Part shown: in pieces, positions 1 to 37,361 of the stretch
Layout: every line of letters begins with the position of its first letter
Numbering within the stretch: the stretch's first letter is position 1
DNA from: a virus
Length of the DNA stretch: 37,361 nucleotides
Strand: one strand, 5' to 3'
IMG/VR virus record: IMGVR_UViG_3300046660_000801
Location: 1 to 37,361 of that record
Program-made: the position numbers and the translations under genes
The notes under the pieces: generated by a model
Told to the model about the DNA's origin: nothing
Seen by the model: only the letters and a program-made list of their open reading frames with translations
Database searches by the model: none

Positions 1-249
1 CTACCGAGGCCAAGCCTCGATCAGCGCCGTGCGCTTCGACTTCTCGCACCCGTAGGCGCCGACCCACCCCATGGCCCACACGGCCAGGTCCTTGGCGGTG
101 GCCGTCTCGGGCAGATCAGCGGGCCGCAGGCACGCCGTCACCAGGGCCACAGGAGGCGGGTCGATCTTGCTCGGCGCAGCGGGCCGCGTCGTTGAGCAGG
201 CGGACAGCAGCAGCAGGCACAGGGCAGCGAGCAAGGTCTTGGGCAGCAT
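1..249 (-). CDS. Rz1-like outer-membrane spanin lipoprotein
   Basis: An 82-residue protein starting at the ATG at 249, preceded on the minus strand by GGAGATC. It opens with a short basic and hydrophobic signal ending in the lipobox LLSAC, so the cysteine should be lipidated after signal peptidase II cleavage. A proline-rich stretch follows (TRPAAPSKIDPPP), as in Rz1 proteins. Rz1 sits in the inner leaflet of the outer membrane and binds Rz to fuse the two membranes at the end of lysis. The gene overlaps the 3' half of the Rz gene in another frame, the classic Rz/Rz1 nested arrangement. The longer open frame, up to 396, lies inside Rz and has no ribosome site, so I did not use it. The stop codon is the first bases of the window. 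Confidence 0.85.
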   Translation of the reverse strand: MLPKTLLAALCLLLLSACSTTRPAAPSKIDPPPVALVTACLRPADLPETATAKDLAVWAMGWVGAYGCEKSKRTALIEAWPR

Positions 250-493
250 GGTCGATCTCCTTCGTGGTTCGATAGATGTAGCGATCGCGGTAGACGGTCT
301 GCACCGCCTGCTTTTCCTCGACGGCGCGGGCGCGGCCGCGGTTCGATTCGCGCTGGAACTCGGCGGCCGCCTGGTATTCCGCCTGGGCGCGCACATAGCC
401 CGCCTTGTCGATGGCGCGGTAAACCTTCCACGCGCCGGCCAGCAGTGCGAGGGCGATCAAGCCTGCGGCCACGAGCTTTGCGGTCAGGCTCAT
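116..493 (-). CDS. Rz-like inner-membrane spanin
   Basis: A 125-residue protein with one N-terminal transmembrane segment (about residues 5-22, LVAAGLIALALLAGAW). A polar, helix-prone periplasmic part rich in Q, E, A and R follows. This is the layout of i-spanins of the Rz type, which span the periplasm as coiled coils and contact Rz1. Its ATG overlaps the stop of the endolysin gene (ATGA at 490-493), giving translational coupling. Rz1 starts inside it in another frame and runs past its stop. The family call rests on architecture and position rather than on strong sequence signatures. Confidence 0.82.
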   Translation of the reverse strand: MSLTAKLVAAGLIALALLAGAWKVYRAIDKAGYVRAQAEYQAAAEFQRESNRGRARAVEEKQAVQTVYRDRYIYRTTKEIDHAAQDLARCPVPAAAVRLLNDAARCAEQDRPASCGPGDGVPAAR

Positions 494-954
494 GGCGCCT
501 CACACAGGGCGCGCTCGGCCGCGCGGCGGTTGACCAAGCCAGGAAGCGTCTTGCCGCCGGCCATCACCCAGCGGGACAGCTCGGCGCACGCGCCCGGCAT
601 GTCGCCGGCGTTGGCCTTGCGCACCAGCGTCGATCCGCAGAAGCTCGAGCGCCCCACGTTGAAGGTGAACGACAGCAGCGCCACCTTCTGGTTGTCGCTG
701 AGTGGCACCTTCACGCAGCCGAGGTCGTCAGCGTGCTTCGCGAGGTCTTCGTAGAGCATCTCGCGGCATTGCTCGGCCGTGTAGCTGGTGCCGAGCCGAA
801 GCGAAGAATCCACGTGGCCGGTGCACGCGGTGATGATGCCGATGGGGTCGCGGTAGGTGTGGTGCACCGTGTCCTCTTTGCCGGCCACGAATGCCAGTGC
901 AGCGGCCGCGGCGGCCGCGCCCACCTTCGCGATCAGTTTGGCTTTGGCGTTCAT
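490..954 (-). CDS. SAR-type phage endolysin, lysozyme family GH24
   Basis: A 154-residue muramidase of the phage lysozyme (GH24, P21 R-like) family. It cleaves the N-acetylmuramic acid to N-acetylglucosamine bond in peptidoglycan. The catalytic pattern E-x8-D-x5-T is intact: Glu26, Asp35 and Thr41, in the stretch KEDTVHHTYRDPIGIITACT. The N-terminus (residues 7-24) is a weakly hydrophobic alanine-rich segment directly before the catalytic Glu. This is typical of a signal-anchor-release (SAR) domain, which lets the enzyme reach the periplasm through Sec and be activated when the membrane is depolarised. Several cysteines (43, 59, 80 and others) could take part in disulfide isomerisation. It is coupled by 4-bp overlaps to the upstream holin candidate and the downstream Rz gene. 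Confidence 0.9.
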   Translation of the reverse strand: MNAKAKLIAKVGAAAAAAALAFVAGKEDTVHHTYRDPIGIITACTGHVDSSLRLGTSYTAEQCREMLYEDLAKHADDLGCVKVPLSDNQKVALLSFTFNVGRSSFCGSTLVRKANAGDMPGACAELSRWVMAGGKTLPGLVNRRAAERALCEAP

Positions 955-1274
955 TTGATGGTCGTCACGGTTGTCCCAGCCTTGAAGGCCGTGTATAGGC
1001 TCACCACCGCAGCGATGGCGCCAGCGATGTAGCCCAGAGGCCGTGCGAACTTGCCGATCCAGTTCAGCACCTTGAATGCACCCTTCACGTTCTCGAACGC
1101 TTCGATCAATTCGGAAGTGTTGGACTCGATCCGCTTCGTCGCCGCCGTGTTGTCGGCGAGCTCGTTCTTGAAGGTGCCGAATCCCTCCTCCAGGTTGCCG
1201 ACGCGATCATTGAGCTCGCTGAAGTCCGTGGTGGTGGGGTCGCTGGTAACGATGTCTCGGAGGTGTCGATTCAT
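951..1274 (-). CDS. Small coiled-coil protein with C-terminal membrane segment, holin candidate
   Basis: A 107-residue protein. Residues about 17-60 are polar and heptad-like (ELNDRVGNLEEGF and onward) and probably form a coiled coil. A hydrophobic segment near the C-terminus (about 78-98, PLGYIAGAIAAVVSLYTAF) is a likely transmembrane helix. This resembles XhlA/haemolysin-type phage membrane proteins. The position at the head of the lysis cassette, with an ATGA overlap with the endolysin, suggests a holin or pinholin that depolarises the membrane and frees the SAR endolysin. A GGAG site lies about nine bases before the ATG. It has only one clear membrane helix, so the holin role is inferred from context. 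Confidence 0.65.
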   Translation of the reverse strand: MNRHLRDIVTSDPTTTDFSELNDRVGNLEEGFGTFKNELADNTAATKRIESNTSELIEAFENVKGAFKVLNWIGKFARPLGYIAGAIAAVVSLYTAFKAGTTVTTIK

Positions 1275-1292
1275 TGGGCTGGGGCTCCAGGC

Positions 1293-1314
1293 AAAAGAAA
1301 ACCCGCCTGGCGGG
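1293..1314 (-). terminator. Predicted intrinsic terminator between tail fibre and lysis genes
   Basis: Read on the minus strand, CCCGC-CAG-GCGGG is followed by TTTTCTTTT. It lies between the stop of the fibre-like gene (1336) and the holin candidate start (1274). The stem is only 5 bp, so it may be partial. It would need antitermination for late transcripts to reach the lysis genes. Confidence 0.5.
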
Positions 1315-1335
1315 CTGGGTGTGACAGATTTGCGT

Positions 1336-3087
1336 TCATCCGATGGCGCGGCTTACCCGCTCGATGGTTGCCGCGGCGTGCGCGGTCTCGTAGATGGCCA
1401 GCGTATGCAGGTAGCCAGCCCACGCCAAAGTGCCGTTTCGACTACCGACGCTCCACTGCTTCGCCAGATATGTCGTCGTGGCAACTGCCGTGTTGTTGAC
1501 GCTGGTCCCTGGAAGGACAATGCCGCCCGAATACATCTTGTCGATGTTCGTCGCGCCGACCAGTGTCTTGTCGGTCACGGATGTGACGATCTGGCCGGCC
1601 GGGATGGTATTGAACGTCACGGCGGCGCGCGAAATCGTGGCTTCGGCGACGTTCAGGTAAGTGACCGAAGCCGTGCCTCGATAGGAGGCGACGTTGTTGC
1701 CCGTGTCTGCGCTGTTGTGCTCCAGGTGAACAAGCACGGTGCCGGCGCTGGTGGCCGTGCCCCTGAAATAGGTCGTGAATGCACTGGGGGTGCCGCTGTT
1801 GTTGACCGAGATGAGGTAGTCATTCGAGCCGTCGAACACGACACCCAGATCCACTGCGCCCGCGTTGACGATCCGCGCCTGATTGGCTGCCGTGGACTGC
1901 CCGATGTTGTTCCCCGCCGCGCTCTGGTCGTACCAGGTGCGGATGAAACCGCTGTTCGCTCCGACGAAGGTGAGCATGCTCGCCACGTCCAGGAAGCCTG
2001 CGACGGTGAAACCAATGTCCTGCTCGGCGTTGTCGCTGGAGCGGCGCACACGGATGCAGGAACCAGCGTAGGCGGTGCGCAGGTGGCGCAGCGAATACAA
2101 GCCCCAGAGGCTCGTCGTGTAGCTGTCCAACGTGTTGACTGCGGGCACTGGCTTGATCAGCGCGGCGATGCTGCCGATGTCGGTCGAGTTCTGCGCGGTT
2201 TCGTAGATCAGCAGCGTCTTGCATGCAAGGTGGGCGAACCGGCTCGTGCCGTTGTAGCCGACGGTCCAGGCGCCGGCCGTGAAGCTACCGGTCATGACCG
2301 TGCCGCCACCGAACGTCATTGTTTTCGAGACGCCGTTTGCCCAGACCCGGTTCTGGAGAATCCCGGAACCCTGAGTTCGGTCAAACTGGAAAGTCAGCGC
2401 GCTCTCATCGCTCGCCTGTTGCTCGTCAGCCGTAGCAAGCGCGCCAGCACTGCCGCGCATCGCAGCCCCATAGTTGGAGTTGTAGTTTCCGGGGTGGTTG
2501 TAGACCTCTGCGCCGCTCGCATGCACCAGCGTCGTCCGGTCGGAAATATCCATCGTGCGATGCCGGCCAGCGAAGTGCATGGTGAACGCCGTCGGCGTGC
2601 CGCTGTTGTTGGTCGTGTTCAGGTAGTCATCCACGCCGTCGAGCGTGATTTCCCCGAGGTAAGCGCCGGTGTCCACGATCATCGGCTGGGCGCCGGAGGT
2701 CGCTTGGACCAGGTCGTTCGACCCGCCGCTCTGGTCGTACCACTTCGTGATGAAGCCGTTGTTCGCGCCGACGAAGGAAGCCAGCGCCGTCGTGTTGAGC
2801 GCGGTTCCGGTAAATCCGATGTCCTGCTCGGTGTTGTCCGACGAGCGGCGAACGCGGATGGCGCTGCCCAGAAAATTGCTGCGTAGCAACTGAAGCCCGT
2901 AGGCGCCCCAGAGGTTCGTCGTGTAGCTGTCGATCAGCCCGGAGCCACCGCCGCCCCCGCCGAATCGGTAGGGGTTCAGCAGGAACTCGAGCGGGCAGCG
3001 ATCGGGCGCAGTGCGACGGCGCCGGGACGGGAACGAGTCTTCGGGCAGGATCGCTTGATCCCGGATGCTTGGTGGACGCAGGATCAT
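1336..3087 (-). CDS. Tail fibre / receptor-binding candidate with two tandem lectin-like modules
   Basis: A 583-residue protein. After about 40 residues of basic linker and a glycine run (residues 43-48) come two homologous modules of about 265 residues. Module 1 starts near residue 51 (IDSYTTNLWGAYGLQLLR) and module 2 near 320 (LDSYTTSLWGLYSLRHLR). Both contain IRVRRSSDN-EQDIGF, a WYDQS core and NNSGTP-AFT. The SSDN/EQDIGF/WYDQS pattern is that of the arabinofuranosidase B catalytic-like and concanavalin A-like lectin modules seen in phage tail fibres and sugar-binding proteins. The start overlaps the stop of the upstream structural gene. It is the last gene of the tail block before lysis, where receptor-binding genes normally lie. 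Host receptor binding is inferred; the duplication is visible directly. Confidence 0.7.
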   Translation of the reverse strand: MILRPPSIRDQAILPEDSFPSRRRRTAPDRCPLEFLLNPYRFGGGGGGSGLIDSYTTNLWGAYGLQLLRSNFLGSAIRVRRSSDNTEQDIGFTGTALNTTALASFVGANNGFITKWYDQSGGSNDLVQATSGAQPMIVDTGAYLGEITLDGVDDYLNTTNNSGTPTAFTMHFAGRHRTMDISDRTTLVHASGAEVYNHPGNYNSNYGAAMRGSAGALATADEQQASDESALTFQFDRTQGSGILQNRVWANGVSKTMTFGGGTVMTGSFTAGAWTVGYNGTSRFAHLACKTLLIYETAQNSTDIGSIAALIKPVPAVNTLDSYTTSLWGLYSLRHLRTAYAGSCIRVRRSSDNAEQDIGFTVAGFLDVASMLTFVGANSGFIRTWYDQSAAGNNIGQSTAANQARIVNAGAVDLGVVFDGSNDYLISVNNSGTPSAFTTYFRGTATSAGTVLVHLEHNSADTGNNVASYRGTASVTYLNVAEATISRAAVTFNTIPAGQIVTSVTDKTLVGATNIDKMYSGGIVLPGTSVNNTAVATTTYLAKQWSVGSRNGTLAWAGYLHTLAIYETAHAAATIERVSRAIG

Positions 3088-4274
3088 GCTGCGTAACCGA
3101 TCAGGTAGACCTTGAGGCCCGCGCCCGTGATGGTCGAGCCCACCGCATCGATGTCGATGGTGATCTCGGCATCGTCGGCCAAGGAACTGTCGCTGATGAC
3201 GCGAGGTGTGGCAGCCGTCGTGGTGGTCTTCTCGGAAGCATCGAACGTCAGCTTCGTGGAAAGAATCGTCGCGCCGGATTCGTTCACATCGACGGTCAGC
3301 AGGGTGCCGCCGGTCGCTGCCGTGGTCACGGACGCGCGAACGTCGGTCAGCGTCATGGCGCAGGGCATGCGGAATGTGACCTTGGCCGTGCCGGTAGAGA
3401 GTGCCGTCGTCTCGTCACTGCAGGCGATGGGGATGATCAGCGGGGTGCGCTTGACCCATGCTGGCGTGCCGGCCGTTACACCCAGAACATCGGTCGTGTT
3501 GGTGCCGATGGCAAGCCGCGCGGGCGTCGCGAAACCTCCGACCACTGTGCTACCGGCGATGATGTCGCCGACGGCCGTCATCGGGTTCGTCAAACTGCCG
3601 GCAGAAGAAGCGAAGGGGCCAACAGTCGCGCCATTGATGCGCGCAAAAAGACCGGAGGTGGTCGACCATAGGTCACCATCAACCGGTGCCGAGGGAGCGG
3701 CGCCATGCGGCACACGGAACCCGGCGCCGCCGGATGCCGATGCCGCAGTCAGGATGAGTCCCGTCGCCGTCAGGTTGACGGTGTTGACACGGTTGTTGGC
3801 GTTGTCCCAGGTGAAGTTCGCGCTACCCGACAGCGCGCCAGCGTTGTTGTACTGAATCTGGCTGGTCGAACCGCCGGGAGTCGAAGCGCCAGCAAGGCCA
3901 AAGAGGCCGGTCGCGCTCAGGCGCTCGTCGGAGTAGCTGGTGACCGCGGTGGTGTTGGTGACCACGCTGTACAGCCGCCAGTAGTTGGTCGAATCGTCCC
4001 AGTTCGTCGTGCCTGTCGCAGTGGAAACCACGCCATCCGACTTCTTCCGGACGATGTAGTTCGTGGAGCTCGCGGTCAGCGTGACTTCGGTGTTCGATCC
4101 GACCACGCCGCCGACGCGCCCGCCATAGACGGCGAACTTGAGCAAGCCCGTGATGCCGGAGGCCCGTCGGCCGCCGGTCATTGTGTTGCTGCCGGCGTCG
4201 AAGTTCTCGTTCGCCATACGGACGGCGCCCGTACCTTCGACGATCTGATCGATTGGGGAAGTGGAGTCAGCCAT
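3084..4274 (-). CDS. Tail structural protein, fibre or tip accessory
   Basis: A 396-residue protein, rich in Thr, Ser, Ala and Gly and poor in Cys. Its patterns (STSQIQYNNAGALSGSANF, then VPHGAAPSAPVDGDLWST) are common in phage tail fibre and head-fibre shaft proteins. The C-terminal 130 residues look like a beta-sandwich (IIPIACSDETTAL, VTFRMPCAMTL, ILSTKLTFDASEKTT) of the type found at fibre tips. It starts one base into the stop of the large tail tip gene and overlaps the next fibre-like gene by four bases, so all three are translationally coupled. The exact role is unknown; trimeric fibre shaft or tip is the best inference. Confidence 0.6.
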   Translation of the reverse strand: MADSTSPIDQIVEGTGAVRMANENFDAGSNTMTGGRRASGITGLLKFAVYGGRVGGVVGSNTEVTLTASSTNYIVRKKSDGVVSTATGTTNWDDSTNYWRLYSVVTNTTAVTSYSDERLSATGLFGLAGASTPGGSTSQIQYNNAGALSGSANFTWDNANNRVNTVNLTATGLILTAASASGGAGFRVPHGAAPSAPVDGDLWSTTSGLFARINGATVGPFASSAGSLTNPMTAVGDIIAGSTVVGGFATPARLAIGTNTTDVLGVTAGTPAWVKRTPLIIPIACSDETTALSTGTAKVTFRMPCAMTLTDVRASVTTAATGGTLLTVDVNESGATILSTKLTFDASEKTTTTAATPRVISDSSLADDAEITIDIDAVGSTITGAGLKVYLIGYAA

Positions 4275-7200
4275 TAGACGATTGCCTCAAGTGGTGTGCC
4301 GTTGCCGACGTTTTCGGAAACCTGATAGATGCGGCGATATGGGATGGCGCCTGGCGTGAGGCCGATGGCGGTCTGTTGCGCGCTGGTGAGCGTCAGGGTC
4401 TTGGATGTGCTGGTGAACGTCCCTGCGAGCGTGGTGAGTGCGCTGGACGTGTAGAGCTCGATCACATAGGACTCGGAGGCTTCGCCAAGGGGGACGGCGC
4501 CCCGGAAGGCGTTCGATGACAGCCGCGTGCGGCGCTGCCATGTCATGGTGATGTCGTTCGCGGCGCTCTTTGTCCAGCGCGCATCCCATGGGCTGAAAGG
4601 CTTCAAGCCCTCGCCGGTGTTGGCGTAGGTCTTGGAAGACGCGCTGTTGGACGATCGGCCGGTGGTCACAGCGCGGTAGCTCATGGTCGAGCCGAGCGAG
4701 CCCACATCCATCGACGGGCGCAGGGTGCCGGCCTCTCCGATCATGATGAATACGTCGCCCGCCGCGTGCGTGCTGCGGTTGTGCTGCGACCCGCGGATGC
4801 CCCGAACGAGGCCCGATAGCAGGTAGCGGCCATCGCCCAGACTGTCGCGGCGCAGGAATTGTCCGTACTCCCACCGCCCATTGATGCCCAGCGCGAAGGC
4901 GTTGACCGTCGTGGCGTCGAGCAGCGCGCGCGTGGTCGTGCTGAGTTCGCCTTCCCCGATATTCACGATCAGGGAATTCGTCCAGTCCATGAGCCCGCTG
5001 GTGTGGCTGCCCAGAGCGTTCTCGGCGAATCCGACGATGGCGGCGTTGCTGACAGCTCCGCGAGGCTGCAGGCTGTCATCGTCAGGGCCGGCGAATAGCT
5101 CTGCGCCGCCCTGCGTGCCCGTGGAAGGTTCCATGACTGCATAGACGCCGGCGTTGTCATCGGCGTCCTGCCAGATCGCACCGTCCACCAGTTCCAAGCG
5201 CTGTGTGGGCGCAAGCGGCTGGATCTCCTGCGCCCGGTAGCCGCCCGGCCCCGGCACGGTCTGGATGATGAGGTCGCTGTCCGATGGAAAGCACTCGATT
5301 TCCATCCGCGCGCCGGTGTCGGTGATCTTGCTGGCGACCCACTCGCTGAAGATGCCGCGCGGGTACTCCACCGTGAACACGTCTCCAGCGGACAGGTAGG
5401 AGAACGCGCGCGACACGGCGAGGCTGCGGGTGTTCTGCGCGAGCCAGCGCTCGAACAGCATCCGGCGGGCGATGCTCGCCATGCGATCGCCATCGCCGGC
5501 CATGTCCAGCGTCTGCGTCTCGTCGAGCACCGTGTCCACCGCGTACCGCATCGCCTTGACGGTGCTGGTCTGGTAGTCGAAGTTCGGGTCGTTGTACGAA
5601 ACCGTGATGCTGCGCGGCAGCTCCTGCGCGTTGGCGTGCACGACAGGGAACGGATCGCCAGGCTCGCTACCGTCTTCGGCAAATCCGAGCTCGTCATAGT
5701 CGATGGTGACGACGGAGGTCTGGTCGGCCCGATGGAAGAAGCGCAGCAGGCCGTCTTCTTCGACCACACCCAAGGCCGAGTAGGTCAGCACCGGGGCGAT
5801 GTTGGCGCGGGCGCTGGCCGGGCCCTTCAGCGTCAGCCCCCAGAACGTGTCGTTCACCGTGCTGACGTCGATCTGGTCGGCCGTCAGCCCCGTGCGCAGC
5901 GCCTGGCTCTCAATGAACTCCGCAACATCGGCAAGCTGCGTGGTGAGGCCGCGAACGACGAACTTCAGCGATGGCGAAACCTCGCTGCTCCCGCTCTCCA
6001 GCAGCGCATTGCCGTTCACATGGAAGTTGGCGCCGTAGGCCGCGCTGAAGCCGTTCACGCCCGTGAACTGCGCGGTCAGCACGCCGTCTTCCACCAGATA
6101 GACGATGTTGGCGATCGTGTCGAGGATGTAAATCTCGGTGTCGCTCGCGACATACATTGCCGATTCGTTGGCGGAGTAGTGCGGGACCGTGCACACCGTC
6201 TCGACAAAGCTGTAGTCCGTCAGGCTGTACTTCTCCACGCGGGAGTCGTACATGACGTACAGGAAGGATTCCGTGAGGGCCAGCCACGCAACGAAGTCGG
6301 TAAAGGCAAGGTCGGCCAGCAGCGCGCCAGAACTGAAGTCGTAGATGTAGGGGCCGCCGAGCACGCTGGTGTTGCTTCCTGCGACGAAAACGTCACCGTA
6401 CTTGGCGTAACGAAGCCACTCGGAGACGGACGAAACGCCCATCACGAACTGATGCTGCACGCCCTCGTCGTTGTAGTAGTGCAGGGTCGTCCCACCGGTG
6501 TAGGAGGTGTTGACGAAGCAGGGTTCGTCCGAGTGGCCCTTTGCCGGTGGGCGGTTCGTCTCAGCGTTGAACTGGCTCGCGATGCTCTTCGTACCGTCCA
6601 GGCCGATGTCCCAGACCTCGACCAGCGTGTTGACGTAGGAGCCGCTCCAGTTCGGGCCGTAGAGCATGCGCACGCCGGAGAGGTCGTTGCCATAGGCCAC
6701 CGACTTAAGGAAGCTCGGATCGAACTCGATCAGCGTCGTCGAAGTGCTGCCGAAGACGGCATTGATGCAAATCTCGATCTGGATCTGGGGGATGCGGCCG
6801 TTGGGGCATTCCAGCCCGTAGATCGCCGCAGTGATGCGCCCGCGGAAGGCCGGCGTGTTGCCGACGCCCTCGTAGATTTCCATGAGCGGCCAGGGCAGCT
6901 GGTCGTCGAAGCCCGGCAGCAAAACCAGCTGCTGCCACGGGTTCTCCTTCGTGGCCAGAGCCTGCGCAGGGGAAAGCCCGCTCGATGCGTCGTAGTTCAG
7001 CTTGCCGTCGAGCCACAGCTTGCGCAGGAGGACGGTCGAGCCTGCGGGCGGGGTCTTGCCGAGGCACAGCATGCCGTGCATGAACTGACGGTAGTTCGTG
7101 TTCTCGACGCCGCCGCCCTTCCCGCCCGACTGCTTTTCGGGGAGCTGGATGATGTAGGTCGACCACACCCAGGTGAGCGGCGGCCGGCCATTTCCGACAG

Positions 7201-7396
7201 TCTCGGGGATGCCATCGCCGTACTTGCTGACGGACACCGTGATGTCGTCGATGCGGTTCGTCTCGGTGTGCTTCTTCGGCTCCAGCAACGCGCCCACCGT
7301 GCCGCCGATGGCCGCGCCAGCCGCAAAGCCGATACCGCCGGTGAAGTAGCCGACGACACCACCAATGATGGTGCCCCAGGTGCGCCCGTCGCTCAT
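4274..7396 (-). CDS. Large tail tip / host-specificity protein, GTA-like
   Basis: A 1040-residue protein. The N-terminal 35 residues are Gly/Ala-rich and hydrophobic (GGVVGYFTGGIGFAAGAAIG). A central region with beta-propeller-like character follows (about 280-460), then a region typical of the putative phage tail protein family of gene transfer agents and siphophages (about 480-900). It contains the recurrent LSGLVRGIRGSQ motif near residue 870. A fibronectin-like segment closes the protein. It corresponds to lambda gpJ in function: it closes the tail tube and links to receptor-binding fibres. It follows the NlpC/P60 gene with a four-base overlap, and the preceding DUF2163 and DUF2460 genes complete a GTA-type tip set. 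Family assignment is from recognisable order and motifs. Confidence 0.8.
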   Translation of the reverse strand: MSDGRTWGTIIGGVVGYFTGGIGFAAGAAIGGTVGALLEPKKHTETNRIDDITVSVSKYGDGIPETVGNGRPPLTWVWSTYIIQLPEKQSGGKGGGVENTNYRQFMHGMLCLGKTPPAGSTVLLRKLWLDGKLNYDASSGLSPAQALATKENPWQQLVLLPGFDDQLPWPLMEIYEGVGNTPAFRGRITAAIYGLECPNGRIPQIQIEICINAVFGSTSTTLIEFDPSFLKSVAYGNDLSGVRMLYGPNWSGSYVNTLVEVWDIGLDGTKSIASQFNAETNRPPAKGHSDEPCFVNTSYTGGTTLHYYNDEGVQHQFVMGVSSVSEWLRYAKYGDVFVAGSNTSVLGGPYIYDFSSGALLADLAFTDFVAWLALTESFLYVMYDSRVEKYSLTDYSFVETVCTVPHYSANESAMYVASDTEIYILDTIANIVYLVEDGVLTAQFTGVNGFSAAYGANFHVNGNALLESGSSEVSPSLKFVVRGLTTQLADVAEFIESQALRTGLTADQIDVSTVNDTFWGLTLKGPASARANIAPVLTYSALGVVEEDGLLRFFHRADQTSVVTIDYDELGFAEDGSEPGDPFPVVHANAQELPRSITVSYNDPNFDYQTSTVKAMRYAVDTVLDETQTLDMAGDGDRMASIARRMLFERWLAQNTRSLAVSRAFSYLSAGDVFTVEYPRGIFSEWVASKITDTGARMEIECFPSDSDLIIQTVPGPGGYRAQEIQPLAPTQRLELVDGAIWQDADDNAGVYAVMEPSTGTQGGAELFAGPDDDSLQPRGAVSNAAIVGFAENALGSHTSGLMDWTNSLIVNIGEGELSTTTRALLDATTVNAFALGINGRWEYGQFLRRDSLGDGRYLLSGLVRGIRGSQHNRSTHAAGDVFIMIGEAGTLRPSMDVGSLGSTMSYRAVTTGRSSNSASSKTYANTGEGLKPFSPWDARWTKSAANDITMTWQRRTRLSSNAFRGAVPLGEASESYVIELYTSSALTTLAGTFTSTSKTLTLTSAQQTAIGLTPGAIPYRRIYQVSENVGNGTPLEAIV

Positions 7397-7842
7397 GCCA
7401 CCTTCTCCGGGAAGCGAAAGCAGCCGATCAGGCTGGCGTTCGTCATGGCGAGCCAGCCGTCATCCAGGCGGTTCTCGACCACCTTGCGTGGGAAGTTGGC
7501 CGTGGCATGGATGATGGAAACGTGCTTCGGCGAAGGCGGGTAGTCGCCGACGATCCCGATGTGGTTGGTTTCCGGGTAGCGCAGCACCACCAGGTCGCCC
7601 GGTGCCAGTTCGGCGCGCTTCACCTCGATCAGGTACTTGCGGCAGACGGCCAACATTTCGCCGGGCTCCGCGGTGCGCGCGTAGTCGGAGGGGATGTCCC
7701 AGTCGATAAAGCCCTGCGCCTTCGCCACGCAGAGCACGAGGCCGGCGCAGTCGGTCTTCCCGTCTTCGCCGCGGGCCTGGTGCTCCCATCGCATGCCTTT
7801 CATCGACCGCGCGTGCCGAACTATGTCTTCTGCTTGGCTCAT
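7393..7842 (-). CDS. NlpC/P60-type tail peptidase
   Basis: A 149-residue NlpC/P60 protein, like the K-type proteins of siphophages and GTA Rcc01698-like loci. The cysteine nucleophile is in KTDCAGL (Cys32) and the catalytic histidine in TNHIGIVGD (His94). The third polar residue is probably His111 (VSIIHATANFPRK). The fold cleaves cell-wall peptides and may help the tail tip open peptidoglycan during DNA entry, or take part in tip assembly. It is coupled to genes on both sides by four-base overlaps. Confidence 0.85.
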   Translation of the reverse strand: MSQAEDIVRHARSMKGMRWEHQARGEDGKTDCAGLVLCVAKAQGFIDWDIPSDYARTAEPGEMLAVCRKYLIEVKRAELAPGDLVVLRYPETNHIGIVGDYPPSPKHVSIIHATANFPRKVVENRLDDGWLAMTNASLIGCFRFPEKVA

Positions 7843-8732
7843 GTGTCCTGCCCTTGCATGCTGCCGAGGCCGAGAATCCGGTTGTTCCCTGGGAACAGCG
7901 CAGGCGGCTCGCTCTGGTTATTGATCACGTTGTCGTACTTGTCGCGGCAATCCGAGATGCCGGCGGGGAACAGCCCGCCACGCTCGTGGCGCTTCCTGCA
8001 CCCGGGAATGACCGAATACGCCACGCCGACGGTCGGGTCGAACGGGAGCGGCAGCGCCAGCGTGTAGACGCCAGCCTCGAAGGCGTGCACTTCCATCTCC
8101 ATCCCGGCATAGGGGCCGGTCAGCACGCGGAACACGCCGGCGCCGTACCAGTCCGACACCTCCAGGCGCGCGCTGTCGGTGAAGGTGCGTCGCGTCGATA
8201 CGGCGGTGAGCGTGCTGGTGACGCGCAGGGCTTCGACGTCGACCTTGCACATCGAATCGCCCAGCTTCGCGCGGCACATGGGCTGGTAGACGTCGCCGAT
8301 GGGCTGCTGCAGGGCCTGGGCGAGGCTGCGCAGTTCTGCCTTGAAGCTCGAGCGACCGGCGGAGATCTCGCCAAGCCAGCCAGAAGTGAGCTTCGTAATG
8401 CCCATCGTCAGGTCGCGCGGATTGACCTCGAAGACCGTCACAAAGCAGTTGTCCCAGATGCCTCCGACGATCTGCTCCTCGGTCATGAAGTCATCTGAAA
8501 GGGCGCCAGAGATGTCGGAATTCGACACCGCCCCGTCGGCGGTGCTCGCGATCGCCATGGGGTTCACACCATCCCTGGCCTTGTAGACCAAGCCACCAAT
8601 CAGCAGATCTCGTGCCCACTGCGTCAGCGTGAACACCGCGCCGCCCTTTTGCTCCAGGTACCAGCACCATGCGCGCGCATTCGACCCACGTGCGAAATCC
8701 GCCTTGAGCGCGACGGAGATGCTCTTGCTCAT
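7839..8732 (-). CDS. DUF2163 / BR0599-family tail tip protein
   Basis: A 297-residue protein starting MSKSISVALKADFARG at the ATG at 8732. This ATG overlaps the stop of the upstream DUF2460 gene; the open frame runs further upstream but only through that gene. The C-terminal part carries VIPGCRKRHE...GLFPAGISDCRDKY with conserved cysteines, and an earlier one is PMCRAKLGDSMCK. These are hallmarks of the DUF2163/phage BR0599 family, in which GTA homologues form a tail hub with a metal-binding cysteine cluster. It sits between the distal tail and NlpC/P60 genes in the canonical order. Confidence 0.82.
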   Translation of the reverse strand: MSKSISVALKADFARGSNARAWCWYLEQKGGAVFTLTQWARDLLIGGLVYKARDGVNPMAIASTADGAVSNSDISGALSDDFMTEEQIVGGIWDNCFVTVFEVNPRDLTMGITKLTSGWLGEISAGRSSFKAELRSLAQALQQPIGDVYQPMCRAKLGDSMCKVDVEALRVTSTLTAVSTRRTFTDSARLEVSDWYGAGVFRVLTGPYAGMEMEVHAFEAGVYTLALPLPFDPTVGVAYSVIPGCRKRHERGGLFPAGISDCRDKYDNVINNQSEPPALFPGNNRILGLGSMQGQDT

Positions 8733-9664
8733 GACTCTCGGACCTCGTCGAGCACGATGAGCGGGCCGCGCACCAGGCGGGACTCCGAGTCTTCGTCGGC
8801 CGCGACGATCTCCCAATCCAAGTTATCTGAGCGGAAGTGCACAGGCAAGAGAAACCGGCCCTCCCAGGTCAGCGCCTCGTCCGGCTGCGGGTACTTGCGG
8901 CCCTCGCCCGTGTTGGAGATGGTTTTGCCCAGCGTGTTCGTCGCGATGGTGTAGACCGCGCCGGCGATGTTCGTGATCTGGTGGCTCTGGTTGTTGAGCA
9001 GCGCCGCATCAGCGCCGCCCACGCCCTGCAGCCAGAGCCGGCCGGTACCGGTCACGAAGCCGGCGATGGCCGAGGATAGGGTGACCTGCGTCGTCGCACC
9101 GACCGCGATCGCGCTCACCGCCCGGGTGGCGTCCGGCACGAACGTCACCAGCACCGGGCCAGCGCTCAGCGCAGCATTGCCGGGCGCGGCGCCGATGGTG
9201 ATCGGCGTCCCGCCCCGCCACATCGGCGGCACACCGACGGGGCGGCTGATGTCGCGGAAGCTCTCGCGGGTGGTTCCCTCAAGCACATGCCGTCGCTGCA
9301 GCACGTAGACGGGGCATCCATTGCCAAAGCCTGCATCGCCGAACTGGACGCCCAGCATGTAGCCCTGCATCGAACTGGCGCTGCCATCGACGAAGGCGTC
9401 CTTGGGGTCTTCCATGAGAAAGCCGTAGGCGCCGGCGTCGGTGATCTCGTAGATCGACTCGGCCACCCGCCACAAGCGCGCTTCCATGGGTGCAATACCA
9501 ATCTGAAAGAACCGCATCGTGACGGCACGAATGACGGTGACGCTGTCGAAGCCGCCCTGGTTGCGGCCGCGCACGTTGACACGGGTCTGGCCTCCGGTCA
9601 CGCCGGCCTCGACGATCTCCTGCGGGAGCATGACGTCGTCGAAGATTTCGATGGAGCTGCTCAT
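8729..9664 (-). CDS. DUF2460-family distal tail protein
   Basis: A 311-residue protein. Its N-terminus (FDDVMLPQEIVEAGVTGGQTR, with NQGGFDSVTVI soon after) matches the DUF2460 family, the GTA and siphophage distal tail-like component that joins the tail tube to the baseplate hub. An inserted beta-rich domain (about 160-250, with repeated A-V-T-L strands) interrupts the family core. The C-terminus ends with typical FLLPVHFRSDNLDWEI. The start is just downstream of the tape measure, and the stop overlaps the DUF2163 gene. The order tape measure, DUF2460, DUF2163, NlpC, tip supports the call. Confidence 0.82.
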   Translation of the reverse strand: MSSSIEIFDDVMLPQEIVEAGVTGGQTRVNVRGRNQGGFDSVTVIRAVTMRFFQIGIAPMEARLWRVAESIYEITDAGAYGFLMEDPKDAFVDGSASSMQGYMLGVQFGDAGFGNGCPVYVLQRRHVLEGTTRESFRDISRPVGVPPMWRGGTPITIGAAPGNAALSAGPVLVTFVPDATRAVSAIAVGATTQVTLSSAIAGFVTGTGRLWLQGVGGADAALLNNQSHQITNIAGAVYTIATNTLGKTISNTGEGRKYPQPDEALTWEGRFLLPVHFRSDNLDWEIVAADEDSESRLVRGPLIVLDEVRES

Positions 9665-12027
9665 CGGTTCCTCTGCGCACGGTTGATTGCAGCGGCGGCG
9701 TCCTGCGCGGCCTGGTCGGTCGTGCGCCGGTTCGTGGTGGCCGGGAACGACTGGTTGATCACCAGGCTCATGCCGCCGTAGCCCGGCTTGTTCTGCGCCG
9801 CGGGCACGATCCGCTCGCCCTTGTGGATCTTGGCGATCATGTCCTCGGGGACGTAGTCGGTGCCGGTGTCATAGCTCGCCAGGCCGGCGATCAGCGAATC
9901 GAGCCCCGCCTGGTCGGCTGCGCTGTAGCCGCCCCCGCCGCCACCGAAGAGGCCGCCGAGCAGATCGCCGACACCGCCGCTGCCGGATGCGCCGCCCAGG
10001 CTTGCCGCGGCCGCCGATGCTGCCGATGCGAGGGTGCCCAGTGCGGTCGTCGTCGTGGCGCTGCTGGCAGTGAGCGCCGAGGAGAACGCCGCGGCCGATG
10101 CACCGGCGCCCGTACCGAACGCATCGTTCGAAGCGAGCAGCGCACTCAGGCTGTCGGTGCCTTTCTTCTTCTTTTTCCCCAAGCCGAGGAGGTCGCCCAC
10201 CTGGCCCAGAGCCCCGCCAAGCAGCCCCTCGCCTTCGCCGCCCTCGACCAGGCCGCCGAACAGCTTGCGCGACAGGTCCGCGGCCGCGGCTTCCGCGATC
10301 ATTCGCGTGATGAGTTTCTTGAAACCGTCGCCGACGTTCTTGAAGTTGCCCTCCATGGCGTCGACCAGTGAGGAGCCGATGCTGTCCTGGATGTTCTCGG
10401 CCGCTTTTTTCGCGAAGTCATCCTGCTCGTTGGCGGCCTCCTTCGCGCGCTTCTGCGCTTCGTCGAAGGCGTCGGTCGAGCGCTGCACGGCGCGGCCCAG
10501 CGTGTCGGCATTGATGACGCCCGCTTTGTAGAGGGCGTTGAGCCGCTCCAGCTCCGCGTTGTAGCTTTCCAGGGGGGACCTGGTCTCTTCGAAGACTCGG
10601 CGGCCTTGATCCTGCAGCTCGAAGAATCGCTTCTGCGCCTCCTCGCGCTCCTCTTCCCTCTTCTTCTCGGCTTCGCCCTGCTCTTTGAGGGCGTCGATCG
10701 CGGCGGCCCGCAGCAGGATCTCCTGCTTCATCGACTCGGTGACCACCCCGCCCGCGGCGCGAATGCGCCGGATCTCGTTCAGCGCCTCTTCGACACGGCT
10801 CAGCTCGGCGACCTTCTCGGCCTGCTTCTCCAGCGATTCGAGATACCGCTTGGCTTCGGCTTCCGCATCCTTCGCCTTTTCCTTCGTGCCCTTGCCGCCA
10901 CTCCCACCACCGGTGGGCGCATCAGGCCTGTTATCGGGGATCACGGGGGTGAATCCACGATCTTCCTTCCGCTTGTTGGCGATGTCACCCAACGGGTCAG
11001 CCGCGTTGGCCAGCCCCTTGAGCTCTTCGCTGGCTGCCGCCGCTTTTTTCTGAAGGCTTTCGATCTGCCCGCGATACGTCGCCATCCGCCGCTGGGCCAT
11101 CTCGTTGCCGGGCTCACGCTGCAGCTGAAGTTCCACGCCCCCCATCAGGCCCTGGACGCGGCGCATCTCTGCTGTGGCGGCGTTCGCGCGGCTCTGAGCC
11201 TTCCCAATGTCATCGAGGCCCAATGTGCGTGCCACGCCGCCGCCCATCGTGACCAGCACCGCATTCAGGAGGCCGCCCTCCTTTTTCGCCTGGATCATCT
11301 GATTCGTGATCGAGACGAGGGCCTTCAACAACGGGCCCGTCATTGCCAGCGCCGCCGCCTCGGACGAGATTCGGAGCTTCGTCAGGTTGTCGTTGAAGCT
11401 CGCGGCGTCCTTGGCGAGATCGCCGCCATAGATGGCGCCTAGCGCAATGGCTTCGTTCTTGAGCCGCTCGATGCCTTCCTTGCCCTGGTTGAGCAGCGGG
11501 ATCATCTCGGCGCCACTCTTGCCGAACAGCTGCTGGGCCAAGGCCGCTTTGGCGGCGCCATCCTTGTACGACGCAAACTTGTCGGCCAGGTCTCCCAACA
11601 CTTCATCGCTGCTGCGCATGGTGCCGTCGGCATTCTTCACTTCGACACCGAGGGACTTGAAGGTCTCGACCGCTTCCTTGTTACCGCCGGCGACCTCGGC
11701 CATCTGCTTGCTCAAGCGCTGCACACCGGTTGCAAGCGCCTCAAGCGGGGTCCCGACCGCCTCTCCAGCGAACCGCAGCTCACTCAGCTTCTCGACTGTG
11801 ATACCACTCTTCTCGGAGAGATCATCCAGGCGATCCAGCAGATCGATGCCACCTTTGGCCTGCGATACCGCGAGAGCCCCCGCAATCACGCCACCCAGCG
11901 CCGCGAATCGGCCCTGCATGGCAGTCGCGCTCGTCTTCAGGCTGTCGATATTCCGGCCGACACTTGCGAATGCGGCCTTGGTCTTGTCGGTTGCCGCAAG
12001 CAGGATCTCTGCGCGATTCAGTGCCAT
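9661..12027 (-). CDS. Tail tape measure protein
   Basis: A 788-residue protein that sets tail length and is ejected into the host during infection. The first 300 residues have the tape-measure pattern (ATDKTKAAFASVGRNIDSLK, then FGKSGAEMIPLLNQG). A long charged coiled coil occupies about residues 370-560. The C-terminal part is glycine-rich with short hydrophobic stretches and includes the usual IHKGERIVPAAQN tail motif. At about 2.4 kb it predicts a tail near 120 nm by the usual 0.15 nm per residue rule. It starts two bases after the stop of the frameshifted chaperone, the standard position. Confidence 0.9.
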   Translation of the reverse strand: MALNRAEILLAATDKTKAAFASVGRNIDSLKTSATAMQGRFAALGGVIAGALAVSQAKGGIDLLDRLDDLSEKSGITVEKLSELRFAGEAVGTPLEALATGVQRLSKQMAEVAGGNKEAVETFKSLGVEVKNADGTMRSSDEVLGDLADKFASYKDGAAKAALAQQLFGKSGAEMIPLLNQGKEGIERLKNEAIALGAIYGGDLAKDAASFNDNLTKLRISSEAAALAMTGPLLKALVSITNQMIQAKKEGGLLNAVLVTMGGGVARTLGLDDIGKAQSRANAATAEMRRVQGLMGGVELQLQREPGNEMAQRRMATYRGQIESLQKKAAAASEELKGLANAADPLGDIANKRKEDRGFTPVIPDNRPDAPTGGGSGGKGTKEKAKDAEAEAKRYLESLEKQAEKVAELSRVEEALNEIRRIRAAGGVVTESMKQEILLRAAAIDALKEQGEAEKKREEEREEAQKRFFELQDQGRRVFEETRSPLESYNAELERLNALYKAGVINADTLGRAVQRSTDAFDEAQKRAKEAANEQDDFAKKAAENIQDSIGSSLVDAMEGNFKNVGDGFKKLITRMIAEAAAADLSRKLFGGLVEGGEGEGLLGGALGQVGDLLGLGKKKKKGTDSLSALLASNDAFGTGAGASAAAFSSALTASSATTTTALGTLASAASAAAASLGGASGSGGVGDLLGGLFGGGGGGYSAADQAGLDSLIAGLASYDTGTDYVPEDMIAKIHKGERIVPAAQNKPGYGGMSLVINQSFPATTNRRTTDQAAQDAAAAINRAQRNR

Positions 12028-12028
12028 G

Positions 12029-12741
12029 CTACTTGCGCCTCTTGAAGGTCAGCGCACGCATGCGCTGCGCCGCGGTCTGGCCGGTCGTTGCGGGGGCCAC
12101 GGCTGACGCCCATGGATCCTTGGGCAGAAAATCGGCGGCGAGCCATGGCTTCTTGTCGCGCTTCGTCGACGGCCCCTGGTAGGCAGCCGCCAGCAGTTGC
12201 GCGTGTCGCAGCCGGCCTGCGCCGCGGTGCAGCTGCTCGCGTCTGATGTAGACCTTCCATTCCTCGAACTCCCGGGCGCTGAGGCGCCAGCCCAATTCAT
12301 CAACGGTGCAGTGCAGCCGGTCCGCTAGCTCGAAGGCAAATCGACGGTCCGGCTGCTCAATGAGTTTTTTTCGACGTCACCCATGTCCTGGCCGGACAGG
12401 CGCATCGCGGTGTTGAAGAGGACATAGGCTTCGTCCCGATTGGCCGAGCCGAAGGCGTCCCACTCGGCCAGCGAGAACAGTCGATTGCCTTCGCCATCGA
12501 CGACACACACTTCGAGCACACGCGGGATCACCAGAGAACCGGCGCGCACGCGCGCCGAATCTTCCGTCTCCCCCTGCAATGGCTTGCGTGCCGCTGCGTT
12601 GGCGCCGTCATTCGCCAGGCGCTCGCTCAGGAGCATCCCCCGGACGACGACTGCGCCACCCAGGCTGGGAACAGGCACCTCCTCGCGCAGGAGGGTCGGC
12701 AGCTTCCCTGCGGCTTCGATCTGACTTCTATCGAGGGTCAT
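12029..12741 (-). CDS. Tail assembly chaperone GT fusion made by -1 frameshift
   Basis: The 12325-12741 frame can be extended by a -1 slip at the A-AAA-AAC heptamer (12370 to 12364) into a second open frame ending at 12029, just before the tape measure. The fused product would be 237 residues. The extension reads LADRLHCTVDELGWRLSAREF and on, which is the DUF4035/T-domain signature of tail chaperones; a TTG inside it (12295) opens a lone frame but has no ribosome site. In lambda, gpG and gpGT are made in a fixed ratio by the same trick and coat the tape measure before tube assembly. Slippery site, frame and family match all agree; actual frameshifting is inferred. Confidence 0.82.
12325..12741 (-). 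CDS. Tail assembly chaperone, G-like short product
   Basis: A 138-residue protein between the tail tube and tape measure genes, the position of lambda gpG. It begins MTLDRSQIEAAGKLPTLLRE. A central segment (LEVCVVDGEGNRLFSLAEWDAF) is typical of siphophage tail chaperones. The last 15 residues, after GDVEK, follow an A-AAA-AAC slippery sequence and are translated only when ribosomes do not slip. Its start abuts the tail tube gene. It would bind the tape measure protein and be lost at tail completion. Confidence 0.8.
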   Translation of the reverse strand: MTLDRSQIEAAGKLPTLLREEVPVPSLGGAVVVRGMLLSERLANDGANAAARKPLQGETEDSARVRAGSLVIPRVLEVCVVDGEGNRLFSLAEWDAFGSANRDEAYVLFNTAMRLSGQDMGDVEKNSLSSRTVDLPSS

Positions 12742-12742
12742 C

Positions 12743-13384
12743 TCAGACGGCGTAGTCTTGGAACAGGCCGCGTGCGTTGATGGTCACGGGCGTGGTGACC
12801 GCCGCGCCGGCCGAGCCGGTCGGCACCAGGGAGGCGCTGGGCACGCCGGCGAACAGGCCGAGCGAACCATCCGCGAAGACGAAGCGCACAGCGCGCACGC
12901 TGCGGGTGCGCGAGGCAGCCTTCAGCGCGATCAGCGCCGGATCGGAGGGGACCCACAGCGAACCAAACTCGAAGTTCAGCGGCGATTCATTGCCAGGCAG
13001 GTTGTAGCCGCGGCGGCGGTGGATGGTCTGGATGAGGACCGGCTCGGCTTCACCACCCGTCGCGCTCACCTCGGTGAACGTGGCGGCGGTCGCGCCAAAG
13101 GTGATCTCTTCGGCAGTGCCCGAATCGAAGTCGCCGAACTCGGTCGAATCGATGCCTTCAAGGCTGAAGGCATCCGTGGTCGCGCCCGACACCCGAACCA
13201 CCGCATAGTCCAGGTCGAGCATCCCCGCGATTTTCAGCAAGAGGATGTCGCCATTCGAATAGCCGTGCGCGGCGGAGCTGGCCACAGCGGGGCTGGCCTT
13301 GGTGATAGCCGTGATGGTCTTCGGCGCAGCGAGCGCCGTCTGCACGTCCACAGCGACATCGGACCAGAGTTGAATATCAGACAT
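12743..13384 (-). CDS. Major tail tube protein
   Basis: A 213-residue protein upstream of the chaperones and downstream of the tail terminator, the standard place of the tail tube subunit. The sequence is beta-rich, with SGATTDAFSLEGIDSTEFG and IHRRRGYNLPGNESPLNFEFGS, patterns shared by lambda gpV-like and related phage tube proteins. A 28-residue Gly/Ala/Ser/Val-rich segment near the C-terminus may be a surface-exposed loop. Hexamer rings of this protein would form the tube. Confidence 0.75.
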   Translation of the reverse strand: MSDIQLWSDVAVDVQTALAAPKTITAITKASPAVASSAAHGYSNGDILLLKIAGMLDLDYAVVRVSGATTDAFSLEGIDSTEFGDFDSGTAEEITFGATAATFTEVSATGGEAEPVLIQTIHRRRGYNLPGNESPLNFEFGSLWVPSDPALIALKAASRTRSVRAVRFVFADGSLGLFAGVPSASLVPTGSAGAAVTTPVTINARGLFQDYAV

Positions 13385-13396
13385 GGGGATCTCCGT

Positions 13397-13840
13397 TCAA
13401 GAAGCGGTTTCCGGCGCACCGCGCCGGGTGAAATAGGTGATGCGCCAGAGTTGCTCGCGCGCGGCGGTGGTGGTCTCGCCATCCCCGTCGATCACGATCC
13501 GGCTGGCGGAGATACGAGTGCGTCCTGCCTTGGGCACCGCGAATGACGGCACCCCCAGCACGCGCTCGACTTGGGCGCCAAGTTCGCGGGCGCCGGAGGC
13601 ATAGGTTTCGCTGTGCGCGACCGCGCATTGCACGACGACGGAGAACACGCGCTGCTCCAGACCGCTGACGGTGGCGGGCTCGATGACCTCGCCCTCTGGC
13701 GACTCTTGCACCAGGAGCGCAGGGAGTTCGCTGAGCTGCAGGCGGTCGGGCCGATCGAGGAACACGCGAGTGCCGGCATCGGTAGCGCCGATCAGCGCAT
13801 CGCGCACGCCTTCGAGGATGGTTTGCTGCGAGTTCGCCAC
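13397..13840 (-). CDS. Tail terminator / minor tail protein U-like
   Basis: A 147-residue protein beginning with a helix (QQTILEGVRDALIGATDAG). A domain of alternating strands follows, with RVFLDRPDRL, LPALLVQESPEGE and FSVVVQCAV. This is the pattern of lambda gpU and related tail terminators, which cap the tail tube and bind the head connector. It lies directly before the tube gene in transcription order. Position plus fold-like pattern supports the call; no single diagnostic motif exists. Confidence 0.7.
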   Translation of the reverse strand: MANSQQTILEGVRDALIGATDAGTRVFLDRPDRLQLSELPALLVQESPEGEVIEPATVSGLEQRVFSVVVQCAVAHSETYASGARELGAQVERVLGVPSFAVPKAGRTRISASRIVIDGDGETTTAAREQLWRITYFTRRGAPETAS

Positions 13841-13841
13841 G

Positions 13842-14144
13842 TCAGGCCTTGCGCAGTTGCACGGTGACCCAGCCCGAGCGATCCGGCTCCAAGCCGCCGG
13901 TCACGACGTAGCTCACGCCGTCAATCAGCAGCACATCGCTGTAGGCAAGTGCAGGCGCGCGAGCAATGTCGAACGAAGCCTCGGGACCCGTGCTCTCTGC
14001 ATAGCCGTCGACCAGCTGCACCGGCACACGGTCGAACACCACCCCGAATTCCTCGCCACCATCGAAGGTGGCAAGGGCATTCGAGAGGCGCGCGCCCACG
14101 GCCGCATTGACGCGGGCTTCGAGGGCGGCGAAAGGTGCTGGCAT
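13842..14144 (-). CDS. Head-tail joining protein, FII-like
   Basis: A 100-residue protein starting MPAPFAALEARVNAAVGARLSN. It has strands VVFDRVPV, DVLLIDGVSYVVTGGLEPDRSGWVTVQL at the end. The ending, a beta hairpin with GGLEPDRSGWV, fits the lambda gpFII head-tail attachment family. FII proteins bind the connector after DNA packaging and provide the tail docking site. It overlaps no gene but is one base from the next coding start (13840), typical of a tight late operon. Confidence 0.68.
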   Translation of the reverse strand: MPAPFAALEARVNAAVGARLSNALATFDGGEEFGVVFDRVPVQLVDGYAESTGPEASFDIARAPALAYSDVLLIDGVSYVVTGGLEPDRSGWVTVQLRKA

Positions 14145-14170
14145 GGCTGAGGATCCGGGCGGTCCGCCGA

Positions 14171-14530
14171 TCAGGTCAGCGTGCCGGGCACGCCGGTGAA
14201 CTTGACCGCAATGGAGGTGACGCCGTTGCCAGCCGCCTCGAAGGCGACAGAAGCAGCACCGGTCACGTCGCCAGCGGCGGGCGTGGCGAGGTTGTCATCG
14301 AACGCAGCAGCGGAGGCGTCCCAGGTGAGGGATTCGCCCGCGCCAATCACGGCTGCCGAGACCTTTGGCACGGTGAAAACGCCGTCGATGGAAGCGAGGC
14401 CAGCGGCGCCATTGGCGACATCATTGACGGCCACGCCCAGGATGTTGCCGATGCGGACCACCTGGCCCGAGACGATCGTGGCGCCGGCAGTGAACGGGAT
14501 GACCCGGCCGGATTGAACTGTGTTCTGCAT
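14171..14530 (-). CDS. DUF2190-type capsid decoration or cement protein
   Basis: A 119-residue protein starting MQNTVQSGRVIPFTAGATI at the ATG at 14530, with AAGGAA just upstream. The pattern SGQVVRIGNILGVAVNDVANGAAG, with a C-terminal VAFEAAGNGVTSIAVKF, matches DUF2190, a small beta-barrel protein often placed right after the major capsid gene. These trimeric proteins bind capsid surfaces and stabilise heads, like lambda gpD. An upstream in-frame start at 14578 adds a weak, unconserved leader and was rejected. Confidence 0.78.
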   Translation of the reverse strand: MQNTVQSGRVIPFTAGATIVSGQVVRIGNILGVAVNDVANGAAGLASIDGVFTVPKVSAAVIGAGESLTWDASAAAFDDNLATPAAGDVTGAASVAFEAAGNGVTSIAVKFTGVPGTLT

Positions 14531-14596
14531 GTTGGTTCCTTGAAGTTGGAAGGGTGCGGTAGCGAGGCGCGGGCACATGGCCCGCGCTTACTGCGT

Positions 14597-16717
14597 TCAG
14601 GCGCCGTTGGCCTTGTAGAGACCGCGGTAGTCCACCGCCTTGGCAGCGAAATCGAGGCGGCACTTGTAGGAGACCCCGTCGACCTCGAAGCCCATCTCGG
14701 ACTCGATCACCGGGCCTTCGGCCCCGTCGAGATAGGCGTACTCGACCGTGTCGATCTGCGAGTTCGCAGCGGCCAGATACCAACCCGTGGCACTGGTGCC
14801 ATCGAGCAACGGCTCGACCACCGGCTCCAGGGCCGTACGGCCGCCGGTGCGGAATTCGTTGATCTCGGCCTTGGTGGCCGGCACGTAGTTGCTGCTGGTC
14901 AGCTGGTAGGCCGTTTGCTCCAGCGCTGCGGGCACGATCAGGTACGACGGAGCGATATTCAGCTCTTCGTTCTGCAGGCCCTTCTGCACGCGCATGGCCG
15001 TGCGACCGGTGGCAAGCGCGCTGAACTGGAGCGCCGAGCCGGCGCCCGTGCCGAGGTTCGCATGGGTCGCGTGGAACAGCGCGACACCATCCGACAGCGC
15101 GGCGTTGGCCGTGAGCTGCGAATAGACGGTGCGGTTCTCCAGGCGGCGAGCCGAGGCACCGAAGGCGCTGACCAGGCGGTCGAAGCCGCGCAGATCGTCG
15201 TTGATGATGGCTTGGCGGGTCAGCGCGACGATGCGGCCGTAGGTGACGACGGCATAGGTCTCGGCGCCGTCCTGCATCGTGCCATAGGTGAACTCGCCAT
15301 GCTCGTTCGTACGCAGCAGCTCGGGCGCGCCGGAAAGCTGCACCACGCTGATGTTCTTGAAGTCGGGCGCGTTCGGTGCGCGGCGGGCCCACACGCCATA
15401 GGTGCCGGGGTTTTCGTCGTAGGCATTGCGCAGGCGCTTGTTGGCGACATTGGCGAACAGCGACGGAAAATCCGACGTTGTGTTGTAGCCGGGCGCGCGG
15501 AAGGTGAGCATGCGCGTGGCGAGCGCCAAGCGGTCCATGCCGCGCGTGCTGACATGGTTGGCTTCGAGGAACTCACGGCCCATTTCCAGCAGCGACATGC
15601 CGCGGAACTGACGGCCGTTGTCGTCGAGCTGCGTGCGCGCGGCGACGCGGTGCATGATGGCCTGCTCGAGGCCGGCCATGCGAGTAGCCATCTCGTCGCG
15701 CACGGTTTCGACGCGCACATTGCGGTGGCCACCGGCGGCGGCATCGCGCACGGCGAGCTCCTCCAGCACAGCCGAGCGCGCTTGCTCGACCGTCTGGCCT
15801 CCGCGAATCAGTCCAGTGGCGAGGTGTGCGACGTTGTGACGGACGCACAGTTCGCTGATGTCGCTGGCGCGCTGGGCAGCGGCTTGCGTCGCTGCATCGA
15901 CAGCGTTGGGCTGCGACACGGCCGGGGCCGCTGCTGCGGCTGGCGCTGCGCGCTGTTCTTCGGTCGACGCGGCGGCGCCGCCGGCGGCGGAGGCTTGGGG
16001 CATGGGAGTTTCCTTGGGAGTTGAAAGTGCGGCGGAGGCGCCCACCGTGGGCGTTGCGGGTTGGCTGCGAACTTCGAGAAATTCGCAGGGGAAAGTGCGG
16101 GTGGCGACGTCGCCGGCTTGGGTCTGGGCGCGATCACCGCGCACCTGGCAATCCATGTCGGCCGGAATCGGAACGAGAGAGACTTCGTACGGCTCCCAAT
16201 CGATAATTCGGTAGACCCATTCGCCACCCTCTTCTTCGGGGGCGACCATCTCGACGCGGTGGCGGACATAGCCCACCGACACGTTGCGAACGATGCGGTC
16301 GGCGACGTCCTGCACGTAACCAGCAACAGACTCGCGGCGCGAGAAGGTCACGTCGCAAAGGCCTTCGCCACCCTCGATGGACGGGTTCTCGACAACGCCG
16401 AGTTGCGCCTCGAGGTCCCAGGAGTTGTGCGTATTGAGGAGCGGTGCGCCGCGGCTCAGCCGGTCGAGGCGAATGGAGCCTTCTTCGACGACCAGCTGCT
16501 CCATGTAGCTGCGATCGCGGTACCAGTCGTAGCGGCGGACCGCCGCGCCGGCCGCGAACACAAGCTGCGCCGTAGCGAGCGGAGCGCTTGTGTCAGCGCC
16601 CTCTTCCGATGCGCGGGTGAAGCCGCGCAACTCCATGGAGCGGCCGGCGAGCGGCAGTTCATCGCGGCGGGTGGTGGGTTGGGCTGCTTGGGGCATGGCC
16701 GCAACTTTGCGCGGCAT
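14597..16717 (-). CDS. Prohead protease fused to major capsid protein
   Basis: A 706-residue fusion. Residues about 20-215 form an S78-like prohead protease; the His is in LLNTHNSWD (His97) and the Ser in VRNVSVGYVRH (Ser147), with an acidic third residue probable. An Ala/Pro/Gln-rich linker (220-285) looks like a scaffolding segment. Residues about 290-706 form the HK97-type major capsid protein (GRIVALTRQAIINDDL, LIVPAALEQTAYQLT). A second ATG at 16003 (Met239) has an AAGGAA site eight bases upstream, so a shorter scaffold-capsid product is likely, as with lambda C and Nu3. The protease would remove scaffold and mature the shell. The frame could begin at either of two Met codons (16717 or 16696); I kept the longer. 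Confidence 0.85.
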   Translation of the reverse strand: MPRKVAAMPQAAQPTTRRDELPLAGRSMELRGFTRASEEGADTSAPLATAQLVFAAGAAVRRYDWYRDRSYMEQLVVEEGSIRLDRLSRGAPLLNTHNSWDLEAQLGVVENPSIEGGEGLCDVTFSRRESVAGYVQDVADRIVRNVSVGYVRHRVEMVAPEEEGGEWVYRIIDWEPYEVSLVPIPADMDCQVRGDRAQTQAGDVATRTFPCEFLEVRSQPATPTVGASAALSTPKETPMPQASAAGGAAASTEEQRAAPAAAAAPAVSQPNAVDAATQAAAQRASDISELCVRHNVAHLATGLIRGGQTVEQARSAVLEELAVRDAAAGGHRNVRVETVRDEMATRMAGLEQAIMHRVAARTQLDDNGRQFRGMSLLEMGREFLEANHVSTRGMDRLALATRMLTFRAPGYNTTSDFPSLFANVANKRLRNAYDENPGTYGVWARRAPNAPDFKNISVVQLSGAPELLRTNEHGEFTYGTMQDGAETYAVVTYGRIVALTRQAIINDDLRGFDRLVSAFGASARRLENRTVYSQLTANAALSDGVALFHATHANLGTGAGSALQFSALATGRTAMRVQKGLQNEELNIAPSYLIVPAALEQTAYQLTSSNYVPATKAEINEFRTGGRTALEPVVEPLLDGTSATGWYLAAANSQIDTVEYAYLDGAEGPVIESEMGFEVDGVSYKCRLDFAAKAVDYRGLYKANGA

Positions 16718-16720
16718 GCT

Positions 16721-16745
16721 GTCTCAAGTTCAGGAAAACTGAGAC
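16721..16745. repeat. 25-bp dyad with GTCTCA and TGAGAC arms, copy 1
   Basis: An imperfect inverted repeat lies between the portal stop and the capsid fusion start: GTCTCA, 13 bases, TGAGAC. A second 25-bp copy occurs at 18507-18531. The two share both arms and a central GGAAA. It could be a DNA operator or an RNA hairpin in the late transcript. Confidence 0.5.
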
Positions 16746-18232
16746 TACTTTCGAGCCGCGGCGGCGGCTTGCGAATCGCCCTGCCCATCCGACATCTGGC
16801 GCCCCTTCTGGAGCATCATGAGCACGTCCAGCAAGCCGAGATCGCGCAGCTTCTGGATGTCGTCGGCCAACTCCTTGAAGACGGCTTCAGGCTTGTAGCC
16901 GCGACGGCGCAGCTTCTCGCTGATGCTCGACAGGCCGCCGGCAATTTCATCGAGATCCGCGCGCACATCCTGCTGAGGATTGACGTAGTCCCATTTCGGT
17001 GTCGAGTGCTCAACCTGGTAGTCCGCCTGGTCGACCACACCACCGAGCACGGCGGCATCGGCGAAGGCTCGGCAGATGCGATCGCAAAGCCGCGGCACGA
17101 GCAGCGTCCATTGCAGCATTTCAACCTCGCGCACAAAGTCGAGACGGCGCACTCGCGCGCTGCTGAAGTTCACTTCGCTCACGTCGCCGGTCATCATTTC
17201 GTAGGTCACCCCGAAACCCGCCGAGATCAGGTGCAGTTGCCACTTGACATAGTCGGTGTACCCGGGCGCTGCCTTCGGCTCCACGACCGTGGTGGTCATG
17301 CCCATCGGCAGCTGGATGATGTTGCCGCCTGAGAGTGCGCCCAGTTCGTTTGTGCCCCGCCCGTTCACGCCCTCTTCGACCGTGGGCGGCGTGGCGAGTT
17401 GCGCGACGTCGCCGGATGCGAGTACGGAAAGGCGCGCCTCCAGATTCTTGCGCTGCAGCTCAGCATCCTCGTACACCTGCAGGTCGCGAACGCGCGCAAT
17501 CACGGGCGCCACACGCGGGAATCCACGGCCCTGGCCAGGTCGGTCAGGCGTGAAAAGGTGGATGATGTTTTCTGCCGAGACGAAGTGGCTGCTGCTGCGC
17601 CCGCGCATCGTGGTCACCATCTCGCCCGGGTGCTGGTCGAACAGCCAGTAGCCCGCCACGCGGCCCAGGGAGTCGTACTCGATTCCATTCACGACGGTGT
17701 TGGAGCTGCCTTCTGCGCGGCCGGTGCGATACGAATCCAGCCAGTCGATCTCCAGCAGCTGCAGCTGGAGAGGGACGGCAAGACTGTCGGACTTGCGCCG
17801 CTGCCGAAGTCGGATCAGCACCTCGCCATCCTGCTCCATCGCCCGATATGCCGCAGCCTGAATCCCATAGAGGTCAAGCCGCCCATCAGCATCGGCCTGG
17901 GACACCCATTCGGCCCATGCCTTGTTCAGCTTCGCCGCGCCTGGCCCCTTCCAGTTGGGCGTGATGCCGGTTCCGACGACGTTTGCCACCAGGGAGCGCA
18001 GGCCTTGCGCAATGTAGGGCACGTTCTGCACCAGGGCGCGCGAGCGCACGCGCAGCGTGCCGGCATCTACTGCATGGTCGGTGTTGGCGCTTGCGCCGGG
18101 GCGGCGCGGCTTCCAGCCGTCACGCTTGCTCGCTCCCTCGTACGCCCGCGTGAGCACGTCACGAATGTGGTGACGCCGAAGACCCTGCAGCGGGTTGAAG
18201 TAGCCAATCACGCGATCGATGACGTTGCTCAT
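16745..18232 (-). CDS. Portal protein, lambda gpB family
   Basis: A 495-residue portal protein. The N-terminus (VIDRVIGYFNPLQGLRRHHIRDV) and the block PYIAQGLRSLVANVVGTGITP are standard for lambda-family portals. LQLLEIDWLDS and VNGIEYDSLGRVAGYWLFDQHP are also family hallmarks, followed by a C-terminal wing region with DLDEIAGGLSSISEKLRRRGYKPE. Twelve copies form the ring through which the terminase pumps DNA. It follows the gpW-like gene with a one-base gap and is transcribed with the head genes. Confidence 0.9.
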   Translation of the reverse strand: MSNVIDRVIGYFNPLQGLRRHHIRDVLTRAYEGASKRDGWKPRRPGASANTDHAVDAGTLRVRSRALVQNVPYIAQGLRSLVANVVGTGITPNWKGPGAAKLNKAWAEWVSQADADGRLDLYGIQAAAYRAMEQDGEVLIRLRQRRKSDSLAVPLQLQLLEIDWLDSYRTGRAEGSSNTVVNGIEYDSLGRVAGYWLFDQHPGEMVTTMRGRSSSHFVSAENIIHLFTPDRPGQGRGFPRVAPVIARVRDLQVYEDAELQRKNLEARLSVLASGDVAQLATPPTVEEGVNGRGTNELGALSGGNIIQLPMGMTTTVVEPKAAPGYTDYVKWQLHLISAGFGVTYEMMTGDVSEVNFSSARVRRLDFVREVEMLQWTLLVPRLCDRICRAFADAAVLGGVVDQADYQVEHSTPKWDYVNPQQDVRADLDEIAGGLSSISEKLRRRGYKPEAVFKELADDIQKLRDLGLLDVLMMLQKGRQMSDGQGDSQAAAAARK

Positions 18233-18233
18233 G

Positions 18234-18446
18234 TCATTCCCCCCGCGCAGTCACGAAGGTATAGCGGAACGGACCTCCACTCCTCCCCGAAGCGGCTGCG
18301 GCCAGCTCCGCCGCAATGGTCTGCCGGGCCTTGAGCAGATCACTCATTGATCGGTAGGTGACGGTCCGCCCTCCGCTGGAGACGGTGAGTTCGCCGCTGG
18401 CAATGGCGGCGTCGATGGCGTTGAGGTCGGCGGTGGTGAAGGCCAT
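18234..18446 (-). CDS. gpW-like head-tail connector
   Basis: A 70-residue protein beginning MAFTTADLNAIDAAIASGELTV. TVTYRSMSDLLKARQTIAAEL follows in the middle and the C-terminus is basic. This is the compact helix-strand-helix pattern of lambda gpW, which binds the portal after packaging and stops DNA leaking. It is located immediately before the portal, as in lambda. The Mor-like reading frame overlaps its 5' third in another frame. Confidence 0.85.
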   Translation of the reverse strand: MAFTTADLNAIDAAIASGELTVSSGGRTVTYRSMSDLLKARQTIAAELAAAASGRSGGPFRYTFVTARGE

Positions 18447-18844
18447 GAGGCTGGCTCCGGTGAGTTGCTGTGCGGGGTCGCGGTGGACGACCGTACCGCC
18501 GAGCCCGTCTCATTTCCCGGAAAGGTGAGACGATCTTTCTTGCCGGACTGCTTGAGGATTCGGTAGACGGTGGCGCGTCCGATCCCCAGTCGCCGCGCCA
18601 CCTCTCTTGCATTGCGACCATTGAATAGGGACAGGACTTTCACGGCGAGCTCATGCCGATCGGATGGACCACGACTCGCGATATAGACACCTTCACCCTG
18701 GAACTCGGATCGGACGGCGCTTTTCGCCTTCGCCAGCCCAGGGCCCGCGAGACCAGGAAACTCCTCGAGCAGATACTCGAAGATGCGGTCGACCAGATCG
18801 GGATCCGTCGGCGTGTGGTTGATCATTCTTTGCATGGTCACCAA
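18344..18844 (-). CDS. Mor-family transcription activator-like HTH protein
   Basis: A 166-residue open frame between terminase and gpW. Residues about 10-110 look like the Mor transcription activator family: an N-terminal helical part (DLVDRIFEYLLEEFPGLA) and a helix-turn-helix (AREVARRLGIGRATVYRIL) near residues 79-97. The last 55 residues are Pro/Ser-rich and read through the gpW start region in a different frame, so the true C-terminus may be only partly functional. It begins seven bases before the terminase stop. A Mor-like activator here might control late head genes; a 25-bp dyad lies within its 3' half. The function is inferred. Confidence 0.7.
   Translation of the reverse strand: MVTMQRMINHTPTDPDLVDRIFEYLLEEFPGLAGPGLAKAKSAVRSEFQGEGVYIASRGPSDRHELAVKVLSLFNGRNAREVARRLGIGRATVYRILKQSGKKDRLTFPGNETGSAVRSSTATPHSNSPEPASWPSPPPTSTPSTPPLPAANSPSPAEGGPSPTDQ
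18507..18531. repeat. 25-bp dyad with GTCTCA and TGAGAC arms, copy 2
   Basis: The second copy of the dyad seen at 16721-16745, placed inside the 3' part of the Mor-like gene and 60 bases before the gpW start. The arms are identical and the centre keeps the GGAAA block. Confidence 0.5.
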
Positions 18845-20916
18845 TCTCGGCTGAAGCCCTTGGATGTTGGGCGGGATGAAGAAGCTGCGGCAGCAGGAAG
18901 TACGGCCAGCGGCGCGGCCTGAGCAGATTCGCCGCGCGAGGAAGAAGCCGCCTGCGACGGCACTTCGAAAAGATCACCATTGGGCGGCTGAACCGCGGCT
19001 TCGAGGCGCGCCCACATCTTGTCGGTGTAGGTATGCAACGCCAGGCGGTGCTCGCAGAACATGGAATACACCGTGCAGTCGAGCGCCTCGTTGCGGGAAT
19101 GGTTGACGTTGACCCAGCGCGTCTCGTGACCACGGGCCGTACGCACCGGCACCCGCGCTTCGGCGGTCAGGTGCTGGAAAAACACATCGGGCAGTTCCTT
19201 GCTGAAGTGCACATAGCCCGGCCCCGGCTGGGTCACCTGCAGTTGGCCGAAGAACAGGTCCTTCGCCGTGTCAGTCCCGATGTACCAGAGCTTGACTCCC
19301 CGGCGGATGGTGCGCCCCATGAAGTTCACATCCTGTAGCGTGGCCTTGCCGCCGATGGGCTTGCCTGGCTGCGGATCGCCGCGCCCGGCGAACACCTTGC
19401 AGTGCCGGCGCGATTCGCGCATGCGGGCGAAGTTGTAGCCCTGGTGCGTGAAGTGGCCCATCATGTCCACGGCCGCCGCCTCGATGTGCAGCACCTGGCC
19501 GCTCGCGTGCGGGAAGGTGCTGAGCAGGTAGGGGTCGAGTTTCTGCTCCCACTCCGCGGGGTCGGCCGGATTGGCGGGGATCACGCAATAGTCGATCACC
19601 CAACGCTCGCCGCCGCGACCGATTGCCCAGACAACGATCTCGAACCGATTGCCCTGCACGTCGACGCCGGCCACCAGGACGAGGCCGCCCATGGGGACGG
19701 TGCGCAGCGGATAGGCTTCGGCGCGCTGCTGGAGCGAGTTGAGCTCGACCTTCTCCGCTTCGTCGTCTTCCCAGGTTTCGCCGAGCGTTTCGTTGACGAA
19801 GCCCTGCAGCGGCCCCTTGTCCCCAGCTCGCCGCTTCGCCATGGCTTCCAGGAACTGCCGCACGATCGCGATCCAAGTCGCCTGCGGGCTGTAGGCCGTC
19901 CAGATCTTGAATGCCACATGCCGCGGCGGCTTGATTGGCATCAGCGCAGCATCCCTCCAGACGCTGTCCTGACCGTAGCGCCAGTTGCCGCATTCGCTCA
20001 CCCAGGCACCCGCGCCCCACACCTTCAGGTACTCGGCCTGGGTGATGTGCTCGTGGCAATGCGGACACACATGCGTCACGACCTCCGGGTTCGCGGTGTC
20101 GAACTTGAATCCGTGCGTGGCGCCCTTGCCGCCCCACATCAGCGGATGCTCCGCATCGCAGTGCGGGCAGGCGATGTAATAGCGCATGCGCGCTTGCGCG
20201 GCCAGCGTTCGCCCCTCGATGTGACTTAGGCCCTTCACGCGCGGCGTGCTGCCGAGGATGTGTTTCGGAAAGGTCGCGCCTTCAAGCCGCTTCGCCGTGA
20301 GCGTGTGCGGGTCCGAGCTGCGCTCGATGAGCTGGTCGAAGCCGTCGACCTCGTCGACCTTGGCGCTGGCCACCGTGATGCGCCGGTAGTTTTTTGCTGC
20401 CTTGCCTCCGCGAAGATGGAGGATGCTGCCGAGGAACTTCTTGTGCTGGAGCGTGTTGTTCTTGCTCTTCGCCATGAAGGACGGGAACACCTTCCGCATC
20501 ACCTCGACGTCGCGCAACATCGGCTCCAGCTCGGTCTTGCAGAAGTCGTCGCTGTCGTCGTCGGTCGGCTGCCACAGCGCCTGGTTGCGGCGCTTGTGGT
20601 GCGCGTCGTAGGCGATGCAGGCCAGCAGCATCTTGGTGTAACCCACGCGCGCGGACTTGAAGACGTCGACCTCCTCGATCCGGTCATCGCCCATCGCATC
20701 CATGATGCCGGGCTGGAACGGGTAGGCCTCCCATTTCTTCTGCTGCTGCGACGACTCGGCGGACAGGTAGAAGTGCTTCGCAGCCCATTCCGACAGTCGC
20801 AGCGGCGGCTCGACCTTCAACGGCTCCAGACCCACGCGCACGGCGCGCCGGATCTCGCTCACGCACTCCGGTGAAATGCTCTCGATGTCATAGGCGTCGA
20901 AGTCGCGGGCGCCCAT
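18838..20916 (-). CDS. Terminase large subunit, lambda gpA family
   Basis: A 692-residue packaging motor and cos-cleaving nuclease. The N-terminal ATPase has a Walker A-like loop in FKSARVGYTKM (about residues 87-97) and a Walker B-like segment in AKVDEVDGFDQL (about 184-195). A zinc-knuckle-like CPHCDAEH and CPHCHEH pair lies near 248-290. The C-terminal nuclease region includes AGVDVQGNRFEIVVWAIG. These are signatures of the gpA (GpA_ATPase and GpA nuclease) family, which implies cos packaging. It follows the small subunit directly (stop of one beside start of the next) and overlaps the Mor-like gene by seven bases. Confidence 0.92.
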   Translation of the reverse strand: MGARDFDAYDIESISPECVSEIRRAVRVGLEPLKVEPPLRLSEWAAKHFYLSAESSQQQKKWEAYPFQPGIMDAMGDDRIEEVDVFKSARVGYTKMLLACIAYDAHHKRRNQALWQPTDDDSDDFCKTELEPMLRDVEVMRKVFPSFMAKSKNNTLQHKKFLGSILHLRGGKAAKNYRRITVASAKVDEVDGFDQLIERSSDPHTLTAKRLEGATFPKHILGSTPRVKGLSHIEGRTLAAQARMRYYIACPHCDAEHPLMWGGKGATHGFKFDTANPEVVTHVCPHCHEHITQAEYLKVWGAGAWVSECGNWRYGQDSVWRDAALMPIKPPRHVAFKIWTAYSPQATWIAIVRQFLEAMAKRRAGDKGPLQGFVNETLGETWEDDEAEKVELNSLQQRAEAYPLRTVPMGGLVLVAGVDVQGNRFEIVVWAIGRGGERWVIDYCVIPANPADPAEWEQKLDPYLLSTFPHASGQVLHIEAAAVDMMGHFTHQGYNFARMRESRRHCKVFAGRGDPQPGKPIGGKATLQDVNFMGRTIRRGVKLWYIGTDTAKDLFFGQLQVTQPGPGYVHFSKELPDVFFQHLTAEARVPVRTARGHETRWVNVNHSRNEALDCTVYSMFCEHRLALHTYTDKMWARLEAAVQPPNGDLFEVPSQAASSSRGESAQAAPLAVLPAAAASSSRPTSKGFSRDW

Positions 20917-21459
20917 CTAGTCGGTCTCGTCGTCGAACACGGTGCTGTCAGCGTCATCGCCCTCGATATCGTCGGGCCCGGCGATCTCCGCCACCTGCAG
21001 GGTCGCGGTGTCCGAAACCCAGCCATTTCGCGCCGCGGCCACCCCGCGCGCGATCGCGTCGCGGGCTTCGTCGGACATGTCGGGCGCGATCTTGTGCAGT
21101 TGACCAGGCAGCGCTTCGAGCTGCGCAGCCACGGACTGGCTCGCACTTGCGAGGACCTCGCTCAGCAGGCCAACGGGCGCGAACTCGCGGCGGGACACTG
21201 CATTCTTGAGGGCCTGCGAGATGCGCTGCTCGCGCGCCAGCTGCGCGCGCTCTTGCACCAGGTCGAGCTCGCCATCCGAGCCACGCCCCGCCGCCATGGC
21301 GCGCAGCCGGCCACAGTAGGCCAGCAACCACGCCCCCACGGATCCGCCCTCGGGTAGGTGGCCCGAGCGCACGAGATCCGAGACTGCCTGTTGCGAAACC
21401 CCGACCAGCTCCCCGAACGCGGCCTGCGTTGGTAGGCTGGAAAGGTCAATCATCACCAT
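20917..21459 (-). CDS. Terminase small subunit, Nu1-like DNA-binding protein
   Basis: A 180-residue protein, the DNA recognition subunit of terminase. The N-terminal winged helix-turn-helix reads TQAAFGELVGVSQQAVSDLVRSG (about 11-33), and a helical oligomerisation region and acidic tail follow (EGDDADSTVFDDETD). The pattern is that of the DUF1441/Nu1 family. It should bind the packaging site lying just upstream of its own gene, as Nu1 binds cosB in lambda. A strong AAGGGGG ribosome site lies five bases before the ATG but falls inside a short hairpin (21461-21481). Confidence 0.85.
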   Translation of the reverse strand: MVMIDLSSLPTQAAFGELVGVSQQAVSDLVRSGHLPEGGSVGAWLLAYCGRLRAMAAGRGSDGELDLVQERAQLAREQRISQALKNAVSRREFAPVGLLSEVLASASQSVAAQLEALPGQLHKIAPDMSDEARDAIARGVAAARNGWVSDTATLQVAEIAGPDDIEGDDADSTVFDDETD

Positions 21460-21460
21460 A

Positions 21461-21481
21461 CAACCCCCTTAGGGAGGGTTG
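21461..21481. promoter_or_regulatory. Hairpin covering the terminase small subunit ribosome site
   Basis: CAACCC at 21461-21466 pairs with GGGTTG at 21476-21481. On the minus-strand transcript the AAGGGGG ribosome site is in one arm, so the hairpin may limit translation of the small subunit. Confidence 0.4.
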
Positions 21482-21539
21482 AAAGTAGCGCGCGGTCGGG
21501 CTTCGAATTACCCGTACTCAGGCCTTCCCAGGAGGACCC

Positions 21540-21571
21540 GTGGCCGGGGGTGGGGCCCCGCCCCCGGCCAC
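21540..21571. repeat. Perfect 11-bp-stem hairpin upstream of terminase genes, packaging-site candidate
   Basis: GTGGCCGGGGG is followed by a ten-base GGGGCCCC-containing loop and the exact complement CCCCCGGCCAC. It lies in the 136-base gap (21460-21595) between the Z-like gene and terminase, the position of cos in lambda. It may be part of a cos site, a terminator without a T-run, or both. Confidence 0.5.
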
Positions 21572-21595
21572 GGCTTCGGTTCGGGTGACGCACCA

Positions 21596-22390
21596 TCACG
21601 GCGCACCCCCGCCAGGGCGCGCCGTGCGCAGCGCCTGCGCCACTGCCGCCTCGAGGTGGCGCGGCAACACGCGGCGGACCGTATCCTGCGCCACCTCCTC
21701 GAAGCGGAAGCGAACCCGATAGCTGGCGCGCGACACAAACAGAAGAACAGGCGCGACCTTCGAGCCCAGGACGTCATGCGGCGTTCGCACCCATACACCT
21801 CGCGGCAAGTGCTGGGCCATGCGCCCCTTGCTCCACGAGTGACCGCCCATTGGATGCGTCCCCTTGCCGGTGCTGACGAAGTACGCTTCGCGGGCGCGCT
21901 TCGTCCGACTGCGCCTGCTGCCCGTGGCATTGGCATCGAAGCCCGCGGTAGTGAACGCCTGAAGCTGGCTGAGAATCTTCACGATCTGACCGCGGCTCAT
22001 GTTGCCAAACCCATCGAGCTTGGCCGCATTGCCAGGCACCGCGCGCTCGTTCGATCGCATGACGCCGCGCTCCACGAGCATTGCCTCGAAGCGCTTTAGA
22101 GGGCGCGACCCGCCGACGATTTGCGGAAGGAGATAGTGGTTCGCTCGTTCGCTGTCCTTGACCCACACGCGTGCCGTGAGGTCAGCCTTCGTCGATGGCT
22201 TGATGTACAGCGAGTTGAGCGTGTATCGCGTCGGCCGATCGAACACCGCGCCGATCTGCTCGCGCTCTGCCTTGCGCACATCCTGCGCCGTGCGGTTGAT
22301 TGCCAATGACAATGCGAACGGCACCTGGCGCTGCTGCGATGCAAGCAGGCGCTTCACCTCAGGGAAGTTGTCACGGATGTCAATCTGCAC
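21596..22390 (-). CDS. Minor tail protein Z-like
   Basis: A 264-residue protein with GTG start at 22390, chosen because GGAGGGAGGG lies just upstream; the longer ORF to 22774 only reads through the neighbouring gene. It begins VQIDIRDNFPEVKRLLASQQRQVPFALSLAINRTAQDVRKAE, the signature of the prophage minor tail protein Z (GPZ) family. A Lys/Arg-rich, fold-like region with WVKDSERANHYLLPQIVGG and MGGHSWSKGRMAQHLPRG follows. In lambda, Z acts at tail completion and sits among the tail genes. Here it lies upstream of terminase in the early-to-late junction, an unusual place, so the assignment is at family level and the timing of expression is uncertain. Confidence 0.68.
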   Translation of the reverse strand: MQIDIRDNFPEVKRLLASQQRQVPFALSLAINRTAQDVRKAEREQIGAVFDRPTRYTLNSLYIKPSTKADLTARVWVKDSERANHYLLPQIVGGSRPLKRFEAMLVERGVMRSNERAVPGNAAKLDGFGNMSRGQIVKILSQLQAFTTAGFDANATGSRRSRTKRAREAYFVSTGKGTHPMGGHSWSKGRMAQHLPRGVWVRTPHDVLGSKVAPVLLFVSRASYRVRFRFEEVAQDTVRRVLPRHLEAAVAQALRTARPGGGAP

Positions 22391-22931
22391 TGCGCCCTCC
22401 CTCCGTCGCGCTCGATCCATCCATCGCTGGCATGACTGCTGCCCAGGCCCATTCGATCGCCGGGCGTGATGCGCACGCCTGCTGCACCAGCGCGCGCGCA
22501 ACCTCAGCGACGCGCGTGCGCTCTGCTTCCGATGCCGCGCGTACCTGCTCATCTGCCAATCGGCTCGCCCGCCTCGCCTCGGCTCTCTTCTCGATCTGGT
22601 GCCGCACACGTTCGCGGTAGCGTGCCTCGCGCACTTCCTCGGGCAACGCCTTGCGCCCGGGAGACTTGCGGTTGCGGGCTGCCTCTGCGAGCTTCTCGGC
22701 CCTCGCCACTTGCGCGCGCAGAGCCTCCGCAACCTCTGCCACATGCCGCTCGACGCCGGCAGCTGTCGCAGCAAACCTCAGCGGCTCGCTATCGATGCAC
22801 CGACCTCGGTGCAGCACAAGCATCGCCCGCTTCACCTTCTGCAAGGGCAACCCGGACTTCTCCTGAAGATCCGAACACGAGAAGGAACCACCTTGCGCGA
22901 TGATCGCCAGAATCGTCCGAGCTGCGCTCAT
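22380..22931 (-). CDS. Winged-helix, coiled-coil early protein
   Basis: A 183-residue protein. The first 55 residues (ARTILAIIAQGGSFSCSDLQEKSGLPLQKVKRAML) look like a winged helix. A long Arg/Glu/Ala-rich helical region follows (EVAEALRAQVARAEKLAEAARNRK and onward). The start at 22931 rather than 22937 is set by GGAGG six bases upstream; it also overlaps the O-like gene stop (ATGA). Downstream of the replication gene this is the place of lambda P-like or regulatory proteins, but no ATPase or DnaC-like motif is visible. The last 11 bases overlap the Z-like gene. Role unknown; DNA-binding and oligomeric by appearance. Confidence 0.72.
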   Translation of the reverse strand: MSAARTILAIIAQGGSFSCSDLQEKSGLPLQKVKRAMLVLHRGRCIDSEPLRFAATAAGVERHVAEVAEALRAQVARAEKLAEAARNRKSPGRKALPEEVREARYRERVRHQIEKRAEARRASRLADEQVRAASEAERTRVAEVARALVQQACASRPAIEWAWAAVMPAMDGSSATEGGRSAD

Positions 22932-23872
22932 TTGCATCCTCCCTGGCGCTTCGACGCCGCTCCCGCAATCACGGCCTCCGACCATGGCCCATCGCCCGCC
23001 GCGAGCAACACGCTCGCGCGGTAAGCGCGCCAGTGCGCCTGGCGCTGGTCGTCGGTGAACGCATTGCCCAACGCCGCCAGAGAGAACGGCATGCCGAGCG
23101 ATGCGCCCATCGCCTGAACACCTTCCGACGAATGCCACCAGTTCGGCGGTACCGAGTCAGCCACATCGCGCCAGCGCTCACCGTGCAGCCATGCGCTGAA
23201 CATCGGCACGTAGCGCCCCTCCTCGCGCTGCCAATCCTCGGTGCGCGTTTGCGCCTCGATGGCCGCGATGATGCGCAGTTGGAGCGCCGGGTTCGGAGTC
23301 AGCTTGTTCCACGCTCGGCGCGCCCGTGCCTCGGCCTTCTTCTTCGGGTAGCGCCGGTACGCCGCATCGAATCCGCCATCCGCATCGGCTCCCGCATCCG
23401 GCTTTGCGGGCATCTGCATCGCATCGCGCTCGCCCCCCGCATCGGCGGGGGGTTGGGGGGTCTTTGTTTCTTGACGGTTCTTTATGGTTAGTGGCCGCGT
23501 GGCGGACCGGTTTAGTCCGCGAGGCGTACCGGTAGAGTACGCGTGGCGGACGGGTCCGTCTGGCGTACCGGTACGCGTGGCGGACGGGTCTGGCGAGTTG
23601 TCCACAGCGTGTGCTGTGAACTTGGCGGGCTCCACCCAGTACGTGGTTTTTCTGCCGTTGGTGCGGTCGGCGCGCACGACGCCGCTCGCCTCCAGCGAGG
23701 AGATGGCATCGATGACCGCCGTGCGCCCAAAGCACGTTCGCTCGCAGATGCGTTCCAGGCTGGGCCAGCAAAAGCCCTCGTCGTTCGCCATGTCGGCGAG
23801 CGACATCAGCACCGCCTTTGCAGGCGGCCGCATTTGAAATGGCCAGCACAGGCCCATGATGCGAGTGCTCAT
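22928..23872 (-). CDS. Replication initiator, phage O-like
   Basis: A 314-residue protein whose N-terminal 85 residues (GLCWPFQMRPPAKAVLMSLADMANDEGFCWPSLERIC...) form the helix-turn-helix domain of phage replication protein O and DnaT/DnaD-like initiators. A linker rich in Thr, Arg, Pro and Gly (about 90-150) is encoded by DNA repeats. The C-terminal part (FDAAYRRYPKKKAEARARRAWNKLTPNPALQLRIIAAIEAQ, WR...GERWRDVADSVPPNWW) is typical of phage replication organisers that recruit the host helicase. It binds, by analogy with lambda, iterons inside its own gene. It is coupled downstream to the winged-helix gene. Confidence 0.82.
   Translation of the reverse strand: MSTRIMGLCWPFQMRPPAKAVLMSLADMANDEGFCWPSLERICERTCFGRTAVIDAISSLEASGVVRADRTNGRKTTYWVEPAKFTAHAVDNSPDPSATRTGTPDGPVRHAYSTGTPRGLNRSATRPLTIKNRQETKTPQPPADAGGERDAMQMPAKPDAGADADGGFDAAYRRYPKKKAEARARRAWNKLTPNPALQLRIIAAIEAQTRTEDWQREEGRYVPMFSAWLHGERWRDVADSVPPNWWHSSEGVQAMGASLGMPFSLAALGNAFTDDQRQAHWRAYRASVLLAAGDGPWSEAVIAGAASKRQGGCK
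23497..23595. other. Iteron-like repeats in the O-like gene, replication origin candidate
   Basis: Five GGCG(G/T)AC(C/G)GGT copies start at 23501, 23523, 23545, 23562 and 23579, spaced 22, 22, 17 and 17 bases. The spacings are not codon multiples, so repetition is at DNA level. The adjacent stretch at about 23461-23495 is comparatively A/T-rich, as the unwinding region next to lambda iterons is. In lambda, O binds iterons located inside O. Confidence 0.65.
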
Positions 23873-23923
23873 TCGGGTGTCAGCACCTCGCCCGTATTCC
23901 GGCCGCCGATGAATGAACGCCCA

Positions 23924-24421
23924 TCACGCCGCCTTCACCGGCGTCAGCCTGGCGACCTTGCCCTCAGCATTCTTCGCGCACAGCTGGCCCAAGGTGTTCG
24001 CCGTCGCCCGGATGCTCTCGATGCCTTCGCGCGTGGCCTGAGCGAGCATGTTGTCCGACACGGCCGGCGCGGCATAGGCCGCAGACGCCGCCTGCAGCCA
24101 TTCGCCGTCTTCCTTGAAATTGGTCGCCAGCGTGGGCGACATCTCGCCCGCACCGCCTTGCGTCATGGGCATCACCACGCATCCGAGCGCAGCGGCGAGC
24201 GCGTGCAGCGGCGCCAAGTCGCCGGTTTCCTTGCAGATGGTGATGAACTCTTCCGGGCTGCAATGCGCGCCCGCATCGGTCGGGCTCACCTTGCGGCTCA
24301 AGATGCCATTGGAGATACGCATCAGCTTCGCGAGGCCCAGCGCCCCGTTCGAGCCATTGCTGTCTGGACTGCGGTAGCTCATGACCGCGGCTTGCAGCAG
24401 CGGCGTCACATCGAGATTCAT
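23924..24421 (-). CDS. Phage regulatory protein CII, CP76-type
   Basis: A 165-residue protein of the phage CII/CP76 family, short helical regulators in the early leftward or rightward operon. It begins VTPLLQAAVMSYRSPDSNGSNGALGLAKLMRISNGILSRKVSPTDAGAHCSPEEFITICKETGDLAPLHALAAALGCVV. This is a typical N-terminal helix-turn-helix and lysogeny-decision pattern of that family. It lies between cro and the O-like gene in the lambda order (cro, cII, O). Function would be activation of repressor or integrase promoters; target sites were not identified. Confidence 0.82.
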   Translation of the reverse strand: MNLDVTPLLQAAVMSYRSPDSNGSNGALGLAKLMRISNGILSRKVSPTDAGAHCSPEEFITICKETGDLAPLHALAAALGCVVMPMTQGGAGEMSPTLATNFKEDGEWLQAASAAYAAPAVSDNMLAQATREGIESIRATANTLGQLCAKNAEGKVARLTPVKAA

Positions 24422-24492
24422 GGCCGGTCTCCTGTCAAATCCGGGCGCGCGTTGAAGTTGTTGCCTGGCAGCGCACGCGGTGCAATGCAGGC

Positions 24493-25002
24493 ATGGAAGA
24501 AAAAGACATCAGCGCTGGGCATTGGTCGACCGTTCCGATCGAGGTGGACCCGGCTGCGCTCTGGGTCGCGCTCCTGGAGGAAATCCGCGAAGGCGAAATC
24601 GCGTTGGATATCGGCTCGAGAGGCAAAGGGCGGATGCCCACATCCATCGGACAATTGGTGTTCCAACAACGACCATCCGATGGAAGGGGCATCCGTGAAC
24701 GAACCCAAGACGATCAGCGGCGAGGAATTCCGCCTGCATCTCCTGGAATTGGCGAAGGCCATCAAGGACGACGACCGCGTGTACTTCGGCTCCGGCGACC
24801 TGAGCCTGTCGCGGGTGAAGGAGCGCGGGCCCGTGGATGGGCCGCGCCTAGTGCAGATCGAATTCACCGAGCTGTACCGCATCACTCACGAACCTTCCGC
24901 GAGTTGAGCCTGCAGCTCGGCAACGAGCTTTTCGACCTCTGCGCCGATGCGCCCGGGCGGCAACTCGGCGTAGCTGCTGTCGAACCGGCCACGGCAGAGT
25001 GA
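24493..25002 (+). CDS. Possible small gene on the opposite strand, hypothetical
   Basis: The frame starting MEEKDISAGHWSTVPIEVDP reads naturally for about 65 residues (LWVALLEEIREGEIALDIGSRGKG), then overlaps the next gene in another frame and loses protein-like character; it runs to 25002. There is no clear ribosome site. It may be a short gene truncated by a frameshift, or a spurious frame. No family recognised. Confidence 0.3.
   Translation: MEEKDISAGHWSTVPIEVDPAALWVALLEEIREGEIALDIGSRGKGRMPTSIGQLVFQQRPSDGRGIRERTQDDQRRGIPPASPGIGEGHQGRRPRVLRLRRPEPVAGEGARARGWAAPSADRIHRAVPHHSRTFRELSLQLGNELFDLCADAPGRQLGVAAVEPATAE
24695..24907 (+). CDS. Small hypothetical protein
   Basis: A 70-residue protein with GTG start at 24695, five bases after GGAAGGGG; an alternative ATG at 24680 lacks a site. 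It reads MNEPKTISGEEFRLHLLELA, then DDRVYFGSGDLSLSRVKERGP and LVQIEFTELYRIT. Composition and alternating strand/helix pattern are convincing for a real small protein, but I do not recognise a family. It is encoded opposite to the early minus-strand operon, in the interval where no minus-strand gene is seen, and its 3' end overlaps the next minus gene by 22 bases. Confidence 0.55.
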   Translation: MNEPKTISGEEFRLHLLELAKAIKDDDRVYFGSGDLSLSRVKERGPVDGPRLVQIEFTELYRITHEPSAS

Positions 25003-25125
25003 ACGCATGTGCACCCCCACGCGCCGAGCCTCCACGGTGATCACGATCTGCGCATTGCTACCAGTCGGCCGCACGAACTCGGCTATAGCCTGCTCGGGCG
25101 GGAGGCCGCGGCGGGATTCAGACAT
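24886..25125 (-). CDS. Small hypothetical early protein
   Basis: A 79-residue protein starting MSESRRGLPPEQAIAEFVRP at the ATG at 25125; the upstream in-frame codons up to 25164 lie inside the next gene. The sequence IVITVEARRVGVHMRSLCRGRFDSSYAELPPGRIG followed by a helix (AEVEKLVAELQAQLAE) is protein-like. It overlaps the stop of the membrane peptide gene, so both are likely translated together in the early operon. No family recognised. Confidence 0.65.
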   Translation of the reverse strand: MSESRRGLPPEQAIAEFVRPTGSNAQIVITVEARRVGVHMRSLCRGRFDSSYAELPPGRIGAEVEKLVAELQAQLAEGS

Positions 25126-25267
25126 CAGCGCCACCCTCGAAGTCGGACTTGAGCGTTTGCGCATCGAGCTGCTGCTTGAGCTTGGGCAGGCCGATCGCGA
25201 CGATGAGGAGTGGCAATGCGGCGAGCATCAGGCTCACCGCGATCAGGATGCAGGTCAGGGACGTCAT
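25118..25267 (-). CDS. Small single-pass membrane protein
   Basis: A 49-residue frame with one strongly hydrophobic segment (residues about 5-28, TCILIAVSLMLAALPLLIVA) followed by a polar tail LPKLKQQLDAQTLKS. AAGGA lies about eight bases upstream of its ATG. It is shorter than usual ORF cutoffs. The early-operon position downstream of cro suggests a host-takeover or exclusion peptide, but function is unknown. Confidence 0.6.
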   Translation of the reverse strand: MTSLTCILIAVSLMLAALPLLIVAIGLPKLKQQLDAQTLKSDFEGGADV

Positions 25268-25361
25268 GAGCTAGATTCCTTCACGGCCGAGGAAAGCCGG
25301 CCCACTTTCACCAGACAATGGGGTTTCCACACCACCATTGCTCTTGAAAGGGGCCGGCAAA

Positions 25362-25736
25362 ATGAAGAGGGACATGGACTTGATCCGGCGCATCGCCCTG
25401 GAGACGGAAGCACTGGCATATGGCGAGTCGCTCAGCGCTGTGGACAGCGTCGAGCAGGAGGCCTTCATCGCCCACGTAATCTGGATGGAAGAGGCCGGCT
25501 TGATCGAAGCCAATGCGCAAGCCGGGTCAGGCTCATTCGCGAAGTTCGCGATAGTGCACCGGCTGACCTGGGAGGGCTGCGAATTCGCCAGCGCCATACG
25601 CAGCGATACCTTGTGGGCCAAGGCGAAGACGAGCATCATCAAGCCGGGCACGTCATTCACCTTCGACTTGCTGAAGGACTGGCTGAAAACCGAGATCACT
25701 CAAGGCTTTCCTGCCATCCGAGGACTGGGCCAGTAG
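25362..25736 (+). CDS. DUF2513-family protein
   Basis: A 124-residue protein starting MKRDMDLIRRIALETEA at 25362, with AAAGGGG nine bases upstream. The opening and the later HVIWMEEAGLIEA and LTWEGCEFASAI are signatures of DUF2513, a family found in phages and mobile elements. Some members resemble winged-helix proteins with a short helical head. It lies on the plus strand inside the minus-strand early operon, facing the gene at 25653-25943 and overlapping its 3' end by 84 bases. This convergent arrangement is unusual and may cause interference between the transcripts. Function unknown. Confidence 0.75.
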   Translation: MKRDMDLIRRIALETEALAYGESLSAVDSVEQEAFIAHVIWMEEAGLIEANAQAGSGSFAKFAIVHRLTWEGCEFASAIRSDTLWAKAKTSIIKPGTSFTFDLLKDWLKTEITQGFPAIRGLGQ

Positions 25737-25943
25737 ATTGCGCAGATCGATGGCTGCCGCAAGGATGCCGGCCGCTGCCGCGCCTTCGCGCGCCACTTCA
25801 GTTGCGAGCACGGGCACGGATATGTGCCAGCCGGCCTGCTCGAACCACAGGGCCGCGAGCGCGGCAGTCGCGCGAACGAGCGTGTGTGTATTGCCCGCAC
25901 GCACATCGGCGAGAGTGTTCGGCCCGTAGGCAACCGCCATCAT
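25653..25943 (-). CDS. Hypothetical early protein
   Basis: A 96-residue protein with start at 25943 (GAGG seven bases upstream). It is helical and alanine-rich: NTHTLVRATAALAALWFEQAGW, then GAAAAGILAAAIDLRNLL and a short polar end. Start and cro stop overlap (ATGATG with TGA), so it is the second gene of the cro operon. The 3' end lies opposite the DUF2513 gene. No family recognised; the pattern fits a small all-helical phage protein. Confidence 0.6.
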   Translation of the reverse strand: MMAVAYGPNTLADVRAGNTHTLVRATAALAALWFEQAGWHISVPVLATEVAREGAAAAGILAAAIDLRNLLAQSSDGRKALSDLGFQPVLQQVEGE

Positions 25944-26185
25944 TGGCGCGCCTCCCCAACTGCTTGAGGGCACGAGGCCTTGGCATCGGCGAGCAGTACG
26001 ACCGAATCTGCAAGGCCGCCAGCAACGAGGGCCGCCAACTTCAGCGCGTCGTCCGCGCTCGCAGGGACCTCCCCGCTCTCCCAGCGCGAAAGACGCGGTT
26101 GCGGGATCCCAGAGAGCCTGGAGATTTCAGATTGCGAGAGCCCTCGCCCCCGCAGGTGCTTGATCAGATCGGTGGTCTCGCTCAT
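25940..26185 (-). CDS. Cro-like XRE-family regulator
   Basis: An 81-residue protein with a complete XRE helix-turn-helix: LIKHLRGRGLSQSEISRLSGIPQPRLSRWESGEV (about residues 8-41). As the first gene of the minus-strand early operon, divergent from the repressor, it fits Cro, which turns off the repressor promoter. The predicted -10 (26193-26198) lies only eight bases before the ATG, so the transcript may have almost no leader; no ribosome site is visible. An operator-like palindrome overlaps the promoter. Cro versus another XRE regulator is judged from position. Confidence 0.8.
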   Translation of the reverse strand: MSETTDLIKHLRGRGLSQSEISRLSGIPQPRLSRWESGEVPASADDALKLAALVAGGLADSVVLLADAKASCPQAVGEARQ

Positions 26186-26192
26186 GGCGCCA

Positions 26193-26221
26193 ATATTATG
26201 TGATAGCGCATAAGTTGTCTA
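26193..26221 (-). promoter_or_regulatory. Predicted cro promoter, near leaderless
   Basis: On the minus strand: TAGACA (26221-26216), 17-base spacer, TAATAT (26198-26193). The operator-like site at 26196-26213 lies between and over these boxes, so repressor binding would block it. Transcription would start near 26186, beside the ATG at 26185. Confidence 0.7.
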
Positions 26222-26251
26222 TGCCCCAACACATTATTCGCACTTGCATAG
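26196..26251. promoter_or_regulatory. Two CI/Cro operator-like palindromes between cro and cI
   Basis: Two 18-base sites are TTATGTGATAGCGCATAA (26196-26213) and TTATTCGCACTTGCATAG (26234-26251), start-to-start distance 38 bases. The half-sites resemble TTATGCG and CGCATAA. Matching sites occur at 27865 and 27890, next to the PL-like promoter. Confidence 0.7.
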
Positions 26252-26259
26252 TTGACGAC

Positions 26260-26826
26260 ATGAAGCCGTATCAACTGATTGCCGCCCTGATGGCACGAGA
26301 GGGACTGGGCGCTCTCCCCCTTGCGAAGAAGATCAAGAAACCGAATCTGCAGCCCCAGATCCACCGCTTCATGCATGGGGAGGTTGAAAGCCCTTCCCGT
26401 TCAACTGCTGCGCCAATTGCCGAATATTTCGGCATCCCAGTGGACGCCATCTACGAGGAGAAGATCGCTACCGCCATAGCCGCCGAGCGCGGCTTGAATG
26501 TGGTCACGCCAAAGCCGCGATCCATCAAGGGGCCGAAGGCCCCGAAAGCAGCAACAGCGCCAGGCGTGAGCTTTTCATTCCTCGATTTGAATCCGCTGGA
26601 GGCTCACCTGATCACACTCTTCAAGAAGCTCAATGATGAGGATCGGGATGAGGTGCTGCGCCACACGAACAATATCTTTTCGAAGCGATTTCCGTCCGCC
26701 TCTGCTGGGAATCCGTATGCAAACGCTCCTGCGCCCGGCACTGGCGCAACCGGCGCGGGAAGCTACACCAAGATCACAAAAATACCCGCTGCGGAAAACA
26801 AGCACAAGAAGACAAAGGAAGACTGA
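26260..26826 (+). CDS. CI-like phage repressor
   Basis: A 188-residue protein starting MKPYQLIAALMAREGLGALP at 26260. The N-terminal 65 residues are an XRE-like helix-turn-helix (LAKKIKKPNLQPQIHRFMHGEVESPSRSTAAPIAEYF). The C-terminal 100 residues are Ala/Pro/Lys-rich with a helical hinge (LNPLEAHLITLFKKLNDEDRDEVLRHTNN). It lacks the LexA/CI S24 self-cleaving domain, so induction would not be by RecA-style autocleavage. No ribosome site precedes the ATG, so it may be translated leaderless. It lies divergent from cro behind two operator-like sites and is coupled to the next gene by TGATG. Confidence 0.75.
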   Translation: MKPYQLIAALMAREGLGALPLAKKIKKPNLQPQIHRFMHGEVESPSRSTAAPIAEYFGIPVDAIYEEKIATAIAAERGLNVVTPKPRSIKGPKAPKAATAPGVSFSFLDLNPLEAHLITLFKKLNDEDRDEVLRHTNNIFSKRFPSASAGNPYANAPAPGTGATGAGSYTKITKIPAAENKHKKTKED

Positions 26827-27077
26827 TGCCATATCAACTTGTTCATGACCAAATCAGCCGAGATGTTGTACGAGCGTTGGAAACCCTGCTCGACTACGCA
26901 AAGCGCGGCGAACTCACTGGCCTAGCGTTCGGAGCGACCTTCAAAAGAATGAGGTACATCACAAATGTGGCGGGCGTGTGCACAAAAAATCCGACGTTCA
27001 CCCGGGGCATGCTGGGAGCCTTAGACGACGAACTGGCCGCCATCATTCATTCGCGCGAACCGGAAGACACGAGATAG
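26826..27077 (+). CDS. Hypothetical protein coupled to the repressor
   Basis: An 83-residue protein beginning MPYQLVHDQISRDVVRALETLLDYAKRGELTGLAFGATFKRMRYITNVAGVCTKNPTFTRGML. This resembles small phage proteins often found next to CI-type repressors, but no named family was recognised. AAGGAAG is seven bases upstream, and the ATG overlaps the cI stop. The lower GC content than the surrounding phage genes, shared with cI and the lipoprotein, hints that this three-gene block has its own origin. It could modulate repressor activity; this is speculation. Confidence 0.65.
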   Translation: MPYQLVHDQISRDVVRALETLLDYAKRGELTGLAFGATFKRMRYITNVAGVCTKNPTFTRGMLGALDDELAAIIHSREPEDTR

Positions 27078-27119
27078 ATGCGCCGCCCCTTTAATCCAAA
27101 CACGAAAGAGGAAAATTGA

Positions 27120-27665
27120 ATGCTTGATCGACGCGCCGCTCTTCTAGGCATCAGCCTCTCCGCGCTTGCCGCATGTGGACAGCCTCCGCGCGCGCAGGAC
27201 ACGACTCCCGAGACCTCAACTTATCCGTGGGGTGCGCCGATTAACTCTTCAGGCATTAATTTCGACTTTGCCGCAGTCCGATACACAGGACGATTTACCA
27301 ATTGGATCAACCAGCCCACATTTGGCAGCAATTTCTTAATTGTCGAGGTGAACGCCACGAACCAAACGGGGGCACCCCTCCCGGCGCAATTTCAACCTCT
27401 ATATCGCCTCGTCGACCTGCAGGGAGCCCTGTACGAGCCACATGATCAGCACACCACGATGATCAACTTCCAGCAGCCCGGTCGCCTACCGCCAGGGCAA
27501 TCCATGAACCCCAACACTCCCGCACGCAAAGCGATTGTTTTCGAAGTGGCCCGCGCCACCTACAAATTGGGCGTGGTCGTACCGCATCGGTCGCGAGCCG
27601 GCCTGGCAGGCGCCCCCTCGGCCCGCGGCTCATACTTCTACGTCAGGCTACCTGAGATCGCCTAA
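27120..27665 (+). CDS. Lipoprotein with DUF4352-like beta domain, lysogenic conversion candidate
   Basis: A 181-residue protein with a lipoprotein signal peptide: basic start, hydrophobic stretch and lipobox SALAAC (Cys19). The mature part has alternating strands (FLIVEVNATNQTGAPLPAQF, YRLVDLQGALY, QHTTMINFQQPGRLPPGQSM and KAIVFEVAR). The pattern FLIVEV-N-TNQT...KAIVFEV fits Ig-like DUF4352 domains of secreted or membrane proteins. AGAGG lies about ten bases before the ATG. Placed just after the repressor and before a terminator, it is expressed in lysogens, if the operon order holds. Surface lipoproteins in this place often give superinfection exclusion; that role is inferred. GC content is lower than in neighbours. 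Confidence 0.72.
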   Translation: MLDRRAALLGISLSALAACGQPPRAQDTTPETSTYPWGAPINSSGINFDFAAVRYTGRFTNWINQPTFGSNFLIVEVNATNQTGAPLPAQFQPLYRLVDLQGALYEPHDQHTTMINFQQPGRLPPGQSMNPNTPARKAIVFEVARATYKLGVVVPHRSRAGLAGAPSARGSYFYVRLPEIA

Positions 27666-27697
27666 CACAAGAGAGCTATCGACCGTCCGAGAGTGCC

Positions 27698-27722
27698 AAG
27701 CCGCCTTCGGGGCGGCTTTTTT
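27698..27722 (+). terminator. Intrinsic terminator after the repressor-lipoprotein operon
   Basis: AAGCCGCC-TTCGG-GGCGGCTT is followed by a run of T (27715-27722). The stem is 8 bp and the loop is UUCGG, a stable form. It ends the immunity operon before the next promoter. Confidence 0.88.
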
Positions 27723-27864
27723 GCCAGCGCACTTACCCCCCAAGCCAGAACCACGCACAACCCGGGATTCGCTGTCCGCTCGGCCTGCGCCTCAATCGAC
27801 GCCTTGCGGCCCAGCGCCTTCGCGACAAAGGGACGTCACCGAAAGACAGATAAAATCGTAAAAA

Positions 27865-27907
27865 TTATGCGCTAGCGCATTGACACCTGTTATTCGCATT
27901 CGCATAA
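27865..27907. promoter_or_regulatory. Second pair of CI/Cro operator-like sites
   Basis: TTATGCGCTAGCGCATTG (27865-27882, containing a perfect 14-bp palindrome at 27867-27880) and TTATTCGCATTCGCATAA (27890-27907). Both match the two sites between cro and cI and overlap the promoter at 27880-27908, so the repressor should silence this early operon in lysogens. Confidence 0.75.
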
Positions 27908-27908
27908 T
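27880..27908 (+). promoter_or_regulatory. PL-like early promoter
   Basis: TTGACA at 27880-27885, 17-base spacer, CATAAT at 27903-27908. This is close to the sigma-70 consensus and lies about 40 bases before the first gene of the right-hand operon. Operator-like sites overlap both boxes. Confidence 0.82.
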
Positions 27909-27947
27909 CATCCCACGAGCCGCATATCGCGGCTCTTGGAGATGAAG

Positions 27948-28340
27948 ATGACCTTCGGATCGCACAGCACCAGCGTCTCGCACCAGTGGCCTGGTGCGCC
28001 CAGGAACGACACCGTCCTGGCCCCCATGTCCGTCACCGCAGCCGAGCTGCTGCACCGCGTGCAACAGGAAGCCGCAGATGCGGCGGCACCCGCACCCGGC
28101 ACCATTGTTCTCGCTCCGCAATCCGGGCTGAAGTTCAGCAGCGAAAGCAGCGCCGACCACCGCCATATCGCCTATGCAGACGGTCACCAGACCGATGTAC
28201 GGCTGACGAAATACCCCGACACGGCAATGCCGCAGTGGTTCGGCAGGGAGCGCCGTCGTGACACCGACGGCCGTATCTGGGAACGCTCGATCTGGGCCAT
28301 CGTCGACGACTTCGGCACGCTTGTCGAGGTGACCCGATGA
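27948..28340 (+). CDS. Hypothetical first gene of the PL-like operon
   Basis: A 130-residue protein with start at 27948, six bases after GGAG; in-frame ATG and TTG codons just upstream lie before or within this site. The C-terminal 60 residues (AYADGHQTDVRLTKYPDTAMPQWFGRERRRDTDGRIWERSIWAIVDDFGTLVEV) look like a compact beta domain. The first third (Ser/Gly/Ala/Pro-rich) is less ordered. It is the first gene after the promoter and overlaps the next start. No family recognised; early position suggests host takeover or antitermination. Confidence 0.6.
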   Translation: MTFGSHSTSVSHQWPGAPRNDTVLAPMSVTAAELLHRVQQEAADAAAPAPGTIVLAPQSGLKFSSESSADHRHIAYADGHQTDVRLTKYPDTAMPQWFGRERRRDTDGRIWERSIWAIVDDFGTLVEVTR

Positions 28341-28627
28341 GCCGCGCGCTCAGGCACATCGGCCAGGTGCTGCGCCTGCAACAGGCCGCACCCGTCGCCA
28401 TCGACCGCCCGCACTTCCTCTTCGACAGTGAGTGCGACCTGCCCAAGTTCGATGAGCACCAGCTCACGGTCATCGAGTCGCCAGAGGGCATCGACGCCCC
28501 GGCCATGTCTTCGCTCGAGCACCTCAATGCGAAGAACGGGCGCCTGAAGCTCGATGTTCCCCATGTCCGCGACGAACTCAAGGTTCCGATGCGCGGCACG
28601 GTGCCGGATGAATGGAGCCTGGCATGA
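28337..28627 (+). CDS. Hypothetical early protein
   Basis: A 96-residue protein coupled by ATGA to the previous gene. It begins MSRALRHIGQVLRLQQAAPVAIDRPHFLF. The centre (KFDEHQLTVIESPEGIDAP) and the C-terminus (RLKLDVPHVRDELKVPM) are beta-rich. No family recognised, but codon pattern and coupling on both sides make it real. Confidence 0.6.
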   Translation: MSRALRHIGQVLRLQQAAPVAIDRPHFLFDSECDLPKFDEHQLTVIESPEGIDAPAMSSLEHLNAKNGRLKLDVPHVRDELKVPMRGTVPDEWSLA

Positions 28628-28971
28628 GCGCGCTACACGCGCCAGCTCAACGCATGAACCCGTGGGCGCCTGACCGCGATCCACGCCAGGCTCGGCGTAT
28701 CGGAAAGACGCTCGAAGAGGTCAACGAACTGGGCGCCGTGCTTGCCCGCATCAGCATCCAAGGCATGGACGCCATCGATCCGTCGAGCGGCAAGTCGAAT
28801 CGCCAGCGGCTGCACGAGGAAACCGCGGATGTTCTGGCGCAGATCGAGTGCAACGTGCGTGCATTCGACATGGACAAGAACGCGATGTTCGACCGACAGG
28901 AAAGCAAGGTCGACCAGATGATTGAGTGGGAAGCCCACTTCGACCTCGAAGACAGCGGGAGCACGCAATGA
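28624..28971 (+). CDS. MazG-like nucleotide pyrophosphohydrolase
   Basis: A 115-residue protein starting at 28624 (overlap with the previous stop); an upstream Met at 28612 lies inside the previous gene. The pattern GKTLEEVNELGAVLARI, then RLHEETADVLAQIECNV, has the ExxE...ExxD metal-binding signature of all-alpha NTP pyrophosphohydrolases (MazG/dUTPase-like). Phage homologues clear non-canonical or alarmone nucleotides and can lower ppGpp or dUTP during infection. A short acidic tail follows. Family assignment rests on the motif spacing. Confidence 0.68.
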   Translation: MSALHAPAQRMNPWAPDRDPRQARRIGKTLEEVNELGAVLARISIQGMDAIDPSSGKSNRQRLHEETADVLAQIECNVRAFDMDKNAMFDRQESKVDQMIEWEAHFDLEDSGSTQ

Positions 28972-29075
28972 ACCGCTCGCGCTTCGTCGTCGCCCTCGCC
29001 TCCGGCGCCGCCACCTTCATCGTGCTGCCCATCGCCCTCGCGGCACTGGCGGTCTACGGATGGAGCACGCCGTGA
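28968..29075 (+). CDS. Small single-pass membrane protein
   Basis: A 35-residue frame, MNRSRFVVALASG and on, with a hydrophobic segment of about 24 residues (VVALASGAATFIVLPIALAA). The ATG overlaps the stop of the MazG-like gene, and its stop overlaps the next GTG. Below usual ORF cutoffs; coupling on both sides supports translation. Function unknown. Confidence 0.55.
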   Translation: MNRSRFVVALASGAATFIVLPIALAALAVYGWSTP

Positions 29076-29242
29076 TCGTCATCCAGCAGCCCACCCGGCG
29101 CCGGCCCAAGGCCGTGCTGCCCACCGGCCCCATCGGCGGCCTCGCCGATCCGCGCTTTTCGTACACCGAGAGCGTTGCCACCGACATCCGCAAAACCTTC
29201 CGGCGCGTGCGCGCCGAGCAGAAGAAAGGCGCACGCCTGTGA
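29072..29242 (+). CDS. Small basic hypothetical protein
   Basis: A 56-residue protein with GTG start at 29072, six bases after GGAG and overlapping the stop before it. It is strongly basic at both ends (TRRRPKAVLP, then KTFRRVRAEQKKGARL) with a short central SYTESVATDI. No family recognised. It could bind nucleic acid. An ATG at 29060 is possible. Confidence 0.5.
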   Translation: MIVIQQPTRRRPKAVLPTGPIGGLADPRFSYTESVATDIRKTFRRVRAEQKKGARL

Positions 29243-29583
29243 CCACCATCACCACCGGAATTTTCTTCGTCGGCAAGGACCATCCGGGCCGCCCCGCAGT
29301 GACAGAGCACCGCGACGACGCCGGCGGGTACGTGCTGAAAATGCGCCTCATCGACAACCAGGGCCGCGGACGCGTCGAAGGCTACGTCGTGCGCTGGCTC
29401 GGCCCGCAGGCGCAGGCCTGGCGCGCCGCGCACTCAGGTCTCAAGGCCGGCGACATCCTGCGCCTCGAGCTGGAAAACCCGAGGTCGCTGCTTGGCAGCA
29501 CCGGCATGCCGCAGACGCAAGCCACGGTGCGCACGTGCGAGTTGCTGCCCGCGCGCAGCCCTTCCGACGCACAGGCCGCCTGA
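29239..29583 (+). CDS. Hypothetical early protein, OB-fold-like
   Basis: A 114-residue protein with GTG start overlapping the previous stop. Its strand-rich stretch runs from GIFFVGKDHPG over VLKMRLIDNQGRGRVEGYVVRWLGPQAQAW to GDILRLELENPRSL and ATVRTCELLPA. The pattern resembles short OB-fold or SSB-like proteins of phage early operons. This is a fold guess from strand order; the family is not certain. Confidence 0.55.
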   Translation: MTTITTGIFFVGKDHPGRPAVTEHRDDAGGYVLKMRLIDNQGRGRVEGYVVRWLGPQAQAWRAAHSGLKAGDILRLELENPRSLLGSTGMPQTQATVRTCELLPARSPSDAQAA

Positions 29584-29586
29584 CCC

Positions 29587-29772
29587 ATGGCCCACGACAT
29601 CGTTTCCCTGGACATGGTCAAGCGCGAGGCCCACCAGGCTGCCGAGCGCGGACTCACGCCCACCGACGCCTGCCGCTGGCCTTTCGCCAGCGCCGCCGGC
29701 CACGCCTTCAAGAAGTTTTTTCACGAACACAAGGCCGCGCTCGCCGCGCTGGGCCAGGAGCCGAAGCAATGA
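29587..29772 (+). CDS. Small hypothetical early protein
   Basis: A 61-residue protein, MAHDIVSLDMVKREAHQAAE and on, mostly helical with a Lys/His-rich C-terminal half (HAFKKFFHEHKAALAALG). It follows the previous gene by three bases and overlaps the HD gene start. No family recognised. Confidence 0.5.
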   Translation: MAHDIVSLDMVKREAHQAAERGLTPTDACRWPFASAAGHAFKKFFHEHKAALAALGQEPKQ

Positions 29773-30437
29773 GCTGGATGATCACCGCCACCGGCGCCGA
29801 ATACCACCTGACCGGCGCCGCCTCGATGACCGACGCCGGCCGACCGGTGCGCATCGAAGACATCTCGCACCAGCTCGCCATCATCAACCGCTACCACGGT
29901 GCGACGATCCGCCCCTACAGCGTGGCGGAGCACAGCCTGCTGTGCAGCGAGATCGCGCAGCGCCATGGGTTGTCTCTGGTCGCGCAACTTGCCGCCCTGC
30001 TGCACGACGGGCACGAGCCCTACACCAACGACCTGAGCAGCCCCGCCAAGGCGACGCTGAACCTGCTGTGCGCATTGGGTGGCGGCACCCAGGCATGGAA
30101 CGTGTTCGAGACGGATCACGCCAAGACTGTGCGCGCCAAATTCGGCCTGCAGACCGTCTTCGTAAACCACCGCGCCGGCCTGCGGCACATTGACCTGGTG
30201 GCGCTGGCCACCGAACGCCGCGACCTGACGCTCTGGAACGCCCGCACGCATGCCGGATGGGATGTGCTCGGCGACAACGAAGAATCGCCGGACCGGCGCA
30301 TCGCCCCACTCGATTGGATGCGGCTCAACACGCCCGAGCGCGAAGCCATGACGTGGAAGGAATGGCGCCAGGCATTCCGCGACCGCTTCGATGAGCTGCA
30401 GTTCGGCATCGACGCCGGCCACAGGAGCGCCGCGTGA
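29769..30437 (+). CDS. HD-domain nucleotide phosphohydrolase
   Basis: A 222-residue protein of the HD superfamily, similar in outline to phage and bacterial YfbR-like 5'-nucleotidases. The metal-binding residues are His34 in EDISHQL (a weaker candidate), His55 in SVAEHS, His79-Asp80 in LLHDGHEPYTND, and probably the Asp of RHIDLVALATE near residue 138. Such enzymes remove phosphate from deoxynucleoside monophosphates and can adjust precursor pools in phage infection. It is part of a compact operon with four-base overlaps. Substrate is not known. Confidence 0.78.
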   Translation: MSWMITATGAEYHLTGAASMTDAGRPVRIEDISHQLAIINRYHGATIRPYSVAEHSLLCSEIAQRHGLSLVAQLAALLHDGHEPYTNDLSSPAKATLNLLCALGGGTQAWNVFETDHAKTVRAKFGLQTVFVNHRAGLRHIDLVALATERRDLTLWNARTHAGWDVLGDNEESPDRRIAPLDWMRLNTPEREAMTWKEWRQAFRDRFDELQFGIDAGHRSAA

Positions 30438-30865
30438 AGCGCGCCACCCCCATCGACCGCTCGCCGCTGGCCCTGACGGTGGACACGTCCTCGGTGCTGC
30501 GCGTGATCGTCGGCACGCCGCTGCTCGAAGGCGGCGCGATCGCCAACGGACACGGCCAGTCGGCCTCCATGGCGCTCGACCAGTTGCAGAACCGCGGCAT
30601 GGTGCGCACCCAAGGCGGCGCGCGACGCGATGGCACGCCGATCACCCGCTACGTCGCCACACGCAAGGGCGCGAGCGCGCTGGACCGCTACGACGCGGCC
30701 ATTCGCAAGAAAGGACCGGGGTTCGTCGCCGCCAGCTCGTTCGACGGTGAGCCGTACAAGTGCCCGGAGCTGGGGCGCACGTGCTTCCGGCCGGGGGCGT
30801 ACGACGCGTTTGCGCTGCCGAGTTTGTTTGGACAGAGGCGCGTGTTGCCGAAGGTGATCGCATGA
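30434..30865 (+). CDS. Hypothetical protein, winged-helix-like
   Basis: A 143-residue protein. Residues 20-75 contain VLRVIVGTPLLEGGAIANGHGQSASMALDQLQNRGMVRTQGGARR, a pattern like a short winged helix. The C-terminal half is Gly/Pro/Arg-rich with ELGRTCFRPGAYD. No named family. It is coupled to the HD gene and to the methyltransferase gene, and could control or recruit that enzyme; this is speculation. Confidence 0.55.
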   Translation: MKRATPIDRSPLALTVDTSSVLRVIVGTPLLEGGAIANGHGQSASMALDQLQNRGMVRTQGGARRDGTPITRYVATRKGASALDRYDAAIRKKGPGFVAASSFDGEPYKCPELGRTCFRPGAYDAFALPSLFGQRRVLPKVIA

Positions 30866-33114
30866 AGCGCGACGATTTCACTATCCCGCTCGACTTCCCG
30901 CACGAGCTGATCATCGACAACTTCGCCGGCGGCGGCGGCACGTCGACAGGCCTGGAAGCCGCCTTCGGACGGCCCGTGGACATCGCCATCAACCACGACC
31001 CTGAAGCACTGGCAATGCACGCGATCAACCACCCGCAGACGCTTCACCTACTGGAGAGCGTGTGGGAGGTGAACCCGATCAAGGTCACGCGCAACCAGCC
31101 GGTGGGCCTGGTCTGGCTGTCGCCCGACTGCAAGCACTTTTCCAAGGCCAAGGGCGGTACGCCGGTGGCGAAGCACATCCGCGGCTTGGCGTGGGTCGGC
31201 ATGCGCTGGATCGCGTTGACGAAGCCGCGCGTGATGATGCTGGAGAACGTCGAGGAATTCACCACCTGGGGGCCGCTGCTGGTGGGCGCCGATGGCATGG
31301 CCAGGCCGGACCCGGCGCGCAAGGGCAAGACCTTCGAGAGCTTCGTGCGCCAGTTGCGCGCACATGGCTACAAGGTCGAATGGCGCGAGCTGCGAGCCTG
31401 CGACCACGGCGCGCCGACCATCCGTAAGCGCCTCTTCCTCGTCGCGCGACGCGATGGCCTGCCGATCATCTGGCCGGACGCTACGCATGGCAATCCCGTG
31501 AGCGCCGAGGTGCTCGCGGGCAAGCTGCTGCCCTGGCGCTCGGCCGCCGAATGCATCGACTTCAGCCTGCCGGCGAGGAGCATCTTCGGCCGCGATCGCG
31601 CGCTGGCCGTGAACACCTTGCGCCGCGTGGCGAAAGGACTCTGGCGGCACGTGCTTGCCAGCCCGAAGCCTTTCATCGTGGGCGTGGGCGGCCGCATGGG
31701 ACAGTCCCCGGAGCGCTCCGTCGGCATGCCACTGCAAACTATCACATCGAAGGCCGATTCGTGCGTGGCGCAGCCGGTGCTCGCGCCCTTCGTGAGCGAG
31801 CACGCCAACGCCAGCAATCAGCGCAACATGGCCGCCGACGAGCCGCTGCGCACGATCTGCGCGCAGGTCAAGGGCGGGCACTTCTCGGTGGTCGCCCCCA
31901 CTCTTGCGCCATTGCGCGGGACCGAGGAAAGCCACCTGCAGTGCGACGACATCGCCGAGCCTCTGTCGACGGTTTCAGCCGGCGGCACGCACCACGCGCT
32001 TGCTGGCGCACACCTGATCACCATCGGCTACGGCGAGCGGCCAGGCCAGCCCGCCCGCGCTCAAGACCTCACGGCGCCGCTCGGCACCATCGTTGCCGCC
32101 AACAAGCACGCCGTGGTCGAGGGCGCGTTCATCACGAAGTTCCGGGCGAACAGCGTGGGCCACGACATTCAGGAGCCACTGCACACGGTCACCGCCAACA
32201 GCTTCATCAAGCGCCCTGGGGGCAGCGTGCCGCTCGGCATCGTGGCGGCGCACCTGGTCGACGCGGGGCACGGCGAGGGCAAGGAGGGCAGCAAGCGCTT
32301 CAGCCACGGCGTACGGAGCGTCGAGCAGCCACTCAACACCGTGACGGCCAGCGGCGCCACCAGCGCAGTGGCGGCCATTCACCTCACGCACCTGACACAT
32401 CATGGCGAGCGCGCCGGCAACGATCCGGCCGAGCCGCTACGCACCATCACCGGGGCACACCGCGGCGAACAGGCAATGGTCGCCGCATGCCTGGAGCAGG
32501 CGAACGGCGGCTTCTACGAGGGCGACGGCCGCGCCGCCGACGCGCCGATGTCCACCATCACCGCCGCAGGCAGCAACCAGCGCCTGATCACCGCATATTG
32601 CGTGAAGTACTACAGCAGCGGCGGCCAATGGCAGGGCCTCGCTGAGCCCATGCACACGCTGCCGACGAAGGGCCGCATGGGTCTTGTGGAGGCGGTGCAG
32701 GTGCCCGCCGATTGCCTGGCGCCCGACCTGCGCGAACGGGCCAGGCAATGCGCCATGCTGCTGCACGAGCACCTACCAGTGCAGTTCCCCGAGGCCGCCG
32801 ACCTGGTGCTGATGCTCCACGAAGGCCAATGGTGGGTGCTGGTGGACATCACGCTGCGCATGCTCAAGGCGCCCGAGCTGTTCCTCGCTCAGAGCTTTCC
32901 GGCCGACTACATCATCCACGAGATTCCCGATCCGGCATTGCTGTTCCAAGGCGGAGTTCAGGCGGCGGATCCGCTGGCGGTGCCGCGCATCAAGCTGACC
33001 GCGACGGCTCAGGTCCGCATGTGCGGCAACAGCGTCGCGCCGGCGCAGGCCGAAGCGCTCGTGCGGGCCAACTTCGCGCACGAAGCAAGGATCTACGGGA
33101 GGGTCGCCGCATGA
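30862..33114 (+). CDS. Phage C5 cytosine DNA methyltransferase
   Basis: A 750-residue cytosine-5 methyltransferase. Motif I is NFAGGGGTSTG (residues 20-30), motif IV with the catalytic cysteine is LSPDCKHFSKAKGG (Cys90), motif VI is LENVEEF (127-133), motif VIII is TIRKRLFLVARRDG, and the C-terminal motif IX-X part ends CGNSVAPAQAEAL. Between these is a large insert of about 370 residues with nine degenerate copies of PLxT(I/V)(T/S), such as EPLRTIC, EPLSTVS, QPLNTVT and EPLRTIT. Each is spaced by roughly 30-50 residues. The enzyme would methylate phage DNA to escape host restriction. It is the longest early gene and precedes the DGR. Confidence 0.88.
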   Translation: MKRDDFTIPLDFPHELIIDNFAGGGGTSTGLEAAFGRPVDIAINHDPEALAMHAINHPQTLHLLESVWEVNPIKVTRNQPVGLVWLSPDCKHFSKAKGGTPVAKHIRGLAWVGMRWIALTKPRVMMLENVEEFTTWGPLLVGADGMARPDPARKGKTFESFVRQLRAHGYKVEWRELRACDHGAPTIRKRLFLVARRDGLPIIWPDATHGNPVSAEVLAGKLLPWRSAAECIDFSLPARSIFGRDRALAVNTLRRVAKGLWRHVLASPKPFIVGVGGRMGQSPERSVGMPLQTITSKADSCVAQPVLAPFVSEHANASNQRNMAADEPLRTICAQVKGGHFSVVAPTLAPLRGTEESHLQCDDIAEPLSTVSAGGTHHALAGAHLITIGYGERPGQPARAQDLTAPLGTIVAANKHAVVEGAFITKFRANSVGHDIQEPLHTVTANSFIKRPGGSVPLGIVAAHLVDAGHGEGKEGSKRFSHGVRSVEQPLNTVTASGATSAVAAIHLTHLTHHGERAGNDPAEPLRTITGAHRGEQAMVAACLEQANGGFYEGDGRAADAPMSTITAAGSNQRLITAYCVKYYSSGGQWQGLAEPMHTLPTKGRMGLVEAVQVPADCLAPDLRERARQCAMLLHEHLPVQFPEAADLVLMLHEGQWWVLVDITLRMLKAPELFLAQSFPADYIIHEIPDPALLFQGGVQAADPLAVPRIKLTATAQVRMCGNSVAPAQAEALVRANFAHEARIYGRVAA

Positions 33115-33620
33115 ACCGCGCCCAACGCCGCGCCACGCACCGCCGCATGTCGATGCCCGCACCGAACCCCACCACCTGGGCGGCCGTCATCGCCGCATGC
33201 CGGCCGATGGACGAATCGCTCGGCGACGACATCCTGACGAAGCTGCACAGCGCCTTCGACGATCTGCGAAAGGGCAGCACCGACGACGACTTGTTCGACC
33301 GCCTGGCGGCCGCCATCAACGTCGGCATCGTACGCGCCGAGCAGATCGACGAACTGTGCGTCGGCCCGATGCTGGCCGCACGCGACGCGCTGATCCGCTG
33401 TGACGAGATCCGCGGCAAGCACGGGCGTTACGGCTTCGACGGTCTCGGCCTGCAAGCCATGGCCGCCGGCCTCGAGGTCTACGAGGAGATGGTGCGCAAC
33501 AGCACGCCGCTGCAGATGCGCGAAGCCATGACGGCCTCCATCGCTCGTATGCACCAGCAGGAGGCTGCCGCAGGTGCGCGTCCCACCCCCTCCCTGGTCC
33601 CGCAATCCCCCAACGCCTGA
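33111..33620 (+). CDS. Hypothetical protein upstream of the DGR targets
   Basis: A 169-residue protein overlapping the methyltransferase stop (ATGA). It is helical and acidic (DDILTKLHSAFDDLRKGSTDDDLFDRLAAAINVGIVRAEQIDELCVGPMLAARDALIRCDEIRGKHGRYGF). The pattern resembles small phage proteins often placed near regulatory or replication genes, but no family was recognised. Its stop is 10 bases before the first DGR target gene, so it is part of the same transcript. Confidence 0.65.
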   Translation: MNRAQRRATHRRMSMPAPNPTTWAAVIAACRPMDESLGDDILTKLHSAFDDLRKGSTDDDLFDRLAAAINVGIVRAEQIDELCVGPMLAARDALIRCDEIRGKHGRYGFDGLGLQAMAAGLEVYEEMVRNSTPLQMREAMTASIARMHQQEAAAGARPTPSLVPQSPNA

Positions 33621-33630
33621 AAGGCACCCC

Positions 33631-34218
33631 ATGCAACTCCACATTGCGCACGCCACGATCAACCTGCACTTGCCCCTGTCGGCGACTGGCGGTATCGGAG
33701 CGTTCACCGAACTCGCAGCCGAGCCCGCCGCAGCCACCACCGGCCAGACGCCGCCGGCGCACGGCGAATACTGGGCCGGCCAGGGCGGGCGCTACATCTG
33801 CACGCATCCCGCGCTGTTGGGCTTGCCGGCGCGGCACCTGATCTTCGGCGCCGACGAGGCCGAAGACCTCGCCTTCGGCCCCTCGGTCGACGTGCCCAGC
33901 GCAAAGAGCCAGCTCGACAGCCGCGCCAACACCGCCGCCCTGCTCGCCGCAAGCCGCGATCACGCCGCCGCGAAATGGGCCAGCGAATACGAGGCCGACG
34001 GCCACAGCGACTTCCATCTGCCCAGCCGCATGGATCTGCTGATGGCCTACGTGTGCGCGCCCAAGCTCTTCAAGCCGAGCGGCTGGTACTGGAGCAGCAC
34101 GCAGACCTCGCGCAACCTCGCCTTCGTCCAGGACTTCGAGTACGGCTACAGCGGCTGGAACGGCAAGGACCTCGAGCGCAGGGTTCGTGCTTGCCGCTGG
34201 ATTCACTTGAACGCTTGA
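33631..34218 (+). CDS. DGR target protein 1, DUF1566-like, carries VR1
   Basis: A 195-residue protein starting at 33631 with AAAGG about six bases upstream; the upstream in-frame start at 33574 lies inside the previous gene. Residues about 50-195 form a DUF1566/Lcl_C-like domain of C-type-lectin or FGE type (GQGGRYICTHPALLGLPARHLIFG, DFHLPSRMDLLMAY, SGWYWSSTQTSR, RVRACRWIHL). The domain ends in the variable repeat (residues 156-189). Compared with the template-encoded residues, 159, 163, 171, 173, 175, 178, 181 and 183 are altered; these are T, L, Y, Y, G, G, L and R here. Diversified residues would form a ligand-binding surface. There is no signal peptide, so display on the virion or inside the cell are both possible. 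Confidence 0.85.
   Translation: MQLHIAHATINLHLPLSATGGIGAFTELAAEPAAATTGQTPPAHGEYWAGQGGRYICTHPALLGLPARHLIFGADEAEDLAFGPSVDVPSAKSQLDSRANTAALLAASRDHAAAKWASEYEADGHSDFHLPSRMDLLMAYVCAPKLFKPSGWYWSSTQTSRNLAFVQDFEYGYSGWNGKDLERRVRACRWIHLNA
34098..34197 (+). repeat. DGR variable repeat VR1
   Basis: Exactly 100 bases, matching the TR at 36136-36235. It differs at 11 positions, and all 11 are adenines in the TR: A to C (3), A to T (4), A to G (4). The last 17 bases before the end are identical and form the IMH-like 3' part. Confidence 0.95.
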
Positions 34219-34233
34219 CCCCTTCAGCCCTTC

Positions 34234-34267
34234 ACCGGCGCTGAGCGCCGGTTCACGAAATTTTTTT
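34234..34267 (+). terminator. Hairpin and T-run after VR1
   Basis: ACCGGCGC-TGA-GCGCCGGT (34234-34252), eight base pairs, then a run of seven T (34261-34267). The same unit recurs after VR2 and VR3. It looks like an intrinsic terminator and also like the DNA hairpin that follows variable repeats in the Bordetella phage DGR and is needed for efficient target recognition. Confidence 0.7.
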
Positions 34268-34289
34268 CGATCAACCACCGGAGCACTTC

Positions 34290-34802
34290 ATGCAAACCAA
34301 TGCCATCACCCTGCCGGCCTTCGGCGCCACCATCCCCGGCCAGGGCGGCACCTTCGCTGCAATCCTGCGCGCGCCGCGCGTCGGCGACGCCGAACAGCCG
34401 CCCTACGCGCTGATCGTGTCCGACGCGGCCGCCGGCGAGTTCCGCAGCCAGTGGGGCGAATACGGCAAGGACGTGGCCGGCGCCAAGAGCCGCAGCGACG
34501 GCCGCGGCAACACCGAAGCGATGGCCGACGCCGAGTGCCCCGCCGCGCTGCGCGTGCGCGAGCTGCGCATCGATGGGCATGCCGATTGGTTCATGCCGAG
34601 CCTCGGCGAACTCAGTTCGGCCGCCGCCAATGTGCCCGAGCTCTTCAGCACCGAGGGCTGGTATTGGACCAGCACGCAGGGCTCGCGCGGCTACGCCTTC
34701 GTCCAGGTCTTCGAGTACGGCAGCAGCTACTGGTACGGCAAGGACCGCGAGCACGGGGTTCGTGCTTGCCGCGCGATTCCACTTGCCCTCTTGACCGCTT
34801 AA
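34290..34802 (+). CDS. DGR target protein 2, DUF1566-like, carries VR2
   Basis: A 170-residue paralogue of targets 1 and 3 with a shorter N-terminus. CGGAG lies six bases before the ATG. It reads GGTFAAILRAPRVG and later VAGAKSRSDGRGNTEAM, WFMPSLGELSSAAANVPELF and TEGWYWTSTQGSRGYAF, a clear DUF1566/Lcl_C-like, lectin-type domain. VR2 covers residues about 128-161. Altered residues relative to the template are G131, G134, Y135, V140, Y143, S145, Y147, Y149, G150, R153 and G156. It ends with IPLALLTA in place of WIHL, so the post-VR tail differs from the other two. It is less similar to targets 1 and 3 than they are to each other. Confidence 0.85.
   Translation: MQTNAITLPAFGATIPGQGGTFAAILRAPRVGDAEQPPYALIVSDAAAGEFRSQWGEYGKDVAGAKSRSDGRGNTEAMADAECPAALRVRELRIDGHADWFMPSLGELSSAAANVPELFSTEGWYWTSTQGSRGYAFVQVFEYGSSYWYGKDREHGVRACRAIPLALLTA
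34673..34772 (+). repeat. DGR variable repeat VR2
   Basis: 100 bases, aligned with the TR without gaps. Fourteen differences, all at TR adenines (8 A to G, 5 A to T, 1 A to C), making VR2 the most diverged of the three. Confidence 0.95.
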
Positions 34803-34809
34803 CCCCTTC

Positions 34810-34841
34810 ACCGGCGCTCGCGCCGGTTCGCGAAATTTTTT
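34810..34841 (+). terminator. Hairpin and T-run after VR2
   Basis: ACCGGCG-CTCG-CGCCGGT (34810-34827), seven base pairs with a four-base loop, then TTTTTT (34836-34841). A slightly shorter relative of the hairpins after VR1 and VR3. Confidence 0.68.
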
Positions 34842-34854
34842 CATAGGACCTTCG

Positions 34855-35526
34855 ATGACCACTGTCACAACGCCGCCCGTCCGCCTGAACCTCGCATGCG
34901 CTGCCAGCGCCTTCGAGAATTGGGAGAACGACTTCCGCGCCAATCCCGGATCGTTCTACACCGCCGAGGAAACCGCCGCGATGGCAGTCGCGACCATCTC
35001 CGAAGCTCGCGCGATCCACTTCCTTGCTCTGCTGCGCGATCTGCCGTCCGTCGATACCCCACCGGCCGCGGGCGAGATCTGGCCCGGCCAGGGCGGCCGG
35101 TATATCTGCACCATCGCAGCTTCAGACGGCCTGCCAGAGCGCCATCTGGTCTTCGGCACGTCCGAAGCCGAAGACCTCACCTTCGGCCCATACCTCGACG
35201 TGCCCGGCGCGAAGAGCATGGTCGACGGCCGCGCCAACACCGCGGCGCTGCTGGCCAGCGGCAGCGAGCACCCCGCCGCCGCCTGGGCCACCGCCTACAC
35301 CGAAGACGGGCACACCGACTTCCACCTGCCGAGCCGCGTCGAACTGGTGCTGGCGCATGCGCACGCCAAGGAGCACTTCAGCGAGGACGGCTACTACTGG
35401 TCGAGCACGCAGACCTCGCGCGGCTACGCCTTCGTCCAGGACTTCGAGGGCGGCAGCAGCGGCTGGGACGTCAAGGACAGCGAGCGCAGGGTTCGTGCTT
35501 GCCGCTGGATTCACTTGACCGCTTGA
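34855..35526 (+). CDS. DGR target protein 3, DUF1566-like, carries VR3
   Basis: A 223-residue paralogue with the longest N-terminal part: residues about 20-65 are helical (FENWENDFRANPGSFYTAEE, then MAVATISEARAIHFLALL). AGGA is six bases before the ATG. The domain (GQGGRYICTIAASDGLPERHLVFG, DFHLPSRVELVLAH, GYYWSSTQTSR) is closest to target 1. VR3 covers residues 184-217. Altered residues are T187, G190, Y191, G199, S201, G203, D205, V206, S209 and R211. The end is WIHLTA. N-terminal differences between the three targets suggest three different attachment partners, with a shared variable ligand-binding domain. Confidence 0.85.
   Translation: MTTVTTPPVRLNLACAASAFENWENDFRANPGSFYTAEETAAMAVATISEARAIHFLALLRDLPSVDTPPAAGEIWPGQGGRYICTIAASDGLPERHLVFGTSEAEDLTFGPYLDVPGAKSMVDGRANTAALLASGSEHPAAAWATAYTEDGHTDFHLPSRVELVLAHAHAKEHFSEDGYYWSSTQTSRGYAFVQDFEGGSSGWDVKDSERRVRACRWIHLTA
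35406..35505 (+). repeat. DGR variable repeat VR3
   Basis: 100 bases, aligned with the TR without gaps. Thirteen differences, all at TR adenines (10 A to G, 2 A to T, 1 A to C). Confidence 0.95.
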
Positions 35527-35541
35527 CACCTTCAGCCCTTC

Positions 35542-35574
35542 ACCGGCGCTGAGCGCCGGTTCGCGAATTTTTTT
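35542..35574 (+). terminator. Hairpin and T-run after VR3
   Basis: ACCGGCGC-TGA-GCGCCGGT (35542-35560), then TTTTTTT (35568-35574), identical in stem to the unit after VR1. Avd starts seven bases after the T-run. Confidence 0.7.
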
Positions 35575-35580
35575 GGAACC

Positions 35581-35955
35581 ATGGCCCTCTACACCGACCT
35601 CCCGATCTACAAGCACGGCTGCGACTTGCTTTCGCTGGCGCTGGACGTGCAAACCCAGATGCCGCGCATTTTCAAGCGCAGCCTGGGCGAGAAGATCCAC
35701 GCGCTGTGCGTGGAGATGCTGGAGGCGATGGCCATGGCGAATGCCTGCCGCGGCGCGGAGCGGATGCAGCAACTCGACAACCTGCTGCGCCACCTGCGCG
35801 CCACCACGGCAATGCTGCGCGTCAGCCATGACAAGCGGCTGATTTCTTCCAAGCTCTGGGCCGCCTCCGTCGAATTGCTCGACGCTGTCGGCTCCCAGGC
35901 CGGCGGTTGGCGCAAGCAGACCCTCGGCACCCTTTCCGCAGCGCCTGCTGCATGA
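35581..35955 (+). CDS. avd: DGR accessory variability determinant, four-helix bundle
   Basis: A 124-residue helical protein: IYKHGCDLLSLALDVQTQMPRI, then RSLGEKIHALCVEMLEAMAMANAC, ERMQQLDNLLRHLRATTAMLRV and KLWAASVELLDAVGSQAGGW. This four-helix pattern and length match Avd, which forms a positively charged barrel-like pentamer that binds the reverse transcriptase and template RNA and is needed for mutagenic retrotransposition. It lies between the last target and the TR, as in the Bordetella phage DGR. Four-helix S23-like proteins are related in fold, but the context makes Avd the best call. Confidence 0.9.
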   Translation: MALYTDLPIYKHGCDLLSLALDVQTQMPRIFKRSLGEKIHALCVEMLEAMAMANACRGAERMQQLDNLLRHLRATTAMLRVSHDKRLISSKLWAASVELLDAVGSQAGGWRKQTLGTLSAAPAA

Positions 35956-36135
35956 CGGTCAAGGCCATCATGCCCGTGCGTTTTATGAATCCGGTCGGGC
36001 CGCTGGGCCACAAGCCCACCGCCATGCGCACCACGGAGACCGGCGAGCCGCAGCAGCAGCTCGCGCTCTGGTCCGGCGCAGTTTCCGAGCCGATCGGCGC
36101 AAGCCTTCGGCCCGGCGATGTAGATAGCCCGTCAT

Positions 36136-36235
36136 CACGCAGAACTCGCGCAACAACGCCTTCGTCCAGGACTTCGAGAACGGCAACAGCAACTGGAACG
36201 ACAAGGACAACGAGCACAGGGTTCGTGCTTGCCGC
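36136..36235 (+). ncRNA. DGR template repeat (TR) and surrounding template RNA region
   Basis: A 100-base template in the 320-base gap between Avd (stop 35955) and the reverse transcriptase start (36276). It aligns with VR1, VR2 and VR3 without gaps. It contains 29 adenines, of which 19 differ from the TR in at least one VR; no C, G or T position differs. AAC codons (in the frame used by the targets) dominate the variable positions, as in other DGRs. The matching part begins at CACGCAG and ends at GCCGC. A GCGGAT-TC-ATCCGC inverted repeat (36234-36247) lies directly after the TR and may help position the RNA for priming. The remaining bases upstream (35956-36135) show no other clear signal; the RNA ends are unknown. 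Confidence 0.95.
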
Positions 36236-36245
36236 GGATTCATCC

Positions 36246-36265
36246 GCCTCCCTCGAGGGGGAGGC
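36246..36265 (+). promoter_or_regulatory. Hairpin that overlaps the reverse transcriptase ribosome site
   Basis: GCCTCCC-TCGAGG-GGGAGGC has seven base pairs and a six-base loop. The ribosome site GAGGGGGAGG at 36255-36264 is in its right arm, 11 bases before the ATG at 36276. It may limit translation of the reverse transcriptase. Confidence 0.55.
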
Positions 36266-36275
36266 ACCCTTTTCC

Positions 36276-37361
36276 ATGGCCGACCTGGTGCAAGCCTGGT
36301 TGGACTGCCGGCGCCACAAGCGCCACAGCGCCAGCGCGCAGGCCTTCGAGGCCGACGCCGAGCGCAACCTCTGCGCCCTGCGCGCCGAGCTGCTGGCGGG
36401 CGCCTACCAGCCCGGCCGCAGCATCTGCTTCGTGGTCACGCGCCCGAAGCTGCGCGAGGTGTGGGCCGCGGACTTCCGCGACCGCATCGTGCACCACCTG
36501 CTCTACAACCGCATCGGCCCGCGCTTCGAGGCAAGCTTCATTCACGCGAGCTGCGCCTGCATCCGCGACCGCGGCACGCTGCAAGCCGCCCGGCTGCTCG
36601 CGCGCGACGTGCGCAGCGTCACGCAGAACTGGAGCCGGCCGGCGCACTACCTGAAGTGCGACCTGGCGAATTTCTTCGTGGCCATCGACAAGGCCACGCT
36701 GCGCGCCCAGCTCGCGCGCCGGGTGCACGAGCCGTTCTGGCTGGCGCTCACCGACACGGTGCTGTTCCACGACCCACGCACCGACCACGAGGTGCGTGGC
36801 CGCGCCGATCTGCTGGCGCGCGTGCCGGCGCACAAGAGCCTGTTCAATGCGCCCGACGACACGGGCCTGCCGATCGGCAACCTCTCGTCGCAGTTCTTCG
36901 CGAACGTGCACCTCGACGCCCTCGACCAGTACGCCAAGCACCACCTGAAGGCCACGCGCTATGTGCGCTACGTCGACGACTTCATCCTGCTGCACGAGTC
37001 GCCTCAGTGGTTGCACCAGGCGCTGCAGCGCATTGACGCCTTCCTGCCCGCGCAGTTGGGTGCGCGCCTGAATCCGCGCAAGACGATCCTGCAGCCGGTC
37101 GCCCGCGGCATCGACTTCGTGGGCCATGTGATCCGGCCCTGGAGCCACACCACGCGGCCGCGCACCGTGCGCACCGCCGTGCGGCGCATCGAGACGATGA
37201 AGAGCAGCGAGCTTTATGCCGCGGGCAACAGCTACCTCGGGCTAGTGCGCCAGGCCAGCCAGAGCCACCAGGACCAGGCCGCGATCGCGCGTGCGCTGCT
37301 CAAGCGCCGGCATGCGGTCGACGGCGGGTTGACCAAGATTTTCAGAAGGAAAGAAGCATGA
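36276..37361 (+). CDS. DGR reverse transcriptase
   Basis: A 361-residue RNA-dependent DNA polymerase of the DGR group. Motifs: an early REVWAADFRDRIVHHLLYNRI block (about 60-80), motif A KCDLANFF with Asp129, the DGR-type GLPIGNLSSQ (197-206, I-G-x3-S-Q in place of the usual QG), YVDD (232-235) and GIDFVGHVIRP (278-288). It copies the template RNA into cDNA with adenine errors. The start at 36276 has a GAGGGGGAGG site; the frame is open upstream to 35952, where an ATG overlaps the Avd stop, and then would read through the TR. The stop is the end of the window. It ends in a Lys/Arg-rich tail (IFRRKEA). Confidence 0.95.
   Translation: MADLVQAWLDCRRHKRHSASAQAFEADAERNLCALRAELLAGAYQPGRSICFVVTRPKLREVWAADFRDRIVHHLLYNRIGPRFEASFIHASCACIRDRGTLQAARLLARDVRSVTQNWSRPAHYLKCDLANFFVAIDKATLRAQLARRVHEPFWLALTDTVLFHDPRTDHEVRGRADLLARVPAHKSLFNAPDDTGLPIGNLSSQFFANVHLDALDQYAKHHLKATRYVRYVDDFILLHESPQWLHQALQRIDAFLPAQLGARLNPRKTILQPVARGIDFVGHVIRPWSHTTRPRTVRTAVRRIETMKSSELYAAGNSYLGLVRQASQSHQDQAAIARALLKRRHAVDGGLTKIFRRKEA

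Follow-up and report, generated by a model that had tools for sequence, protein, structure and literature searches.

One template repeat very probably diversifies three separate targets in a DGR of a temperate siphovirus

Introduction

The DGR of Bordetella phage BPP-1 has one target, Mtd. DGRs with up to four variable repeats (VRs) were published in 2012 (PMC3521204), with three VRs in Collimonas fungivorans and four each in Ralstonia solanacearum CMR15 and Pseudogulbenkiania (Schillinger et al. 2012, PMC3521204), and multi-VR DGRs make up 28.6% of the 948 DGRs of a 2019 survey (PMC6642488). The genome announcement of Burkholderia phage Magia (MT701587) describes two target genes, 47 and 57 (PMC7883833). 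Where viral DGR targets are annotated, most are tail proteins (PMC8144416). The hairpin or cruciform reported for phage DGRs has a 7-10 bp GC-rich stem and a GRNA loop and lies 4-34 bp downstream of the VR.

Here we analyse a DGR cassette at the end of a window of 37,361 nt, which is a whole IMG/VR virus record. The last letters of the window are the stop codon of the reverse transcriptase (RT) gene, and the 3' flank of the cassette beyond this codon lies outside the record. The sequence leaves little doubt that this is the DGR of a temperate siphovirus in which one template repeat (TR) diversifies three separate targets.

Results

Organization of the cassette

Three paralogous target genes, avd, the TR, and the RT gene follow one another on the + strand (Table 1). 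The coordinates bear out the gene order given in a preliminary description of this DNA, and all the parts that it named, one TR, one Avd, and one DGR-type RT after three DUF1566-like genes with a VR each, are located. Target 1 starts with the ATG at 33631; the GTG at 33574 is a mechanical ORF start only. Avd scores 45.8 bits against Pfam PF22296 (bAvd), for which the curated cut-off is 40, and matches phrog_3206, 'Avd protein of DGR', with an E value of 2.2e-23. The RT matches PF00078 (E 6.1e-13) and phrog_1423 (E 1.5e-106), and its best PDB sequence match is 8ub7, 'Reverse transcriptase' (E 5.4e-38). It contains the motifs IGNLSSQ and YVDD and is 32% identical to BPP-1 brt across 79% of the brt length.

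Table 1 Features of the cassette and the evidence for each (window coordinates).
Feature	Position	Strand	Evidence or remark
Target gene 1, Lcl_C/DUF1566 protein, 195 aa	33631..34218	+	Pfam PF07603, phrog_4245
VR1, 3' end of target 1	34098..34197	+	Core differs from TR at 11 sites, each a TR adenine
Hairpin after VR1, ACCGGCGC-TGA-GCGCCGGT, 8-bp stem	34234..34252	+	DNA fold -14.2 kcal/mol, z -5.6
Target gene 2, Lcl_C/DUF1566 protein, 170 aa	34290..34802	+	PF07603, phrog_4245
VR2, 3' end of target 2	34673..34773	+	Core differs from TR at 14 sites, each a TR adenine
Hairpin after VR2, ACCGGCG-CTCG-CGCCGGT	34810..34827	+	Offset and stem as after VR1; whole-segment z only -1.06
Target gene 3, Lcl_C/DUF1566 protein, 223 aa	34855..35526	+	PF07603, predicted fold
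VR3, 3' end of target 3	35406..35505	+	Core differs from TR at 13 sites, each a TR adenine
Hairpin after VR3, ACCGGCGC-TGA-GCGCCGGT	35542..35560	+	z -2.58
avd (accessory variability determinant), 124 aa	35581..35955	+	Pfam bAvd PF22296, phrog_3206
Template repeat (TR)	36136..36236	+	Blind repeat family and alignment to VRs
Hairpin between TR and RT, GCCTCCCT-CGAG-GGGGAGGC	36246..36265	+	z -2.42
DGR reverse transcriptase, 361 aa	36276..37361	+	PF00078, phrog_1423, PDB sequence match 8ub7

A blind repeat search recovers a four-copy family that consists of the TR and three VRs of ~100 nt, one at the end of each target gene, so that a single TR serves three target genes. No further copy is present on either strand of the 37,361-nt record; since the record stops at the RT stop codon, an extra VR may lie outside it. 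We count mismatches in the 96-nt core of the TR (36139-36234). In the alignment of the TR with the three VRs, proposed earlier as a check, 38 of 38 core mismatches, pooled over the VRs, fall on TR adenines. With 28 adenines in the 96-nt core, the probability that all 38 do so by chance is ~(28/96)^38, near 10^-20.

In the frame of the targets, the TR reads QNSRNNAFVQDFENGNSNWNDKDNEHRVRAC. The 28 adenines of the coding core lie mostly in AAC codons, eight in number, which are mutable to 15 amino acids and never to a stop codon; the sole TR codon able to turn into a stop codon is AAG. This allows about 2.6e16 protein variants for each target.

Fold of the target proteins

Targets 1, 2, and 3 match the Lcl_C family (PF07603) with E values of 1.2e-5, 5.5e-6, and 2.2e-6, scores that fall below the Pfam curated cut-off, and targets 1 and 2 match phrog_4245 with E values of 2e-21 and 1.3e-28. 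The assignment to Lcl_C is supported by the result of a fold search. In the AlphaFold2 model of target 3, the helical N-terminus has low confidence and a domain of about residues 70-220 has high confidence (pLDDT about 96-98 for residues 71-220). A phmmer search with target 3 against PDB sequences returns no match, but the fold search does. The best match, at Z 13.7, is to Legionella Lcl, whose C-terminal domain (8q4e) aligns at 3.7 Å over 121 residues; a fimbrial protein from Bacteroides (4eps) reaches Z 12.8, and many C-type lectins match at Z 8-9. The C-terminal domain of the targets is predicted to have a C-type lectin fold nearest to that of Lcl, carried over to targets 1 and 2 by their homology with target 3 (67% identity over 157 aa for target 1). 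The variable residues sit in the last strands of the lectin domain in the model of target 3, a placement that fits a variable binding face.

Position of the cassette and possible roles of the targets

The window phage has a lambda-like layout. Its - strand carries the late genes, the terminase, CII, and an O-like replication gene, and the DGR follows a cytosine methyltransferase gene on the + strand. This cytosine-5 methyltransferase (30853-33114) is long and has internal repeats between conserved ends. A single ORF of the window (14597-16717) has matches to head maturation protease families as well as to major head protein families.

In the contig of L005, the closest relative found, a tyrosine integrase lies past the RT. 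Among 140 relatives, integrase matches are downstream of the RT in 54 and upstream in none, and repressor matches are upstream only. Structural genes of the window phage lie near the RT in 1 of the 140, a lower bound because the queries come from one phage and could miss divergent tail genes. Phages Magia, LPPA56, and Cruim01 have the same DGR placement with the integrase downstream, and phage Haboob has it with the repressor upstream. Therefore, the cassette belongs to the early/integration (repressor-to-integrase) arm, a position that argues against simple membership of the targets in a tail operon.

As to role, our preferred reading, which we regard as an even call, is that the targets give the phage several variable proteins with which to bind the surface of host cells, and we lean slightly towards virion proteins encoded out of place over proteins acting in the cell. 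Legionella Lcl, whose C-terminal domain has the closest fold, is an adhesin. A plausible though somewhat doubtful alternative is that the targets are not virion parts. They would then be expressed from the early/lysogeny arm inside the infected cell or in the lysogen, and their variation would serve something else, for example superinfection exclusion or the binding of rival phage or host proteins. The integrase and structural-gene counts above, the same placement in the four named phages, and the late genes of the window on the opposite strand all speak for such non-virion targets; against them stand the fold, the predominance of tail proteins among annotated phage DGR targets (PMC8144416), and the divergent tail genes that the one-phage structural queries may miss. 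It seems unlikely, on our estimate, that this lineage has its DGR in the early/lysogeny arm with the targets as a non-tail-fibre repertoire made in the cell or lysogen, rewritten singly, with working variants kept. With the early-arm position conserved, the question of which ligands the targets bind becomes testable.

Signs of activity

The RT gene of L005 is 95.8% identical in DNA to that of the window. The preliminary description suggested comparing relatives for adenine-specific changes, and such changes are what we find: 39 of the 42 differences over the three VRs are at template adenines. The remaining three are a T>C change at TR position 36229, once in each VR, and this base is the only one at which the two TRs differ. 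The simplest reading of these sequences is that the template base was copied into every target. The stretch from avd to the RT, including the TR, is the best-conserved part of the cassette in the comparison with L005 (98.4-100%, whereas avd reaches 92% and the RT 95.8%), as expected of a functional template RNA.

The same description held that VRs identical across relatives, or loss of conservation in the RT, would argue against an active array. Neither holds here: near relatives have different VRs, and the motifs of the RT are retained, with dN 0.012 against dS 0.148 relative to L005 (0.025 against 0.303 for Avd), indicating that the intact RT and Avd frames are under purifying selection. In the wider set, 311 TR/VR pairs contain 3,849 adenine mismatches and 46 others. 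In addition, 346 of 394 non-adenine VR differences between related loci track the TR of their own locus, although these pairs are not independent. Taken as sequence evidence, these patterns suggest that the cassette is probably active. L005 also has a fourth VR (L005:1031-1137), in a short Lcl_C-like gene ~7 kb upstream of the RT; this gene is absent from the window.

A former DGR that is now inactive, with the VR differences as a relic of past activity, is very unlikely: the frames are intact and under purifying selection, divergence is at adenines only, with zero non-adenine changes accumulated in any VR core, and the TR change is matched in all three VRs of the L005 comparison. Tandem duplication and gene conversion among the targets alone, without mutagenic reverse transcription, would account for their being paralogues but would not restrict changes to the adenines of a separate, non-target copy, and with the RT and Avd adjoining the targets we consider it practically untenable.

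Rewriting of one target at a time

Two RT relatives of the window, L067 and L069, have three tandem VRs each. Across 7,384 nt (L067 1-7384 and L069 1190-8573), their sequences are separated by just 14 substitutions. All 14 are in the middle VR, at template adenines, and the other two VRs are unchanged. The two look like copies of one phage that are separated by a single retrohoming event, a reading that depends on correct assembly of the two metagenomic virus contigs. The shared stretch of L069 breaks off within a tRNA-Ser (8516-8605); thus, this copy appears integrated. L067 continues differently. The pair indicates that targets can be rewritten singly. The proposal that the array would diversify several proteins at once therefore stands in part: one TR does serve three targets, but here one VR of three is rewritten. 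The pair bears on why such arrays exist, as one gene is rewritten and the others stay working copies.

Just beyond the shared prophage stretch, L067 has an ORF with a PAAR motif followed by an ORF of the Tae4 family of T6SS amidase effectors (L067:8087-9236). At another locus, L062, comparison of the TR (L062:7871-7974) with that of L081 gives 13 differences, each of them A>N. This TR is poor in adenines, and both VRs nearly match it. Either the TR was overwritten by a mutagenised copy or the repeats collapsed in assembly.

Hairpins near the repeats

A near-identical GC-rich stem of 7-8 bp lies 36 nt past the end of the ungapped TR/VR homology at all three VRs. These hairpins are near those of BPP-1 and other phage DGRs in position and size, but the loops are TGA and CTCG, not GRNA. 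The hairpin between the TR and the RT is possibly part of the template RNA; the segment spanning it (36235-36275) is identical in L005.

We rejected lineage-wide conservation of the hairpin. In the wider set of relatives, stems of at least 7 bp follow 19% of VRs and 8% of TRs and occur in 4% of control windows; a perfect hairpin follows only a minority of VRs and recurs mainly in close relatives and in one Pseudomonas group. We also rejected the hairpins as plain terminators, for the T-run begins about 8 nt past the stem, atypical for an intrinsic terminator. They may have some role in termination.

Discussion

A mechanism for the cassette can be proposed by analogy with BPP-1. The TR would be transcribed, and the RT and Avd would make a cDNA with random bases opposite the template adenines. 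By mutagenic retrohoming, the cDNA would replace the matching 3' end of any one of the three paralogous targets, guided by the GC-rich 3' end common to the VRs and probably by the hairpin after the VR. In one event, as many as 19 codons with adenines would be altered in a single C-type lectin domain, while the TR would stay intact. The RNA, cDNA, and hairpin steps are drawn from BPP-1; the copying from TR to VR and the rewriting of a single target are indicated by sequence, namely by the comparison with L005 and by L067/L069, respectively.

To place the number of targets, we counted VRs in 125 loci including the window, each with at least 7 kb upstream of the RT. The first count gave no VR in 5 loci, one in 9, two in 79, three in 27, and four in 5. 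Three VRs each in L010 and L085, and two each in L017 and L088, were overlooked at first, their TRs lying farther upstream than searched; L111 yielded no VR on the extended search. Three or four VRs are thus present in at least 34 of the 125 loci (27%), and two is the commonest number, in counts that cover VRs within the fetched flanks and include some prophages present in two collections. Two to four targets are normal in this RT lineage. The rarity initially ascribed to three targets was overstated, the more so as multi-VR DGRs have been published since 2012. The cassette is a clean multi-target DGR and shows that multiple targets are common in this temperate-phage lineage. Its most useful additions are the single-target snapshot in L067/L069 and the early-arm position.

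Judged by their description, the DGRs of Schillinger et al. 2012 (PMC3521204) resemble the window in that one RT serves paralogous targets, three or four in number, each diverging on its own. The six VRs of the Stenotrophomonas sp. SKA14 DGR lie in separate ORFs, of which five encode DUF1566 proteins, and this DGR has two TRs, whereas the window has one (PMC6642488). BPP-1 shares with the window the logic of Avd, TR, and RT, adenine-specific changes, and a C-terminal VR. A hairpin follows the VR in both, but its loop is GRNA in BPP-1 and TGA or CTCG in the window. Phage Magia (PMC7883833) shares an RT about 60% identical, Avd, a TR between avd and the RT, C-type-lectin targets, and a DGR in the early arm upstream of the integrase. 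It also has three VRs with adenine-only changes, since its gene 46 (L165:8251-8341) contains, beyond the two announced targets, a third VR with 11 such changes. Unlike in the window, where the three targets are in tandem, two of the three VRs of Magia are adjacent and the third lies ~6 kb upstream.
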